Below, one piece after another: positions 1-64,000 of a stretch of 64,000 nucleotides of DNA. The DNA comes from Thermophilibacter provencensis. Its GTDB lineage: Bacteria; Actinomycetota; Coriobacteriia; Coriobacteriales; Atopobiaceae. Made by a program: the position numbers and the translations under genes. Numbering within the stretch: the first letter of the stretch is position 1; each line of letters opens with the position of its first letter. The notes beneath the pieces are model-generated. The model ran no database searches and was not told the origin of the DNA. It was given only the letters and a program-made list of their open reading frames with translations. The DNA lies in assembly GCF_900128445.1 (NCBI RefSeq), contig NZ_LT671417.1, forward strand, positions 1,995,201-2,059,200. Direction: 5' to 3'.

Positions 1-220
1 CCCTCCTCCCGTCCTCCGTCCGCTTGCCCATGCTGAAGCCGAAGCTCATCCCAATTGGGTAGCCGGGGATGAAGAGCTCGGGGAAGACGATGAGGTCCGG
101 GCGCCGGGGCGCCGCCTCGTCGATGAGCCGCAGCGCCTTGGCGAGCGAGGCCTTCTTGTCGAACATGACCGGCTCCGCCTGCACCAGGGCGACCTTGCAC
201 GCTTCCTTGACGTCCTTCAT
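1..220 (-). CDS. Carbon-nitrogen hydrolase (nitrilase family), N-terminal part
   Basis: The gene runs off the left edge of the window, so only about 73 N-terminal residues are visible. After MKDVKEACKVALVQAEPVMF comes a DLIVFPELFIPGYP segment. This is the conserved beta-strand of the nitrilase superfamily that carries the catalytic Glu (FPE). Family members hydrolyse nitriles or amides with a Glu-Lys-Cys triad; the Lys and Cys lie outside the window, so nitrilase and amidase cannot be told apart. The ATG at 220-218 has an AAGGGA Shine-Dalgarno sequence just upstream. The next gene is divergent, 247 bp away. Confidence 0.75.
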   Translation of the reverse strand, partial: MKDVKEACKVALVQAEPVMFDKKASLAKALRLIDEAAPRRPDLIVFPELFIPGYPIGMSFGFSMGKRTEDGRR

Positions 221-467
221 GGGGAATCCCTTCGACGTGGCTTCACCGCATTGTATGCCACCACGTCCTCGGGCGCAGAAGGGCCAGAAATCGGCGAGAA
301 GAACCTCCGCCTGCCCGCTTGACACGACACAAAGAGCGCTCATAATGGGGGCAGAAAATCCAAGCGGATTTTTCCGGATGCCGCCATCATCTTTTCGCCG
401 CTCACCTGCCTCGGGCAGATGGGCGGTTTTTCTATATTGGCGGGTCCGGCGGGAGAAGGGACATGGC

Positions 468-989
468 ATGGCAAGCGACCTCATCGACCTCATCAAGACG
501 CGCAGGAGCGTGCGCAGCTACAAGGCGGACCCCGTCCCCCAGGAGCTGCTCGATACCGTACTTGAGGCGGGCACCTACGCGCCCACGGGCGGCGGGCACC
601 AGTCTCCGGTGATCGTTGCGGTGACGAGCCCCGAGACCCGCGAGCGCCTGCGCGCACTCAACGCCGCCGTCATGGGCAAGGACACCGACCCGTACTACGG
701 CGCGCCGGCCATCGTGGTGGTGCTCGCCGACGGCGAGCGCGGCACCTTCGTGGAGGACGGCTCCTGCGTGCTCGAGAACCTCATGCTCGCGGCGCACGCC
801 GTGGGCCTCTCTAGCTGCTGGATCCACCGCGAGCGCGAGATCTTCGACGGCGCTGAGGGCAAGGCGCTCCTCAGGGAGTGGGGCCTGCCCGAGACGCTGC
901 GCGGCGTGGGAGCCATCGCGCTGGGCTACGCCGACGGCCCCGAGCCCGCCGCCGCCCCGCGCAAGGACGGCTACGTGCTGCGCGTGTAG
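468..989 (+). CDS. Nitroreductase family protein
   Basis: A 173-residue FMN-dependent nitroreductase, expected to be cytosolic and to reduce nitro groups, quinones or related acceptors with NAD(P)H. The N-terminus LIKTRRSVRSYKADPVP is the family's phosphate/FMN-binding RRSVR motif. The middle GAPAIVVVLADG and the C-terminal GVGAIALGYADGPEP strand are also typical. The ATG at 468 is preferred because GGGAGAAGGG precedes it at 451-460 and homology starts there; an upstream open frame has no family similarity. A TATATT -10 candidate lies at 432-437. It is a single gene closed by the hairpin at 1016-1060. The exact substrate is unknown. Confidence 0.88.
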   Translation: MASDLIDLIKTRRSVRSYKADPVPQELLDTVLEAGTYAPTGGGHQSPVIVAVTSPETRERLRALNAAVMGKDTDPYYGAPAIVVVLADGERGTFVEDGSCVLENLMLAAHAVGLSSCWIHREREIFDGAEGKALLREWGLPETLRGVGAIALGYADGPEPAAAPRKDGYVLRV

Positions 990-1015
990 CTCAAACGATT
1001 CACACGTTCCGGAAA

Positions 1016-1060
1016 GGGGCGCTTTGCCGGCAGCATCGATGCTCCCAGCAAAGCGTCCCC
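1016..1060. terminator. Bidirectional hairpin terminator
   Basis: A 12-bp stem with one mismatch: GGGGCGCTTTGC at 1016-1027 pairs with GCAAAGCGTCCCC at 1048-1060. It sits between the convergent nitroreductase and aldo/keto reductase genes. There is no clear U-run, so it is a probable rather than certain terminator. Confidence 0.6.
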
Positions 1061-1075
1061 TGTCCGCCTGCGTCG

Positions 1076-1963
<888 letters not shown>

Positions 1964-2037
1964 CTAATCGCACCGTCCTTTGACCCCACCATCATGCTGC
2001 GAAAAGCGAATGCCGCGCCCTACGCATTCGAGCAGTT

Positions 2038-2058
2038 AGCATGCATAACGTGCATACT
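2038..2058. promoter_or_regulatory. Candidate LysR-type operator
   Basis: An interrupted palindrome, AGCATGCA-N5-TGCATACT, whose core reads AT-N11-AT, the classical LysR-type binding pattern. It lies between the divergent aldo/keto reductase and LysR genes, about 35 bp before the LysR start. Assignment to this regulator is inferred from position. Confidence 0.55.
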
Positions 2059-2090
2059 GAGAAGGACACACCAGAACACGGGAGACGCCC

Positions 2091-2957
2091 ATGACCATCG
2101 AGCAGCTCGAGCACATAGCCTGCGTCGCGCGAACGGGATCCATCTCCCGCGCCGCTGCGGAGCTCCATATGTCCCAGCCGGCGCTCAGCCGCTCCGTACG
2201 ACGGCTCGAGGAGGAGCTCGGTTGCGACCTGTTGCGCCGCACCGCGAACAGCTCGGCACTCACCGAGGCAGGCCGCATCGCGGCGGACTACGCCGACGAC
2301 CTGCTCCGCACCTATCGCCGCATGCGCGACGAGCTGTCCTCGCTCGAGAAGCGCCGCCGCACGCTGCGCGTTGGCACCTGCGCGCCCGCGCCGCTCTGGC
2401 GCGTCACGCAGCTCGTGGTGGAGACCTTGCCCGGCACCATCGTCGCCTCGGAGTCGCTCGACGCGCAGCATTTGGAACGCACCCTCATGGAGGGCACGCT
2501 CGACGCCGCCATCATGCTGCGACCGCTCGCGCTTCCCGGCTTCATCTCGCAGCCCATCATGACCGAGAGCCTCTCGGTGCTCCTGCCGCGCACGCACCCC
2601 CTTGCAACGAAGCGGGCGCTGCGGTTCAGGGACATAGACGGTGAGGCGTTCCTTGTATACGCCAACATCGGCTTCTGGCGCGACGTCGTCGAGCGCGAGC
2701 TGCCGCACGCCACGTTCCTCTGGCAGGACGACCGCTCGATGTTCGAGATGCTGCTCCCGACGAGCGACGCGCTCGCGTTCAGCACGGATGCCTCGGGGCC
2801 GTATACGGCGCACGAGTCCGACGGACTCGACAACCGCGTCACGGTCCCGCTCGTCGACGCCGGCGCCCGCGCCACGTTCTACCTCGTGTACCGCACGAAC
2901 GAGCATGGCCGAGGGCCGGAGTTCATCGAACGCATGCTGCCGCGACTTTCTCACTGA
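2091..2957 (+). CDS. LysR family transcriptional regulator
   Basis: A 288-residue LysR-type regulator. The N-terminal winged helix (residues 1-60: MTIEQLEHIACVARTGSISRAAAELHMSQPALSRSVRRLEEELG) matches the family, with the recognition helix at SQPALSRSVRRLE. Residues from about 90 onward form the periplasmic-binding-protein-like effector domain. It is transcribed divergently from the aldo/keto reductase at 1076-1945 and probably regulates it through the box at 2038-2058. The ATG follows a GGGAGACGCCC stretch. The effector is unknown. Confidence 0.92.
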   Translation: MTIEQLEHIACVARTGSISRAAAELHMSQPALSRSVRRLEEELGCDLLRRTANSSALTEAGRIAADYADDLLRTYRRMRDELSSLEKRRRTLRVGTCAPAPLWRVTQLVVETLPGTIVASESLDAQHLERTLMEGTLDAAIMLRPLALPGFISQPIMTESLSVLLPRTHPLATKRALRFRDIDGEAFLVYANIGFWRDVVERELPHATFLWQDDRSMFEMLLPTSDALAFSTDASGPYTAHESDGLDNRVTVPLVDAGARATFYLVYRTNEHGRGPEFIERMLPRLSH

Positions 2958-2984
2958 GCCGCACGGCGCCGGCCGCTCGGGGCA

Positions 2985-3094
2985 GGCGCCGGATTATGCC
3001 CTCGAAATAACGTACATTTCAGCTAGGCGTTCTTCTCGCCAACTGCGAATACAATTATCGTAACCTTTCAAATGTATGTTATTTTGCCGGCGCC
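2985..3094. repeat. Long interrupted inverted repeat in a 462-bp gap
   Basis: The gap 2958-3419 contains nested arms: GGCGCCGG (2985-2992) pairs with CCGGCGCC (3087-3094), and AAATAACGTACATTT (3005-3019) with AAATGTATGTTATTT (3070-3084), one mismatch. The total length of about 110 bp and AT-rich inner arms resemble a miniature palindromic element. The rest of the gap (3095-3419) shows no gene; it carries the promoter region of the HTH gene at 3420. Confidence 0.6.
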
Positions 3095-3419
3095 CCATAC
3101 ATGTACGCGAAGATATCGCACCGAAGCGACGCATCCTGGACTGCATATGACGTGCCGAGGGCGTACGCCCGACCAAAGCCTCGCAGCCAAAAGAACGGCG
3201 CGCACCTTACCGATTTCTCCAGCTCTTCTCGACGTCCTGCCAGTTGGCGTTGCGCAAACTTATAGCCTGCAGGTAAACGGCTATGTCAAGGACTCTTGAC
3301 ACGCGACTCTTGTCGCCCGGCAAACTTTGACCGGACCTATTGATGGTACGATGCGGCGCGACATGTCATGGTCTGAGCCGTAGGGGTCGCATCGAAATGG
3401 GACGAGAGGAGCGACGGGC

Positions 3420-3761
3420 ATGGAGGCTGGCTCGCGCATACGCAAGCTGCGCCAAGAGGCGAGCATGTCGCCGGACGACCTTGCGGCGCGCGTGTACGTG
3501 AGCCGCCAGATAATCAGCTCCTGGGAGAACAACAAGACCTGCCCGGACGTCCAGAGCCTGCTTCCGCTCTCCGAGATCTTCGATGCGACCGTGGACTCCC
3601 TCATTAAAGGAGATGTGGATGCCATGACCACGACCGCTGACAACGACATCAAGACCATGAAGCTCCTGAGCTACACGATACTCGGATTCCCGCTGCATTG
3701 GGTGCGCGCTCGGATTCGTTGGGGCCTGACGCCACAACCTGCAACGAGTGGCGTTTCCTAA
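3420..3761 (+). CDS. XRE family HTH protein, possibly truncated
   Basis: A 113-residue protein whose first 65 residues form a Cro/CI-type helix-turn-helix (MEAGSRIRKLRQEASMSPDDLAARVYVSRQIISSWENNKTCPD), with the recognition helix at VSRQIISSWE. Relatives of this type usually continue into one or more membrane helices. Here only a short hydrophobic stretch (MKLLSYTILGF) is followed by an unconvincing basic tail, so the C-terminus may be frameshifted. The gene ends 2 bp before a strong hairpin. No target is evident. Confidence 0.72.
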   Translation: MEAGSRIRKLRQEASMSPDDLAARVYVSRQIISSWENNKTCPDVQSLLPLSEIFDATVDSLIKGDVDAMTTTADNDIKTMKLLSYTILGFPLHWVRARIRWGLTPQPATSGVS

Positions 3762-3763
3762 AC

Positions 3764-3807
3764 GGCCATCTACCTGCGGAGATGCAGATATCCGCAGGTA
3801 GATGGCC
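3764..3807. terminator. Strong perfect hairpin terminator
   Basis: A 17-bp perfect stem (GGCCATCTACCTGCGGA with its complement) and a 10-nt loop, followed on the plus strand by TATTTT. It lies between the convergent HTH and alcohol dehydrogenase genes. Its CAGGTAGATG core recurs inside the dispersed element at 32052-32177. Confidence 0.75.
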
Positions 3808-3866
3808 TATTTTCGGTGCTTAGAAAAACGAGGTTGTTGCAGGGCGACAGGGCGAGAAGGACCGTC

Positions 3867-5024
3867 CTACCGGCACTCGGTCAGGATCTGGAACACCTCG
3901 TCGCGGCTCAGCTGCTTGGCGCAGCCGGGCGTGAGAACGCACGTGTCCGCCACGGCGCGCAGCGTCTCGTCGGAGGCGTCTCCGCCGAGCTCGGCAAACG
4001 TGGTGGGCAGTCCCATCTCCGCCGTGAACGCGGCGAGCGCGTCGATGCCCGCCATGGCCGCGGCAAGGTCGTCCTTCTCGGCCACGTTCCAGACTTCGCG
4101 CGCCCAGCGGGCAAACTGCGCGGGCGCCTCGGGCGCCAGGTGGCGGTAGAGCGCCGGGTGGATCACCGCGAGGCCCATGCCGTGGTTGGTGTGGGTGTAG
4201 GCACCGTACTGGTGCTGGATCATGTGCGCCTGGAAGTCCGTGACCTTGCCCACCTTGAGCACGCCGTTCTCGGCCATCGCGGAGTCGTAGACAAGCTCGC
4301 TGCGCGCCGCGAGGTCTTGGTCGTCCTCGGCCACGGCACGCATGCTGCGGATGACGTTCCTCTGGATGGCAAGGTTGATGTCGTCGGTGACGTTGGCCTC
4401 GCGCGGGGTGCCGAAGTAGCTCTCCATGCAGTGCGAGAGCGTGTCGTAGGCTCCGCTCATGAACTGCATGTGCGGCACGGTGAGCGTGAGCGCCGGGTCG
4501 AGGGCTGCCCAACGGGGCAGCGCACCCGCGAAGGGACCCTTCACGTGCGTCTCCTCGTTGGTGATGACGGCGCCGTCGTTCTGCTCGGCGCCGGTGCCGG
4601 AAAGCGTCACGATGCAGGCCATGGGGATGAACTCGGTGGGCATACGGCCGTCTGCGTGCTCGTACTTCTCGATGTCCTCATCGAGGCACGCCTGGGCGGA
4701 GACCACCTTGCAGCAGTCAAAGACCGAGCCGCCGCCCACCGCCAGGATGAAGTCAACCTGCTCGGCGCGGGCGAGCGCGGCGCCCTCCTGGCACTTCTCG
4801 TAGGTGGGATTGGACATGATGCCGCCAAAGTCCACGATGCGCTTGCCGGCCACACGAAGCTTCTCGACCACGTGGTCGTACACGCCGGTCCGCTTGACCG
4901 AGCCGCCGCCGTAGGCGAGAAGGACGGTCTCTCCCATAACGTCGAGCTCGACGTCGAGCGCCCGGTCAACGGCACCCTCGCCGAAGTAGTTCCTCACGGG
5001 GTAGTCATAGGTGAATGCGTTCAT
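3867..5024 (-). CDS. Iron-containing alcohol dehydrogenase (YqhD/BdhA-like)
   Basis: A 385-residue group III (metal-dependent) alcohol dehydrogenase that probably reduces aldehydes with NADPH in fermentation or detoxification. The Rossmann part has the GGGS motif (VGGGSVFD, residues 97-103). The metal ligands fall at D194, H198 (in GAYDTLSHCMESYF), H267 and H281 (HTNHGMGLAVIHP), as in E. coli YqhD. Length is normal. The ATG has an AGAAAGGAAG ribosome site. It is flanked by oxidoreductases and a dispersed repeat element lies upstream of it. Confidence 0.95.
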   Translation of the reverse strand: MNAFTYDYPVRNYFGEGAVDRALDVELDVMGETVLLAYGGGSVKRTGVYDHVVEKLRVAGKRIVDFGGIMSNPTYEKCQEGAALARAEQVDFILAVGGGSVFDCCKVVSAQACLDEDIEKYEHADGRMPTEFIPMACIVTLSGTGAEQNDGAVITNEETHVKGPFAGALPRWAALDPALTLTVPHMQFMSGAYDTLSHCMESYFGTPREANVTDDINLAIQRNVIRSMRAVAEDDQDLAARSELVYDSAMAENGVLKVGKVTDFQAHMIQHQYGAYTHTNHGMGLAVIHPALYRHLAPEAPAQFARWAREVWNVAEKDDLAAAMAGIDALAAFTAEMGLPTTFAELGGDASDETLRAVADTCVLTPGCAKQLSRDEVFQILTECR

Positions 5025-5067
5025 GCTGCTTCCTTTCTGGGATCTACTGCCAACTTGGGCTTGATGT

Positions 5068-5220
5068 TCCGGGTACGTACACCCCGTCTCCGGGTACGCA
5101 CACTGTTGCGTAATTCATGCGGTACCACGCAATCGAATATCCCCAGGTAGGCTGCCTTGCGATAAGAACATCAAACATAGAAATATGTACGTACCCGCGC
5201 GGGAAGTGTACGTACCCGGA
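5068..5220. repeat. Dispersed MITE-like element, copy A (GTACGTACCC ends)
   Basis: The space between the alcohol dehydrogenase and an aldo/keto reductase holds CCGGGTACGTAC and CCGGGTACGCAC on the left (5069, 5090) and GTACGTACCC and GTACGTACCCGG on the right (5187, 5208). The interior (GCGGTACCACGCAAT, CCCAGGTAG, ACATCAA) is colinear with the reverse complement of the element at 32052-32177. Conservation of both ends and interior suggests a mobilised or functional element, not a simple hairpin. Confidence 0.75.
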
Positions 5221-5269
5221 CCATGGCGCATGGCGCCCGCGCAAGACGCCCCCTCCGCAGGCGACGGCG

Positions 5270-6283
<1,014 letters not shown>

Positions 6284-6307
6284 TCAACCCGGAAGAGGGT
6301 GGCAGCG

Positions 6308-7707
6308 ATGCGCGAACAGGGCACGACAGGGGTCGAGAAGAACGCCGGCATGGGCGGGATGCTTGTCGCCATCATCATGGGCGCGCTCATGCCGGGGTGC
6401 GACACCACGATCGTGGCCATAGGCATCCCCGCGCTCATGGACGCCTTTGGGATCGACACGGTGGCCGTCCAGTGGGTCTCTACAGGCTACCTACTCGCGC
6501 TTGCCATTGGGATTCCGGTGGCGGGCTGGCTCGAGCGCGCCCGCGACGGGCGCTTTGCGTGGCTGCTGGGGCTCTAGGCCTTTCTCGCCGGCTCGGTGTG
6601 CTGCATCGCCTCGCCCACGTTGCCCGTCCTCGTGGCGTCGCGCGTGGTCCAGGGCTTTGCGGCGGGCATGCTCATCATGCTCATGACCACGCTGCCCGTC
6701 GAGATGGCGCACGCCCGCGGCCTGATCAACGTGAGCTCCATCATGTCCACCATCATTGCTGCCGCTCTCCTGCGGCCCCATCTTCGGGCCCGTCATCGGT
6801 GGCGTCATCCTCAACTTCCTGAGCTGGCACTGGTTCTTCATCATCAACGTCCCCATCGTGGTCGCGGCCCTCTTTCTGGGCGAGAAGCACGTGGAGGGCG
6901 TACCTCGGCCCGCGGCGCAGGCCCGCCCCTTCGACCCGGTGGGCTTTGTCCTCGTGGCTGCGGGCATCCCCCTTCTGATCTTTGGGTTCACGGAGGCGAG
7001 CCAGGGAGGCGACCTTGCCCGGACGACGGTCACCCTGCCTCTGCTGGGCGGGGTGACCGCGCTCGCGCTCTTCGTGGCATGGCCGCCCCGCCCGCGACCC
7101 GCGCCGCTCGTTCGTGGACGTGACGCTCATGCGCCACCGCTCGGTTCCCACGGCGTCCGCCGCCATATTCATGGCGGGCGTGACGCTCTACTCGGCCCAG
7201 TTCCTGCTGTCGCTCTACTATCAGGAGCTCCTGGGCACGGACGCGCTCGGCGCCGCCCTCATGCTGCTTCCCCAGGGCGTGGGGGCGCTGCTCTCCCGCT
7301 CGCTCGCAGGGCGTCTGACGGACCGCTACGGCGGGCGGGTTGTCGCGGCGGGAGAGTTTGCCGCCACGGCGCTCACCACGGCACCGTTCCTGCTGCTTGA
7401 CCCACACGCCCCGAGCCTGCTCACGGGGACCCTCCTCTTTGTGCGCGGGCTTGCCGTGGGCATGCTCATCGTGCCCATCACCACGGGCTCCTATGTGAGC
7501 GTGCCGGACGACGCCATCCCGGACACCGCTGTCATCGTGCGCATGTTCCAACAGGTGGGCGGCTCGTTCGGCACGGCCGCCGTGGCCGCTATGCTCGCGA
7601 CGGCGGGCAGCCTTCCCGTGGCGTTTGCCGTCGTGGTGCTTGCCTCTGCGCTCGGCGCCGCGGCGGCGCTCACGATGACGCACAAGCGGGCGAGAAGGAC
7701 GTCATAA
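6308..7707 (+). pseudogene. DHA2-type MFS drug exporter, inactivated
   Basis: Reading across three frames gives a complete 14-TM DHA2 (EmrB/QacA-like) exporter. It runs from MREQGTTGVEKNAGMGGM with the typical D-T-T-I-V-x-x-A-I-P motif (CDTTIVAIGIPAL) to a C-terminal hydrophobic domain ending at 7707. A TAG at 6575-6577 interrupts the first frame, which then resumes in phase. The frame shifts near 6765 (before the PIFGPVIGG motif) and again near 7090 (before FVDVTLMRHR). The remains begin a decayed plus-strand block running to about 9,000. Confidence 0.85.
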
Positions 7708-8379
7708 GTCTGGGATGACCTCTACTCGGAGGACGAGAAGGACACCGACCCCACGCTCGCCGACACGGGCCTCTTCCGCTTTGCTGCCAAGGGGGCGCCG
7801 CAGGGCGAGCGTGCGCCCTTCGCCGTGGTCTCAGCGGGCGGCGGCTTTGCCTACGTGGCGGCGATGCATGACTCGTTCCCGCACTGCCTGCACCTGGCAC
7901 GCGCGGGGCTCAACGGCTTCGCGGTCATCTACCGGCCCGACGCCCAGCTCGCCTGCGAGGACCTTGCCCGCGCCGTCTCCTTCATCTTCGCGCATGCCGA
8001 GGAGCTGGAGGTGGATACGGCAGGCTACTCGCTCTGGGGAGGGTCCGCCGGCGCCCGTATGGCCGCCTACGTGGGCGGCTACGGGCCCGCGGCGTTCGGC
8101 GGGGACGAGGTGCCCCAGCCCGCGGCAGTGGTCATGCAGTACACGGGGCACCGGGATCTCTCGGGCGCCGACCCCGCCACCTACGCCTGCGTGGGAGACC
8201 GCGACGGCATCGCCAACTGGCGCACCATGCAGGCGCGCATAGACGAGTTCACGGCGAGCGGCGTGCCCACCGAGTTCCACGTGTACGAGGGGCTCGGCCA
8301 CGGCTTCGGGCTCGGACTCGACACCGTGGCGGAGGGCTGAATCGACGACGCCATCGACTTCTGGTTGGAGCAACGATGA
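7708..8379 (+). pseudogene. Alpha/beta-hydrolase (esterase) remnant
   Basis: The frame follows directly on the MFS stop. It reads DDLYSEDEKDTDPTLADTGLF, an oxyanion-region SAGGGFAYVAAMHD, the nucleophile elbow WGGSAGARMAA and a His-containing GLGHGFGLG, as in acetyl-xylan-esterase-like hydrolases. It has no start codon or signal sequence. It is interrupted at 8338-8340 by TGA at a position that is normally Trp (AEGW-IDDAIDFW), resuming in frame to a stop at 8377-8379. The final TGA overlaps the ATG of the next gene (ATGA), so the original genes were probably coupled. Confidence 0.75.
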
Positions 8380-9077
8380 ACATGACGAGACGGACGTTCT
8401 TCTCGGCAGCGGCACTGGGAATCTCGACATTGGCCGCAGCCTGCTCGCGCGGCACGGACAAGCATCCCGCCGAAGAGAGCACGGGCGACGGGGTACGCGA
8501 GCTCGTAGCCCTGCCCGTCGACGAGGAGGGCCTCGCCCAGCTGGCGACGGGCCACGTGAGCCCCGACCCCTCCACGGTGACAGGCACGATACTCACGGCG
8601 GAGGTGAAACCCCGCACCCCGCAGCGCCTGTTCCTCTGGGGGGAGGGGCGCATGCCGGCGGTCACGGAGCCATCCGCGAGCGGCTACGACCCGGCGGGCT
8701 TCCGCCCCGCCGTTACCTCGGTTCCCGTTCCGGAGGGCACCCCGGTGAAGGGCGCCGTCCTGCTCTGCGCGGGTGGCGCGTTCCTGGTGCGTGCGGACAA
8801 TGCGGACTGCTACCCCACGGCCGAGGAGCTCGCCCGCCGAGGCTATCAGTGCTTCGTGGTGGACTACCGCGTGCGGCCCTATACCCAGGCCGAGGACGCC
8901 GCAATGGCGTCGCTCGCGCCCGAGGAGCAGGCGCTGCTCGTAGGGCTGCACGAGCGCTTCACCGAGCGACTGTCGGAGCTGATGGAGCGGGAGCCGCGGG
9001 CTACCGTAGCGAGGAGAGATGACCCATGGAACTCTACGAGGCAGTCTACCAGCGGCGGACGGTGCGCGAGTTTCTAG
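8376..9077 (+). pseudogene. Chimeric Tat lipoprotein esterase fragment joined to a MarR-like tail
   Basis: The first roughly 180 residues are a Tat lipoprotein (MTRRTFFSAAALG, lipobox LAAACS with Cys23). It then gives the start of an alpha/beta-hydrolase domain (GAVLLCAGGAFLVRADN, GYQCFVVDYRVRPY). Where the nucleophile-bearing half should follow, the sequence changes to SLAPEEQALLVGLHERFTERLSELM, which resembles the C-terminal helix of MarR regulators. The frame then runs into the next gene. This looks like a deletion joining two genes. No catalytic Ser remains, so it is probably non-functional although the N-terminus could still be exported. Confidence 0.6.
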
Positions 9078-9652
9078 ACAAGGCCGTCGACTTCGAGGTC
9101 CTGCGCCGCATCCTCGAGGCCGGCAACGCCGCCCCCACCTGGAACCACGACCGCAACTGGAGCTACATCGTCCTGCGTACGCCCGAGGAGAAGGAGTTCG
9201 CCTTCCCCGAGGCCAAGAAGATTGCGGAGAAGTTCGACGCCGAGGCCTACCTCAACAGGCCGAAGCCCTACCCCACCACGCTCGGGCAGTACATGTACGC
9301 CCACGCCATGCCCCGGCAGTACTCGATGCTCGCCACCGCGCCTTACATGGTGATCCCGGTCTTCAAGTGCAAGCAGCTGAACGGCGAGTGGGTCTCCAGG
9401 CTCAACCCCTTCGCCACCATCTGGTGCGTCATCGAGAACATCTTCCTCGCGGCAACGGCCGAGGGACTCGCCCGCTCCATGCGCATCCCCTTGAGCGAGG
9501 AGCACGACGCCGTGAAGAAGCGCCTCAAGGTGCCGCCGACGTACATGATTCCGGCGTTCATCGGCATCGGCTACGCCGACCCGGCCGAGCACCAGCTCGA
9601 GCAGGCCAAGGCGGACCTGGACAAGCAGCTTCACTTCGGCCGCTGGAGGTAG
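9026..9652 (+). CDS. Nitroreductase family protein
   Basis: A 208-residue nitroreductase with an N-terminal RRTVREFLDKAVDFEVLRRILEAGNAAPTWN FMN-binding region (about residues 10-42), a central hydrophobic APYMVIPVF strand and a C-terminal IPAFIGIGYADPAEH segment. It should be a cytosolic FMN oxidoreductase. It is longer than the copy at 468-989 and belongs to a different subgroup. The GAGGAGA ribosome site lies in the preceding chimeric gene. The MarR-like remnant upstream suggests it once belonged to a regulator-nitroreductase pair. Confidence 0.88.
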   Translation: MELYEAVYQRRTVREFLDKAVDFEVLRRILEAGNAAPTWNHDRNWSYIVLRTPEEKEFAFPEAKKIAEKFDAEAYLNRPKPYPTTLGQYMYAHAMPRQYSMLATAPYMVIPVFKCKQLNGEWVSRLNPFATIWCVIENIFLAATAEGLARSMRIPLSEEHDAVKKRLKVPPTYMIPAFIGIGYADPAEHQLEQAKADLDKQLHFGRWR

Positions 9653-9816
9653 GACGCAAGGGGTGATCCGTCGGCTTCAAGCAACCACTGCCATGCGGGT
9701 ATTTGGACGATGTACTTGCCATCTCGTTCGAGCATCTCCGACGTCCTATTGCCGACGATAAGCACGCCCGTATCTTGCCTGCTCTGGTCAAGTGCTTCCC
9801 AGAGCGCATCTTCTGG
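9631..9816 (-). pseudogene. Unrecognised protein-coding remnant
   Basis: A 61-codon frame with a protein-like composition (begins PEDALWEALDQSR, contains TGVLIVGNRTSEMLERDGKY and IPAWQWLLEADG). It is preceded by a stop (TGA), has no start codon, and overlaps the 3' end of the nitroreductase. An adjacent frame upstream (to about 10,060) could be an earlier part after a frameshift. I do not recognise the family. The region is less GC-rich than its neighbours and includes a 10-bp hairpin (CCGAACTTTT and complement) at 9899-9930. Nothing else is seen in 9653-9977. Confidence 0.35.
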
Positions 9817-9977
9817 TCATACGTGTTAGCAGAGTAAAACCGCCAATATTTGAATAAGTGGCAGTATTGCCCTGACAGCAGTCATGGATATAATCTCGCC
9901 GAACTTTTATGGCGATTGAGAAAAGTTCGGTGATTCCAGCCCTGTCGCTTTCATTCGTGACCAAGTTCATCGTTCGC

Positions 9978-10661
9978 TCAGCACGTCTTACGGGCTTTGA
10001 GCGCGTGCATGGCAATCGCCCCCAACAGGGCAGAGAGAGCAGCCACGACACCGTGCTGCGCAAGATAAATCGGAAGCGGTGCTTCGGCGGGCAGCACGAA
10101 GGGAGCTCGAAGCGTTATGTAGTCCCAAAGGTGAAGAGACGCAAATTCACAAACGCCAGCGAGAGCGATAACCGCCCAGATGACAAGCCCGACGATGCGC
10201 ACGGGAGAGCGCTTGCCTGCACGAGAAGCGCCGCTTGCCCTAAGGAACGGCGCCGCATGCATCCCCGCATGGAACGGGAAGACCAGAAGCGCAAGGTACG
10301 AGGAGCTCAGATGCGCCGCACGAGCCGCAGTATCAAAGGGCTGCAGCGCGGGGAACAGCCCTGAGAGGACGAGGCCGCTCAAAGCGAGCGACGGCATGAG
10401 GAGCAGCGATGCGCAGGCCATGACGGCAAAGGCGGCGCGCGCTGCGGTCATGCGTCCGCGCCCGAGTGAGCGCAACCACGCTCCGTTGATGGCGAGATGA
10501 GCACCGGCAACGATGACCAGAGCAGCGCCCAGCACCGCATGCAGGTCTTCCGGCATCAGCTGGTAGCCCATCTGGGCGAGAAGGAGACAGGCGAGGGCAA
10601 CGTCGAGGACGCGACGTACGCACCGCCGGCGCTGCGCCCTCTCAGTTAGGAGAAAAACCAT
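9978..10661 (-). CDS. DUF4405-like membrane protein
   Basis: A 227-residue integral membrane protein with about six hydrophobic segments and paired His residues in membrane context (DLHAVLGAALVIVAGAHL, FPFHAGMH). This pattern fits DUF4405/cytochrome-b-like proteins that may bind haem. The ATG at 10661 lies inside the end of the upstream esterase gene (16-bp overlap), so it is the last gene of the five-gene operon starting at 14074. A role in passing electrons to exported flavin or metal lipoproteins is inferred only from context. Confidence 0.72.
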   Translation of the reverse strand: MVFLLTERAQRRRCVRRVLDVALACLLLAQMGYQLMPEDLHAVLGAALVIVAGAHLAINGAWLRSLGRGRMTAARAAFAVMACASLLLMPSLALSGLVLSGLFPALQPFDTAARAAHLSSSYLALLVFPFHAGMHAAPFLRASGASRAGKRSPVRIVGLVIWAVIALAGVCEFASLHLWDYITLRAPFVLPAEAPLPIYLAQHGVVAALSALLGAIAMHALKARKTC

Positions 10662-11527
10662 CGCATGATCTCCTCGTCGTGGGCGAAGAGGTAGCCGCCG
10701 GCACCGTGCTGACCGACGTCCTCGGAGAAGCCGTGCTCCGCGAAGTAGCTCGTCGGCTTGACATCGAGCACTACGAGCTCGTCGATTCGGTCCTCGGAGA
10801 GCCCCCGCGCGCGGTACGCGTCGCAGATGCGGGCGTACGCCTCGCGGGCGGGCTCGGGCCCGTAGTAGTCGTCCTTCTCGCCAATGGCCATGTAGACGGG
10901 GACCTCTGCCTGCACGAGCGCCTCGATGTTGCCGTCCCAGCACGAGATGGTGTGGAGCGCCCGGCGGTAGAGCTCCGGGCGCGTGCCCAGCACGATCGAG
11001 ATGGTCTCCCCGCCGCCCGAGCAGCCGGAGAGGTAGACCCGCTCGGGGTCCACGCTGTAGGCGCCGAGGAGCCACTCGGTGAGCTCGATCACGTCCGCCG
11101 CGGACCGCTCGCCCCAGTCGTCGAGCTGCAGCGAGGCCACGATCATGTCCGGCACGTAGCCGTTGGCCACGAAGGGATAGTCCTCCTGCAAGTTGGCGCC
11201 CACGCCCTGGAAGTAGAGCCCTTCCCAGCCAGGGCAGGCCACGTAGAGGGCGTAGGGCGCGGACCCGTCGTAGGCGTCCGGCACGTGGAGCGAGAAGTGC
11301 AGCGTGCGCCCGGACGGCGTCTGCAGGGCGTCGTCAACGACGAAGCCGCGGTCTGTCTGCGACCCCTCCGTGAGGACGTAGCCGTCAAGCTCACGGACAT
11401 CCGCGGCCTCCCCGGGGCCTGAATCGCCACCTCTCGACGCCACCGAATCCTCCACTGCAGAGCATCCGGTAAGAGCAAGGGGCGCAGAGGTGGCGAGTGC
11501 AAGGAAAGTCCTTCTCGTGACATTCAC
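10646..11527 (-). CDS. Tat-exported lipoprotein, alpha/beta-hydrolase (esterase-like)
   Basis: A 293-residue protein with a twin-arginine signal (VNVTRRTFLALATSAP, RR at 5-6) and lipobox LTGC (Cys22), so it should be anchored outside the membrane. The mature part is an alpha/beta-hydrolase with a nucleophile elbow LSGCSGGGE (Ser within G-C-S-G-G), YVACPGW before it and a C-terminal His region (GQHGAGGY). GTG at 11527 is chosen because GGAGG precedes it and it overlaps the upstream gene by 4 bp (GTGA). Substrate unknown. It lies in the redox lipoprotein operon. Confidence 0.85.
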   Translation of the reverse strand: MNVTRRTFLALATSAPLALTGCSAVEDSVASRGGDSGPGEAADVRELDGYVLTEGSQTDRGFVVDDALQTPSGRTLHFSLHVPDAYDGSAPYALYVACPGWEGLYFQGVGANLQEDYPFVANGYVPDMIVASLQLDDWGERSAADVIELTEWLLGAYSVDPERVYLSGCSGGGETISIVLGTRPELYRRALHTISCWDGNIEALVQAEVPVYMAIGEKDDYYGPEPAREAYARICDAYRARGLSEDRIDELVVLDVKPTSYFAEHGFSEDVGQHGAGGYLFAHDEEIMRWFFS

Positions 11528-12540
11528 GCCCCAACCTCCACGAGCCGGTAACCGCGGCTGCCCAGCCCGATCTTCTCGGCGTGCTCGAGCACGTGCTCGC
11601 CGCCCAGGCTCTCGATGCGCCCGATGAGGTCGGCCGAGTCGTCGTCCGAGCTGTAGACGAGGTCGACACAGGCCTGATCGAGTGCCACCGGGTCGGCGCT
11701 CGCCAGAATCCCGATGTCGGCCATCTTGGCGGGCGCGGGGCTGGAGTCGCAGTCGCAGTCCACGCTCAGGTGGTTCATCGCGTTCACGAAGAGGATGTTG
11801 CCGCCCACGGCGTCCACCACGGACTTGGCCGCCTCCGCCATGCACTCCTGGAAGGCCGCCGTCTCGCCGCCCCAGGGGCTGTCGTGGCTCCGGCCGTCCG
11901 TGTGGATGAGGCACTTGCCCTCGCGCGATGCCATGCCGATGGAGATGTTCTTGAGCGCCCCGCCAAAGCCCGCCATCGCGTGCCCCTTGAAGTGCGAGAG
12001 GACGAGAAACCCGTCGTACTCGGGAAAGTGCGCGCCCACGAGGTTCTCCGTGAGGTGCTCGCCTCCCTCGACGGGGATGGAGGCGGAGCCGTCCTCGTCC
12101 ATGATCTGGACGTCGGCGATGCCGGTGTAGCCGTGCTCGGCCGCCACCTCCAGGTGGTGCGCGGTCTCTCCGCGCTCGCCGCCATAGGCCGTGTTGCACT
12201 CCACGATGGTCCCGTCCACGGCGCGCACGAGGCCGGAGATGAGCTCCGGGTCGAGCGGGTTGCTCCCGGGCTCGCCCGTGGAGAGCTTCACGCCCGTGCG
12301 CGCGCCCGAGAACGAGGTCCCCAGCGCGTCGAAGACGGCCTGCATCGCCTCGGGGCTCACGTCCCGGACGAGGTAGACCGCGGGCTCCGTGCCGCCGGGC
12401 TCCGCGGCGCGGCCCTCGTGGGCGGCGTCGTCGACCTCGCCCTGCGGCATGGCGCCGTTTGAGCAGGCGGCAAGCCCCGTCGCGGCGAGCGCCGCCATGC
12501 TCACGAACGCCCGGCGCGTAAGGTGGTTCTCTCGTGCCAT
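11524..12540 (-). CDS. DUF362 domain Tat lipoprotein
   Basis: A 338-residue protein with a Tat signal (LTRRAFVSMAALAATG, RR at 9-10) and lipobox LAAC (Cys26). The mature part is a DUF362 domain: AYGGERGETAHHLEVAAEHG, a conserved HFKGHAMAGFGGALKNISIGMASREGK block and DIGILASADPVALDQACVDLV. DUF362 proteins occur with Fe-S or flavin partners, but their reaction is not established and no ferredoxin motif is present. ATG at 12540 follows GAGGAGG. The 3' end is coupled (GTGA) to the esterase gene. Confidence 0.85.
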   Translation of the reverse strand: MARENHLTRRAFVSMAALAATGLAACSNGAMPQGEVDDAAHEGRAAEPGGTEPAVYLVRDVSPEAMQAVFDALGTSFSGARTGVKLSTGEPGSNPLDPELISGLVRAVDGTIVECNTAYGGERGETAHHLEVAAEHGYTGIADVQIMDEDGSASIPVEGGEHLTENLVGAHFPEYDGFLVLSHFKGHAMAGFGGALKNISIGMASREGKCLIHTDGRSHDSPWGGETAAFQECMAEAAKSVVDAVGGNILFVNAMNHLSVDCDCDSSPAPAKMADIGILASADPVALDQACVDLVYSSDDDSADLIGRIESLGGEHVLEHAEKIGLGSRGYRLVEVGA

Positions 12541-12564
12541 CAAAGGCCTCCTCGTCGCTGCTTC

Positions 12565-13206
12565 CTATAGGCCAAGGCCAGACGCCCAGTCGCGGACCTC
12601 GGACTCGTCCGCGCCGGACGAGAAGCGCTGGCCCTCCTGCCACTCCCCCGTGCCCGCCGCCTGGGCCAGGAGCTCGCCGGAGCGGCCGAGGCCCGAGGAC
12701 GCGGAGGTGCAGAACGGGATCGCCGTCTTGCCCTCCCAGTCGTTTCCGGTGACGAAGCCGCCCACCGGCCACGCCGCGATACCCCACCAGATGGGGTAGC
12801 CCACGAACACAGTGTCGTAGTCCTCCCAGCCCTCGGGCGTGACCCGCTCGAGCGGCACGTCGCGCAGGCTCTCGTCGTCGTGCTCGCGGCTCACGCGGCT
12901 GTCGGGGTTGTTCCAGTTGAGGTCGTCGTCCGTGTAGGGCTCCGTCGGCGCGATCTCAAAGAGGTCTGCGCCGAGCTCGTCGGCGATGGTCTGTGCCACG
13001 GACTCGGTGTGGCCCTGCGCGGAGTAGTAGGCAACGAGGACGCTGCCGCCCGCAGCGCCGCCTGCCGGTGCGTCCTCGACGGCGGCCGGCTCATCGGCGG
13101 CCTCGGCGTCATCCTGCCAACCGCCGTCACAAGCGGTGAGCAGCGCGGCGAGCGGTACTGCGGCCACGGCCGCCCTCAGGAAGTTGCGACGCGTCATGAT
13201 GCTCAT
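12565..13206 (-). CDS. Tat lipoprotein flavodoxin
   Basis: A 213-residue protein with a Tat signal (MTRRNFLRAAVAAVPLAALLTAC, RR at 6-7, lipid Cys26) followed by a flavodoxin fold. SVLVAYYSAQGHTESVAQTIA is the FMN phosphate loop, DYDTVFVGYPIWWG the second loop and AIPFCTSASSGLG the third. It is an extracytoplasmic flavodoxin, an arrangement found in anaerobic Coriobacteria and Clostridia. ATG at 13206 was chosen by its GAGGGGAT ribosome site and because the signal starts there. It is the second gene of the operon, after the aldo/keto reductase. Confidence 0.9.
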   Translation of the reverse strand: MSIMTRRNFLRAAVAAVPLAALLTACDGGWQDDAEAADEPAAVEDAPAGGAAGGSVLVAYYSAQGHTESVAQTIADELGADLFEIAPTEPYTDDDLNWNNPDSRVSREHDDESLRDVPLERVTPEGWEDYDTVFVGYPIWWGIAAWPVGGFVTGNDWEGKTAIPFCTSASSGLGRSGELLAQAAGTGEWQEGQRFSSGADESEVRDWASGLGL

Positions 13207-13225
13207 GAGAATCCCCTCTCTGTCC

Positions 13226-14074
13226 CTAGTCCTGGGCGTCAAAGTTGGGGCGCGTCGCCAGATAGCCCAGGAGCTGCGCCTTGTTGGCCTTGTAGTACTG
13301 CTTGGTGCCGTCAAGCCGGGCAATCTCGGCCATCTCCCCGTCGGTGAGGGCAAAGTCGAAGATGTCCGCGTTGTCCGCGATGTGCGCGGGGTTCTTGGAG
13401 CCCGGGATCACCGAGGTGCCCATCTGCGTGTGCCAGCGCAGGATGACCTGCGCGGCGGACTTGCCGTACTTCTCGGCCAGGCGCTGGAAGACGCCCTCCT
13501 GCTGCAGACCGGCGTCGCCGTGGCCGAGCGGGTACCATGCCTCGATCACGGTGCCGTAGGGCTCGAGGTACGCGCGCAGGTCGCGCTGCTGGTGGTAGGG
13601 GTGGCACTCCACGGTCACCAGCTGCGGCGCCACCTCCGCGCGCTCGATGACCTCGGCGATCTTGTCCTGGGGGAAGTTTGAGAGGCCGAGCGCGCGGACC
13701 TTGCCGGCGCGGTAGGCGCGCTCCATCGTCTCCCAGGCGGCAAGGTAGTCCCCGACGGGCTGGTGGAGGATGAGCATGTCAACGTAGTCGAGCCCCAGGC
13801 GCGCCAAGGTGGAGTCCACGGCGGCGTCCCCCGCCTTGTAGACGCTCGGCCACAGCTTGGTGGACACGAAGATCTTCTCGCGCGCGATGCCGCTCTTGGC
13901 GATGGCGCGGCCCACGGCCCGCTCGTTCATGTAGGCGTTGGCGGTGTCGATGTGCTCGTAGCCCGCGGCCAGCGCCGCCGTCGCCGCTGCCTCGGCCTCC
14001 GCCGGACTCATGAGGAAGGTCCCCAGGCCCATCACGGGCATCCGCACGTCGTTGCTGAGCTTCAGGTACTCCAT
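13226..14074 (-). CDS. Aldo/keto reductase
   Basis: A 282-residue aldo/keto reductase with tetrad D43, Y48 (DTANAY), K73 (STKLW) and H104 (LILHQP), and SVIPGSKNPAHIADN replacing the usual IPKS phosphate motif. ATG at 14074 has a GAAGGGA ribosome site. It is first gene of the minus-strand operon that continues with the flavodoxin, DUF362, esterase and DUF4405 genes. It is divergent from a LysR gene across 135 bp containing an AT-N11-AT box, which makes LysR control of the whole operon likely. Confidence 0.93.
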   Translation of the reverse strand: MEYLKLSNDVRMPVMGLGTFLMSPAEAEAAATAALAAGYEHIDTANAYMNERAVGRAIAKSGIAREKIFVSTKLWPSVYKAGDAAVDSTLARLGLDYVDMLILHQPVGDYLAAWETMERAYRAGKVRALGLSNFPQDKIAEVIERAEVAPQLVTVECHPYHQQRDLRAYLEPYGTVIEAWYPLGHGDAGLQQEGVFQRLAEKYGKSAAQVILRWHTQMGTSVIPGSKNPAHIADNADIFDFALTDGEMAEIARLDGTKQYYKANKAQLLGYLATRPNFDAQD

Positions 14075-14156
14075 GTTTGCTCCCTTCGTTTGGCTCTTCT
14101 CGACACTGACTCTACGGGGCCGGGCGCCGCACGAGAAGTTCACGTTGGAATGGGGG

Positions 14157-14175
14157 ATATAACCCCTGGGTATAT
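14157..14175. promoter_or_regulatory. LysR-type box
   Basis: ATAT-N11-ATAT with a symmetrical ACCCCTGGGT centre. It lies 35 bp before the LysR start and about 85 bp before the aldo/keto reductase start. The spacing matches the T-N11-A signature of LysR-type regulators. Confidence 0.65.
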
Positions 14176-14209
14176 ACTGACGAGAAGAACCCGAGGGACG
14201 GGAGCGCCC

Positions 14210-15094
14210 ATGTACAACCCGCAGCTCGACACCTTCATCCGCGTGGCCGAGGCCGGCAGCTTCTCCAAGGCGGCGCAGGACGCCTTCATCACGCCCACCG
14301 CCGTGATCAAGCAGATGAACCTCTTGGAGTCGCGCCTGGGGCTCACGCTGTTCCGCCGCTCCCACCAGGGCCTCTCGCTCACCAAGGCCGGCGAGAGCCT
14401 GCTCAAGGACGCGCGCCACATCGTGCGGTACTCGCAGGAGTCCGTCGCCCGCGCCCGCATGGCGGAGCGCGCCGAGAAGCGCGTAATCCGCGTGGGCGTC
14501 TCGCTCATGACGCCGTCGACGCCGCTCGCGAGGCTATGGCCCCGCGTGAAGGAGCGCTGTCCCGGGATGAGCCTGCAGGTCGTGACCTTTGAGAACGGGC
14601 CCGAGGCCGCACGCGGCCTCGCCGACCTAGGGCGGGACATGGACGTCGTGGTGGGCGTCTTCGACGACAACTTCCTCGCCGAGCACGGCTGCGCCGGGCT
14701 CGAGCTCTCCCGCGAGCCACTGTGGTGCGCGGTGCCCGTGGGAGGCGAGCTGGGCGCGCTCGACATGGTGACGCTGGACGCGCTGCGCGGCCACGACCTC
14801 CTGCTCATCCGGCGCGGCTGGAACGCGGACATCGACGCCCTGCGCGACCGCATCCACGCCGACTGCCCGGACGTCCGCGTTGAGGACTTCCCGCAGTACC
14901 GCGCCGAGGTCTTCAACCGGGCGGCAAACGAGGACCTGGCCCTGGCCACGCTGCCCGTCTGGCGCGACGTGCACCCGCTGCTGCGCACGGTCCCCACCGA
15001 CTGGGGCGTCACCGTGAGCTACGGCGTGCTGCACGCGCCCGAGCCGGCTCCGCACGTCGCGGAGTTCCTGGACGCGGTGCGGGCGGTGGCATAG
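14210..15094 (+). CDS. LysR family transcriptional regulator
   Basis: A 294-residue LysR regulator. The winged helix spans residues 1-60 (DTFIRVAEAGSFSKAAQDAFITPTAVIKQMNLLESRLGLTLFRR), followed by a linker helix and an effector domain with the usual beta-strand RVIRVGVSLMTP. ATG at 14210 follows GGGACGGGAG. It faces away from the redox lipoprotein operon and is its probable regulator. The effector domain gives no clue to the ligand. Confidence 0.92.
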   Translation: MYNPQLDTFIRVAEAGSFSKAAQDAFITPTAVIKQMNLLESRLGLTLFRRSHQGLSLTKAGESLLKDARHIVRYSQESVARARMAERAEKRVIRVGVSLMTPSTPLARLWPRVKERCPGMSLQVVTFENGPEAARGLADLGRDMDVVVGVFDDNFLAEHGCAGLELSREPLWCAVPVGGELGALDMVTLDALRGHDLLLIRRGWNADIDALRDRIHADCPDVRVEDFPQYRAEVFNRAANEDLALATLPVWRDVHPLLRTVPTDWGVTVSYGVLHAPEPAPHVAEFLDAVRAVA

Positions 15095-15132
15095 CCGGCA
15101 CGCATCGGACGCGCAAGACGACGCCACCGAAA

Positions 15133-15210
15133 ATTAATCCGCCCTGAATTAATTGCGATTCACATAATCCCAGTTGGTAGAGAAGCCATCGTGCCAGAGG
15201 GCGGATTAAT
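15133..15210. repeat. Interrupted inverted repeat
   Basis: ATTAATCCGCCCT (15133-15145) and its exact complement AGGGCGGATTAAT (15198-15210) flank a 52-bp spacer, between the convergent LysR and HxlR genes. It may act as a long-range terminator stem or be a repeat remnant. Confidence 0.5.
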
Positions 15211-15234
15211 AATCCCGATCCGCCCGAGCCGTTC

Positions 15235-15591
15235 TCATCTGCGCGGCATGTGCTCCGCGCCCCAGACGCAGAGGCCGTCGAGCACCACCATGAGCGAGTC
15301 CCCCAACGACGTGAGCGAGTACTCCACGCGCGGGGGGATCTGCGGGTACTCGCGGCGCGCCACGAGCCCGTCGCGCTCGAGCTCCTTGAGGTTGGCCGAG
15401 AGCGTCTTGTCGGCAATGCCACCCAGGTAGCGCCGCATCTCGTTGAAGCGCACCGGCTCGTACTCCATGAGGCAGTAGGGGATCGCCATCTTGTGCTTGC
15501 CCTGGATGAGCGAAAGCGTGTAGCTGTAGGCGGTGTCCTGAAACCGCGCTTCGGTGATGTCGCCCGCGGCCGCCGCGTTCTTCTCGCCCAT
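15235..15591 (-). CDS. HxlR family transcriptional regulator
   Basis: A 118-residue winged-helix protein of the HxlR group: LIQGKHKMAIPYCLMEYEPVRFNEMRRYLGGIADKTLSANLKELERDGLVARREYPQIPPRVEYSLTSLGDSL is close to the family consensus, with the recognition helix ADKTLSANLKELE. Such proteins often sense redox or electrophiles and control neighbouring oxidoreductases; no Cys is placed as a clear sensor here. ATG at 15591. A palindromic repeat lies in its 5' region, and the MarR gene at 15715 is divergent from it. Confidence 0.9.
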   Translation of the reverse strand: MGEKNAAAAGDITEARFQDTAYSYTLSLIQGKHKMAIPYCLMEYEPVRFNEMRRYLGGIADKTLSANLKELERDGLVARREYPQIPPRVEYSLTSLGDSLMVVLDGLCVWGAEHMPRR

Positions 15592-15604
15592 GCGCGCTCC
15601 GACC

Positions 15605-15631
15605 GGTCAAAAGGGACAGGCACTTTTGACC
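15605..15631. repeat. GGGACAG-type palindrome (variant)
   Basis: GGTCAAAAG and its complement CTTTTGACC around GGACAGGCA. This is a variant of the dispersed GTGCAAAAG/CTGTCCC family found at 43685, 48901, 50791, 56122, 56162 and 58331. Here it sits 13 bp upstream of the HxlR start. Confidence 0.7.
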
Positions 15632-15682
15632 ACTTTATCACGTCACACATCATCAGAAATCAGATATAAACCCCTCTGCTAT

Positions 15683-15696
15683 ATCCGATTTCGGAT
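15683..15696. promoter_or_regulatory. Candidate MarR operator
   Basis: A palindrome, ATCCGA-TT-TCGGAT, lies 18 bp before the GTG start of the MarR gene, next to AT-rich GATATA/TATATC flanks. Position and symmetry fit autoregulation by the MarR protein. Confidence 0.5.
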
Positions 15697-15714
15697 GATT
15701 TGGAGGGATAGGCC

Positions 15715-16157
15715 GTGACGTCAACGGATGAGCTTCACGTCGCCTACAACTGCACCAGCAAGGAGCTCGAGCAGCTCTATCACGCCTACGCGCGACGCGC
15801 GGGCGTCTCTGATGCCGCTCTGTGGCTCCTGTACGTGATTCGCCTCGGCGGGAGCAGCCTCACCCAGGCGGCCATCTGCGCGGACTGGCACTATCCCCCG
15901 CAGACCATCAACTCTGCGCTCAAGCGACTCGAGGCACAGGGGCTCGTCGCGCTTGCGCCCGCAGCCGGCAGCAGGCGCGACAAGACCGCGCGGCTTACTC
16001 CCGAGGGCTGCTGCATCGCGGAAAGCATTATCGACCCCCTTATCGATGCAGAGCGTTCCGCCCTTGCCGACCTGTCGCCCGAAGACCGCTCAGCACTCAT
16101 CTCGCTCAGCCGTCGTTACCTCGACCTCCTGGGCGAGCGCCTTGGCGCGCTCGAGGG
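15715..16157 (+). CDS. MarR family regulator, 3' end lost to a deletion
   Basis: From GTG 15715 (GGAGGGA ribosome site) the first roughly 145 residues form a MarR winged helix: YHAYARRAGVSDAALWLLYVI, then SLTQAAICADWHYPPQTINSALKRLEAQGLVALAPAAGSRRDKTARLTPEG and a C-terminal dimerisation helix. No stop codon is found at the expected place. The frame continues, without family similarity, for hundreds of codons through the MATE remnant and antisense to the ABC permease. The DNA-binding part may still be made with an abnormal tail. The end coordinate is my estimate of where MarR homology stops. Confidence 0.6.
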
Positions 16158-17203
16158 GGGCGCTCTTCGCCGGGGCGCCCCTCATCATGTCGCTCATGGG
16201 CGCCACGGGCGAGCTCGCGGAGCTCGCCGTAAGCTACCTGCGCGTCTATGCGCTCTGGTCCCCTCTCACGACGCTCTTCTATGCCATGGACAACTACATG
16301 CGCATCTCGGGCTACCTCAAGGCCAACATGGCGCTCTGCGTGCTCATGTCCGTGCTCGCGCTCGTGTTCGAGGTGCTCTTCCTCGGCGTGCTGGGCTGGG
16401 GCATCTGGGCGGCCGGGCTCGCCTGCAGCCTTGCCATCCTGTTCTGCCTCGTCCCGGAGCTCGTCCCCTTCGTCGCGCGACGCGCCACCCTCGCCTTCTG
16501 CCGGCCGCGCTTCTCGCTCGCGCTGGTGCGCCGCATCTTCGCCCGCGGCAGCCCCACCTTCCTCAACAACGTGACGCAGCGCATAGCCTCAATCGTCATC
16601 AACGCCGTCCTCGTGCGCCTGGGCGGCGAGGCCGCGGTCTCCGCCTACGGCGTGCTCATGTTCGTGGACGGCTTCGTGCAGCCGCTCTTCTACGGAACCT
16701 GCGATGCGCTGCAGCCCGCCGTGAGCTAAAACTGGGGCGCCCGTCGCTACAGCCGCGTCCGCGCCCTCGAGAAGCGCTGCTTCCTCGCCGCGGCGGCCAT
16801 CGGCGCCACGGCCGTGACGGTGGTCGCGCTCTTCCCGGGCGCGCTCATCGCCCTCTTCATGCCCGACGCCGCAGGCAAGGTGCTCGCCCTCTCGCGCGGC
16901 GCGCTCGGCCTCTTCACCATCACGTACCTCTTCCGCTGGCTCTCCTTCGCCACGCAGAGCTACATGAACGCCATCGCCAAGCCGCTGCCGGCATCGGTCA
17001 TCTCCGTGAGCGCGGCGCTCGTCTTCCTGCTCGTGCTCCTCGTGGTCCTGAGCCCACTTGGGCTCAAGGGCATCTGGCTCAACTTCCCCGGCACGGCCGC
17101 GCTCTGCGCGCTGCTCTCGGCAGGCGTGCTCAAGGCAGCGAGCGCCGAGACGCTCCGACCGGACGGAACGAGGGAGGGCCTTGGGGCGAGCAAGGCCCGC
17201 TGA
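16158..17203 (+). pseudogene. MATE family efflux transporter, N-terminally deleted
   Basis: The sequence starts abruptly within a MATE transporter (GALFAGAPLIMSLMGA) and continues through ALWSPLTTLFYAMDNYMRISGY, the mid-protein SPTFLNNVTQRIASIVINAVLVRLGGEAAVSAYGV motif and the remaining helices to 17203. Roughly the first quarter is missing. An in-frame TAA at 16727-16729 replaces the Tyr normally found in the AVSYNWGARR motif. The junction with the MarR gene indicates a deletion that removed the end of marR and the start of the transporter. Confidence 0.85.
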
Positions 17204-17310
17204 TGCCGAACCCCCCAGAGAAAGCCAGCAACGAGACGCGCGCCAGCTCCCTGGGCGTCACCGGCACGCTGACGCGCTCTCGATGGCGTTTGAGGAGAAC
17301 AGCGCGGGGT

Positions 17311-18813
17311 TTACCGCAGGGCGCGGGCGAGAAGGACCACGAGCAGCGCGGCGCACGCGAGCGCGGGAGCCGTGCCCAGAAGCGACGCCAGCCCCACGAC
17401 AACGAGCGTAAGCACGGAGAACGCAAAACCGGTCACGAGCACCGATCCCAGCCGCACGGGCGCCGCAGGATCGTCGAGCCCACACGACAGGGCAAGAAGG
17501 ACGTCGAGCGCGCAGCAAAGAAGGACCACGGCTGCCGGGTCAGCCCCCACCGCGGCCGCCGCGACCCCGCTGACAGCCCCGCTCGCCGCGAGCGTCACCA
17601 CGAGCGCGGGCAGCGCGTCGAGCACCAGCAGCTCAAGACGGCCAAACGGCAGCAGGGAGCGCACGAGGCGATTTCGACAGTCCTCCCGGAAGACATGCCC
17701 GAGCTCGAGAGGCTCGCGCAGGGAGAGACACGCACAGACGAGCCAGCAGAGCGTCACGCCCGCGCCGGGTCGCAGCGTCATGACGAGCGCACCCATGGGC
17801 ACCAGGAGACCGCCCACCGAGAACAGCCCCAGGAGCGCCGAGGGGCGCCGCGCGAGCGACGCGAGCGCGTGGGAGACAGGTGCCAGGCGTCCTGGCCGGA
17901 AGCGCCAGGTCCTTCTCGGCCGGCGGTGCCTCTGCGCGCGGCGACGCCGGCACGCCTCCTTGTAGGCGTTGGAATCCGCGAGCGCGAGGAAGCGCATCGA
18001 ACGACGCGCGGCGTAGAGCTCGTTGTCATCGATGACGAAGGCCATATCGGCGTAGCAGGACTTGTTGCCGGCCATGCCCAGAAGCAGCAGGTCAACAAGA
18101 AGGACAACGACCACGGAGTAGACGCCGAGGGACAGTGCCCGGGGCAGCAGCGCGGCGAGCGGCGCGGCTGCGAGCAGAAGCGCCAGGCCCGAGGCCGCCA
18201 CGATCACGTAAGCCACGACGGTGGCCGCACGGCGACGGCGCGGCTCGGCAACCGAGCGGGGCAGCGCGGTGTCGAGCGCAAAGAGCCGCGCGGCCAGCAT
18301 GAGGGCGGCACACATGGCGGCCCAGAGACCCAGGTGGGCGGAGGCAATCTCGCCGAGCAGGGCCCCGCCGAACGCGGAGACCAGCGCGATGACCGGCAGG
18401 TCGCGCAGGAGCCGCACGACGAAGAGCTCCTCGGGGCGCACGACGCGCGCGAGCCAGGTGATGTCCGGAGCGGCCAGGCGCAGCGGGGTCTCGCGCAGGT
18501 CGGAGACGCCCCACGCCACGAGGCCAGCCGTGGGCGCGAGCACGAGCACGAGGTGCGCCATCTGCGAGGAGACCGTAACGCCCAGGCCCTCGCGCAGCTG
18601 CCCCGCCAGGTCAAGGACCTGCGCGAACGAGAGCGCGAGCGACACGGCAACGAAAATCAGCAGGTAGAGCTGGTAGGCGCGGTCGAGAAGGTCGCGCTCC
18701 TCGTCTATGTCCGTCCCGGCGGCAAAGAGCAGGAAGCGAGCGTTCGCACGCACGTGGCGCCGCTCCAGGCGGACGAGCGTGCGCAGGCCGCCGCTGCGGG
18801 CACCGCCGCCCAC
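17311..18813 (-). CDS. ABC transporter permease (ABC-2-like)
   Basis: A roughly 500-residue integral membrane protein with about 10-12 hydrophobic segments, e.g. AYQLYLLIFVAVSLALSF and VYSVVVVLLVDLLLLGMAG. It follows the ATPase gene at 18815, so the two should form a heteromeric exporter. GTG at 18813 is preferred (GGAG seven bases upstream, start immediately after the ATPase stop); an in-frame GTG at 18843 inside the ATPase gene has no ribosome site. The mid region has an unusually basic stretch (RRRRAQRHRRPRRTWRFRPGR) in a predicted cytosolic loop. Substrate unknown. Confidence 0.78.
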   Translation of the reverse strand: MGGGARSGGLRTLVRLERRHVRANARFLLFAAGTDIDEERDLLDRAYQLYLLIFVAVSLALSFAQVLDLAGQLREGLGVTVSSQMAHLVLVLAPTAGLVAWGVSDLRETPLRLAAPDITWLARVVRPEELFVVRLLRDLPVIALVSAFGGALLGEIASAHLGLWAAMCAALMLAARLFALDTALPRSVAEPRRRRAATVVAYVIVAASGLALLLAAAPLAALLPRALSLGVYSVVVVLLVDLLLLGMAGNKSCYADMAFVIDDNELYAARRSMRFLALADSNAYKEACRRRRAQRHRRPRRTWRFRPGRLAPVSHALASLARRPSALLGLFSVGGLLVPMGALVMTLRPGAGVTLCWLVCACLSLREPLELGHVFREDCRNRLVRSLLPFGRLELLVLDALPALVVTLAASGAVSGVAAAAVGADPAAVVLLCCALDVLLALSCGLDDPAAPVRLGSVLVTGFAFSVLTLVVVGLASLLGTAPALACAALLVVLLARALR

Positions 18814-18814
18814 C

Positions 18815-19462
18815 TCAGGACTCCCTCGTGAGCGCACCGTCACGCAGCGCGAACGAGACGTCCGGCACGAGCCCCGGCACGTCGTGATGGCAGCTCAGGA
18901 GCACCGCCGTGCCCATGTGCGCCGCGGCGGCAAGCTCCTGGGAGAGCGCGAGCGAGGCCTCGCGGTCGAGCGGGCCGTGCGGCTCGTCGAGCAGCAGCAC
19001 CCGCGGGCGCAGCATGAGGGCGAGCACCAGGGCAAGCTTCTCGCGCATGCCGCGGGAGTATGCTGAGGGCGGCAGGCGCTCCTGGCCGGAGAGGCCAAAG
19101 CGCTCGATCAGGCGTTCCGCGCGCGGGCGGGCGTCATCGGCACGGTTGGCGGCGAGCACGAGCTCAACGTGCTCGATGGCCGTAAGGTCGTCGTAGAAGG
19201 CAGGGACGTCGGGCACGAAGGAGAGCGTCCCGGGCGTAAGGCGCGTGCGCCCCGTGAAGGGCTCGCCGGCCACCAGAATCTCCCCCGCGTCCGGCTCGAG
19301 CCAGCCCGCCAGGCAGCGGAAGAGCGTGGACTTGCCCGCCCCGTTGGGCCCGGCCAGAAACGCCACCTGCCCGGCCGCCAGCGAGAAGGACACGCCCTCC
19401 CACACCGGCACGTCACCGTACCCAAAGCAGAGGTCCCGCACCTGAAGCGCCGCGTCCTCCAC
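18815..19462 (-). CDS. ABC transporter ATP-binding protein
   Basis: A 215-residue ABC ATPase. Walker A GPNGAGKS is at 38-45, a degenerate signature YSRGM at 135-139 (as in CcmA/NatA-like exporters), Walker B RVLLLDEP with D159/E160, and a switch His in LLSCHHD. The short length fits a single-domain exporter ATPase. It is the first gene of a two-gene operon with the permease at 17311-18813. The start ATG at 19462 has GAGGGGG upstream. Confidence 0.92.
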   Translation of the reverse strand: MEDAALQVRDLCFGYGDVPVWEGVSFSLAAGQVAFLAGPNGAGKSTLFRCLAGWLEPDAGEILVAGEPFTGRTRLTPGTLSFVPDVPAFYDDLTAIEHVELVLAANRADDARPRAERLIERFGLSGQERLPPSAYSRGMREKLALVLALMLRPRVLLLDEPHGPLDREASLALSQELAAAAHMGTAVLLSCHHDVPGLVPDVSFALRDGALTRES

Positions 19463-19570
19463 GTGAGCCCCCTCTCGTCAGATGCGGAGATGATACTCCC
19501 TCGCCACCCGACGTCAAGCCGGCGCGCCCCCAGCGTCATCCCCTCGGTCCGAGCGAGAGCCGGCATGCGT

Positions 19571-19642
19571 CGACCCCAGGCTCTTCTCCCCCAGCGACTT
19601 CTGCGCGCGGCGCAGTGAGCTGGGGAGAAGAGCCTGGGGTCG
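19571..19642. terminator. Long bidirectional hairpin terminator
   Basis: CGACCCCAGGCTCTTCTCCC pairs with its complement ending at 19642 around a 27-nt centre that itself folds (CTGCGCGCGGCGCAG). The arms match almost perfectly over 22 bp. It lies just after the valS 3' end and before the ABC operon start. Confidence 0.7.
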
Positions 19643-19659
19643 CCCCGGCGCACGAGGGC

Positions 19660-22347
<2,688 letters not shown>

Positions 22348-22510
22348 GGGGCATCCTCTCCCGGTCGCGTGCGTATCAGTCCAACAGGATAGCACGCGGG
22401 GGTTTGGGAGGGCGGTGGCGACCGCCCTGCGCTGCGGCGACGCCCGGAGGCCCGGCATCGTCGGCCGCCCGCGCCCCGCCTCGTTGCCCGCGCCCCGTCA
22501 CGCCCGGCGC

Positions 22511-22538
22511 TTGCACGAGCAAGCGCGGGAGGTATCAT
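22511..22538 (+). promoter_or_regulatory. Sigma-70 promoter of the TatD gene
   Basis: TTGCAC (22511-22516) and TATCAT (22533-22538), separated by 16 bp, precede the start at 22557. Confidence 0.6.
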
Positions 22539-22556
22539 CGCGGGGAGGAGGCTCGC

Positions 22557-23318
22557 ATGTGGATTGACGCGCACTGCCATCTGGGATGGTTTTCCGACCC
22601 CGCCGCCGTGGCGCGCGAGGCGGCGGAGAAGGGCCTCGGCCTTCTTGCCGTCACGGTGACGCCCGACGAGTTCCGCGCCCTCCGCGCCGCGTTCGGGGGC
22701 GAGAAGAACGTGGCGCTCGCGGCCGGGCTCCACCCGTGGTGGGTGCACGACGCCTCGGACGCCGACGCGCTCTGCGAGCTGCTGCCCGGGGTCCGCTGGG
22801 TCGGCGAGGTGGGGCTCGACGCCGCACCGCGCCGTGCGGCGACCTGGGAGGCGCAGCTCGACGCCTTCGAGCGCATCTGCCGCGCCTGCGCTGAGACGAG
22901 CCCACCCGAGGCCCCCAAGGTCCTCTCGGTGCACGCGGTCCGCTCCGCCGGGGCGGCCCTGGACGTTCTCGAGAGAACGGGCGCTGCTGAGAGCTGCCGC
23001 TGCGTGCTGCACTGGTTCTCCGGCTCATCGGATGAGCTCTGGCGCGCGGTTCGTCTGGGCTGCCTCTTCTCGCTCGGCGAACGCGCGCTCGCGACGCGGC
23101 GCGGGCGCGAGTACGCGCGGGTCCTGCCCGAGGAGTGCCTGCTGACGGAGACGGACCTCCCGCCCTTCGAGGGCTCGGCCGGGGGCGCCGCCGACATCGT
23201 GGCCTCGCTCGGGCTCTCCGTCGACGCCATGTCCTCGGCTCGCGGTATGGACCCTCGCGAGCTGAGCGCCCTTATCGCCGCCAATGGCGCCGCCCTGGGC
23301 GCGTCGCGCGAGTCCTGA
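22557..23318 (+). CDS. TatD-family metal-dependent hydrolase
   Basis: A 253-residue TIM-barrel hydrolase. Metal ligands are visible: H6 and H8 in WIDAHCHLGW, Glu in WVGEVGLD, His in VLSVHAV and LHWFSG, and Asp in LLTETDLPPFEG. TatD proteins are 3'-5' DNases or related phosphoesterases. The sequence is somewhat divergent from canonical TatD, so a specialised role is possible. ATG at 22557 has GGGGAGGAG upstream. It stands alone, with no qatA, qatB or qatC neighbour. Confidence 0.85.
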   Translation: MWIDAHCHLGWFSDPAAVAREAAEKGLGLLAVTVTPDEFRALRAAFGGEKNVALAAGLHPWWVHDASDADALCELLPGVRWVGEVGLDAAPRRAATWEAQLDAFERICRACAETSPPEAPKVLSVHAVRSAGAALDVLERTGAAESCRCVLHWFSGSSDELWRAVRLGCLFSLGERALATRRGREYARVLPEECLLTETDLPPFEGSAGGAADIVASLGLSVDAMSSARGMDPRELSALIAANGAALGASRES

Positions 23319-23392
23319 CAAACGACCCCGTCCCCCATGCCAGGTCATGGTAGAGTTGACGGAGCGAATTAGCCGACCTGACGGGAAGGCCC

Positions 23393-24532
23393 ATGAGACC
23401 ACTCCGCAAGACGACGCGCGTGAGAAACCCGCACGTCAAGAACCCCATTTCCTCGACCATGCTTGCGAGCACGTCGGGGGACCTCGACCTGCCGCTGACC
23501 GACGTCGTCATCGTCTTCGCCTGCAGCGAGAACTTTGTCCCCTACCTCTCCGTCGCGGCACAGTCGATCATCGAGAACGCGAGCCCGGAGCGCCGCTACG
23601 ACATCGTGGTGCTCACGCGAAACATCTCCCCGGCCAGCATGATCACCCTCACGCGCCAGGCGACCTCGGAGAACGTGGGCATCGGCTTCCTTGACGTCGA
23701 CGCCGCGCTTGGCGACATCAAGCTTCCCCATCACGGACACTTCAGGCCCGAGACCTACTTCCGCCTGCTCGCCCCGCAGCTTCTCCCCAACGTGGACAAG
23801 GCCATCTATCTGGACTCAGACCTCATCGTCGACGACGACGTCGCCAGGCTCTTCGACGTCGACGTCACCGGCTACCCGCTCGCCGCGACGCGCGACGCGG
23901 ACACGATCGGCCAGATCGAGGGCTACGACCCATCCGTCGGCCCCTATCTCAAGAACGAGCTCGGGATGGACGACCCGCACGACTACTTCCAGGCGGGCGT
24001 CATCCTCATGAACCTCGCCGAGCTGCGCCGCACCGTCTCCCCCGAGCGCTTCCTCGCCCTCTCGACCGAGCGCATGTGGCGCTGGCTCGACCAGGACGTC
24101 CTCAACAAGGTGGTGAACGGCAACTACGTGCGCGTGCACATGCGCTGGAACTACCTCATGGACTGGCAGCACCTGCGCCGCACCCACATCGTGGCGAACG
24201 CACCCGCCGACGTGCGCGCCGAGTACGAGGAGGCCGCGTCGGACCCCTCGATCGTCCACTTCGCGGGACCCGACAACCGCCCCTGGCTCTACCCGGACGC
24301 GGACGGCGCCGACCTCTTCTGGCGCTACGCGATGCACTCCCCCTACCTTGACGAGATACGCGGGCAGCTTGAGGAGTCACGCGCCTCGGCGGCGGGACTT
24401 GCCAAGCGCCTGCAGGTCATCGTGCTCTACAAGGGCATCATGCCGGCCTTCGACAAGGCCTGCCCCGCCGGGACCAAGCGACGCGGCGCCGTCATCAAGA
24501 CGTACATGCGCCTCGGCGGCGCCAACCTGTAG
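23393..24532 (+). CDS. Family 8 glycosyltransferase
   Basis: A 379-residue GT8 enzyme. The metal-binding DxD motif is YLDSDLIV, with the preceding RPETYFRLLAPQLLP segment. DQDVLNKVVNG and the C-terminal HFAGPDNRPWLYP (HxxG...W) motifs also fit galactosyl/glucosyltransferases of the LPS or general GT8 type. There is no signal peptide or membrane anchor, so it is probably cytosolic and acts on a surface polysaccharide precursor or glycoprotein. It is an orphan: no other glycan genes are in the window. ATG has GGGAAGG upstream. Confidence 0.9.
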   Translation: MRPLRKTTRVRNPHVKNPISSTMLASTSGDLDLPLTDVVIVFACSENFVPYLSVAAQSIIENASPERRYDIVVLTRNISPASMITLTRQATSENVGIGFLDVDAALGDIKLPHHGHFRPETYFRLLAPQLLPNVDKAIYLDSDLIVDDDVARLFDVDVTGYPLAATRDADTIGQIEGYDPSVGPYLKNELGMDDPHDYFQAGVILMNLAELRRTVSPERFLALSTERMWRWLDQDVLNKVVNGNYVRVHMRWNYLMDWQHLRRTHIVANAPADVRAEYEEAASDPSIVHFAGPDNRPWLYPDADGADLFWRYAMHSPYLDEIRGQLEESRASAAGLAKRLQVIVLYKGIMPAFDKACPAGTKRRGAVIKTYMRLGGANL

Positions 24533-24540
24533 CCTGAAAG

Positions 24541-24610
24541 TTGGGGACAGTCCCCAATTTGCACATATTATTTATATCAATATTATGTGTTAATTGGGGA
24601 CTGTCCCCGA
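24541..24610. repeat. GGGGACAG palindrome with AT-rich centre
   Basis: TTGGGGACAGTCCCCAATT (24541-24559) and AATTGGGGACTGTCCCC (24592-24608) flank an AT-rich centre that also pairs (CACATATTAT with ATATTATGTG). It follows the GT8 stop codon. The GGGACAG/CTGTCCC core links it to the palindromes at 38926 and 48901. Confidence 0.7.
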
Positions 24611-24618
24611 TTAGCAGA

Positions 24619-24652
24619 ACGGGCCCGGAGCGTGGTCTCGCTCCGGGCCCGT
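24619..24652. terminator. Rho-independent-like terminator, clpX/GT8 convergent
   Basis: A 14-bp perfect stem ACGGGCCCGGAGCG with its complement and a 6-nt loop, 7 bp after the clpX stop. Confidence 0.75.
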
Positions 24653-24658
24653 CGCATG

Positions 24659-25966
24659 CTACGCGATGCGGTGCTTGCCGTGCGCGGTGGTCACGATCCT
24701 CGGTGACTCCCCGCCGCCGACGGACTCCTTGGTGACGATAACCTTGGTGATGTCGAGGTCGCTCGGCAGGTCGAACATCGTGTCCTGGAGCGTCGCCTCG
24801 CAGATGGCGCGCAGGCCGCGGGCGCCCGTGCCGCGGGCGATGGCCTGGCGGGCGATCTCCTCAAGCGCGTCGTCCTCAAAGACCAGCTCGACGCCCTCGA
24901 GCTCGAACATGCGGCGATACTGCTTGACGAGGGCGTTTCTCGGCTGCGTGAGGATGCTCACGAGGTCGGACTCGGTGAGCTCGCGCGTGGCGGTGATCAC
25001 GGGGATGCGGCCGAGGAACTCGGGGATCATGCCGAACTTGTGCAGGTCCTGCGGCATGACCTGCTCCATGAGGTAGTCCTCGTCCTTCTCGGCGTTGCGG
25101 CCGACCTCGGCGGCGAAGCCGATGCCCTTCTTGCCGATGCGGTCGGCGACGATCTTGTCCAGGCCGACGAAGGCGCCGCCGCAGATGAAGAGGATGTTCG
25201 TGGTGTCGATGCGGATGAGCTCCTGCTGGGGATGCTTGCGGCCGCCCTGCGGGGGCACGCTCGCCTCGGTTCCCTCGAGGATCTTGAGGAGCGCCTGCTG
25301 CACGCCCTCGCCGGAGACGTCGCGCGTGATGGAGAGGTTCTCCGCCTTGCGGGCGATCTTGTCGATCTCGTCCACGTAGACGATGCCCACCTGCGCGCGC
25401 TCGACGTCGCCGTCGGCGGCGGTGATGAGCTTGAGCAGGATGTTCTCCACGTCCTCGCCCACGTAGCCGGCCTCGGTGAGGGTGGTGGCGTCAGCGATGG
25501 CGAAGGGCACCTCGAGGAAGCGAGCGAGCGTCTGCGCGAGGAGCGTCTTGCCGGTGCCGGTGGGACCCAGAAGCAAGATGTTGCTCTTGGCGATCTCGAC
25601 CTCCTCCTCGCCCTCGGAGACCTCGTCGTTTCCGGAGAGGATGCGGCGATAGTGGTTGTAGACCGCAACGCTCATGGCGCGCTTGGCCTGCTCCTGGCCC
25701 ATGACGTACTGGGAGAGCTCGTCGTAGATCTCGTGCGGCGTGGGGAGGTTCTTGATCGGCGCCTCCTCGGGCGCCTCCTCGACGGCCTCGGCGGCATCGA
25801 CGTCCGCCTCGTCGATCATGTCGGTGCAGGCGTGCACGCACTCGTCGCAGATGAAGACGCCGCCCGGGCCGGCGATGAGCTTGCTCACCTGGCTGCGGCT
25901 CTTGCCGCAGAACGAGCAGTGCATCTCGTTGGAGAAGCCGGGGCCTCCCTGATCAAAGCTAGGCAT
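24659..25966 (-). CDS. clpX: ATP-dependent Clp protease ATP-binding subunit ClpX
   Basis: A 435-residue AAA+ unfoldase that feeds substrates to ClpP. The N-terminal zinc domain has C17, C20, C40 and C43 (CSFC...CDEC). Walker A GPTGTGKT lies at 134-141, Walker [12 protein letters not shown] has D199/E200, and sensor 2 is [10 protein letters not shown]. The IGF-type loop that docks ClpP appears as [12 protein letters not shown] at 25966 follows AGGAG within the end of clpP (stop 4 bp away), so the two are co-transcribed. Confidence 0.98.
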
Positions 25967-25970
25967 CAAG

Positions 25971-26588
25971 CTACTCCTGGGTCTGGTCGGCGCGGGACGA
26001 GATGACCTTGTCAACGAGACCGTAGGCGCACGCCTCGGAGGCGCGCATGTAGTTGTCGCGCTCCGTGTCGGCGTTGACCTTCTCGATGGGCTGGCCCGTC
26101 GCCTCCGAGAGGATCTCGTTCAGGCGCTGGCGGATCCAGCGGGTCTCGTCGGCGACGATCTGGATGTCGGTCTGCTGGCCGGAGACGCCCGAGCTCGGCT
26201 GGTGGATGAGGACCATCGAGTTGGGGAGCGCCAGGCGCTTGCCCTTGGCGCCGCAGGCGAGGATGGCGGCGCCCATGGAGGCGGCCATGCCCACGCAGAT
26301 GGTGGAGACGTCGGGCTTGATGAAGTTCATCGTGTCGATGATGCCGAGGCCGGCATAGACGTCGCCGCCCGGGGAGTCGATGTAGAGCGCGATGTCCTTG
26401 TCGGGGTCCTGGCTCTCGAGGTGCAGGAGCTGGGCGATGACGAGGTTCGCCGAGTCGCGCGTGACCTCCTCGCCGAGAAACACGATGCGGTCGTTGAGCA
26501 GGCGCGAGTAGATGTCGTAGCTGCGCTCGCCGCGCGGGGTCTGCTCGACCACGTACGGGATGAGCGGGATGTTGGTCGGCTGGTGCAT
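25971..26588 (-). CDS. clpP: ATP-dependent Clp protease proteolytic subunit
   Basis: A 205-residue serine protease with catalytic triad S104 (VGMAASMGA), H129 (LIHQP) and D178 ([10 protein letters not shown]). [17 protein letters not shown] and the N-terminal pore loop region are canonical. ATG at 26588 is preferred to longer in-frame starts because GGAG precedes it and homology begins there. It lies between tig and clpX in the standard tig-clpP-clpX order. Confidence 0.97.
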
Positions 26589-26610
26589 GTGGTCTCCGTT
26601 TCTTGTAGAA

Positions 26611-26640
26611 GGCCCCGGACGAGGCCTGCTCGCCCGGGGC
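26611..26640 (-). terminator. Hairpin between tig and clpP
   Basis: GGCCCCGG and CCCGGGGC arms around a 14-nt loop in the tig-clpP gap. There is no U-run on the coding strand, so it may be a partial attenuator or an mRNA-processing stem. Confidence 0.35.
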
Positions 26641-26664
26641 GCTTCGATGCCTGATGAGCGGGGT

Positions 26665-28023
26665 TTACTCGGCGTCGGCAGCCTCGTCGTCCTTCTCGCC
26701 CTCCGAGGCGCGCTCGGCGACCTCATCCACGACGTTCACCTTGGCGTTCTCGACGAGCCAGTCGAGGGCCTTGGTGCGGCGGATGGAGTCGCGGATGGCC
26801 GGCAGGCGACCCTCCTCGCGCCACTGCTTGACGGAGGCGTCGACGTCCTCCACGCCCGCGCGCTCGAACTCGGCGCGGACGTCGTCCTCGGTGGCCTCGA
26901 GGCCGAGCTTGGCGGCAACGGCGTCGAGGGCGAGCGACTGGCGGGCGCGCTCCTCGGCCTGGACGCGCAGGTCGGCGATGAAGTCGTCGGACTTCAGGCC
27001 GCGGGCGCGCAGGAACATGTCGAGGGAGACGTTCTGGCGCTGGAGCTGGGCGAGGAACTCAGAGGCGAGCTCGTTGAAGATCTCGTTCTGATAGGCCTCG
27101 GGCACGGTCTCGAGCTTGAGCACCTTGCCCATGGCCTCGACGACGCGGTCCTCCTTGAGGTTGGGGATCGTGGTCTTCTTGTCGCCCTCGATCTCCTCCT
27201 TGACGGCGGCGCGGAACGCGGCGACGTCGTCGAAGCCGAACTTCTTGGCGACCTCGTCGTCGAGCTCGGGGGTGACGGCCTTCTTGATGCCGTTGAGCGT
27301 CACCTTGACGGAGAAGGTGTGGGAGTGCTCCTCTCCCTCGTGGACGTGGGTGTGCGTCCACTCGATGGCCTTCTCCTCGCCCTTCTTCATCCCGACGATG
27401 CCCTCCTGGAGCTGCTCGGGGACCTGCTGCCCGTCGAGCGCGAGCAGGCGGTTCTTGCCCGCGAGGTGCCCCGCGCCCTCGACGTTCTCGACGTCGACGG
27501 AGACGACGTCGCCCGGCTCGGCGGCGCGGTCCTCCTCGACGTCCTCGTAGGTCACCTGATAGGTGAGGAGCTGGTTGATCTGCCAGTCGATCTCGGCCTC
27601 GGTGGCCTCCTCGGGCGGGAGGTTGATCTCGGGGGCGTCATAGCTCTCGAGCTCGCAGGTCGGGCGCACGCCGATGGTAGCGGAGACGACGTAGTCGGTG
27701 CCCTGGGCGGCGAGCTCGGGGTCGGCGCCCTCCGGGCCAAAGCTCACGCGGCCGACAGGGGTGACGTCGAGCTCCTCGAGCATCATGGGCTCGACGGCGT
27801 TCAGCAGGTCGTTGGTGGCCTGGGCGAGCACGGACTCGCGGCCGATGATGCCGTCGATCACCGGGCGCGGGGCGTGGCCGCGGCGGAAGCCCTGGAAGTT
27901 GTACTTCTTGGCGATGTCCTTGTAGGTCTTGGCGATGGCCTTGTCGACATCGGCGGCCGGGACGGTGACCGTGGCGGCCACCTTGTCGTCGATCGGCTTC
28001 TCAGCGGTGACGGTGATCTTCAA
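26665..28023 (-). CDS. tig: Trigger factor
   Basis: A 452-residue ribosome-associated chaperone and peptidyl-prolyl isomerase. The ribosome-binding signature is GFRRGHAPR (45-53). The PPIase domain (about 160-245, [15 protein letters not shown] to HTFSVKV) is followed by the helical arm and C-terminal domain. The acidic tail ends [12 protein letters not shown]. It precedes clpP and clpX in the same direction and follows tRNA-Leu. ATG at 28023 has GGAGGAAC upstream. Confidence 0.97.
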
Positions 28024-28079
28024 CGTTCCTCCAGTGTCTCGTGCGGGCGGGCTTGCCCCGCCGTGCGTGCCGTTTGTGC

Positions 28080-28166
28080 TGGTGCGGGCGAAAGGACTCG
28101 AACCTTCACGGGGTCTCCCCCACTGGAACCTAAATCCAGCGTGTCTACCAGTTCCACCACGCCCGC
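28080..28166 (-). tRNA. tRNA-Leu (anticodon UAG)
   Basis: The reverse strand folds as an 87-nt class II tRNA. The acceptor GCGGGCG pairs with CGCCCGC; the D-arm contains GTGGTGGAACTGGTAGACACGC; the anticodon stem CTGGA/TCCAG encloses TTTAGGT with anticodon TAG; a long variable arm (GTGGGGGAGACCCCGT) precedes the T-arm GGTTCGAGTCC. The CCA end is encoded (TGG at 28080-28082 on plus). An AATATA block at 28182 upstream is a -10 candidate. Confidence 0.95.
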
Positions 28167-28291
28167 AGCTTGCACAGCCTTATGAATATACCAAACTTCT
28201 AGAGGATACCCACGTCTTGGCAGATATTTCACGGCCGGGCGGAAGCCGGCGGCGGGTCCGCCCCAGCGGCTGGCCCGGCCGGGCAAGAACA

Positions 28292-28309
28292 GTTCGACGA
28301 ATGTCGAAC
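28292..28309. promoter_or_regulatory. Candidate SdpR operator
   Basis: GTTCGAC-GAAT-GTCGAAC, a perfect 7-bp palindrome, with a further GTCGAAC at 28322 and a TATACT -10 at 28339-28344 just downstream. It lies upstream of the ArsR-family gene, which usually autoregulates. Confidence 0.6.
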
Positions 28310-28378
28310 CGTATGATATCCGTCGAACAATGGGGGGTATACTCCGCCGTAAGAGGTCAGCGGACGAGGGGAGGCGAG

Positions 28379-28657
28379 ATGGTCGGCGACGGGTTCAAGG
28401 CGCTCTCTGACCCCACGCGCCGCCGCATCCTCGAGCTCCTCGGCGAGCGGGACATGACGGCGGGAGAGATCGGCGAGCACTTCCCCCAGAACAAGGCGAC
28501 GCTCTCGCACCACCTCGAGGTCCTGCGCGAGGCGGGCCTCGTGGAGGCGGAGCGCCGGGGCAGGAACGTCCTCTACCGGCTGGACACCACCGTCCTGCAG
28601 GGCCTCATCTCATGGTTCCTCGGGCTCACGGAAACGGAGGCTTCGGATGAGGGTTGA
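28379..28657 (+). CDS. sdpR: ArsR-family autorepressor (SdpR-like)
   Basis: A 92-residue winged-helix repressor: GFKALSDPTRRRILELLGERDMTAGEIGEHFPQNKATLSHHLEVLREAGLVEAERRGRNVLYRLDTTVLQ. The recognition helix is NKATLSHHLEVL. No metal-binding ELCVC motif is present, which separates it from ArsR proper and fits SdpR. In Bacillus, SdpR represses sdpI and is relieved when SdpI binds toxin. ATG at 28379 has GAGGGGAGG. The gene overlaps the next (sdpI) by 11 bp. Confidence 0.88.
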   Translation: MVGDGFKALSDPTRRRILELLGERDMTAGEIGEHFPQNKATLSHHLEVLREAGLVEAERRGRNVLYRLDTTVLQGLISWFLGLTETEASDEG

Positions 28658-29330
28658 GCTTGGGCGCGGGGAGCGCGCCTTCTGGATAGTCCTCTTCGCG
28701 GCGGTGGTCGCCCACTTGGCGGCGTACGCGCTGCTGGCCTACCCCGCCATGCCCCAGACGGTGCCCACGCACTGGAGCGCCGACGGTGCGGTCGACGGCT
28801 GGGGCGACAAGGCGGGGACGCTCATCATGGCAGCCATGCCGCTCGTCCTCGCGCTCGTCATGCTCGCCGTGCCGCGCCTCGACCCCAAGGGGCGCAACTT
28901 CGAGCGCTTCCGTGGCGTCTACCCGGGCATGAGCGCCGCGCTCACTCTGTTCATGGTCGCCGTCGCGTGGATGACGCCGCTCACCGCCTTCGGCCTCGTG
29001 CCCGAAGGCGGATCGTTCGTCTCCGCTGCCATACTCTTCGCGCTCGGCGCCTCTATGATCGCGCTCGGCAACTACTTGCCGCGCGTCAAGCCCAACTACA
29101 CCTTCGGCATCCGCACGCCCTGGACGCTCGCGAGCGAGGACAACTGGCGCCGCACGCACCGCTTCGCCGGACCCGTCTTCATGGTCGCAGGCGCGGCTAT
29201 GCTCGTTGCCGCGCTGCTCTCGGCCGTGGCGCCCGAGGCGTCCTTCTGGGTCGGCATGGCGGCGGTCCTGGTCGCAACCCTCGTCGTGGCCGTCTACAGC
29301 TTCCTCGTCTGGCAGCGCGAGGGCCGCTAG
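28647..29330 (+). CDS. sdpI: SdpI/YhfL-type membrane protein (DUF1648 + SdpI)
   Basis: A 227-residue protein with about six TM segments. The N-terminal DUF1648 domain has the PTHWSADGAVDGWGDK motif (residues 39-54). The C-terminal SdpI domain has GNYLPRVKPNYTFGIRTPWTLASEDNWRRTHRFAGPVFM. SdpI of Bacillus is an immunity protein and signal receptor for the SdpC toxin. Overlap with sdpR and the ribosome site ACGGAGG give translational coupling. Whether it gives immunity here is inferred; no sdpC-like toxin is adjacent. Confidence 0.9.
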   Translation: MRVELGRGERAFWIVLFAAVVAHLAAYALLAYPAMPQTVPTHWSADGAVDGWGDKAGTLIMAAMPLVLALVMLAVPRLDPKGRNFERFRGVYPGMSAALTLFMVAVAWMTPLTAFGLVPEGGSFVSAAILFALGASMIALGNYLPRVKPNYTFGIRTPWTLASEDNWRRTHRFAGPVFMVAGAAMLVAALLSAVAPEASFWVGMAAVLVATLVVAVYSFLVWQREGR

Positions 29331-29355
29331 GGAGAGCGTCGGAGGGGAGGCTGCG

Positions 29356-29805
29356 ATGGGCGAGAAGAACGTGCGGCCGGAGCGGATGTTCCCCGGCAGG
29401 ACCGACCCGTGGTTCATCGCCGTCATGGCAATCGTCGCGGGAGGCCTCTCCGTCAGGTGCGTCGCGTGCTTCGCGGGCTCGGGCCCCTCGTCCCCGTGGG
29501 GCTGGCTCGCGCTCCTGCCCGTCCCGGCCTTCGTGGCTCTGGCCGCCCTGCCTATCCGCAGCAACCGCGTCGAGCTCTACGGCGACCGCCTCGTCGTCGT
29601 GTACGCCGGGACGCGCTCGTCGATACCCTACGCCCGCGTGCGGGGCGTCAGCCGCACCAGGACGCTCTGGGCGGGCACGGCCAACTCGCTCGACCGCGTC
29701 TACATAGAGGCGCCCCAAGACGGCGACGCCATCGTCTCGGTGACCGACAACGACGCCCTCGTGGCCGAGCTCGAGCGCAGGTGTGGCCTTGGGCCCGGAG
29801 CCTGA
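29356..29805 (+). CDS. PH-domain-like membrane protein
   Basis: A 149-residue protein with two N-terminal TM segments (about 20-38 and 48-66). A soluble part follows in which RVELYGDRLVVVYAGTRSSIPYARVRGVSRTR resembles the beta-sheet of bacterial PH-like (bPH) domains. ATG at 29356 follows GGAGGGGAGG. It is third gene of the sdpR-sdpI operon, 25 bp after sdpI, which suggests a role in the same envelope response. Function unknown. Confidence 0.65.
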   Translation: MGEKNVRPERMFPGRTDPWFIAVMAIVAGGLSVRCVACFAGSGPSSPWGWLALLPVPAFVALAALPIRSNRVELYGDRLVVVYAGTRSSIPYARVRGVSRTRTLWAGTANSLDRVYIEAPQDGDAIVSVTDNDALVAELERRCGLGPGA

Positions 29806-29828
29806 CGCACCGAAAGGAGGAGAAGAGG

Positions 29829-30026
29829 ATGGACGTCCCGCATTGGCCCTACTGGAAGAAGAACTCCCTCGGCGGCACGCAGGTCTGGTACGCAGACTGG
29901 GGCGACTGCCCCTTCGACATGCCCGACATGGGCGAGAAGGACGAGGAGGCCGTACGCGAGCTCAAGAGGCTAGCCGAGAGGTACGACGCTGGCGAGAAGG
30001 ACACGAATCGCGATTCGCGCGCCTAG
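29829..30026 (+). CDS. Small acidic protein related to the product at 30343-30558
   Basis: A 65-residue soluble protein (MDVPHWPYWKKNSLGGTQVW, then DWGDCPFDMPDMGEKDEEAV). ATG at 29829 has an excellent AAAGGAGGAGAAGAGG region upstream. It shares a layout with the 71-residue protein encoded on the other strand at 30343-30558: basic start, GG-[ST]-x-VW, an acidic CPFD/CFDT segment and an amphipathic helix with a [RA]-x-L-[KR]-RLA pattern. It is the last gene of the sdpRI operon. Family unknown. Confidence 0.65.
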   Translation: MDVPHWPYWKKNSLGGTQVWYADWGDCPFDMPDMGEKDEEAVRELKRLAERYDAGEKDTNRDSRA

Positions 30027-30346
30027 GAGACGACCGATCCGTTGTAGCGCCTGATGGCGAGGAGAATGACCAGCGCCGGGAGCGCTATCCCCACGACCCC
30101 GATGATCGCCTGGGCCCCACTGGCCGCGTCGCCCGCGAAGGCGGCGAGGTAGGCCGAGGCGGCGAACGAGGAGCCGGCCACCAGGAGCGCCGGCCCGCAC
30201 ACGAGGGAGAGCCTTCGCTCGGCCTCCGGCGTGAGGTTGCGCCGGTGGACGGCCTTGAGCGGGGAGCACGTTCTTCTCGCGATCATCTTGGCCCCCGCGA
30301 GGAGGGTCATGACGCTCGCCAGCGCGAGCACGACGGCGGAGATCAC
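30023..30346 (-). CDS. Small membrane protein
   Basis: A 107-residue protein with an N-terminal TM helix (ISAVVLALASVMTLLAGAKMI), a basic cytosolic loop (ARRTCSPLKAVHRRNLTPEAERR) and two further helices. This is a layout seen in DUF3784-like proteins. The GTG start overlaps the upstream gene by 4 bp (GTGA) and the 3' end overlaps the convergent gene at 29829-30026 by 4 bp. Function unknown; the two-gene pairing with a small acidic protein is the main clue. Confidence 0.65.
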   Translation of the reverse strand: MISAVVLALASVMTLLAGAKMIARRTCSPLKAVHRRNLTPEAERRLSLVCGPALLVAGSSFAASAYLAAFAGDAASGAQAIIGVVGIALPALVILLAIRRYNGSVVS

Positions 30347-30558
30347 CTCTGCTCCCTCCCCTTCCCGCTCGCGTCACCCGTCCTGGACGGCACCTCGCCG
30401 GCGAGCCGCCTCAGGTCGGCCACGGCCCTGCCGACGTCCTCGTCGAGCGTGTCGAAGCAGCCCTCGCCCTCAGGGATGTTCGTGAACCACACCTCGGATC
30501 CCCCGTACGAGTGCTCCCGCAGGCACGGGCGGTGCGGGTCGCTCCTGCTGTAGCCCAT
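30343..30558 (-). CDS. Small protein related to the product at 29829-30026
   Basis: A 71-residue protein (MGYSRSDPHRPCLREHSYGG, then SEVWFTNIPEGEGCFDTLDE and a helical AVADLRRLAGEV). ATG at 30558 has GGAGGGAAG directly upstream. It resembles the gene product at the end of the sdpRI operon on the opposite strand and is coupled to the membrane protein gene downstream. The pairing of one small acidic protein with each membrane protein operon suggests interacting partners; this is inference. Confidence 0.65.
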   Translation of the reverse strand: MGYSRSDPHRPCLREHSYGGSEVWFTNIPEGEGCFDTLDEDVGRAVADLRRLAGEVPSRTGDASGKGREQR

Positions 30559-30646
30559 CTTCCCTCCATATCGCACGAGCATCCCCGGGCGCAATCGCCC
30601 ACGCTCGGCCAGATTATGCCAGATAGACCTTGCACCAGTGACGCGG

Positions 30647-30928
30647 CTAGGGCGCGGCGGGGGCCTCCGGGGCCGCAGGGGCCTCGGGCGCGGCGACGCC
30701 GGAGGTGTCGACCTCACCCAGCTCGGCGAGCTGCCCGACGAGGGGGAGCCCCGTCGGGTCGTCCACCTCGACGCCTCCGAGGATGACGGTGTCGTCGCGC
30801 AGATCGAGCTGCGTGGTAAATACTGCGGGGTTCAAGCCTGAGGCGATAAATCCGATGCCCGCGAGGACGACGCCCGCGGCCACGAGCCCTCCCGCCACGG
30901 CAAGGTAGATCTTCTTCGCGCTGGTCAT
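30647..30928 (-). CDS. Small exported or membrane-anchored protein with PEAPAA repeats
   Basis: A 93-residue protein: one N-terminal TM helix (YLAVAGGLVAAGVVLAGIGFIASG), an extracytoplasmic part with FTTQLDLRDDTVILGGVEVD, and a C-terminal tail of repeated PEAPAA. ATG at 30928 follows AAGGAG. It lies 15 bp after the DUF1700 gene. PadR-DUF1700 operons usually continue with a DUF4097-type adhesin-like gene; this could be a shortened counterpart. Function unknown. Confidence 0.6.
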   Translation of the reverse strand: MTSAKKIYLAVAGGLVAAGVVLAGIGFIASGLNPAVFTTQLDLRDDTVILGGVEVDDPTGLPLVGQLAELGEVDTSGVAAPEAPAAPEAPAAP

Positions 30929-30943
30929 GATGCTCGCTCCTTC

Positions 30944-31567
30944 CTATGCCGCGAGGTGCGCGGCCACGTCGTTCTTCTCGCCCCTGCCCTTCCAGAAGGG
31001 TGAGACGGCCTTTTTCGCCCACAGCGCCGAGAGGCGCGCGATCTGCTTGGAGACCTCCCAGGCGCCCGCGCCCATGAGGAGCGCCACGCCGAGGAGGCCG
31101 AGGCCCATGCCCGCAGAGGCCAGGATGTACGGGATGTGCCCGATGGTGATGCCGCCCACGGCGAACAGGAGCTCCACGACGCCCATGCCGCCGAAGGCCG
31201 CAGCAACGATCCACACGCAGAACGCGAGTACCCAGATGCAGATGTAGATCGTGACGGCCACGGCGGCGAAGGCGATGAGCAGCGGCACCCACACCGGAGA
31301 GCCCACGATGGCGAGCACCCACAGGAGCGCGGTGCTGCGGCGGCGCGTCCGGGCGATCGCGCGCGGCACGGCGGGCAGGTCGTCGAGCGTGGCCTCCGCC
31401 ACCTCGCCGGGCGAGCCCATGGCGGCCACGGCCTCCTCCTCGCTCATGCCGTCCTCCATGCGGTCGGCGATGGCCTCCGCGTAGAACGCCTTGGTCTCCT
31501 CAACCTGGTCTGCCGGCAGGCAGGCCAAGAGCTCGCCCAGCCGGTCCAGGAACTCATCGCGCGTCAT
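30944..31567 (-). CDS. DUF1700 family membrane protein
   Basis: A 207-residue protein. The N-terminal cytosolic domain is MTRDEFLDRLGELLACLPADQVEETKAFYAEAIADRMEDGMSEEEAVAAMGSPGEVA, the DUF1700/HAAS signature, followed by three to four TM helices. ATG at 31567 (GAGGGGG upstream) is used; the start lies within the end of the PadR gene (14-bp overlap). DUF1700 proteins are typically PadR-controlled and linked to envelope stress or resistance to membrane-active agents. Confidence 0.85.
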   Translation of the reverse strand: MTRDEFLDRLGELLACLPADQVEETKAFYAEAIADRMEDGMSEEEAVAAMGSPGEVAEATLDDLPAVPRAIARTRRRSTALLWVLAIVGSPVWVPLLIAFAAVAVTIYICIWVLAFCVWIVAAAFGGMGVVELLFAVGGITIGHIPYILASAGMGLGLLGVALLMGAGAWEVSKQIARLSALWAKKAVSPFWKGRGEKNDVAAHLAA

Positions 31568-31874
31568 GGTGCGCCCCCTCAACGTATGCGTAGATCTCCT
31601 GCACGGACGGCCACTCGGCCAGGAACTCCTCGATGCGCGCCCGCCCGGCGTCCGTGATGCGGTAGTAGCGGCGCAGCCGCCCGTTGTGCTCGGCGGAGCG
31701 CGCCGTGATGCACCCCGCCCTCTCCAGGCGCTTGAGCAGCGGGTAGAGCGTCGACTCCGTGAGCCCCATGCTCGTCGGAACGTCCTTCACGATCTGGTAG
31801 CCGTAGGACTCCTCGCCCGAGACGGCCGCGAGCACGCAGGCCTCCAGGAAGCCGCGCTTCATCTGGGCCTCCAT
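31554..31874 (-). CDS. PadR family transcriptional regulator
   Basis: A 106-residue PadR winged helix: MKRGFLEACVLAAVSGEESYGYQIVKDVPTSMGLTESTLYPLLKRLERAGCITARSAEHNGRLRRYYRITDAGRARIEEF. ATG at 31874 has GAGGAGG upstream. It is first gene of a three-gene operon with DUF1700 and the small protein. A palindrome at 31895-31917 upstream is the probable autoregulatory operator. Confidence 0.93.
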   Translation of the reverse strand: MEAQMKRGFLEACVLAAVSGEESYGYQIVKDVPTSMGLTESTLYPLLKRLERAGCITARSAEHNGRLRRYYRITDAGRARIEEFLAEWPSVQEIYAYVEGAHHDAR

Positions 31875-31894
31875 CCGCACACCTCCTCTCGTCC

Positions 31895-31917
31895 TATACT
31901 GTGTAATACACACTATA
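31895..31917. promoter_or_regulatory. PadR operator
   Basis: TATACTGTGT-AAT-ACACACTATA, a near-perfect palindrome (9 of 10 pairs), 20 bp upstream of the padR start and overlapping its probable -10 region. Confidence 0.7.
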
Positions 31918-32051
31918 CGACGCATGGTATCTGACGTCAATGGGTGTTCTGCCATTCGGCCCGCTTTTCAGATGTGCGTGTACTTCAATGTCCCGATACA
32001 GGGCCCTTCTCGGCGATCGCGCGGCTGGTCCTCGGCCGAAGCGCTGGGGCG

Positions 32052-32177
32052 GCGCCCCCCTTCTCCGGGTACGTACGAGGTTGCTGACTTGATGTGCTTC
32101 TCGCCGAGGCATCTACCTGGGCGAATAATATTGCATGGTACCGCACTAGTTCTGCAACTTCGTACGTACCCGGAGAA
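32052..32177. repeat. Dispersed MITE-like element, copy B (GTACGTACCC ends)
   Basis: CTTCTCCGGGTACGTACGA on the left and its near-complement CGTACGTACCCGGAGAAG on the right enclose about 90 bp. The reverse complement (GTTGC..GCGGTACCATGCAAT..CCCAGGTAG..ACATCAA) matches the element at 5068-5220 in order and spacing. It fills most of the 370-bp gap between padR and the anti-sigma gene. Only the PadR operator is seen in the remainder. Confidence 0.75.
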
Positions 32178-32243
32178 GGGACAACGAGAAGGGCGAGCCG
32201 CACGGACGGCCCGCCCCTCCTGCAGCACGCTGTTATCGCAGCC

Positions 32244-33359
32244 CTACGCGGCGTTCACGGGGATCTCCACGTCGCCCACGGTCACGCTCACGATGTCGCC
32301 CGCGGCCACGATGCGGTCGTAGGTGGCCTTCTTGTTGACGGCGCTCGTGCCGTCGTCTCGCTCCTGCGCGTACGTGTTGGCGTTGGTCGCGTCGAACGTC
32401 ATGCCGTCCGCGAAGGTCACGGTGACGGGCAGGCCGATGACCGCGTCCTGCCGGGCCAGCGCCTCGTCGCTCAGCTGGCCCGAGGGGCCGAGGTCGCCCA
32501 TCTGCCGCCCGATCGTGTAGTCAACCGTGACGCCGACCGAGGACACCGCCACGGCGTCGATTGTGACGCCCGCGCCCTGCCAGGTGGTCTTCTGGCCGGC
32601 CGGGAGGTCGACGGTGGTGTCGACGTAGTTCATCTCGAACTTGAGGTCCCAGTCGCCGGTCACCAGGGTCGCGTATCCACCCTCGGCATCGTAGGCCCTG
32701 ATCCCGCTCATCGAGAAGCGCATGGTGCGCCCGACGATGCCCGCGCCGTTCCAGGTGGTGAATCCCATGGTCTCGGCGTACTGGATGGTGTCGTCACCCG
32801 GGTCGGCGTCGTAGAACCAGGCGCCGCCGCCCCCGGCCATGACGCCGTCGATATGGCGGTCGGTGTCGGCCACGAGCGGCAGCGTGCCGTCCTCACCGGG
32901 CTCGATCCCCTCGAGTACGGAGGGGTCATCGAACCGGACGTCGTACACGACGGTGTAGTTCGACCGGTCGCCGGCAACGGCCGCGGCCGTCACGGTGACG
33001 CCGTTCGAGGTCGCGCTCGCGCCGATCGGCCGGCCCACCTCATTCAGGAGCTCGGTCTCAGCCGGGGCGCCGCCGAAGACGTCGGAGAGCACGTCGGCCG
33101 GGTTGGGCAGCACGCCCGCCGCCACGGCGACGGTGCCTCCCCCGCCCAGCACCAGCGCGAGGGTGAGCCCGGCGGCGACGCTCAGCCAGCGGCGCGACCG
33201 ACGCGCCGGACGTGCCGCCGGCATGCTCAGCACCTCGGCGGAGCGGGCCTGCCGCTCGCTGGCGACGGCGCGCAGGCCGTCGACCATGCGGGCCTTGGCC
33301 TCGTCGGAAAAGCGGAGCTCGTCGAGGGACGAGGTGTAGGAATCAAGCGGGGAACTCAT
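32244..33359 (-). CDS. DUF4179 membrane protein, probable anti-sigma factor
   Basis: A 371-residue protein: a cytosolic N-terminus of about 55 residues (SPLDSYTSSLDELRFSDEAKARMVDGL), one TM helix (WLSVAAGLTLALVLGGGGTVAVAAGVL), then a DUF4179-type extracytoplasmic domain. The start overlaps the end of the sigma factor gene by 17 bp. This layout, sigma factor followed by a single-pass membrane protein, is the usual ECF sigma/anti-sigma arrangement, with the N-terminus likely to bind the sigma factor. Ligand or stress signal unknown. Confidence 0.82.
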   Translation of the reverse strand: MSSPLDSYTSSLDELRFSDEAKARMVDGLRAVASERQARSAEVLSMPAARPARRSRRWLSVAAGLTLALVLGGGGTVAVAAGVLPNPADVLSDVFGGAPAETELLNEVGRPIGASATSNGVTVTAAAVAGDRSNYTVVYDVRFDDPSVLEGIEPGEDGTLPLVADTDRHIDGVMAGGGGAWFYDADPGDDTIQYAETMGFTTWNGAGIVGRTMRFSMSGIRAYDAEGGYATLVTGDWDLKFEMNYVDTTVDLPAGQKTTWQGAGVTIDAVAVSSVGVTVDYTIGRQMGDLGPSGQLSDEALARQDAVIGLPVTVTFADGMTFDATNANTYAQERDDGTSAVNKKATYDRIVAAGDIVSVTVGDVEIPVNAA

Positions 33360-33870
33360 CGTAGTCTCCCTTCAGGGTCTCCCTGAGCTGCGCCCTGGCG
33401 CGGCTCAGGCGCTGGTGGACGGCGTTCTCGCTCACGCCCGCCAGCTCGGCGATGGCGCGGGCCCCATAGCCCGCGTAGTAGTGCAGGAACACGGCCTCGC
33501 GCTGCGGCAGCGGGAGCGCCATGACGGCATCGAGCACACACCCGTCGCGCCGTCGGAGCGCGCCCTCGCCGGGCGCGTCGCCGGAGGCGGGCTCCGGCAC
33601 GTCGTCGAGGCTCACCTCCGCGTGCGCGGCGCGGTTCCGCAGCAGGTTCTTGCAGGCGTTTGCCGCCACGCGCACCACCCAGGCGCGCTCGTGGTCGAGA
33701 CTGCGGAACGGCTCCTCGCGGCACACCAGCTTGATGAGGGTGTCCTGGCAGACGTCCTCGGCGTCGGCCGTCGAGCGCAGGTAGGTGTAGCACACGCGCA
33801 GCACGAGGTCCGCGTAGGCGCGCACGAGCCGCTCGGGGTCTCGGTCCGGCACAGCGGGCACAGTGGTCAC
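33343..33870 (-). CDS. ECF-type RNA polymerase sigma factor
   Basis: A 175-residue sigma-70 family protein of ECF type. Region 2 reads YADLVLRVCYTYLRSTADAEDVCQDTLIKLVCREEPFRSLDHERAWVVRVAANACKN, and region 4 reads LPLPQREAVFLHYYAGYGARAIAELAGVSENAVHQRLSRARAQLRETL. GTG at 33870 has GAGGAGGTGGG upstream. It is co-transcribed with the DUF4179 protein at 32244, which probably holds it at the membrane. Confidence 0.93.
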   Translation of the reverse strand: MTTVPAVPDRDPERLVRAYADLVLRVCYTYLRSTADAEDVCQDTLIKLVCREEPFRSLDHERAWVVRVAANACKNLLRNRAAHAEVSLDDVPEPASGDAPGEGALRRRDGCVLDAVMALPLPQREAVFLHYYAGYGARAIAELAGVSENAVHQRLSRARAQLRETLKGDYDEFPA

Positions 33871-33989
33871 GGCCCACCTCCTCTTCTCGTCGTCGGATAT
33901 GGCCGGCGGGGCGCAACCGGTGTTGCCCCGTCACCTATACCACACGAGGGCCAGCAGAACCTGACGGCTTTTCTCGCGAAGCCCGACAC

Positions 33990-34180
33990 GTCCGGCACTC
34001 CGTGCCGACAGCCCGGCGGCCATCCGCCCGCACATAAGCCGCCCCCTCCGGCACTGATGAGTGCCGGCGCGTCGGACACGTCAAGCCGGCACTTCTCGGC
34101 AGATGTCGAGAAGAACCCGGCACTTCTCGTCGCCTCACGTCAATTCTGCCGGCACTCCCTGCAGGCACGTATAGGTGCCG
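33990..34180. repeat. Cluster of CCGGCACT palindromic units
   Basis: The 311-bp gap upstream of the sigma gene contains at least five CCGGCACT copies (near 33993, 34048, 34084, 34116, 34149) and an inverted AGTGCCGG. Some form hairpins such as CCGGCACT-GATG-AGTGCCGG, and two are followed by TCTCG. A similar CCCGCACT cluster is at 47680-47805. No open frame is supported. Confidence 0.6.
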
Positions 34181-34181
34181 C

Positions 34182-34616
34182 CTACCAGTTGCAGTACCTC
34201 TGGTACACCTCTTCGAGCCTCTGGACCACAGGCGTCCCGAAGGCCTCGTGATACGGCGTCCCTCCGACCGTGAAGTAGGAAAATCCGGCGACGACAGACA
34301 CCTCAATCGTGCCCCTCGTCGTGGTCTCGACGATAAAGACGGGCTCGGTGCCGGACATGTCCTGCAGCCGCCCGTCAAGGCGCGTGCCCGTCAGGTCAGA
34401 GATCAGGCCGACGACGTGCTCGCGGTCTTCGTTGCCAAGCATGACGTCGGTGAGGCCGTGGTTATCCGTGAGGCGCACGGACGCCACCTCGTCGACGCGG
34501 AGGTCCTTGAGCGGACGGCGGACCGGAGACGCGACGTACCAGACAAGGCACATGAGCGCGGCCAGCCCGCAGAGCGCGGCAACGACCACCCGGCGACGGC
34601 TCTTCGTCAGCTCCAT
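34182..34616 (-). CDS. Single-pass membrane protein of unknown function
   Basis: A 144-residue protein: basic N-terminus (MELTKSRRR), one TM helix (VVVAALCGLAALMCLVWYVA) and an extracytoplasmic domain (SVRLTDNHGLTDVMLGNEDR ... FSYFTVGGTPYHEAFGTPVV). ATG at 34616 follows GGGGGTG; in-frame GTG and TTG starts lie 9 and 15 bases upstream. I do not recognise the family. It lies alone between a repeat cluster and a tandem repeat. Confidence 0.6.
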   Translation of the reverse strand: MELTKSRRRVVVAALCGLAALMCLVWYVASPVRRPLKDLRVDEVASVRLTDNHGLTDVMLGNEDREHVVGLISDLTGTRLDGRLQDMSGTEPVFIVETTTRGTIEVSVVAGFSYFTVGGTPYHEAFGTPVVQRLEEVYQRYCNW

Positions 34617-34732
34617 GACGGTCACCCCCAAGGCCCCTCTCGGCGGCCCAAGCCGACCGCCCCGAGAAGATTATCGCACACGCCGCGCCGCCCGGCTGGC
34701 GACGCACGGGCCCGGGGCCGCATCCGCCGGAC

Positions 34733-34780
34733 GCGCCGCCCTTCTCGTCAGCGCCGCCCTTCTCGTCAGCGCCGCCCTCC
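34733..34780. repeat. Tandem repeat of an 18-bp unit
   Basis: GCGCCGCCCTTCTCGTCA occurs twice in direct tandem (34733-34750, 34751-34768), followed by a partial third copy. Each unit contains the over-represented CTTCTCG heptamer. It lies upstream of the membrane protein at 34182. Confidence 0.75.
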
Positions 34781-34800
34781 GCCCTCGTTCAACTGGTTGT

Positions 34801-34900
34801 AGTATTTATTACATTCAAAATCATGTAGCAACAGGCCCCCAAGGGGCGATTCTGCCCATTTGGCCCCGATTGCTACATGGTTTTCCATGTAATAAAAATT
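34801..34900. repeat. AT-rich 100-bp palindromic element, complete copy
   Basis: The outer arms AGTATTTATTACAT and ATGTAATAAAAATT and the inner arms CATGTAGCAA and TTGCTACATG form a long imperfect stem around a GGGGCGATTCTGCCCATTT core. A second, truncated copy is at 43931-44006. It is far more AT-rich than its surroundings, which suggests a mobilised miniature element. The rest of the 332-bp gap holds the 18-bp tandem repeat. Confidence 0.7.
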
Positions 34901-34948
34901 GATGCGAGGGCGCCGCCCCTCCGCAATGCTTTGCGCTAGCGGCAAGCG

Positions 34949-36190
34949 CTACAACGGAAGGCTGACCTCGGCGGCAAAGATGCCTGGCTCGTTGGCGAGG
35001 TTGAGGAAGCCCTCGTACTTGTCCACCACCGCGGCCACGCGCTTCATGCCCAGACCGTGGTTGCCGCGCTTCTCGGTGATGTAGTTGCGCGCGTTGAAGC
35101 TGGGGTCCTCCACGGCGGAGTTCTGAATGGACGCGTAGAGCTGGCTGCCGCGCGCGGCCACGTAGACGCGCAGCCACCGGCCGTCCGCAGGCAGCGCCGC
35201 GCAGGCCTCGATCGCGTTGTCGAGCAGGTTGCCCAGGATCACGCAGAGGTCCACGTCGTCCACCGTGAGCGCATCGGGCACGCGCGCCTTGCAGGTCACG
35301 GCCACGCCGTCGCGCTCGGCGAGGCTGAGCTTGGAGTTCAGGATGGCGTCCACCATGAGGTTGCCGGACTTGACGTAGGTGTCCACGCGGTCGAGGTCGC
35401 GCTCGAGCTCGTCGAGGTAGGCGGAGAGCTCCGCGAGCTGCGCGGCGGCGAGCTCGGCCTTCATGACCTGCAGGTGGTTGTGGTAGTCGTGGCGCCAGCC
35501 GCGCATGTCCAGGTAGATGGCGCGGATCTCGTCGTACTGGCGGGAGAGGACCTCCTGCTGGAAGCGCTCCGTCGAGGTCTCGAAGCCGCGGCGCAGGCGC
35601 TCGAAGCCGCCCATGAGCAGCAGGTAGACGAGGAGCTCCACCGCGAGCGCGCCCGCGGCGACCGTGGGCTCCCCCAGGGCGACGGCCGCCGAGCAGAGCG
35701 CGAGCACGCAGGCAAGAAGGACCGTCTCGCGGCGGCCCCCGCTCCCCCGCCGGCGCATGGCGAGCGCGAACATCAGGCAGAGCGGCGCGCCGACAAGCGC
35801 CGCCGTCACGCCCAGGGGCGCCGCTCCCCCGCCGAGCGCCGCGGCGCAGGCGAGAAGGGCGCAGGACAGCGCGCCCGGCGCCGCCACGGGCGCCCACATG
35901 AGCGCCAGGGGCTCCTCGTCGAAGAAGGCGTCCAGGAGCGTGAGCGCGAGGGTCGCCACGGCCCACGCCGCGGCGACGCCCCAGCCCGCGCCGGCGGCGA
36001 GCGGGTCGGCCCACGCGCCCGTGAGCGCCCAGGACGCGAGCGCCGCGCCGAACCACCCGCAGGCGAGCGCCGCCGCGCAGACGAGAAGCGCGGTCGCCCA
36101 CGCGCCGCGGGAGGCGCGCAGGCGCCCGAGCGAGCGCACGTACGCCGCGTACGCGACGAGCAGCGCCGCCTGTGCCGCCAGCGCGATCAT
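34949..36190 (-). CDS. GHKL sensor histidine kinase (AgrC/LytS-like)
   Basis: A 413-residue kinase with six or more N-terminal TM segments (1-195). The dimerisation/phosphoacceptor helix follows (RGWRHDYHNHLQVMKAE, H234), then a GHKL ATPase domain (N-box NLLDNAIEAC about 321-330, G-box GNHGLGMKRV). This is the HPK10 class, which usually senses peptides. ATG at 36190 overlaps the regulator stop (ATGA). It forms a pair with the LytTR regulator and sits next to two ABC exporters. Confidence 0.92.
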   Translation of the reverse strand: MIALAAQAALLVAYAAYVRSLGRLRASRGAWATALLVCAAALACGWFGAALASWALTGAWADPLAAGAGWGVAAAWAVATLALTLLDAFFDEEPLALMWAPVAAPGALSCALLACAAALGGGAAPLGVTAALVGAPLCLMFALAMRRRGSGGRRETVLLACVLALCSAAVALGEPTVAAGALAVELLVYLLLMGGFERLRRGFETSTERFQQEVLSRQYDEIRAIYLDMRGWRHDYHNHLQVMKAELAAAQLAELSAYLDELERDLDRVDTYVKSGNLMVDAILNSKLSLAERDGVAVTCKARVPDALTVDDVDLCVILGNLLDNAIEACAALPADGRWLRVYVAARGSQLYASIQNSAVEDPSFNARNYITEKRGNHGLGMKRVAAVVDKYEGFLNLANEPGIFAAEVSLPL

Positions 36191-36909
36191 GCGAGCGTCC
36201 CCCGGCACCACGCGAGCCACGCGCGGTTGAGCCCCTCCCAGCGGCCGCGCGCGATGGGGACCACGTCCCCCGTGTCCATCTCCACGTCGCGCCGCGTGAT
36301 GCGCCGCACGTGCGGGAGGCTCACGAGGTAGGAGCGATGCACCTTCACGAAGAGCCCGGAGGCCCGGGCGAGCTCGGCCTCTAGCTGCGCGATGCCGCGC
36401 GTGGAGACGAGCCTCGTGCCGTCCGCGAGCGTGACCAGCGTGTCATGGCCGCGCGCCTCCAGAAGGCAGATGCGCGTGAGGGGCACGCGGCTCGTCTCGC
36501 CAGCGCCCTCCACCACGAGCACGGGCTCCTCCCTGCCCGCGCGATCCAGTGCCCGGTCGAGCGCCGCGTCGAGCTTCTCGGCGCGCACGGGCTTGAGGAG
36601 GTAGGAGACCGCGTCCACGTCATAGCCGTCGAGCACGTGGTCGATGACGCCCGTCACAAAGACGATCTGCGCGCGCTCGCCGCGGGAGCGCAGCTCGCGC
36701 GCGAGGGCCATGCCGTCGAGGCCGGGCATCTCGATGTCAAGGAGCGCGACGTCGCAGGGTGCGTCGTCGAGCGAGAAGAGCAGCTGCTCGGCGGAGGCGA
36801 AGGTCACGACCTCGGCCTCGACACCCCGGCGGCGCGCCCAGTCGCGGGCGAGCGATCCATAGAGCTCCCGAGCCGCCTCCTCGTCATCGACCACCGCAAT
36901 CCTCAGCAT
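36187..36909 (-). CDS. LytTR family response regulator
   Basis: A 240-residue regulator with a receiver domain (1-120: MLRIAVVDDEE acidic pocket, phosphoacceptor Asp in VALLDIEMPG, Lys in YLLKPV) and a LytTR DNA-binding domain (about 140-235, ICLLEARGHDTLVTLADGTR ... VKVHRSYLVSLPHVRRI). ATG at 36909 is used; a longer in-frame start would translate the palindromic repeat upstream and is not credible. It is coupled to the histidine kinase (ATGA). Confidence 0.93.
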   Translation of the reverse strand: MLRIAVVDDEEAARELYGSLARDWARRRGVEAEVVTFASAEQLLFSLDDAPCDVALLDIEMPGLDGMALARELRSRGERAQIVFVTGVIDHVLDGYDVDAVSYLLKPVRAEKLDAALDRALDRAGREEPVLVVEGAGETSRVPLTRICLLEARGHDTLVTLADGTRLVSTRGIAQLEAELARASGLFVKVHRSYLVSLPHVRRITRRDVEMDTGDVVPIARGRWEGLNRAWLAWCRGTLA

Positions 36910-36965
36910 GACCCTCCTCCCGTCTCCCTCTACCGTAGCAGAGGCTGAGACGGAGGTGATGCTGA

Positions 36966-37058
36966 CAGGGGTGCCGGGGGAGTTTGTCATGAAATCGTTC
37001 ATGACAAACTCCCCCGGCACCTTTGTCAGCATGACAAACTCCCCCGGCACCTTTGTCA
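36966..37058. repeat. Hairpin plus extra direct copy of an ATGACAAACTCCCCC unit
   Basis: GTGCCGGGGGAGTTTGTCAT (36971 onward) pairs with ATGACAAACTCCCCCGGCAC (37000-37019). A second direct copy of the right arm follows 31 bp later (37031-37050). Each right arm is followed by CTTTGTCA. The element separates the ABC exporter genes from the response regulator. Confidence 0.75.
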
Positions 37059-37060
37059 TG

Positions 37061-38908
37061 TCACGCGTAGTAGCTCGCCTGGGCCTCCCAGAGCCGGGCG
37101 TAGAGGCCGCCCGCCGCGAGCAGCTCCTCGTGGCTGCCCTGCTCCACGATGCGCCCGCCGTCGAAGACCGCGATCTTGTCGCAGAAGCGGCAGCTGCTCA
37201 TCCGGTGCGAGATGTAGACCGCCGTGCGTCCCGTGACCATGCGGTCGAAGCGCTTGTAGACCTCGGCCTCCGAGATGGGGTCGAGCGCCGCCGTGGGCTC
37301 GTCCAAGATCACGAGCGGCGCGTCCTTGTAGAGGGCGCGCGCCAGCGCGAGCTTCTGCGCCTCGCCGCCGGAGACCATGACGCCGTCTCCGAGGTCCTTG
37401 TAGAGCCGGGTCTCCAGCCCCTCCGGCCATGACCTCACGAGACCGTCTGCGCCCGCCTGGGCGAGCGCCCGCCACATCCGGGCGTCGTCGCGCGCGTAGC
37501 CCGCCGCCAGGTTCTCCCACACGGGGAGCGCGAAGAGCTTGAAGTCCTGGAAGACCACGCCGAAGAGGTCGCGGTACTCGTCCTCGTCGTACTTGCGGAT
37601 GTCCACGCCGTTCAGGGTGATCCGCCCCTCCGTGGGGTCGTAGAGCCGGCAGAGCAGCTTGATGAACGTGGTCTTGCCCGCGCCGTTGGGGCCCACCACG
37701 GCGAGCTTGCCGAGCGTGTCCAGCCTGAAGCTCACGTCGCGCAGCACCCATTCGCTCGTGCCGGGATAGCGAAAGCTCACGTGCTCGAAGGCGATCTCGA
37801 ACTGCCCGTCGTCGCGCTTCTCCACCGGGATGGAGCCTGCAGGGCGCGGGTCTTCCATGTCCATGAAGTCGAGGAACTCCTGAAGGTAGCCGCAGCACTG
37901 GCGCAGGTCGCCGTTGTTGGAGACGAGCTGGGAGTAGGCAGCCCCAAACTGCGCGAGCGCGCCGGCGTACTGGGTGAACGCGCCCACCGTGATGGCGCCC
38001 GCCAGCACCTTCACCGCCACGAGGGCGTAGGAGGCCACCGTGAAGGCGGCGTTGACGGCGCTCGTGCCCACGTCAATGCGACGCTCGCCCGATATCCAGC
38101 GATCGAAGTAGCTCATCGAGGCGCGCTGGTTCTTCTCGATGTTTCTCATGAGCATGTCGCCCATGTCGTAAATGCGTGACACCTTGGGAACGCGCCGGTC
38201 AAAGAGCACGAGGTTGAGGAGGTAGATGAGGCGGTTCTCGACGGAGGAGTGCGTGCTCGTGACCCAGGCCATGAGCCGGGTTCGGGCGCGGCCCACGAGC
38301 GTGTTCCCGCCCACCGCAGCAAGGAGCACGAGCACCAGCAGCCCCGCCGAGACTGCGGGAGAGGCCACGACGCCGAGCCAGCCCGCGGCCACCGGCCGCG
38401 AGAAGGCGAGCGCCACCACGAGCGAGACGCAGGTGAGCATGTTAGCCGCGGCGGAGAGGAGGTCGCGGTAGTAGCGCGGCACGGTGCCGATGTTGCCGTG
38501 CATCTGCGCGGTGCGCTCGATGTAGGCCAGGCGCTCGGCGAGCTTGGGGTCCTCGGCGGTCTCGTAGGAGAGCGAGAGCGCCTTCTCGCGCAGCATCGCG
38601 CTGAAGCGCCAGGCGCAGCGCATGCCGCCGACGGTCGCGCGACGCTTGCAGAACGCGCAGACGCAGGCGCTCGCGCACGAGGTCACCGCCACGCCCGCCG
38701 CAAAGACCACCGCGCGGCGCGCCTCGAGCGCCACGAGCGCGTCCACGAGCCCCGCTGTGAGCGCGAGGCCCACGTAGACGCCCGCCACCTGCGCGAGCGC
38801 GTAGACGAGGTTCACCGGCAGGAGCGTCGGGTCAATCTTTCGCACCACGCCGAGCAGGCGCAGGCCCGTCCGGTGGAACGCCAGCGAGGAGCGCAGGCTA
38901 CTCAGCAT
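37061..38908 (-). CDS. ABC exporter half-transporter (TM + ATPase), second of pair
   Basis: A 615-residue ABC exporter: six TM helices (about 20-310) followed by an ATPase domain with Walker A GPNGAGKT, a degenerate signature MVSGGEAQ, Walker B LVILDEP and D-loop ALDP. The start at 38908 is chosen for its ribosome site (GGAGG eight bases upstream) and overlaps the first exporter gene by 11 bp; ATG at 38914 is an alternative. With the upstream gene it probably forms a heterodimer. Beside an AgrC-type kinase, export of a peptide is plausible but unproven. Confidence 0.9.
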   Translation of the reverse strand: MLSSLRSSLAFHRTGLRLLGVVRKIDPTLLPVNLVYALAQVAGVYVGLALTAGLVDALVALEARRAVVFAAGVAVTSCASACVCAFCKRRATVGGMRCAWRFSAMLREKALSLSYETAEDPKLAERLAYIERTAQMHGNIGTVPRYYRDLLSAAANMLTCVSLVVALAFSRPVAAGWLGVVASPAVSAGLLVLVLLAAVGGNTLVGRARTRLMAWVTSTHSSVENRLIYLLNLVLFDRRVPKVSRIYDMGDMLMRNIEKNQRASMSYFDRWISGERRIDVGTSAVNAAFTVASYALVAVKVLAGAITVGAFTQYAGALAQFGAAYSQLVSNNGDLRQCCGYLQEFLDFMDMEDPRPAGSIPVEKRDDGQFEIAFEHVSFRYPGTSEWVLRDVSFRLDTLGKLAVVGPNGAGKTTFIKLLCRLYDPTEGRITLNGVDIRKYDEDEYRDLFGVVFQDFKLFALPVWENLAAGYARDDARMWRALAQAGADGLVRSWPEGLETRLYKDLGDGVMVSGGEAQKLALARALYKDAPLVILDEPTAALDPISEAEVYKRFDRMVTGRTAVYISHRMSSCRFCDKIAVFDGGRIVEQGSHEELLAAGGLYARLWEAQASYYA

Positions 38909-40817
38909 CGTCATCGCCTCCCTCGTGACCCAATTGGGGACAGGACACTTTTGGCCCATCGGGCCCATGGGCCAAAAGTGTCCTGTCCCCAATTGGGTCA
39001 TCCTCGTAGTAGCGGGCCTGCGTCTCGAACATGCGGGCGTAGCCGCCGCCCGCGGCCATGAGCTCGTCGTGGGTGCCCTGCTCGGTCACGCGGCCGCCCT
39101 CCAGAAAGAGAATCCGCTCGCAGAAGCGCGTGGACGAGAGCCTATGCGAGATGAAGACGCTTGTCCTGCCGTGCGTGAGCTCGTCGTAGCGCTCGTACAT
39201 CTGGCGCTCCGCAAGCGGGTCCAGGGCGGCCGTGGGCTCGTCGAGAAGGACCACCGGCGCGCCCTTGTAGAGCGCGCGGGCGAGCATCAGCCGCTGGGTC
39301 TCGCCGCCGGAGAGCGAGACGCCCTCGGGGTCCACGTCCTGCCCGAGGTAGGTGTCCGCGCCGTGCGGCAGGGACGCCACTTTCTCGGCGAGGTCCGCCT
39401 GCGCGAGGCACGCGGCGAGGCGCGCGGCGTCCACGTCCTTCTCGCCCGCCGCGCAGGTCACGTTGTCCGCCACGTTGAACGAGAACGGGAAGCAGTCCTG
39501 GAAGACCACCGAGAACTCGCGCCACAGGCTCGTGGGGTCTATGCTTGCCATGTCGACTCCGTCGAGGTAGACGGTGCCGGACGTGGGCCGGTAGAGCCCG
39601 CAGAGGAGCTTCACGAGCGTGGTCTTGCCCGCGCCGTTGACGCCCACGAGGGCGATCTTCTCGCCGGGGCGGATGGTGAGCGTGAGGTCGCAGAGCGCGT
39701 CCGCGCGCCCGTCGTAGGAGAAGGACACGTGGTCGAGGCAGATCTCGTGCGCGTGCCCGGGGTTGGGCGCCGGCGCAGTGCCGCGCGCCGTGGGCCGGCA
39801 GTCCTCGTGCACGTCGCGGTACGTGCTCACGTGGCGCAGCTGGATCGTGAGCTCCGAGAGGCTGTCAAAGGCGGTCTGCATCCACGTGCCAAAGCCCGAG
39901 ACCATGCCCGCGAGCAGCAGAAACGCCGGCAGGTCGATGGCACCCGCAAAGAGGAGCGCAATGAGCGCGGCATACGAGACGCCGTCGCGCACGAGCGCGC
40001 AGGCCGCCGCCACGTACTCCGCGCGCTCGAAGGCACCGTACTCCACGTTTCTGAGCACGACGTTCTTCTCGATGACCTGCGCGAAGGCGCGGCGGAACCA
40101 CGCGGCCATGCGGTAGAGGCGGATGTCCTTGCCGTTTGCGGGATCGAGCGCCTGGCGCCTGAGGTACTCGAAGGCCTCGCTCGCGGCGAACTCGTCGTCC
40201 ATGACCGCATAGCCCTTCTCGTTGGCCCGGCGGTTGGCGGCAATGGACGCCGCGGTGAGAAGGACGAGCGGCACGAGCAGCCACGTCACGCGCACGCCGA
40301 TGGTCACCGCGTAGGCGACCATGCCGAGGGCGCCCGTAAGCGCCGCGAAGAGGCGCCGCAGCGCCTCCTCGACACCCATGGAGTTGTCGTTGAAGAACGC
40401 GCGCGTGGCGAGGTCCAGCTTCTTGTGCGCCTCGTCGCCCTCTATGTAGCGGTAGTCCGCGGCGAGGGCATCCCGACAGAGGTCAAACCCGCCCCAGACG
40501 CGCGTGAGCATGTAGTTCCAGTTGGACTTGGCGCCCGCCCACGTCTTGAGCACCACGAGCGCCTGGAGCAGAGCCGCCGCGCCCGCCACGAGCGCGAGCG
40601 CCGCGAGCGGCTCCGCGCCGGACGTGAGCGCGGCCACCACCACGCTGGGCAGCGCCGCCGCGAGGAAGGGCTGCGCCACGCCCACGACGACGTCGAGCAC
40701 GCTCACGGCGAGCGCGCGCGGCCCGCAGATGCGCGCCATCCAGCGCAGGAGGAGGGCCACGTTGTCCCCCAGCCCGTAGCGGCGCTGCGCCACCCCGGCG
40801 GCTTCCGATTCCCTCAT
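38898..40817 (-). CDS. ABC exporter half-transporter, first of pair, with repeat-derived C-terminus
   Basis: A 639-residue ABC exporter (TM domain about 25-330; Walker A GVNGAGKT; signature SLSGGETQR; Walker B VVLLDEP; switch ISHRLSS). ATG at 40817 follows AAAGGA. The domain should end near ARYYED, but the frame runs on through a 75-bp palindrome (38926-39000). This adds about 25 residues (DPIGDRTLLAHGPDGPKVSC...) before DDDAE and the stop. The repeat thus appears to have inserted in the 3' end without breaking the frame. Confidence 0.9.
   Translation of the reverse strand: MRESEAAGVAQRRYGLGDNVALLLRWMARICGPRALAVSVLDVVVGVAQPFLAAALPSVVVAALTSGAEPLAALALVAGAAALLQALVVLKTWAGAKSNWNYMLTRVWGGFDLCRDALAADYRYIEGDEAHKKLDLATRAFFNDNSMGVEEALRRLFAALTGALGMVAYAVTIGVRVTWLLVPLVLLTAASIAANRRANEKGYAVMDDEFAASEAFEYLRRQALDPANGKDIRLYRMAAWFRRAFAQVIEKNVVLRNVEYGAFERAEYVAAACALVRDGVSYAALIALLFAGAIDLPAFLLLAGMVSGFGTWMQTAFDSLSELTIQLRHVSTYRDVHEDCRPTARGTAPAPNPGHAHEICLDHVSFSYDGRADALCDLTLTIRPGEKIALVGVNGAGKTTLVKLLCGLYRPTSGTVYLDGVDMASIDPTSLWREFSVVFQDCFPFSFNVADNVTCAAGEKDVDAARLAACLAQADLAEKVASLPHGADTYLGQDVDPEGVSLSGGETQRLMLARALYKGAPVVLLDEPTAALDPLAERQMYERYDELTHGRTSVFISHRLSSTRFCERILFLEGGRVTEQGTHDELMAAGGGYARMFETQARYYEDDPIGDRTLLAHGPDGPKVSCPQLGHEGGDDDAE
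38926..39000. repeat. 75-bp near-perfect palindrome (GGGGACAG family) inside a gene
   Basis: Arms of about 34 bp beginning TGACCCAATTGGGGACAGGA pair around a GGGCCC-rich centre. Its length is a multiple of three and it lies within the last codons of the first exporter gene, just before the start of the second. The GGGGACAG/CTGTCCCC core is shared with the element at 24541. Confidence 0.85.
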
Positions 40818-40939
40818 GTCGATCACATCCTTTCGACTCCAGTATGTGATACGACGCGCGCGGCGGGCGCGGGGCAACGCCGCACGAGTTGCGCGATTTT
40901 CCGCGCGAGCTGCACGGGGGCGGCTTTTTCGGCGCAGCG

Positions 40940-41215
40940 CTACTCGAAGAAGCCCTTCTCGCTCATCGAGGACCAGGTGAGATACATCTCACGGTAGTTC
41001 TCCTTGATGAACCTCTGTATGATGCGAAGCTCGCGATCGGTGAGGGAGCCGCGATTCTGCAAAACCGAGTCACCATTGCTCCTGACAAAAAACTTCGCCG
41101 AGCCGCCTTCCGTGAGTCTTGAGTCGCTCGCATGCACGTGCATGCACTCAACGATGCAATGGGCAGTGAAGTAGAGATAATACCCGCACACCTTAAAGTT
41201 GAAGTACATAGGCAT
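40940..41215 (-). CDS. DUF4160 family protein
   Basis: A 91-residue protein matching DUF4160: MPMYFNFKVCGYYLYFTAHC, then CMHVHASDSRLTEGGSAKFFV and a C-terminal helix LRIIQRFIKENYREMYLTW. The HVHA motif corresponds to the family's conserved HvHv segment. ATG at 41215 (GAGG upstream) lies inside the preceding gene (23-bp overlap). It is the last of a coupled three-gene set. DUF4160 genes often sit in toxin-antitoxin-like pairs, but the function is not settled. Confidence 0.82.
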   Translation of the reverse strand: MPMYFNFKVCGYYLYFTAHCIVECMHVHASDSRLTEGGSAKFFVRSNGDSVLQNRGSLTDRELRIIQRFIKENYREMYLTWSSMSEKGFFE

Positions 41216-41444
41216 GGGAGGCCTCAAGCGCGTCGGCGTTGCGGCGGAGATAGTCGCTCACGATATGCAGCTCGATGTCATCCATGCTCGTCTCGAGCAT
41301 CTCGCCCTCCGACGAGAAGACCGCGGCACACGCGGGTGAATTGAGGTTCAGAACCCTCACGACATCGCCAGCAATTGTGAAGGCGTAGCCGTTCACGATC
41401 ATGTCGGCGAAATCGGCTATCTCTTTGAGCTGAGTCTCGCTCAT
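41193..41444 (-). CDS. Small protein partner of DUF4160
   Basis: An 83-residue soluble protein (MSETQLKEIADFADMIVNGY ... SMDDIELHIVSDYLRRNADA). ATG at 41444 has an excellent GGGAGGTG upstream and overlaps the preceding stop by 4 bp (ATGA); its 3' end overlaps the DUF4160 gene by 23 bp. The tight coupling suggests the proteins act together. I do not recognise a named family. Confidence 0.72.
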   Translation of the reverse strand: MSETQLKEIADFADMIVNGYAFTIAGDVVRVLNLNSPACAAVFSSEGEMLETSMDDIELHIVSDYLRRNADALEASHAYVLQL

Positions 41445-41848
41445 GCAACCAGCACCTCCCTGATGGGACCCAGAAAGGCCTGGGGATCGTAGTACAGGTC
41501 CTGAAGAATGGGAACGAGGTCGATGTATTCCTCGACTGGGGCTGCTGCGCCATCGTATTCTGCGGTCACCACGAGATACCCCTTGTCCCACTCTTTGACC
41601 TCGATATACCTGAGAAGGGCGCGTGATGTGCGGAACCGAATGGTTCGGTCGCCAAACGTGAAGCTCGTGTACCGACCGTCACAGGCCAGCGTCGCACGAT
41701 ACTTCCCCTCGTCTTCCATGGCCCCTCCATCCGCCCGCATCTCCTTGATGGGAAAGTATACCCACCGCCCAGCCTCGGACGACAGGCCCGCAAGGAAAGC
41801 AATAGCAAGGGCCGCGGCAATCACGCCCCACACCCAGACATACTCCAC
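41441..41848 (-). CDS. Single-pass membrane protein, first gene of the DUF4160 cassette
   Basis: A 135-residue protein with one N-terminal TM helix (YVWVWGVIAAALAIAFLAGL) and a cytosolic or exported domain (YRATLACDGRYTSFTFGDRTIRF ... ALLRYIEVKEWDKGYLVVTAEY). GTG at 41848 is the most likely start (GGGGGTG upstream; TM helix begins there). It overlaps the next gene by 4 bp. A hairpin at 41945-41996 lies upstream. Family unknown. Confidence 0.65.
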   Translation of the reverse strand: MEYVWVWGVIAAALAIAFLAGLSSEAGRWVYFPIKEMRADGGAMEDEGKYRATLACDGRYTSFTFGDRTIRFRTSRALLRYIEVKEWDKGYLVVTAEYDGAAAPVEEYIDLVPILQDLYYDPQAFLGPIREVLVA

Positions 41849-41944
41849 GACACACCCCCGATGACGCCTCGACAGGGTAGCCCCGCCTCTGACTCCTGGT
41901 ACCCAATCGAATGGTCCGTCACCCTTGTCAGGTTTGCGGCCCGT

Positions 41945-41996
41945 CGCACACCCCGACATTTTTGAGGATATTTCCCTCATTTTGTCGGGGTATGCG
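41945..41996. terminator. Strong hairpin downstream of the acetyltransferase operon
   Basis: CGCACACCCCGACATTTTTG and its near-complement (AAAATGAGGG..CCCCGAC) form a stem of about 23 bp around TATT. It lies 13 bp after the end of the acetyltransferase gene at 42009 and upstream of the DUF4160 cassette, so it could terminate the former. Confidence 0.6.
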
Positions 41997-42008
41997 TGGC
42001 CGCCCGCT

Positions 42009-42482
42009 CTACAGGTCGCGCCGCAGCATGACGAACTCGTCGCTGCGCCACTCCTCGGCAAAGCCGTGCCGCAGGAAGAGACCTATGGCGGGGTTGTCCA
42101 GGGCGACGTTGTCGCGCAGGGTGGCGACGCCGCGCCCGCGGGCCGCGTCGCAGAGAAGCTCGAGGCCCGCGCCGCCGTACCCGCGCCCGCGATAGCGCGC
42201 GTGCACGATCACGTCCGCGATGAAGCTCTCGTACTCAGGGTCCCAGCGGTAGGCGACCTCGCCCACGAACTCGCCGGTGTCCGCGTCACGCAGGTAGCGG
42301 TAGGAGCGTCGCCCCTCCCCCTCGCGCTCGACCCAGGCCGCGTGCCAGCGGCCCCAGAGCTCCTCGGGGAAGTCCACGGTCCCTCCCCAGGCGCGGTTGT
42401 AGGACATGGTGGCCTCGTCGGCCAGAAGATCGCGCTTGAACCAGAGGTCGCGCACGGCGGGACGATAGAGCTCAAGGTTCAT
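42009..42482 (-). CDS. GNAT family N-acetyltransferase
   Basis: A 157-residue GNAT protein. GEVAYRWDPEYESFIADVIVHARYRGRGYGGAGLELLCDAARGRG contains the acetyl-CoA loop (Q/R-x-x-G-x-G/A as RYRGRGYGGAG), and DNPAIGLFLRHGFAEEW is the usual C-terminal motif. The ATG overlaps the MFS stop (ATGA), so it is co-translated with the transporter at 42479-43654. An acetylated antibiotic or metabolite exported by its partner is a reasonable but unproven idea. Confidence 0.9.
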   Translation of the reverse strand: MNLELYRPAVRDLWFKRDLLADEATMSYNRAWGGTVDFPEELWGRWHAAWVEREGEGRRSYRYLRDADTGEFVGEVAYRWDPEYESFIADVIVHARYRGRGYGGAGLELLCDAARGRGVATLRDNVALDNPAIGLFLRHGFAEEWRSDEFVMLRRDL

Positions 42483-43654
42483 GAGTGCGCCTCCTTCTTG
42501 AGTTCGGTTCGTGAAAACGCCAGGTTAATCGCGCCGAGAAGAACCATCGAGGTCGCAAGCAGCGCCACCATGGCAAGCCGCATGTCCAGCCATCCCGAGA
42601 GCCAGCCGAAGAGCGGCTGCGACGCGGCGGAGAGCAGCGACACAGCGAGCGAGGCGAACGAGAGCGCCGTCACGCGGAAGCGCGCGTCCAGCGCGACGTT
42701 GAGCACCTTCGTCCGGACCGGGTTCGCGAGGCGAAACGACGCGAGCCCGGCCATGTAGAGCGCAACGGCCGCCCGCGGGTCGGTGCAGAGCGAGAACGCC
42801 AGGAAGAGCGCCACCGTGACGAGCGGCCCCAGCCGCGCCACGCGAGCGTCCCCCAGGCGCCGCGCGAGCCGCGCGCTCCCCAGCCCCACCAGGCTCGTGA
42901 CCGCAAACTGCGCCGCCACGACCGTGCCCACCACGGGCAGGGGAATCCCGAAGTAGCCGTTGAGATAGTTGTTGTAGAAGTCGTCCACGGGCACCATCGA
43001 CCACGCGACGGCACCCTCCACCAGCACGTAGTAGAGCACGGGCCGGCAGCCGGCCACGTAGCGCGCGGCCTCGAGCGGACCGACCGGGGCCGCCGGCGAG
43101 CCGTCCCTCTCGCCCGCGCGCTCGTCACGCATGAGGAGCACACAGACGAGCGCGCCTGCGAGCGATGCGAGGGAGAGCCCAAACACGAGCTCGTAGCTCA
43201 CGTCCGCGAGCAGCCCCGCCGCGAGCGCGGAGAGCCCGTAGCAGCAGTAGAAGACGCTGCCCGAGACCGCGCTCACGCGGGTGAACTCGTCCTCGCGGCC
43301 GCGGGCGATGAGGTAGTCGGCCACGAGGGCCGTGGCACAGCCCGTGGTGAGCGTGTACGCCGCGGCGAGAAGGACCATCACGCCGAGCATCGCCGGGAGG
43401 CCCCGCACCGCGAGCATGAGTGCGTAGCCCGCCATCTCGAGCGCGACGGCGGCAACGAGGCTCGCGCGGCTGCCGAAGCGGTCGGCGACATATCCCGTGG
43501 GCACCTCGAGCAGGGTCTTGCCCAGCTGCAGCGCGCCGAACAGCACGCCGATGCCCGCGAGCGAGAAGCCCACGTGCTCGAGGTAGAGGCCCATGACTGT
43601 GGAGACCATGGACAGGTTTGAGAACGCCACGAAGGCGTAGTAGAGCGGTATCAC
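42479..43654 (-). CDS. MFS transporter, leader-peptide-associated copy 1
   Basis: A 391-residue, 12-TM major facilitator. The N-terminus LYYAFVAFSNLSMVSTVMGLYLEHVGFSLAGIGVLFG is followed by the loop 2-3 motif GYVADRFGSRASL; the central VPVDDFYNNYLNGYFGIPLPV is shared with the paralogue at 45846. GTG at 43654 has GAAAGG upstream. A 10-codon leader ORF lies 152 bp upstream with a palindromic repeat between. Drug or metabolite export is likely from the family; the substrate is unknown. Confidence 0.9.
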   Translation of the reverse strand: MIPLYYAFVAFSNLSMVSTVMGLYLEHVGFSLAGIGVLFGALQLGKTLLEVPTGYVADRFGSRASLVAAVALEMAGYALMLAVRGLPAMLGVMVLLAAAYTLTTGCATALVADYLIARGREDEFTRVSAVSGSVFYCCYGLSALAAGLLADVSYELVFGLSLASLAGALVCVLLMRDERAGERDGSPAAPVGPLEAARYVAGCRPVLYYVLVEGAVAWSMVPVDDFYNNYLNGYFGIPLPVVGTVVAAQFAVTSLVGLGSARLARRLGDARVARLGPLVTVALFLAFSLCTDPRAAVALYMAGLASFRLANPVRTKVLNVALDARFRVTALSFASLAVSLLSAASQPLFGWLSGWLDMRLAMVALLATSMVLLGAINLAFSRTELKKEAHS

Positions 43655-43684
43655 GTTGGGTGTTGCCTTTCACGAAGGGTCGAC

Positions 43685-43713
43685 CGTGCAAAGGGGACCG
43701 TCACCTTTGCACG
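43685..43713. repeat. GTGCAAAGG palindrome
   Basis: CGTGCAAAGG and CCTTTGCACG flank GGACCGTCA. A member of the dispersed GTGCAAAAG/CTGTCCC family, here within the leader of the MFS gene (between the leader ORF and the MFS start). Confidence 0.8.
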
Positions 43714-43806
43714 CCTGCGGTCGGATCCCTCGGGGAGGCTGCGTCGACACGGCAGGACCCGCCCGTCCGCGCGGGCGTCATCGGGTCACGCTGGGAACGA
43801 GCCTCC

Positions 43807-43839
43807 CTAGCGGAGGGTCTCCTCGTTCGTCTGCCTCAT
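43807..43839 (-). CDS. Leader peptide of MFS operon 1 (MRQTNEETLR)
   Basis: A 10-codon ORF, ATG to TAG, preceded by GAAGGGGG and a TATCCT -10 candidate at 43881-43876. It is nearly identical to the 9-codon ORF upstream of the paralogous MFS gene (MRQTNEETR at 45660). The stop codon lies in a stem (ACCCTCC-GCTA-GGGAGG). Conservation of the peptide in front of two paralogous exporters strongly suggests a translated attenuation leader. Confidence 0.75.
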   Translation of the reverse strand: MRQTNEETLR

Positions 43840-43930
43840 CGCTGCCCCCTTCTGTTCGACGGAAAGGCCATGGCTAGGATAACACAAGCAAGCCGACGTT
43901 CTTCTCGCCCTGCCGCGCGCCTCCCCTCAC

Positions 43931-44006
43931 ATATTTTCAGTATTTATTACATGGAGAAGCACGTAACAACTGACTTCCAAAGGGCCGTTCTGTCCATTTA
44001 TCCCCC
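43931..44006. repeat. AT-rich palindromic element, truncated by the insertion sequence
   Basis: AGTATTTATTACAT..CACGTAACAACTGACTTCCAAAGGGCCGTTCTGTCCATTT matches the left two thirds of the element at 34801-34900. It stops exactly where the ISLre2 left terminal repeat starts (44007). The missing right half is not seen beyond the IS. Confidence 0.7.
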
Positions 44007-44097
44007 GTCGGCATAAAGTTTCTGTTGGTTTGAGCTGGGGGCGGGCCTCCCTTACCCTTCGAGTTGCTTCGGATTCGGAGGAAGAGGAGGCCCGCAA

Positions 44098-45544
44098 GTG
44101 AATCTTAGCATCGTGCCCGGGGCGGCGGCCGCCCTGGAGGCGGCGCTTTCGGAGCTGATGGCGTCGTCGCCCGCCGGCTTCGCGCGGCTCGAGGAGGCCG
44201 CGAGGCGGATGGCGCCGGCGAGCTGCGCGGAGGCGCTCTCCCGCGCCCTGGAGGCCCGCGACCGCGAGCTGCTCGCGTCCAGGCCGTCGGGGTCGAGGGT
44301 CCGCTCGAGGCGCCCGCGGACGCTCGCGACGACGATGGGCGACGTCACGTTCCGAAGGACGCTGCTGCTGGACGCCGCGGGGAACACGCTCTGCCCGCTG
44401 GACGAGGGCTGGGGCTGCCCCTCGGCGACCGAGTCAGCCCGGCGGCCCGGGAGTTCCTCGTGACCTGCGGCGCCGACGTCCCCTTCGCGCGCACGGCGCG
44501 GCTGCTCGAGATGGCGGGCGGCGCGGCGGTGTCGGCCACGACGGTGATGAACTCGCCGCGCCGCGCCGGCGAGGCCGTCGCCGAGATGGAGCGCTCGGCC
44601 GCGAGGGACCTCTACCGCGACGGCGCGCCGCCCGAGGCCGACTCCGTCGCCGAGGAGGTGCTCGTGGAGGCCGACGGCACCTACGTGCGCATGCGGGACG
44701 GGTCCACCGCCGAGGTGAAGGCCGTGGTCGCCTACGCGGGCAAGGAGCGGGAGGGCGGGAGGGCCCGCCGGGTGTCCCCGGTGCGCCTCGGCTGCGTCGG
44801 CGAGGCGCCCGGGGACTTCTGGGGGCAGGCCGTGGCGCAGGCCGGCCGGGCTGCGTCGGCGAGGCGCCCGGGGACTTCTGGGGGCAGGCCGTGGCGCAGG
44901 CCGGCCGCCGCTTCGACCTGGCGCGCGTGAGGAGGGTCCACCTCGGCACCGACGGCGAGGCCCAGTACGTCAACGGCATCTCCAGGCTGCGCTTCCCGGA
45001 CGCAGCCGGGCACATCGACCCGTTCCACGTCGCCCGCGCGGTCGCCTCGTGCGCGGTCGACAGGGCGTCTGGCGGGGCGGCGCTCGCCGACGCGGTCCGC
45101 TCGCTCGGCCCGGAGGCCTGCGCCGACCTCATCGACGACATGCTCGAGGACGGGACGGCGCGCGAGGGCGCCGAGGCCGTGGCCGCCTGCCTGCGCCGCC
45201 ACGCGGCCGAGATCGGGGGCGGGCCCTCGATGGGCACGATGGAGGCGGAGCAGCAGCACATGTACAAGGCGCGCATGGGGTCGTTCCCGTGCGCGTGGTC
45301 CGCGGCGGGCGCCGACGCGATGGCGAGGGTCAGGAGCTGGGTCTACTCCGGGTTCGCGCTGCCGAAGCGCGCTCGCGAGGGGTCGCGCTCGCGACGCCGC
45401 GCGGCCCGCAGGGACGAGAGGCTCGCGGGCTTCGTGGCGCCCAGGCCGGGGACCAGGCTAAAATCCGAGGGGAAGGGATGGGAGTACCCCGTCTCCGCCT
45501 CCCTTGCCGGGATGGGCTCCGACGTGCGCTTCAGGTCCAGCTGA
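44098..45544 (+). pseudogene. ISLre2 transposase, broken by a 1-nt deletion and a 59-bp duplication
   Basis: The three segments together match the ISLre2 transposase: TTMGDVTFRRTLLLDAAGNT; VEADGTYVRMRDGSTAEVKAVVAYAGKER; LGTDGEAQYVNGI; DPFHVARAV; and TMEAEQQHMYKARMGSFPCAWS. The frame is lost near 44405, where one G appears to be missing from a G-run (restored reading LDEGLGLPLGDRVSPAAREF). It is lost again at the tandem duplication 44790-44907. Removing 59 bp and adding one G restores a single open frame. The start is GTG at 44098. Confidence 0.9.
44790..44907. repeat. 59-bp perfect tandem duplication
   Basis: Copies 44790-44848 and 44849-44907 begin GGCTGCGTCGGCGAGGCGCC and are identical. 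Because 59 is not a multiple of three it shifts the transposase frame; the sizes of both observed frame changes fit exactly. Confidence 0.92.
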
Positions 45545-45659
45545 GAGGGCGCCTGCCAACAACAGCTTTACGCCGACCGAGTGCGGGCAGACAAAAGCCC
45601 TTCTCGCCCGCCACGTGCTACAATCCCCCCAGCAACCGGCTGATGCAAAGGAGGCCGCA

Positions 45660-45689
45660 ATGAGGCAGACGAACGAGGAGACCCGCTAG
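45660..45689 (+). CDS. Leader peptide of MFS operon 2 (MRQTNEETR)
   Basis: A 9-codon ORF, ATG to TAG, with the strong ribosome site AAAGGAGG 5 bp upstream and a TACAAT -10 box at 45619-45624. It differs from the leader at 43807-43839 only by loss of one Leu codon. It ends 156 bp before the MFS start; the first leader ends 152 bp before its MFS gene. This conserved spacing argues for a regulatory leader, not chance. Confidence 0.78.
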   Translation: MRQTNEETR

Positions 45690-45750
45690 GGAGACCCGTT
45701 TTCCGAGGTAGTGCCGCCGCCCGCATGACGGACGGGTTTTTGTCATGCGC
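45677..45750 (+). promoter_or_regulatory. Putative attenuator after the leader peptide
   Basis: Two copies of GGAGACCCG (45677-45685 inside the leader's last codons, 45690-45698 after its stop) can each pair with CGGGT at 45733-45737, which is followed by a T-run (45737-45741). A competing stem GCATGAC/GTCATGC (45723-45729, 45742-45748) encloses that T-run. These mutually exclusive stems look like ribosome-controlled termination, by inspection only. Confidence 0.5.
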
Positions 45751-45845
45751 CTCGAAGCTGCCGCATCACGCCCGCGTAGCCGCCGAACGCCTCTCCCCCG
45801 CGAGTCCACGCAGACCCGCACGCCTCTAGGGAAAGGCACCCTCTC

Positions 45846-47048
45846 TTGCATGTCGACATCCGCCGCCAGACGCGGCTCTACTACGCCTACGTGGCGCTCT
45901 CCAACCTGTCCATGATCTCCGTGGTCATGAATCTCTACCTCGCCCACCTGGGCTTCTCGCTCTATCAGATAGGCATCCTGCTGGGAGTCCTGCAGGTGGG
46001 AAACACCGTCCTCGAGATCCCGACCGGCTTTGTGGCCGACCGCTTCGGCAACCGGGCGAGCCTGATCTTTGCCCTCGCGCTGCAGATGGCGGCCTACGCG
46101 CTCATGCCGCTTGCGGGGGCGCTGCCCGCCATGGCGGCCGTGATGGTGCTGCTCGCGCTCGCCAACACGCTCACCACGGGGTGCGCCTCGGCCATCGTCA
46201 CCAACGCGCTTCTCGCCGAGGGGCGCTCCGACCAGCTCACCGACCTCTCCGCGCGCTCCGGCGTCATCTTCTACCTCTGCTACGGCGTGGCCGCGCTGGC
46301 CTCGGGCTGGCTCAGCGAGCAGAGCTACGAGCTCGTGATCGCCCTCAGCGTGGGCTTCCTCGAGGGGGCGCTCGCGGCCGTGGCGCTCATGCGAGAAGTA
46401 CGGGCCGGGGGCGAGAAGGACGGCGGAGACCGACCGATTCGCGTCCGCGAGGCCGCGCGCTACGTGGTCTCCAACCGGCCGGCGCTCTACTATGCGCTCG
46501 TGGAGGGCGCCGTGGCGTGGTCGATGGTCCCGGCGGACGACTTCTACAACAACTACCTGCACGACTTCCTGGGCATCCCGCTACCGCTCGTGGGCGTGGT
46601 CGTGGCCGCGCAGTTTGTGGCGGCGAGCCTCGCCGGGCTTGCGAGCTCGCGGCTTGCGCGCCATGTGCCCGAGGGGCTCGTCGCGCGCGTGGGGCCGGCG
46701 GCCACGGTGGCGGTCTTCCTGTGCTTTGCCCTCGTCCCGGACCCGCGCGCGGCCATCGCGCTCTACCTGCTGGGACTTGCGACGTTTCGGCTCACCAACC
46801 CGGTGCGCTCCAAGCTGCTGAGCCTCGGGGTCGACGCGCGCTTCCGCGTGACCGTGGCCTCGTTCAGCTCCATCGCGATCTCGCTTCTGTCCGCGGTCTC
46901 GCAGCCGATCTTCGGCTGGCTCTCGGGAGCGCTCGACATGCGCGCCGCGATGGTGGTCCTCATGGCGATCACGCTGGCTCTTCTCGCCGCGATCAACCTC
47001 GCGTTTCCGGACGCGACGTCCGCGGACGCGGTCGAAGGGGGCAACTGA
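45846..47048 (+). CDS. MFS transporter, leader-peptide-associated copy 2
   Basis: A 400-residue, 12-TM facilitator. It is closely related to the product at 42479-43654 along its length (RLYYAYVALSNLSMISVVMN; GFVADRFGNRASL; VPADDFYNNYLHDFLGIPLPL). The start at 45846 is TTG with AGGGAAAGG upstream; no better ATG precedes the first TM helix. It is followed by a GNAT gene at 47122, as in copy 1. The pair is in opposite orientation on either side of the ISLre2 element. Confidence 0.88.
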   Translation: MHVDIRRQTRLYYAYVALSNLSMISVVMNLYLAHLGFSLYQIGILLGVLQVGNTVLEIPTGFVADRFGNRASLIFALALQMAAYALMPLAGALPAMAAVMVLLALANTLTTGCASAIVTNALLAEGRSDQLTDLSARSGVIFYLCYGVAALASGWLSEQSYELVIALSVGFLEGALAAVALMREVRAGGEKDGGDRPIRVREAARYVVSNRPALYYALVEGAVAWSMVPADDFYNNYLHDFLGIPLPLVGVVVAAQFVAASLAGLASSRLARHVPEGLVARVGPAATVAVFLCFALVPDPRAAIALYLLGLATFRLTNPVRSKLLSLGVDARFRVTVASFSSIAISLLSAVSQPIFGWLSGALDMRAAMVVLMAITLALLAAINLAFPDATSADAVEGGN

Positions 47049-47121
47049 CATGCGCGCTGATCCGCAGCACATCAGCTGGGACCAGACCTCAACATACATA
47101 CCGCAAGAGAAGGGCGTGAAC

Positions 47122-47619
47122 ATGCTTCAGATACGAGAAATGCGGGGGCACGATATTCCCGAGAAGGCCGTCGTCCATGCGCAGACGTGGCGGGAAACCT
47201 ATGCGGGAATGCTCCCCGACGAGCTTAACGCGCACATTACGCCGCAGTTCGCCGAGCGCCTCGCACATGAGCAGGCCGATTGGCTCACGACGCTCGTGGC
47301 GCTCTGGGACGGCCACATCGTAGGATACGCAAGCTTCTCCGCGGCACGAGAGCAGCTTGGGCGGACCGACGCGACAGAGCTCTGCAACCTCTATGTGCTT
47401 CGCTCGCATCAGGGGCTCGGCGTAGGCAGGGCACTTGTCGATGCGGTCCGGGAGCGCATTGGCGAGAGCGACCTCGTGCTCACCGTGTTTGCAAGAAACG
47501 AGCAAGCGCAGGGGTTCTACCAGCACGTTGGTTTCAGGCTGACGGGACGGATGTTCCACGATGACGAGGCGGGCGACGAGCTCGAGATGCTGCTCGCTCA
47601 GTCGCCCGCGCGACCCTAG
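47122..47619 (+). CDS. GNAT family N-acetyltransferase
   Basis: A 165-residue GNAT protein: MLQIREMRGHDIPEKAVVHAQTWRETYAGMLPDEL at the N-terminus, acetyl-CoA loop LYVLRSHQGLGVGRALVDAV (Q-G-x-G-x-G/A), and NEQAQGFYQHVGFRLTGRM. ATG at 47122 has GAAGGG upstream. It belongs to a different GNAT subgroup from the enzyme at 42009, yet occupies the same position after an MFS gene. It lies 73 bp after the transporter and is probably co-transcribed. Confidence 0.92.
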   Translation: MLQIREMRGHDIPEKAVVHAQTWRETYAGMLPDELNAHITPQFAERLAHEQADWLTTLVALWDGHIVGYASFSAAREQLGRTDATELCNLYVLRSHQGLGVGRALVDAVRERIGESDLVLTVFARNEQAQGFYQHVGFRLTGRMFHDDEAGDELEMLLAQSPARP

Positions 47620-47679
47620 GCGAGCCGACGCGCGCGGGCGAGTCCAATCTCGGGACGCACTTGAGGCAGGCGCTCGAGA

Positions 47680-47805
47680 AGTGCGGTCCTTACGCACCCC
47701 TCGCGCCCGCACTTCTCGCCAAAGCACGAGCGGGCGCCCGCACTCCCGGCCCCGCACGCCCGCAATCGCCCGCACTCGATGCCCGCACTCGCGAGTGCGG
47801 GCCAG
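47680..47805. repeat. Cluster of CCCGCACT palindromic units
   Basis: Between two convergent acetyltransferase genes, CCCGCACT occurs at about 47707, 47738, 47768 and 47780, with inverted AGTGCGG(G) copies near 47680 and 47794. The last two form CCCGCACTCGCGAGTGCGGG, a perfect 20-bp palindrome. The units resemble the CCGGCACT cluster at 33990-34180 with one base changed. Confidence 0.65.
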
Positions 47806-47821
47806 CGGGCGCCGCGGCGGC

Positions 47822-48253
47822 CTACCCAGCGGGCACAAGGCGCACGTAGGCCACGCACCCCAGGCGCTCTGCGCGCGAGAAGCCGAGCGACTCGTAGAAC
47901 GCGCAGGTCCCGGGAGCGTCGTCGGCGAGAAGCTCCGTCTGGTAGACGCCGCCGAAGCGCTCGAGCACCGCGCGCACGAGGGCCCCTCCGATGCCGCGGC
48001 GGTGAAGCTCGGGCGCCACGACCACGTCCTGGAGAAAGACGATCGAGGCCCCGTCGCCCACGACGCGCGCGAACCCCACGAGCCTCTCGCCCGCAAAGGC
48101 GCCCCACACCGCGAGCGAGCCGGCAAGCGCGGCGCGGACCATCTCCGGGCGGCTCGTGTAGTTGACCCAGCCGACGGCCTGGTAGAGGTCGAGGATCTCG
48201 GCGATGCGCGCCTCGCGCTCGGCGGTCCCGAGCTCGCGAACCTCATACGTCAT
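47822..48253 (-). CDS. GNAT family N-acetyltransferase
   Basis: A 143-residue GNAT protein: ILDLYQAVGWVNYTSRPEMV at the start, then GFARVVGDGASIVFLQDVVVAPELHRRGIGGALVRAVLERF with the acetyl-CoA loop HRRGIGGAL, and CAFYESLGFSRAERLGC. It is similar to small acetyltransferases annotated as aminoglycoside- or polyamine-like, but the substrate cannot be assigned. ATG at 48253 has AGGGGG upstream. It is divergent from the flavodoxin-like gene at 48312. Confidence 0.92.
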   Translation of the reverse strand: MTYEVRELGTAEREARIAEILDLYQAVGWVNYTSRPEMVRAALAGSLAVWGAFAGERLVGFARVVGDGASIVFLQDVVVAPELHRRGIGGALVRAVLERFGGVYQTELLADDAPGTCAFYESLGFSRAERLGCVAYVRLVPAG

Positions 48254-48311
48254 GACAGCCCCCTCCGCGCCGCGGCACTACAATGGCAGCATAGCGGAGA
48301 AGGGAGTCGCC

Positions 48312-48872
48312 ATGTGGCACGCTGACAGCCGCCCCCTGCCGGAGGACCGGCACGTGTGCGTCATCTACCTCTCGCGCGCGGGCAAGGCGCTCGACGACGA
48401 GGGTCACCTCATGGAGGCGGAGCCCTCCCCCGCCTCGGAGGCCGCGAAGGCGCTCGAGCGGCTGCTCTGCGAGCGGCTCTTCTCGCATCGCGCTGACGCA
48501 CCGCACGGGCAGAGCCTCGTTATGGTCAACGAGGTGGTCGAGAAGGACGGCGCGCTCGTCATCCAGCCCCACCTGCCGAGCATCCTCGAGCGCTACGAGA
48601 CCATCGTCGTCTGCGCGCCCGTCCGGGACGGGCATCTCGCCCAGCCGGTCGAGGACGCGCTCGCGCAGCGCGGCCCCCACGACTTCACCGGCCACGCCGT
48701 CCGGCCCGTCTGCACGCTCGCAGACAGCATGGGAACGGCTGCGGACATGGCACGCGACCTGCGGCGCGTTTGCCCGGGAGCCACCGTGGGCGAGCCGCTG
48801 GCCCTTCTCGGCGAGAAGGGCGCGGACCTCGAGCCCCAGCTCGCGGCGCACCTCGACGACTGGCTCCGCTGA
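48312..48872 (+). CDS. Flavodoxin-like protein
   Basis: A 186-residue cytosolic protein whose start (DRHVCVIYLSRAGKALDDEG) resembles the FMN loop of flavodoxins, with a second strand YETIVVCAPVRDGHLAQPVEDAL. FTGHAVRPVCTLADSMGTAADMARDLRRVCPGATVGEPLALLGE fits the C-terminal part of Flavodoxin_4-type proteins. The canonical T/S-x-T-G-x-T loop is altered (SRAGKA), so flavin binding is uncertain. ATG at 48312 has GGAGAAGGGAG. It is monocistronic and ends at a palindromic repeat. Confidence 0.68.
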   Translation: MWHADSRPLPEDRHVCVIYLSRAGKALDDEGHLMEAEPSPASEAAKALERLLCERLFSHRADAPHGQSLVMVNEVVEKDGALVIQPHLPSILERYETIVVCAPVRDGHLAQPVEDALAQRGPHDFTGHAVRPVCTLADSMGTAADMARDLRRVCPGATVGEPLALLGEKGADLEPQLAAHLDDWLR

Positions 48873-48900
48873 CGCCGTCGCTCGCCGCGCGCCGTCGTAC

Positions 48901-48929
48901 CGTGCAAAAGTGCCTGTCCCTTTTGCACG
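48901..48929. repeat. GTGCAAAAG/CTGTCCC palindrome
   Basis: CGTGCAAAAG-TGCCTGTCC-CTTTTGCACG, ending one base from the stop codon of the ABC exporter at 48930 and following the flavodoxin-like gene. It can form a stem in both transcripts. Confidence 0.85.
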
Positions 48930-50645
48930 CTAGTTGCTGACCGTGAAGAGGGAGTAGAAGTATCCGCGGGCCGCCATGAGCTCGTCGAAGGTCCCGCGCT
49001 CCACCACGCGCCCATCGCGCAGGGCAACGACCTCGTCGTAGCGCTCGAGCAGCGGCGCCTCCAGACGGTGCGTCACCACCACGCGCGTGAGCCCCTCGAG
49101 CCCCAAGATCTCCTCGCCCACCGCGCGAGCCGTCTGGTTGTCGAGCGCCGCCGTGGCCTCGTCAACCAGCAGCACCGGCGTGCGCCGCAGGAGAGCCCGC
49201 GCGATCGAGACGCGCTGCCGCTCGCCGCCGGAGAGCGCGGAGCCGTTCTCGCCGCAGCGGAAGCCCTCGCCCTTCTCGGCCACCAGAGCCGCCAGGCCGG
49301 CACGGCGCACGGCGTCGTCCACCGCCTCGTCGGGGAAGTCGCGAAACATCGTCACGTTGGCGCGGATCGTGCCGTCGAAGAGGAAGACGCTCTGGTCGAT
49401 GAGGCTCACCAGGTCGTAGAGGCTGCCGGCCTCCACGTCGCGCAGCTCGTGGCCGTCCAGCGTAATAGAGCCCTCGTAGCCGTCGTAGCCGCCCATGAGG
49501 AGGTTGAGCAGCGTGGACTTGCCGGAACCGGAGGCGCCCACCACCGCGTAGCTGCGCCCGGCCGCAAGCTCGAGCGAGACGTCGCGCAGCACCGGCGCGC
49601 CCGGCTCGTAGCCAAAGCTCACGCCCGAGACCTCGATGCCGCGCTCGAGCCGCGGATCGATCCTCTCGCCGGCGCGCTCCGCGTTCTCGCGCGTGGCCGC
49701 GGCGAGCTTCTCCACCAGGCCCGCGGCGGCCCGTCGGCTCGCCCAGTACTGCGGCACGATGCTAATCGGCTGCATGAGGTAGTTGCACAGGTTCACAAAG
49801 ATGAGCACCGTGCCGGCCGTGATCTGCCCGTCGATGGCGAGCCACGCCCCAATGAAGAACACGCCAAACTGAAGCAGCACCGAGCACAGGTCGCCGGAAA
49901 CCGCGGTGATCAGGCAGTCCCACCAGTAGCGGGCGCGCTTTGCCTCCTCGGCCGCCCCGCTCGCCGCGTCGAAGAGGCCGCGCGCCTGCGCCTCGGCCTT
50001 GAAGCTCTTGATGACGGAGAAGCCGGCCAAGAGGTCGCGCAGCTCGGAGACGAAGGCCTCGTTGCGGTCGGACACGGCGCGCTCGCGGACGGCGAGCTCG
50101 CGGCCCATGAGCACGGAGGCCGCAAGCGGCAGCAGCGAGAGCGCCACAGCGGCCAGCGTCAGCGGCACGCTGTAGAAGAGCATCATCGCGAGCGTGCCCA
50201 CGAAGAGCAGCGCGTGATAGACGAGCAGGAACGACCGCTTGAGGTAGCCCTCCTCGACTGAGGCCACGTCGTTGGTGAGCAGGCTGAGGTAGCTGCCCGT
50301 GTTCTCGCGCGAGAAGGCGCGGATGCTCTTCTCGGAGAGGCGCCTGAACGCCAGCGACTTGTAGCTCACCAGCGCGCGGAACACGAAGTCCGACTTGGCG
50401 CGGTACATCCCCACGCTAATCGCAAACGACGCCACCATGAAGACGGCGCAGAGGGCGAGAAGAGCCTGGAGCCGCCCGAGGTCGCCGGCGGCGATGACGT
50501 CGATGATCTCCCCGAGCAGCCAGGAGCCGATGAGGGCCGACGGGATGTCGAGCACCGTGAGCGCGAGCGCCGCCGCGAAGCGGGCACGGTTGTGGTCGAA
50601 GAAGGCACGGAAGTACTCCCGCGCGGCAGGCGTGATAGATGTCAT
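48930..50645 (-). CDS. ABC exporter (TM domain fused to ATPase)
   Basis: A 571-residue half-transporter: six TM helices in residues 15-310, then an ATPase with Walker A GASGSGKS, signature ALSGGERQR, Walker B VLLVDEA and D-loop ALDN. The D-E-A in place of D-E-P/T is within the normal range. ATG at 50645 follows CAGGGGAGAG. It is next to a degenerate LytTR/histidine-kinase locus, mirroring the intact locus at 34949-40817, so it was probably part of a second such system. Export of lipid, drug or peptide cannot be decided. Confidence 0.92.
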   Translation of the reverse strand: MTSITPAAREYFRAFFDHNRARFAAALALTVLDIPSALIGSWLLGEIIDVIAAGDLGRLQALLALCAVFMVASFAISVGMYRAKSDFVFRALVSYKSLAFRRLSEKSIRAFSRENTGSYLSLLTNDVASVEEGYLKRSFLLVYHALLFVGTLAMMLFYSVPLTLAAVALSLLPLAASVLMGRELAVRERAVSDRNEAFVSELRDLLAGFSVIKSFKAEAQARGLFDAASGAAEEAKRARYWWDCLITAVSGDLCSVLLQFGVFFIGAWLAIDGQITAGTVLIFVNLCNYLMQPISIVPQYWASRRAAAGLVEKLAAATRENAERAGERIDPRLERGIEVSGVSFGYEPGAPVLRDVSLELAAGRSYAVVGASGSGKSTLLNLLMGGYDGYEGSITLDGHELRDVEAGSLYDLVSLIDQSVFLFDGTIRANVTMFRDFPDEAVDDAVRRAGLAALVAEKGEGFRCGENGSALSGGERQRVSIARALLRRTPVLLVDEATAALDNQTARAVGEEILGLEGLTRVVVTHRLEAPLLERYDEVVALRDGRVVERGTFDELMAARGYFYSLFTVSN

Positions 50646-50790
50646 GTCTCTCCCCTGTTCAAACGAAACCAGTATGTCAGGAGAGACCTAGAGCATGACG
50701 ACCTTTCGCCGGGAACAGGACGACTCCATCATAGGGCGCGGGCGCCGCGCGGACCCACAGCTTTCGGCGAGCGGCGCCGACCGACCGCGC

Positions 50791-50819
50791 CGTGCAAAAG
50801 TGACTGTCCCCTTTGCACG
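50791..50819. repeat. GTGCAAAAG/CTGTCCC palindrome
   Basis: CGTGCAAAAG-TGACTGTCC-CCTTTGCACG, immediately after the stop of the degenerate kinase gene (50820). Confidence 0.85.
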
Positions 50820-51783
50820 CTACAGCGGCAGGCTGACCTCAGCGGCAAAGACGCCCGGCTCGTTGGCGAGGTTCAGGAAGCCCTCGTACTTCTCGACCAC
50901 CGCGGCCACGCGCTTCATGCCCAGGCCGTGGTTGCCGCGCTTCTCGCTGATGTAGTTGCGCTGGTTGAAGCTCGGGTCCTCCACGGCTGAGTTCTGGATG
51001 GACGCGTAGAGCTGGCTGCCGCGCGCGGCCACGTAGACGCGCAGCCACCGGCCGTCCGCGGGCAGCGCCGCGGAGGCGGGCGGCCCCGCGGCCGTGAGCG
51101 TCCCGAGCGCGGCCATGACGCAGGCGAGAAGGGCCACGTCGCGGCGAGAGAGCGTGCCGCGGCGCCGCATGGCGAGCACGAACGCGAGCGCGAGCGGCGC
51201 CACTGTGAGCGCGGCGACGACCCGCCCGGGCGCGCCCCCCGAACGCGACGCACGCCAGGCCCACGAGGGCCGCCTTGCTGCGCAGGCACGTCCCGTCCGC
51301 CAGGTGCACGAGCGCGTCGTGGCCCGAGCCCTCCGCGTAGCAGACGCGCGAGACTGCGACGCGGCTCGTCTCGCCCGCGGACTCCACCACGAGCACGGGC
51401 TCGGCGCGCCCCAGGCGCTCCCACGCGCGGTCGAGCGCCGAGAAGAGCCTGTCGGCGCGCACCGGCTTGAGCAGGTAGGAGACCGCGTCCACGTCATAGC
51501 CGTCGAAGACGTGGTCGATGATGCCGGTCACGAAGACGACCTGCGTGCGCTCGCCGCGCTCGCGCAGGAGCCGAGCGAGCTCCATGCCGCTCGCGCCGGG
51601 CATCTCTATGTCGAGCAGCGCAACGTCCGGGGCGCCGTCGTCGAGCGAGAAGAACAGCGCGTCGGCGGAGGCGAACGTGTCCACGCGCGCCTCGACGCCG
51701 CGCCCGCGCGCCCAGTCGCGCGCGAGGCCCGCGATGAGGTCCGCGGCGGCCCGCTCGTCGTCGCACACGGCTATCTGCAGCAC
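50820..51783 (-). pseudogene. LytTR response regulator and GHKL kinase, both gutted by deletions
   Basis: From GTG 51783 the receiver domain is intact (VLQIAVCDDERAAADLIAGL, VALLDIEMPG, YLLKPVRA) and the LytTR domain begins (GHDALVHLADGT) but stops. The sequence then continues, in another frame, inside the TM region of a kinase like that at 34949 (VVAALTVAPLALAFVLAMRRRG). A second deletion joins a TM helix directly to AALPADGRWLRVYVAARG. This removes the His box and N-box, and only the last ATPase motif (GNHGLGMKRV) and C-terminus remain. Neither protein can signal normally. Confidence 0.88.
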
Positions 51784-52064
51784 GCCCTTCTCGCCCCCTC
51801 TCTCCGACCTAGCCATGATTGCGCTCGAAGCGTCGGGGGACGCGACGGGGGGTCGCGCAATCCCCGCGTAAGAGAACGCACAGACTTACGTAAGCCGCCG
51901 GCACGGCGAGGTCAGCGAGACGTAATGAAGCGTCAGCATTTCGAAAGCGCGGGTCGAACGGGCGACACGGCGCGGCAAGCGTCCCATAGACTCACGCCGT
52001 GAGCAAGCCGTGCGACTGGCGCGCGGCTGACCGTTTCCCATGGCACGACCCGAAGGGAGCACCT

Positions 52065-53216
52065 GTGAAGAAGAGCACCACCCACCTCGTCGGCATGCGC
52101 GCGCTCTCGCGCCGCAACTTCCTCGGTATGGTCGGCATGGCCAGCCTCGCCTGCGCCGCAGGCCTCGGCCTCACCGGCTGCGATGACGGCGGCTCGGCAC
52201 AGCCGTCCGTGGACTACAACTCGATGAGCCTCGAGGACCTCGTCGCCCAGGCGCAGGAGGAGGGCGAGATCGCCTCCGTCGGCATGCCGGACACCTGGGC
52301 CAACTGGGTCGAGACCTGGGAGGACATCGAGGCCGAGTACGGCATCACGCACGCCGACCAGGACATGTCCTCCTCCGAGGAGCTGGCGATGTTCCGCGAG
52401 GAGGGCGTCGACGGCACCAAGGACATCGGCGACGTGGGCCAGTCCTGGGGCCCCACTGCCGAGGAGCAGGAGCTCACGCTCAAGTACAAGACGAGCTACT
52501 GGGACGAGATCCCTGACTGGGCCAAGGACGACGACGGCGACTGGGTCGTGGGCTACTACGGCACCATCTCCCTCATGTCCAACGACTCCACCGTGCCCAG
52601 CGCTCCGACGAGCTTCCAGGACCTCCTCGACGGCGACTACAACGTCTGCGTGGGCGACGTCACGGCGGCGGCCGTGGCGCAGTACGCGGTGCTCGCCGCG
52701 GCCTACGCGCTCGGCGGCGGCATCGACGACATGCAGCCCGGCTACGACTTCCTGAAGCAGCTCGCCGAGCAGGGCCGCCTCGACGTCTCCGACGCCTCGC
52801 TCGCGCGCATCGAGTCCGGCGAGATCGACGTCTGCATCAACTGGGACTACAACTCCCTCAACTACCGCGACCAGATCCTCGAGAACAACCCCAACGCGCA
52901 GTTCTCGGTCAGCATCCCGTCGGACGCCTCCGTCCAGTCCGGCTACTGCACGATCATCAACAAGAACGCGCCGCACCCGGCGGCCGCCTGCCTCGCCCGC
53001 GAGTTCATCCTCTCCGACGAGGGCCAGATCAACCTCGCGCGCGGCTACGCCACCCCGATCCGCGACGTTGAGCTGCCCGAGGACGTGGCGACACTGCGCC
53101 TGCCCGACGAGCAGTACGGCGACCACGTCCAGACCGTCGACGAGTCCGTCTGGAGCGGCGTGTGCCAGGACATGATCACCTGGTACCAGGAGAACATCAT
53201 CCCGATCCTCGGCTAG
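52065..53216 (+). CDS. ABC transporter substrate-binding lipoprotein
   Basis: A 383-residue receptor with a Tat signal (LSRRNFLGMVGMASLACAAG, RR at 16-17) and lipobox LTGC (Cys39). The mature part is a family 1 extracellular solute-binding fold of the polyamine/iron/2-aminoethylphosphonate type (EGEIASVGMPDTWANWVETW ... YGTISLMSNDS ... GEIDVCINWDYNSLNYRDQI). GTG at 52065 has AAGGGAG upstream. It starts a four-gene importer operon followed by a PHP phosphoesterase, which points to a phosphorylated ligand, but this is inference. Confidence 0.88.
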   Translation: MKKSTTHLVGMRALSRRNFLGMVGMASLACAAGLGLTGCDDGGSAQPSVDYNSMSLEDLVAQAQEEGEIASVGMPDTWANWVETWEDIEAEYGITHADQDMSSSEELAMFREEGVDGTKDIGDVGQSWGPTAEEQELTLKYKTSYWDEIPDWAKDDDGDWVVGYYGTISLMSNDSTVPSAPTSFQDLLDGDYNVCVGDVTAAAVAQYAVLAAAYALGGGIDDMQPGYDFLKQLAEQGRLDVSDASLARIESGEIDVCINWDYNSLNYRDQILENNPNAQFSVSIPSDASVQSGYCTIINKNAPHPAAACLAREFILSDEGQINLARGYATPIRDVELPEDVATLRLPDEQYGDHVQTVDESVWSGVCQDMITWYQENIIPILG

Positions 53217-53265
53217 TCACAAGAAGGAGGCAGGGCCGGGTGCCGCGCGCGCCCGGCCCGCGCGT

Positions 53266-54213
53266 ATGGAAAACACCGTCACCATCGGCGAGAAGGACGC
53301 GGGCGCCCGGGGTGCGACCGCCGCGTCGGGCTCCGGGACCGGGACCCGCGCGCAGGGCCGCGCAGGGTCCCGCAGGCGCCTCGGCTGGGTCGCCATCGTC
53401 CCGTTCTTCGCCATCGTCGCGCTCTTCGAGATCATGCCGCTCCTGCAGCTGGCGCTCAACAGCGTCATCGGGCGCGACTCCGAGACGCTCGGCCTCGAGA
53501 ACTACGTCCGCGTCTTCACCACCCCGCTCTACCAGCAGTCCATCTGGAACAGCGTCTGGATCAGCCTGCTTTCCGCCGTGGTCGGCATCGTCGTGGCGTT
53601 TCTCGCCGCGCGCTTCGCCCACGAGGCGAGCCCTCGCGTGCGCAACGCCTTCACGATGATCCTCAACATGATGTCGAACTTCTCCGGCGTGCCCCTGGCC
53701 TTCGCCTTCATGATCCTCATGGGCAACGCCGGCGTGCTCACGCTCATCGGCCAGCGCTTCGGCATCCCGCTTCTCGCCAACTTCGACCTCTACGGGGCCG
53801 ACGGCCTCGTGATCATGTACATCTACTTCCAGATCCCGCTGGCCACGCTGCTGCTCATCCCCGCCTTCGCGGGCATCCGCAAGTCCTGGCGCGAGGCCGC
53901 CACGATCCTGCAGGCGTCGGCCTTCGACTACTGGTTCAGGATCGTCATCCCCAACCTCATGCCGTCGATTCTCGGCACCCTCTCGGTGCTCTTCTCCAAC
54001 GCGCTCGCGGCCTACGCCACCGCCTACGCGCTCGTGATGAACAACTATGCGCTTCTCGCCCTGCAGATCACCTCGCGCTTCAAGGGCGACGTCCAGACCG
54101 ACGCGGCCACCGGCGGCGCGCTGGCCGTGGTGCTCATCGCGCTCATGGTCGTGTGCACGCTCGTGAACAACTACTTCACGCGCCGCGCCGCCAAGGGAAG
54201 GGAGCTCGTCTAA
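53266..54213 (+). CDS. ABC transporter permease 1
   Basis: A 315-residue permease with six TM helices and the EAA loop (SWREAATILQASAFDYWFRIVIPNLMPSI), as in PotB/FbpB-type importers. A Gly/Arg-rich cytosolic N-terminus of about 35 residues precedes the first helix. It ends at TAATG, overlapping the start of the second permease by one base. Confidence 0.92.
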   Translation: MENTVTIGEKDAGARGATAASGSGTGTRAQGRAGSRRRLGWVAIVPFFAIVALFEIMPLLQLALNSVIGRDSETLGLENYVRVFTTPLYQQSIWNSVWISLLSAVVGIVVAFLAARFAHEASPRVRNAFTMILNMMSNFSGVPLAFAFMILMGNAGVLTLIGQRFGIPLLANFDLYGADGLVIMYIYFQIPLATLLLIPAFAGIRKSWREAATILQASAFDYWFRIVIPNLMPSILGTLSVLFSNALAAYATAYALVMNNYALLALQITSRFKGDVQTDAATGGALAVVLIALMVVCTLVNNYFTRRAAKGRELV

Positions 54214-55049
54214 TGGCCGAGAAGAACCTGCGCGCCACGCACGCGCCCGCCCAGAAGACCTCGCTCGCCGGCAAGATCTTCCTCGGCGTCGTTGCCGCCT
54301 ACCTGCTCGTCCCCTTCCTGGCGACGCTCGTGTACTCGCTGTTCGTGGAGTGGACCGACATCCTTCCGTCCGGCTTCACCCTGCGCAACTACCAGGAGCT
54401 CTTCACCAACACCGTGTTCTGGGCCTCCATCGGGCGCACGCTCGTCCTGTGCCTGGTGAGCGTCGCCATCACGATCGTGCTCATCCTGCTCGCGATGTAC
54501 GTCGTCGTGGCCGTCAACCGCAAGGTCGCGCCGGTGATGCAGTTCCTCTGCATGATCCCGTACGCCCTGCAGGGCGTGATCCTCTCGATCGGCATCATCT
54601 CGCTCTACACCGGGACGGGCACGATCCTCTCCAACCGCATGTTCATGCTCTTCGGCGCCTACACGATCCTGGTGCTCCCCTACATCTACCAGGGCATCCG
54701 CAACGCGCTCAACTCCATCGACGCGGGCATGCTCATCCAGGCGGCCGAGATGCTCGGGTGCGGGCGCTTCCGCGCCTACGTGCAGGTCGTCCTGCCCAAC
54801 ATCCTCTCCGGCATCCTCGTCTCGAGCCTGCTCGCCGAGAGCATCATCTTCGGCGACTTCGTGCTCGCCAACAACATCGCCGGCACCAACTACCAGAACA
54901 TCCAGGTGTTCCTCCAGGCGAACATGGACGTCTCGAGCGGTCTTTCGAGCGCCGTCGTCGTCGTCATCTTCGTGGTGGTCGCGCTCGTGACCGCGCTCGT
55001 CCTGAAGCTTCAGGGCGCCGCCCAGAACAACGCTAAGGAGCAGGCATAA
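54213..55049 (+). CDS. ABC transporter permease 2
   Basis: A 278-residue permease with six TM helices and the EAA loop (QAAEMLGCGRFRAYVQVVLPNILSGI), like PotC. The start ATG at 54213 is part of TAATG, so translation is coupled to the first permease. With that protein it forms the transmembrane channel of the importer. Confidence 0.92.
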   Translation: MAEKNLRATHAPAQKTSLAGKIFLGVVAAYLLVPFLATLVYSLFVEWTDILPSGFTLRNYQELFTNTVFWASIGRTLVLCLVSVAITIVLILLAMYVVVAVNRKVAPVMQFLCMIPYALQGVILSIGIISLYTGTGTILSNRMFMLFGAYTILVLPYIYQGIRNALNSIDAGMLIQAAEMLGCGRFRAYVQVVLPNILSGILVSSLLAESIIFGDFVLANNIAGTNYQNIQVFLQANMDVSSGLSSAVVVVIFVVVALVTALVLKLQGAAQNNAKEQA

Positions 55050-55050
55050 C

Positions 55051-56082
55051 ATGGCTTACATCGAGTTTAGGGACGTCGTTAAGCGCTTCGGCGACAACAC
55101 CGTCCTCGACCACATCAACTTCGGCATCCAGCAGGGCGACCTCGTGACGCTGCTCGGCCCCTCCGGCTGCGGCAAGTCCACGCTGCTGCGCTGCCTCTCG
55201 GGCCTCGAGAGCGTCAGCGAGGGCCAGATCGTGCTCGACGGCCGCGACGTCACCAACGTGCCCGCGTCCAAGCGCAACATCGGCATGGTCTTCCAGCAGT
55301 ACAGCCTCTTCCCCAACATGACCGTCGAGCAGAACGTCGCCTTCGGCCTCAAGATGAAGAAGGTGCCGAAGGACCAGATCGAGAAGAAGGTCGCGGACGC
55401 CATCGAGATGGTCGAGCTCAAGGGCAAGGAGCGCGCCTACCCGGCCAACCTCTCCGGCGGCCAGCAGCAGCGCGCGGCCCTCGCCCGCTCCATCGTGACC
55501 GAGCCCTCGGTGCTCCTGCTCGACGAGCCCCTCTCGGCCATCGACGCCAAGCTCCGCAAGGCGCTGCAGTCCCGCATCCGCGAGATCCACAAGGAGCTCG
55601 GCCTCACCACCATCTTCGTCACGCACGACCAGGACGAGGCCATGGTCATGTCCGACGTGATCCAGCTCTTCCACTCCGGCCGCATCGAGCAGGCCGGCAG
55701 CCCCGTCGAGGTCTACACGAGCCCCGTCTCGGAGTTCGCCGCGAGCTTCATCGGGAGCTACAACCAGCTCAGTGCCGGCGAGTTCTCCCGCCTGACCGGC
55801 GTTGCCGTCCCGGCCGGCAACGTGGTCGCCGTGCGCCCCGAGACCATCGGCATCTCCCTCGAGAGGCCTGAGGCTGCCGAGGGCGCCTACGTGGTGCGCG
55901 GAACCGTCATCGACAGCACCCCGCGCGGCAACGTCTTGCGCTACACCGTCAACGTGGGCGAGACCACGCTGCGCGTCGACGTCCTCTTCCGCAGCTTCCA
56001 CATGTTCGACGACCTCGACACCGTCTGGCTCACCCTCCCCGAGCACGACTGCCTCTGCATCCCCGCCGAGAGCGCCGCGTAA
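55051..56082 (+). CDS. ABC transporter ATP-binding protein (PotA-like)
   Basis: A 343-residue importer ATPase: Walker A GPSGCGKS (36-43), Q-loop VFQQYSLFP, signature NLSGGQQQR, Walker B VLLLDEP, switch FVTHDQDEA. A C-terminal TOBE-type regulatory domain (about 240-335) follows. It resembles the polyamine, iron and 2-aminoethylphosphonate importers. ATG at 55051 follows AAGGAG. It completes a receptor-permease-permease-ATPase operon. Confidence 0.95.
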   Translation: MAYIEFRDVVKRFGDNTVLDHINFGIQQGDLVTLLGPSGCGKSTLLRCLSGLESVSEGQIVLDGRDVTNVPASKRNIGMVFQQYSLFPNMTVEQNVAFGLKMKKVPKDQIEKKVADAIEMVELKGKERAYPANLSGGQQQRAALARSIVTEPSVLLLDEPLSAIDAKLRKALQSRIREIHKELGLTTIFVTHDQDEAMVMSDVIQLFHSGRIEQAGSPVEVYTSPVSEFAASFIGSYNQLSAGEFSRLTGVAVPAGNVVAVRPETIGISLERPEAAEGAYVVRGTVIDSTPRGNVLRYTVNVGETTLRVDVLFRSFHMFDDLDTVWLTLPEHDCLCIPAESAA

Positions 56083-56121
56083 CGGGGGCGCCGGCGAGAG
56101 GGACGTCAGCCCGCCCGCCGG

Positions 56122-56190
56122 CGTGCAAAGGGGACGGGCACTTTTGCACGGCCGGAGGCAGCGTGCAAAAGTGCCTGTCCCCTTTGCACG
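56122..56190. repeat. Two adjacent GTGCAAAAG/CTGTCCC palindromes in opposite orientation
   Basis: Palindromes at 56122-56150 (CGTGCAAAGGGGACGGGCACTTT..) and 56162-56190 (CGTGCAAAAGTGCCTGTCCCC..) are inverted relative to each other, separated by 11 bp. The pair resembles a REPIN-type doublet and lies between the importer ATPase and the PHP gene. Confidence 0.85.
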
Positions 56191-56226
56191 CCTCCCCTTC
56201 GCCCCACCGACAGCAAGGAGCGCACC

Positions 56227-57222
56227 ATGCCCTTCTCAGACCAGGTCTTCCTCGCCCCCGGCGGCAGCCGCTACAAGGGTAACCTGCACAGCCACACCAC
56301 CAACTCCGACGGCCGCCTCACCCCCGCGGAGTCCGTCGCGGCCTTCCGCGCGCACGGCTACGACTTCCTGTGCCTCTCCGAGCACGACCTCTACACCGAC
56401 TACTCGGACGCCTTCGACGACGAGGGCTTCGTCATCCTCCCCGGCCTCGAGGCCTCGGCCTACCTGTACGCAGATGAGTCCGAGTCCGTGCGCCTGCGCT
56501 GCCATCACATGCACGGCATCCTCGGGACCGACGAGATGGTCGGCGCGGCGCCGCGGCTCTTCTCGCACATGGAGCGCCTCGAGCCGATCCGCTGCCACGG
56601 GAGCTGGGACGGCGAGGCCGTGGCCGGCGAGCTGGCGCGGAGCCTTGCCGAGCGCGGCTGCGTCGTGACGTACAACCACCCCATCTGGAGCCGCGTGGAA
56701 CCAGACGAGTTCTGCGGGGCTGAGGGGTACTTCGCGCTCGAGATCTTCAACTACGACACGGTGAACGAGTCCGGGACCGGCTATGACGTCACCTACTGGG
56801 ACCTCATGCTGCGCCGCGGGCGTCGCGTGCTCGGCTTTGCCTCCGACGACAACCATAACGAGGGCCTGTTCGACGACGCCTTCGGCGGCTGGGTCGTCGT
56901 GCGAGCTCCCGAGCTCTCGAGGGACGCTATCGTCCGCGCGCTTCTCGCAGGCGACTACTACTCCTCGAGCGGCCCCGAGCTCCTCTCCTGGGGAGTCGAG
57001 GCCGGGCGGGTGTGGGTCGAGTGCTCGCCGTGCGAGCGCGTGAACCTCGTGGCGGGAGGCCCCGTCAACGCGGGCGGCACCGTCATCGCGCAGGCCGGCA
57101 CCGAGGGCCTCACGCACGCGGAGTTCGAGCTGCGCGGCGGCGAGACCTACCTTCGCGTCGAGTGCGTCGACGCGCGCGGGCGGACGGCCTGGTCAAACCC
57201 CGCCTTCGCGGACGAGGTATAG
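56227..57222 (+). CDS. PHP-domain metal-dependent phosphoesterase
   Basis: A 331-residue protein with a PHP domain at the N-terminus: GNLHSHTTNSDG (H21, H23, D28) is motif 1, FLCLSEHDLYTDYSDAF motif 2, GLEAS and CVVTYNHPIW further metal ligands, and GFASDDNHNEG the last. The C-terminal 100 residues form a beta-rich domain (CERVNLVAGGPVNAGGTVIA). PHP enzymes hydrolyse phosphomonoesters or phosphodiesters with bound metals. ATG at 56227 has AAGGAG upstream. It follows the importer operon, with only repeats between. Confidence 0.9.
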   Translation: MPFSDQVFLAPGGSRYKGNLHSHTTNSDGRLTPAESVAAFRAHGYDFLCLSEHDLYTDYSDAFDDEGFVILPGLEASAYLYADESESVRLRCHHMHGILGTDEMVGAAPRLFSHMERLEPIRCHGSWDGEAVAGELARSLAERGCVVTYNHPIWSRVEPDEFCGAEGYFALEIFNYDTVNESGTGYDVTYWDLMLRRGRRVLGFASDDNHNEGLFDDAFGGWVVVRAPELSRDAIVRALLAGDYYSSSGPELLSWGVEAGRVWVECSPCERVNLVAGGPVNAGGTVIAQAGTEGLTHAEFELRGGETYLRVECVDARGRTAWSNPAFADEV

Positions 57223-57269
57223 GCGGACGCACGTCCTTCTCGCCCGGCGGCGAGCACATGGCCCACGCG

Positions 57270-57303
57270 AAAGGCACGCCCCAGCCTACGGAGCGTGCCT
57301 TTT
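57270..57303. terminator. Bidirectional terminator between the two PHP genes
   Basis: AAAGGCACGC and GCGTGCCTTTT around a 13-nt loop. A-run before and T-run after make it an intrinsic terminator in both directions. Confidence 0.85.
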
Positions 57304-57347
57304 GCCTAAATCGGGGGTACGACGAGAAGGGCGGCCGCCCCGGCGCC

Positions 57348-58190
57348 CTACCGCAGCGGCATGGACTCCCAGGAGCCGTCCGCGCGCGGGACCTCGGCCG
57401 TGCGGTAGCCCACCTCCCAGGCGTGCGCGTAGGCGGCGCGGATCCCGTCGCATATGTCTTCCGGCCGGTGGCCGTCCGAGCCAACGGTGATGGGCACCCC
57501 CGCGCGTCGGAAGCGCTCGAGCAGGCCGCGGGCGGGGTAGTAGTCCCCCACCCCCTTGCGCCAGCCGGCCGTGGAGAGCTCCACGCGCCGCCCCGTGTCG
57601 CGCGCACAGGACGCCATCTGGTCCCAGAGGGGCACGAGGTCGATCGTGGGGGCGAAGCCCGCGTTCGCGAAGCGCATGGCGAGGTCGGGGTGCGCCATCG
57701 TGGAGAAGGGAAGCGGGCTCTCGCAGGCGCGGCACCACGTGGCGGCGTAGCGGCGCCACACCTCGTCGGGGCCGAGCTCGCGCCAGATGCGCTGGTCGGA
57801 GGGGTCGTCGATCCAGGCCCCGTCGTCCTGCTCGCCCAGCCAGTGGACACTTCCCAGGAGAACCTGTGCGTCGGCCGCCCAGCGCTCGACGTTGCCCTCG
57901 CAGCCGGGGTACCAGTCGCACTCGAACCCGTAGATCATCTCGAGGCCGGGGTGGGCGTCGCGGGCGGCCTCCCACGCGGCGCGGTGCTCGGGGAGATCGG
58001 CCTCCGCGACCTGCGCCTCCCCTGCCGGGTCCATGACGGCAGGCAGCGTGAGGTGGTCCGTCGAGACGAGCACGCGGCAGTCGGCGGCCTCCGCGGCGCG
58101 CGCGTTCTCCTCGAAGGTCCCCGCCCCGTCCGAGAAGTGCGTGTGGGTGTGGGTGTCAACGATAGATCCGGGAGCGAGCGGACGTGCCAC
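57348..58190 (-). CDS. PHP-domain histidinol-phosphatase-like protein
   Basis: A 280-residue PHP protein of the HisJ/HisK type: IVDTHTHTHFSDG (H14, H16) at the N-terminus, LVSTDHLTL, IYGFECDWYPG, LLGSVHWLG and, near the end, ITVGSDGHRPEDI. No other histidine-biosynthesis gene is in the window, so activity on histidinol phosphate is uncertain. GTG at 58190 is supported by AAGGAG. It converges on the importer-linked PHP gene. Confidence 0.9.
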   Translation of the reverse strand: MARPLAPGSIVDTHTHTHFSDGAGTFEENARAAEAADCRVLVSTDHLTLPAVMDPAGEAQVAEADLPEHRAAWEAARDAHPGLEMIYGFECDWYPGCEGNVERWAADAQVLLGSVHWLGEQDDGAWIDDPSDQRIWRELGPDEVWRRYAATWCRACESPLPFSTMAHPDLAMRFANAGFAPTIDLVPLWDQMASCARDTGRRVELSTAGWRKGVGDYYPARGLLERFRRAGVPITVGSDGHRPEDICDGIRAAYAHAWEVGYRTAEVPRADGSWESMPLR

Positions 58191-58270
58191 GGGGTTCTCC
58201 TTGCTTCTGCGGGCTGCACTCACACCGATGATATCCCAGCCCCGTTCGCGTCGTGTAAGCGGCCCATAAG

Positions 58271-58303
58271 GCGGGCCGCCGGGCGTGAAGCCCGACGGCC
58301 CGC
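58271..58303. terminator. GC-rich hairpin downstream of carB
   Basis: GCGGGCCGCCGGGC and GCCCGACGGCCCGC arms around GTGAA, between the carB stop and the PHP gene start. There is no U-run; it probably supports carAB termination together with the adjacent palindrome. Confidence 0.55.
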
Positions 58304-58330
58304 CGCACGGGGGTCGAAAGCGTGCGGAAG

Positions 58331-58359
58331 CGTGCAAAAGTGCCTGTCCCTTTTACACG
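58331..58359. repeat. GTGCAAAAG/CTGTCCC palindrome
   Basis: CGTGCAAAAG-TGCCTGTCC-CTTTTACACG, three bases after the carB stop codon; one arm mismatch. Confidence 0.85.
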
Positions 58360-58362
58360 CTT

Positions 58363-61581
<3,219 letters not shown>

Positions 61582-62850
61582 CTAGAAGCGCCTCCCCTCG
61601 CGGACGTCGATGGCGAGGTAGTCGTCCTCGCCGCGCATGAGCTTGGCAAACGCCGAGAAGGCGTAGGTGGAGTCGTTGGGGCCGGGCTTGGCCTCGGGGT
61701 GGTACTGCATGGAGAAGGCGGGGATGTCCAGGAACTGGATGCCCTCGGGCGTGCCGTCGTTGAGGTTGACGTGCGTGAGGCGCACGCGGCCGTACGCCTT
61801 GGTCTGGACGACGGGCGCCACGTGGGCGCGGGACCAGAAGCGCAGGTCCTCGTCGGCGGGGTGCTCGGCCACGCCGCCCGAGAGCTCGGGAACGAGCGGG
61901 CCGAAGGACGAGAAGACCGGGCCGTAGTTGTGGTTCTGCGCGGTGATCTCCACCTTGCCGGTGAGCAGGTTCATCACGGGCTCGTTGCCGCCGTGGTGGC
62001 CATACGGAAGCTTCTCAATCTGAGCGCCGGCCGCCATGGAGATGACCTGGTTGCCGAGGCAGATGCCAAAGACCGGGAGCTTGCCCAGGCAGGCACGCAC
62101 GGCGTCGACCACGGGCGGCACAGAGACCGGGTCGCCAGGGCCATTGGAGAAGAACACGCCATCGGGGTTCATCTCGAGGACCTTCTCGGCGGGCGTGTCC
62201 CACGGCACGACCGTGACCTCGCAGCCGACGGCGGAGAGGCGCTTGCCGATGCCCTTCTTCTCGCCGCAGTCGTAGGCCACCACGTGCAGGCGCGGCTGGC
62301 CGTCGGAGTCCTGGCCGGGCACGACGTAGGACTCCTTCGTGGAGACGTCGGCGACGTAGTTGTGGTCGGCGATGGCGGGGGACGCCTTGACGCGCGCGAC
62401 GAGGCTCTCTGGGTCGAGGTCCGTGGTGGAGATGGCCGCCCTCATGGCGCCGCCCTCGCGGATGGCGATGGTGAGGGCGCGCGTGTCCACGTCCTCGATG
62501 GCGACGACGCCGTTCTGCGCGAGGAAGTTCGGGAAGCTCTCCACGGACTGCCAGTTGCTCGGGGTGTAGCACATGTCGTGAACCACGAGGCCGGCAAGGT
62601 GGAGCGGGTCGCCCTGCATGTCCTTCTCGTTGATCCCGTAGTTGCCGATCTGGGGGTACGTGAGCGTGACGATCTGGCCCGCGTAGGACGGGTCGCTCAC
62701 GATCTCCTGGTAGCCGACCATCGAGGTATTGAACACGATCTCTCCGAAGGTCTCTCCCTCGGCGCCGGCAGAGCGCCCAAAGAAGTGCATCCCGTTCTCG
62801 AGCGCGAGAAGCGCCTTAGGATGCCTGCCGTCGTCAACCAGTAGGTTCAC
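61582..62850 (-). CDS. carA: Carbamoyl-phosphate synthase small subunit
   Basis: A 422-residue glutaminase subunit that supplies ammonia to CarB. The class I amidotransferase triad is C264 (VFGICLGNQ), H384 and E386 (AFSMQYHPEAKPGP). The N-terminal domain has FNTSMVGYQEIVSDPSYAGQIV. It is some 30-40 residues longer than the usual CarA, owing to added loops. GTG at 62850 is the likely start, with AAAGGG ten bases upstream. It is adjacent to carB and preceded by a terminator-bearing leader. Confidence 0.97.
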   Translation of the reverse strand: MNLLVDDGRHPKALLALENGMHFFGRSAGAEGETFGEIVFNTSMVGYQEIVSDPSYAGQIVTLTYPQIGNYGINEKDMQGDPLHLAGLVVHDMCYTPSNWQSVESFPNFLAQNGVVAIEDVDTRALTIAIREGGAMRAAISTTDLDPESLVARVKASPAIADHNYVADVSTKESYVVPGQDSDGQPRLHVVAYDCGEKKGIGKRLSAVGCEVTVVPWDTPAEKVLEMNPDGVFFSNGPGDPVSVPPVVDAVRACLGKLPVFGICLGNQVISMAAGAQIEKLPYGHHGGNEPVMNLLTGKVEITAQNHNYGPVFSSFGPLVPELSGGVAEHPADEDLRFWSRAHVAPVVQTKAYGRVRLTHVNLNDGTPEGIQFLDIPAFSMQYHPEAKPGPNDSTYAFSAFAKLMRGEDDYLAIDVREGRRF

Positions 62851-62888
62851 AGCAACACCGCCCTTTCGTCGTGCGCCCAGGGGCAAAC

Positions 62889-62950
62889 TCGCAGCTACAA
62901 AAAACGGAGCACCCGCCGCGGGGCGGAGACTCCGAATAAGGCAGCTGCGA
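62889..62950 (-). promoter_or_regulatory. Terminator-bearing leader (attenuator) of carAB
   Basis: On the carA strand a stem CGGAG..CCGCC/GGCGG..CTCCG (62934-62905) is followed by TTTTTT (62904-62899), an intrinsic terminator inside the carA 5' region. An outer helix TCGCAGCT/AGCTGCGA (62950-62943 with 62896-62889) encloses it. A TATACT -10 box lies upstream at 63008-63003. PyrR-type or similar pyrimidine control is plausible, but I do not see the classical PyrR-binding loop with certainty. Confidence 0.65.
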
Positions 62951-63109
62951 TTAGGTTGTGGACGCCTTTTCGGTCTCTCGTACCGTCTTAAAGGTCTTTG
63001 ACAGTATAGCCGGAAACGCGTTCACCGTGTTGCGGCATAACGCATTCGCAAAAAACGCGGGAGGGCGGGCGGAAAGTGGGCGCAGGCCGGCTCGGGTCCC
63101 GCGGAGGCG

Positions 63110-63236
63110 CGTTTGTAGTGCACCTCACGGGGGAGACCCCGAGTACACTACAAACGATCCCATAGATAATCCGCTGGTAGGGTGCTTGCGTCATTTGTAG
63201 TGTATCTGCCACTGCCGCCTCAAAGCGCACTACAAA
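63110..63236. repeat. Two TTTGTAGTG inverted-repeat pairs
   Basis: CGTTTGTAGTGCA and TACACTACAAACG (63110-63156) form one interrupted palindrome; TTTGTAGTGTA and GCACTACAAA (63194-63236) a second, 37 bp further. They fill the gap between carA and hydF; the stretch 62951-63109 otherwise shows only the carA promoter. Confidence 0.7.
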
Positions 63237-63301
63237 GTGGGCGAGACCGCCAAGAGCCGCCGCCGGCCCCATCCGCGGGCCCCACGCGCTGCCCGGAGGG
63301 C

Positions 63302-64000
63302 TTACTCGTCCAGCGCCGCGAGGGCCTCCGGGAAGGGCGTGAGGCTGCGACGCAGGATGCCGTGCATGTGGGCGATGGCCACGCCGTAGTTGGTCAGGGG
63401 GACGCCCTGGTCCGCGGCCTGGGACTGGCGGCGGCGCATTTCGCGCGCGGTGAGCGTGCAGCCCCCGCAGTGGATGACGGCCGCGTAAGGGGTGAGGTCG
63501 TCAGGGAAGTCCGCGCCGCTCGTGAACGAGAGCCCGAGCTCGGCGCCGGTGTGCGCGGCGAGCCATGCGGGCATCTTGACGGTCCCGATGTCCTCGCACT
63601 GGCGGTGGTGCGTGCAGCCCTCGCTGATGAGGACGCGGTCGCCGTCACGCAGGCGGTCGAGGGCGGCCGCGCCCGCGACGGCAAGCGCGAGGTCGGCCTT
63701 GTAGCGCAGCATGAGTATCGAGAATGACGTGAGCGGGACCGCGTCGGGCACGACGCGCGAGACGGGCCCGAACGCCTGGGAGTCCGTGACCACCAGGGCC
63801 GGGGGCGCGACGAGCGAGGCGAGCGAGCGCGCGAGCTCCGTCTCGCGGCAGACCACCGGCACGCACCCCGCATCGAGCAGGTCGCGGATCGCCATCTGCT
63901 GCGGCAGGATGAGGCGGCCCTTGGGCGCGGAGGCGTCGATCGGGCAGACGAGGACCACGACGCTCCCCGGCCGCACGAGGTCCGCGACGACGCGGCGCCC
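63302..64000 (-). CDS. hydF: [FeFe]-hydrogenase H-cluster maturation protein HydF, C-terminal part
   Basis: The gene enters from the right edge, so its GTPase domain lies outside. The visible roughly 232 residues match the HydF dimerisation and cluster-binding domains: VVLVCPIDASAPKGRLILPQ, VVTDSQAFGPV, VPLTSFSILMLRYKADL, LISEGCTHHRQCEDIGTVKMP (a Cys-x-His-His cluster-ligand motif) and VIHCGGCTLTAREM with the paired Cys of the [4Fe-4S] site. HydF scaffolds the H-cluster before transfer to hydrogenase, so the organism should make an [FeFe]-hydrogenase. Confidence 0.93.
   Translation of the reverse strand, partial: GRRVVADLVRPGSVVVLVCPIDASAPKGRLILPQQMAIRDLLDAGCVPVVCRETELARSLASLVAPPALVVTDSQAFGPVSRVVPDAVPLTSFSILMLRYKADLALAVAGAAALDRLRDGDRVLISEGCTHHRQCEDIGTVKMPAWLAAHTGAELGLSFTSGADFPDDLTPYAAVIHCGGCTLTAREMRRRQSQAADQGVPLTNYGVAIAHMHGILRRSLTPFPEALAALDE

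Follow-up and report, generated by a model that had tools for sequence, protein, structure and literature searches.

A candidate LysR-controlled reductive-defence operon with cytosolic and exported redox proteins in Thermophilibacter provencensis

The window analysed here, 64,000 nucleotides of the genome of Thermophilibacter provencensis, probably a gut bacterium, carries on its minus strand (9978–14074) genes for an aldo/keto reductase (AKR), a flavodoxin, a DUF362 protein, an esterase and a membrane protein, in that order. We propose that these genes form an operon for reductive defence that is induced through LysR and has one arm in the cytosol and one that is exported, a reading to which we give about an even chance of being correct. 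The operon most likely responds to an aldehyde or electrophile, and perhaps reduces or detoxifies a chemical from the environment. The proposal draws on the coupling of flavodoxin and membrane-protein genes in relatives; on four invariant histidines and six helices in the membrane protein, matching the DUF4405 haem-b cytochromes described in the accessible text of Huang et al., 2024 (PMC11334425); on Tat signals together with TatC, with no match to ApbE or to a flavinylation motif; on the duplication of the cluster with the same operator-like site; and on the DkgA-like AKRs and PRK15138-type ADH nearby, with AKR, ADH and LysR genes recurring beside flavodoxins.

We infer the following order of events. 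On sensing its inducer, which is probably an aldehyde, a quinone or an aryl compound, the regulator would switch on the operon by way of the shared operator. In the cytosol the AKR would reduce carbonyls with NAD(P)H. The membrane protein would receive electrons from a donor in the cytosol or the membrane and pass them across the membrane, via two haems b, to the flavodoxin. The flavodoxin would take up its FMN in the cytoplasm before Tat exports it in folded form, and would then stay anchored outside as a lipoprotein. There it may reduce an acceptor, which could be a small molecule or the LarA-fold DUF362 lipoprotein encoded next to it. Esters on or near the same compound may be cleaved by the third lipoprotein, the esterase.

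Gene organization, export signals and regulation

The five genes are likely co-transcribed as one operon, because they are separated by gaps of 19 and 24 bp and then overlap by 4 and 16 bp. The AKR gene (13226..14074, minus strand, as for the whole set) matches Pfam Aldo_ket_red with 160.3 bits, and no export signal was seen in its product; the best NCBIfam model is DkgA, at 228.6 bits, and the protein is named DkgA-like because this score lies below the equivalog cut-off of 425. The genes for Flavodoxin_4 (12565..13206; Pfam 130 bits, cut-off 24), DUF362 (11524..12540; Pfam 149 bits, cut-off 24) and the esterase-like alpha/beta-hydrolase (10646..11527, with a GTG start; Peptidase_S9 33.9 bits, cut-off 22.6) all encode proteins with Tat lipoprotein signals, that is, a TRRxF start and a lipobox cysteine (LTAC, LAAC, LTGC), and TatC is encoded in the same genome. 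The last gene (9978..10661) encodes a DUF4405-like membrane protein of six helices. Gene coordinates and profile matches thus bear out the operon of five families, and the export motifs the three Tat lipoproteins, that an earlier sequence-only reading of this DNA had named.

A gene for a LysR-family regulator (14210..15094, plus strand; Pfam HTH_1 66.9 bits, LysR_substrate 34.9) diverges from the operon. The 135-bp spacer between it and the AKR gene contains an AT-N11-AT box (T-N11-A type) at 14159–14173, so that the LysR-linked gene set and the box described earlier are both in place; LysR control itself we infer. Taken alone the box is weak, as it occurs in 18% of shuffles of the spacer, and it was retained only because the surrounding block is kept between the two genomic copies of the cluster, where much of the remaining spacer has diverged. 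A chance operator was set aside through this conserved block, not through the box itself. The block, at 14132..14177, is a probable LysR operator and includes the candidate site GGATATAACC-N3-GGGTATATAC at 14155–14177. At up to 3 mismatches this site has two matches genome-wide, both at the two operon copies, and its reversed control has none in the genome.

The whole cluster is present twice in the genome, with the same operator-like site at both places. The second copy has a gene for an EFR1-family ferredoxin (159 bits, cut-off 75) between flavodoxin and DUF362, and its membrane-protein paralogue scores 23.5 bits with DUF4405 (PF14358; cut-off 26.7). The wider 0–15 kb region of the window holds nitroreductases, AKRs and an ADH, plus apparently broken MFS and hydrolase genes. 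The best NCBIfam model for this ADH is PRK15138, which we take to be YqhD. The region resembles the YqhC-YqhD-DkgA system of E. coli in bringing together DkgA-like AKRs, a PRK15138-matched ADH and dedicated regulators, and differs from it in having a LysR protein in place of YqhC, which is of the AraC type, and in the additional exported redox arm. The yqhD-dkgA genes of E. coli are described as up-regulated with aldehydes in the available text of PMC6115493.

Gene neighbourhoods in relatives

Gene neighbourhoods were counted by tblastn or profiles, because the trained gene caller misses genes in AT-rich loci. In 140 family genomes, at least 24 of 40 membrane-protein places have a flavodoxin on the same strand within 250 bp and at least 29 of 40 have one within 3 kb, with 11 of 40 lacking it within that distance among the matches listed. 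The pairing of flavodoxin and membrane protein suggested by the sequence-only reading is upheld by this coupling, but not by genus-mates with a flavodoxin and no membrane protein; the latter occurs in 1 of 31 genus genomes. The flavodoxin adjoins DUF362, without membrane protein or esterase, in four of the five genus-mate DUF362 loci read, and lies beside it by coordinates in three further genus-mates (G086, G092, G097). The cytochrome is thus not obligatory, since genus-mates retain DUF362 and the exported flavodoxin in its absence. Among the family loci examined, the five-gene set is contiguous only in the present genome and subsets are the rule; such frequent dissociation, which the earlier reading had itself named as refuting, speaks against the five families as a fixed block.

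A broader survey covered the best 80 of 592 public flavodoxin loci, many of which end at contig ends, with partner score thresholds set by us: an AKR was present in 37, an ADH in 23 and a LysR of the same type (at least 150 bits with a profile from the window LysR) in 19, with AKR, flavodoxin, DUF362, esterase and membrane protein together in one locus and none of seven partner families in 29. Of the 17 membrane-protein loci, five have scores of only 44–73 bits. None of the AKR, ADH and LysR types was found in a small control of 127 kb (LysR in 0 of 8 stretches by the same profile and threshold). DUF362 was excluded from this comparison because four of the eight control stretches hold it, two having been picked for DUF362 and two for an adjoining larC. 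The flavodoxin is the hub to which cytochrome, esterase, DUF362, AKR and ADH are joined in varying combinations in Coriobacteriia and Clostridia, and these lineages thus have in common a flavodoxin-centred set of candidate partners that can be tested together.

The free shuffling of partners in these 80 loci, with all five in one and none in 29, would also fit a stress-response island of genes that are co-regulated and act separately: the AKR and the esterase on different toxic compounds, and the exported flavodoxin in the reduction of quinones or nitro compounds, with the membrane protein unrelated to it. The nitroreductases, AKRs, ADH and broken-looking MFS and hydrolase genes of the 0–15 kb region agree with such an island; flavodoxin and membrane-protein genes, however, adjoin much more frequently than expected of two random genes. 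In this combined form the island is a serious contender, if on the unlikely side. A further possibility is that the DUF362 lipoprotein, or its metal centre, is where the electrons of the flavodoxin go, with the membrane protein as an optional addition. This would account for their adjoining genes in genus-mates, for three invariant cysteines of DUF362 (C262, C264, C291) and for the ferredoxin gene between the two in the second copy. Outside the present genome, however, 17 DUF362 loci were read, some on short contigs, and only 6 have a flavodoxin within 1 kb; we regard this route as distinctly unlikely. The reductive-defence proposal with two arms has evidence against it as well, namely a genome with no ferrochelatase match, a membrane protein below the DUF4405 cut-off with an indecisive fold search and dispensable in genus-mates, and the partnerless flavodoxins among the best 80 of 592 loci.

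The DUF362 lipoprotein

For the DUF362 lipoprotein, to which the earlier reading assigned no role, modelling predicts the fold of LarA, the nickel-pincer racemase. This link draws on the modelled structure, weak profile matches, residue spacing and gene context. In a VIA comparison of the AF2 model (pLDDT 83.6), the top 12 rows had Z 14.3–16.1 and rmsd 2.9–3.5 over 197–219 residues, 11 of these rows carried titles of lactate/malate racemase or LarA-like proteins, and the following row had Z 5.0. Foldseek TM-scores against LarA-type structures were modest (0.36–0.44 by query length). Profile matches were weak (Lar_N, E 0.027; malate racemase, E 0.032), and among solved structures no LarA was matched by sequence, with either a single sequence or a PDB profile search. 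H187, K197 and H213, like the three cysteines, are invariant in 18 of 18 aligned proteins. Their spacing of 10 and 16 (17 in L036, one of the 18 rows) is like that of H174–K184–H200 in LarA, a match of spacing only. According to the available text of PMC7583248, PMC11851776 and PMC11770544, K184 of LarA is the cofactor lysine, H200 the nickel histidine, and H174 and H108 are catalytic; DUF362 and LarA also belong to the same Pfam clan (PMC11770544). The DUF362 protein differs from LarA racemases in its Tat lipoprotein signal; judged by distance along the aligned sequences, no invariant histidine stands where an equivalent of H108 would be expected.

Gene context points both ways. In one relative (G035) a DUF362 gene lies inside a larC–DUF362–larE–larB cluster, and in another (G034) between larC and larB. 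However, larC (PF01969) has no match in the present genome or in 29 of 30 genus-mates, and of the 24 family genomes that carry this type of DUF362, 11 have no match either; the DUF362 family as such is present in 5 of 14 control genomes. Nickel-pincer use in this organism is considered unlikely because its genome has no larC match. That the lipoprotein is an exported, LarA-type hydride-transfer enzyme with the nickel pincer, served by the other operon genes, is very improbable on this evidence and with no H108 equivalent identified, even though LarA-type proteins are the sole strong structural matches of the model and the histidine and lysine spacings agree. A wider proposal, for which we see a slender chance, is that the LarA superfamily includes DUF362 as a branch so far overlooked, which transfers hydride with the help of a nickel pincer or a similar tethered cofactor, its Tat-lipoprotein members working outside the cytoplasm with electrons from flavodoxin and cytochrome-b neighbours. 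If true, this would be a class of extracytoplasmic redox enzyme undescribed in the literature searched; for DUF362 with nickel, open-access articles in PMC yielded only the LarA-superfamily paper as relevant. The predicted fold, the H-K-H spacing and the nickel-pincer biosynthesis cluster in a relative offer a lead for a family whose name carries no function.

Membrane protein, flavodoxin and esterase

The membrane protein is probably a di-haem b cytochrome, by analogy with published proteins. H41, H55, H117 and H131, by the same analogy putative haem ligands, are the same in all 17 aligned membrane proteins, the window protein counted. The AF2 model has six long helices (pLDDT 88.9). The label DUF4405-like is used because the protein scores 22.2 bits with PF14358, under the curated cut-off of 26.7, which three homologues exceed (L053, 36.0; L075, 40.0; L046, 26.9). 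The DUF4405 protein with paired histidines of the earlier reading thus stands as to histidines and helices, but not as to formal family membership. Foldseek gave a best match with E 0.32, and VIA scored haem A synthase at Z 10.1 and 9.5, cytochrome b561 at 8.4 and STEAP1 at 7.9; these matches were not used as evidence because unrelated helical bundles are intermixed with them and because none reaches the Z of about 13 that is advised for folds of this kind. As ferrochelatase has no match in the genome, a working cytochrome would depend on imported haem.

DUF4405 haem-b cytochromes beside extracytosolic Flavodoxin_4 proteins flavinylated by ApbE were reported by Huang et al., 2024 (PMC11334425), the only relevant paper that searches of open-access PMC for the combined cluster found. 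The redox chain from a haem-like membrane protein to flavodoxin is supported by the gene pairing and the four histidines, but the earlier claim that no described pathway matches it is not supported. As far as the accessible text of that report allows comparison, both arrangements have a Flavodoxin_4 beside a six-helix, four-histidine DUF4405-type protein and predicted transmembrane electron transfer to an extracytosolic flavin. The present arrangement differs in that the genome has no match to ApbE, the flavodoxin lacks the flavinylation insertion and carries a Tat lipoprotein signal, and AKR, DUF362, esterase and LysR are its companions. The operon is a variant of the DUF4405–Flavodoxin_4 arrangement rather than undescribed.

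Sequence search placed 4ici and 3klb nearest to the flavodoxin among solved structures. Both have the same Flavodoxin_4 core, which in the window protein is preceded by the Tat lipoprotein signal; 3klb, from Bacteroides fragilis, holds FMN non-covalently according to the available text of PMC11334425. In the phosphate-loop region S62, G65 and T67 are invariant in 18 of 18 aligned flavodoxins. The beta1-alpha1 insertion, present in 4 of the 18, is missing from the window protein, which also has no flavinylation-like motif by a pattern that we defined. ApbE has no match in the genome, which is 99.5% complete, whereas the control search found it in 7 of 14 known genomes. Flavinylation by ApbE as in the published gene clusters was rejected for this organism and is scarcely credible in view of the missing enzyme, insertion and motif, although, among family genomes, ApbE occurs in 29 of the 37 that have the membrane protein versus 24 of the 103 that do not, counts uncorrected for phylogeny. 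The absence of ApbE and of the insertion, together with the Tat lipoprotein signal, suggests that FMN is probably bound non-covalently and loaded before export. Extracytosolic flavodoxins are tied to flavinylation in the 2024 paper, as far as its accessible text goes (PMC11334425); a Tat-exported, folded, non-covalent flavodoxin would suggest a second route to a working extracellular flavin.

The esterase matched mostly repeat proteins among solved structures, with no significant stretch, and these matches were taken as noise; structures of esterases, 3wyd (E 1e-5) among them, ranked lower. S170, D219 and H274, a putative Ser-Asp-His catalytic triad, are invariant in six of six aligned esterases.

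Organization and regulation of the operon

Our best reading of the cluster, on which we would place roughly even confidence, is a LysR-inducible reductive-defence operon that combines a cytosolic aldo/keto reductase with an exported arm of cytochrome and flavodoxin. Five genes lie on the reverse strand, encoding in transcription order an aldo/keto reductase (13226-14074), a Flavodoxin_4 protein (12565-13206), a DUF362 protein (11524-12540), an alpha/beta-hydrolase with a GTG start, here called the esterase (10646-11527), and a DUF4405-like membrane protein (9978-10661), the last of the putative operon; a LysR gene (14210-15094, forward strand) diverges from them. Gaps of 19 and 24 bp separate the first three genes, whereas the last two junctions overlap by 4 and 16 bp; the sole terminator-like site detected in a terminator scan lies inside the last gene, such sites being fewer than in shuffled sequences. 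The flavodoxin, DUF362 protein and esterase each carry a twin-arginine motif and a lipobox at the N-terminus, and the genome encodes TatC, which bears out the gene content and the three Tat-lipoprotein signals claimed in the sequence-only reading.

In the mechanism that we infer as regards cofactors, electron direction, inducer and substrate, the operon would be induced via LysR and serve reductive defence. The aldo/keto reductase would constitute the cytosolic arm, and the DUF4405-like cytochrome would hand electrons to a Tat-exported flavodoxin with non-covalent flavin, whose exported partners would be the esterase and the LarA-fold DUF362 protein. What the analysis observed directly is the gene content, the export signals, the conserved residues, the operator-like site and the gene neighbourhood.

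The genome of T. provencensis (2.63 Mb, 99.5% complete) contains the cluster twice. The second copy, at locus L035, has the order LysR, aldo/keto reductase, flavodoxin, EFR1-family ferredoxin (L035:11204-11998), DUF362, esterase and membrane protein; the window copy lacks the ferredoxin. When window:9978-15094 was compared with L035:8522-14689, DNA identity per 90-base block reached 90-99% in the DUF362 core and 99-100% in parts of the esterase gene, and was 61% overall for the membrane protein gene, an unevenness that points to local gene conversion. The spacers between the divergent genes differ over much of their length in the two copies, except for a block (14132-14177) holding GGATATAACC-N3-GGGTATATAC. 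At up to three mismatches, this pattern matches only two places in the genome, the spacers of both copies, and the reversed control matches none. The AT-N11-AT box pointed out earlier is weak alone, occurring in 18% of shuffles, but the block enclosing it is kept in both copies and, because of these counts, is better evidence for a putative operator than the box by itself. At window:6308-9077, an EmrB-like MFS transporter gene and alpha/beta-hydrolase genes seem to be split over several frames. The L035 copy has hydrolase homologues with open frames next to it, as well as a partial MFS gene where the locus ends.

Distribution of the gene families

The survey covered 140 genomes of the family and 31 of the genus, own genome included in both. 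The membrane protein occurs in 37 of the 140, DUF362 in 81 (E 1e-20), the esterase in 6 (E 1e-10) and the flavodoxin in at least 118 (E 1e-8); within the genus, the membrane protein was found in T. provencensis only (1/31). A flavodoxin gene lies on the same strand within 250 bp of the membrane protein gene at no fewer than 24 of its 40 places, and within 3 kb at 29 or more. The esterase gene adjoins a flavodoxin gene in all four foreign genomes examined, the remaining foreign match being a fragment in G077, and a flavodoxin gene lies within 1 kb of DUF362 in 6 of the 17 DUF362 loci inspected in other genomes. One relative (G120) has, inside 14 kb and with no DUF362 in that region, the aldo/keto reductase, flavodoxin, esterase and a second flavodoxin-membrane protein pair; another (G043) has membrane protein-flavodoxin, alcohol dehydrogenase (ADH) and esterase-flavodoxin genes inside 14 kb. 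Four genus-mates carry DUF362 and the flavodoxin without membrane protein or esterase. At five genus-mate loci (L065, L066, L067, L068 and L070) DUF362 has a long C-terminal extension, with a flavodoxin adjoining in four; the extension in L068, the one tested, is Cyclophil_like2 (Pfam).

Public genomes were scanned with the flavodoxin alignment, and the best 80 of at least 592 loci (1.05 Mb, mostly Clostridia) were read, with presence calls resting on score thresholds set by us and many loci ending at contig ends. Among these 80, the aldo/keto reductase was present in 37, the ADH type in 23, the LysR type of the window in 19, the membrane protein in 17, the esterase in 14, DUF362 in 9 and EFR1 in 7, and 29 had none of these seven partner families. 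A Lachnospiraceae contig (L075) shows aldo/keto reductase, flavodoxin, esterase and membrane protein in the order of the window, and another locus (L091) has all five families inside 14 kb. At the same thresholds, 127 kb of control DNA gave no matches for flavodoxin, membrane protein, esterase, aldo/keto reductase, ADH, LysR or EFR1. Because of the family-genome, public-locus and control counts, the flavodoxin is regarded as a hub and the remaining genes as modules. The five families, previously considered one set, appear as subsets in relatives, and conservation of the complete block is not widespread across the 140 family genomes and 80 public loci. The host likely has a gut habitat.

An FGE-sulfatase domain is fused to Flavodoxin_4 at L046:6304-7542 and L052:7527-8258, with another Tat-signal flavodoxin and the DUF4405-like protein encoded downstream. 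Several relatives have a MerR-type regulator gene next to the flavodoxin/DUF4405-like pair (L039:8147-8605, L063:2331-2789 and L052:9729-10187), the Pfam test covering the L039 protein.

The membrane protein and the flavodoxin

The membrane protein scores 22.2 bits against the DUF4405 profile, under the cut-off of 26.7, which three tested homologues (L053, L075 and L046) pass and the paralogue misses. Four histidines are invariant in 17/17 aligned proteins, and the AlphaFold2 model (pLDDT 88.9) has six long helices, as in the DUF4405 proteins described by Huang et al. (2024, PMC11334425), with six helices and four central histidines. That study reports haem b binding by one member and apbE-DUF4405 clusters that often include flavinylated Flavodoxin_4, so the earlier statement that no described pathway matches has to be withdrawn. 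No ferrochelatase match was found in the T. provencensis genome; haem would therefore need import, which counts against function of the membrane protein in this host.

The closest solved structures to the flavodoxin are 4ici and 3klb, and S62, G65 and T67 are invariant in 18/18 aligned sequences. In the published cases, flavinylated Flavodoxin_4 has a beta1-alpha1 insertion carrying the flavinylation site and is accompanied by ApbE, whereas the window protein lacks the insertion, a search of it for a flavinylation motif found none, and ApbE had no match in the 99.5% complete genome. The Tat signal present instead would offer another route, FMN loading in the cytoplasm followed by export of the folded flavodoxin. 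ApbE occurs in 53/140 family genomes, in 29 of the 37 with the membrane protein (8 being without) versus 24 of the 103 lacking it, uncorrected for phylogeny; the published link may thus hold elsewhere in the family. The pairing of a DUF4405-type cytochrome with Flavodoxin_4 is already described, and the window set differs in its partners and probably in its flavin route.

The DUF362 protein

DUF362 holds the possibility of greater novelty than the rest of the operon. Its model (pLDDT 83.6, residues 1-49 mostly of low confidence) matched 17 chains in Foldseek at E <=0.001 with modest TM-scores, 16 of them titled lactate/malate racemase or LarA-like and the other being 4nar, a Thermotoga protein without a name. 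In VIA, the top 12 rows had Z 14.3-16.1, 11 being titled in the same way, and the next row 5.0. The predicted structure thus resembles mainly LarA-type structures, which is unsurprising since DUF362 and the LarA family share one Pfam clan, according to PMC11770544. H187, K197 and H213 are invariant in 18/18 sequences, at spacings of 10 and 16 (17 in one aligned row, L036) that equal those of LarA H174, K184 and H200; in the LarA literature, the same spacing is seen in Mar2 K181/H197, GntE2 K164/H180 and LarAIp H173/K183/H199. A search of open-access PMC found no report of an invariant DUF362 H-K-H with LarA spacings.

In one family genome (G035, L160:4017-8155) the DUF362 gene lies inside a larC-DUF362-larE-larB cluster, with LarB, LarE and LarC above curated cut-offs, and in another (G034, L161:4829-8285) between larC and larB; this location among lar genes suggests a link of a DUF362 branch to the nickel-pincer cofactor. 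A DUF362 loop is one residue longer in the G035/G034 branch. Searches for larC gave no match in the own genome, nor in 29 of 30 genus-mates; of the 24 family genomes having the DUF362 type of the window, 11 lack the gene. A nickel-pincer role is for these reasons unlikely in T. provencensis, and stands as a lead for the DUF362 family. In both lar clusters, DUF362 occupies the place where larA might be expected.

The esterase and the reductases

S170, D219 and H274 of the esterase are invariant in 6/6 sequences. The nearest family model of the aldo/keto reductase is DkgA, below the equivalog cut-off, as is also the case for two further DkgA-like reductases (1076-1945 and 5270-6121). An iron-type ADH (3867-5024) has PRK15138, which we take to be E. 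coli YqhD, as its best model, again below the equivalog cut-off. The operon may thus belong to an aldehyde or electrophile response, proposed mainly by analogy since these DkgA-like reductases and the PRK15138-type ADH resemble the E. coli yqhD-dkgA genes, whose response is elicited by aldehydes according to PMC6115493.

A second reductase group, comprising a nitroreductase, the two DkgA-like reductases, the ADH and another LysR (2091-2957), occupies window:468-6121. Just past the LysR gene of the operon, window:15235-15591 encodes an HxlR-family regulator whose best NCBIfam model is the RrpA redox regulator (120.7 bits, cut-off 185).
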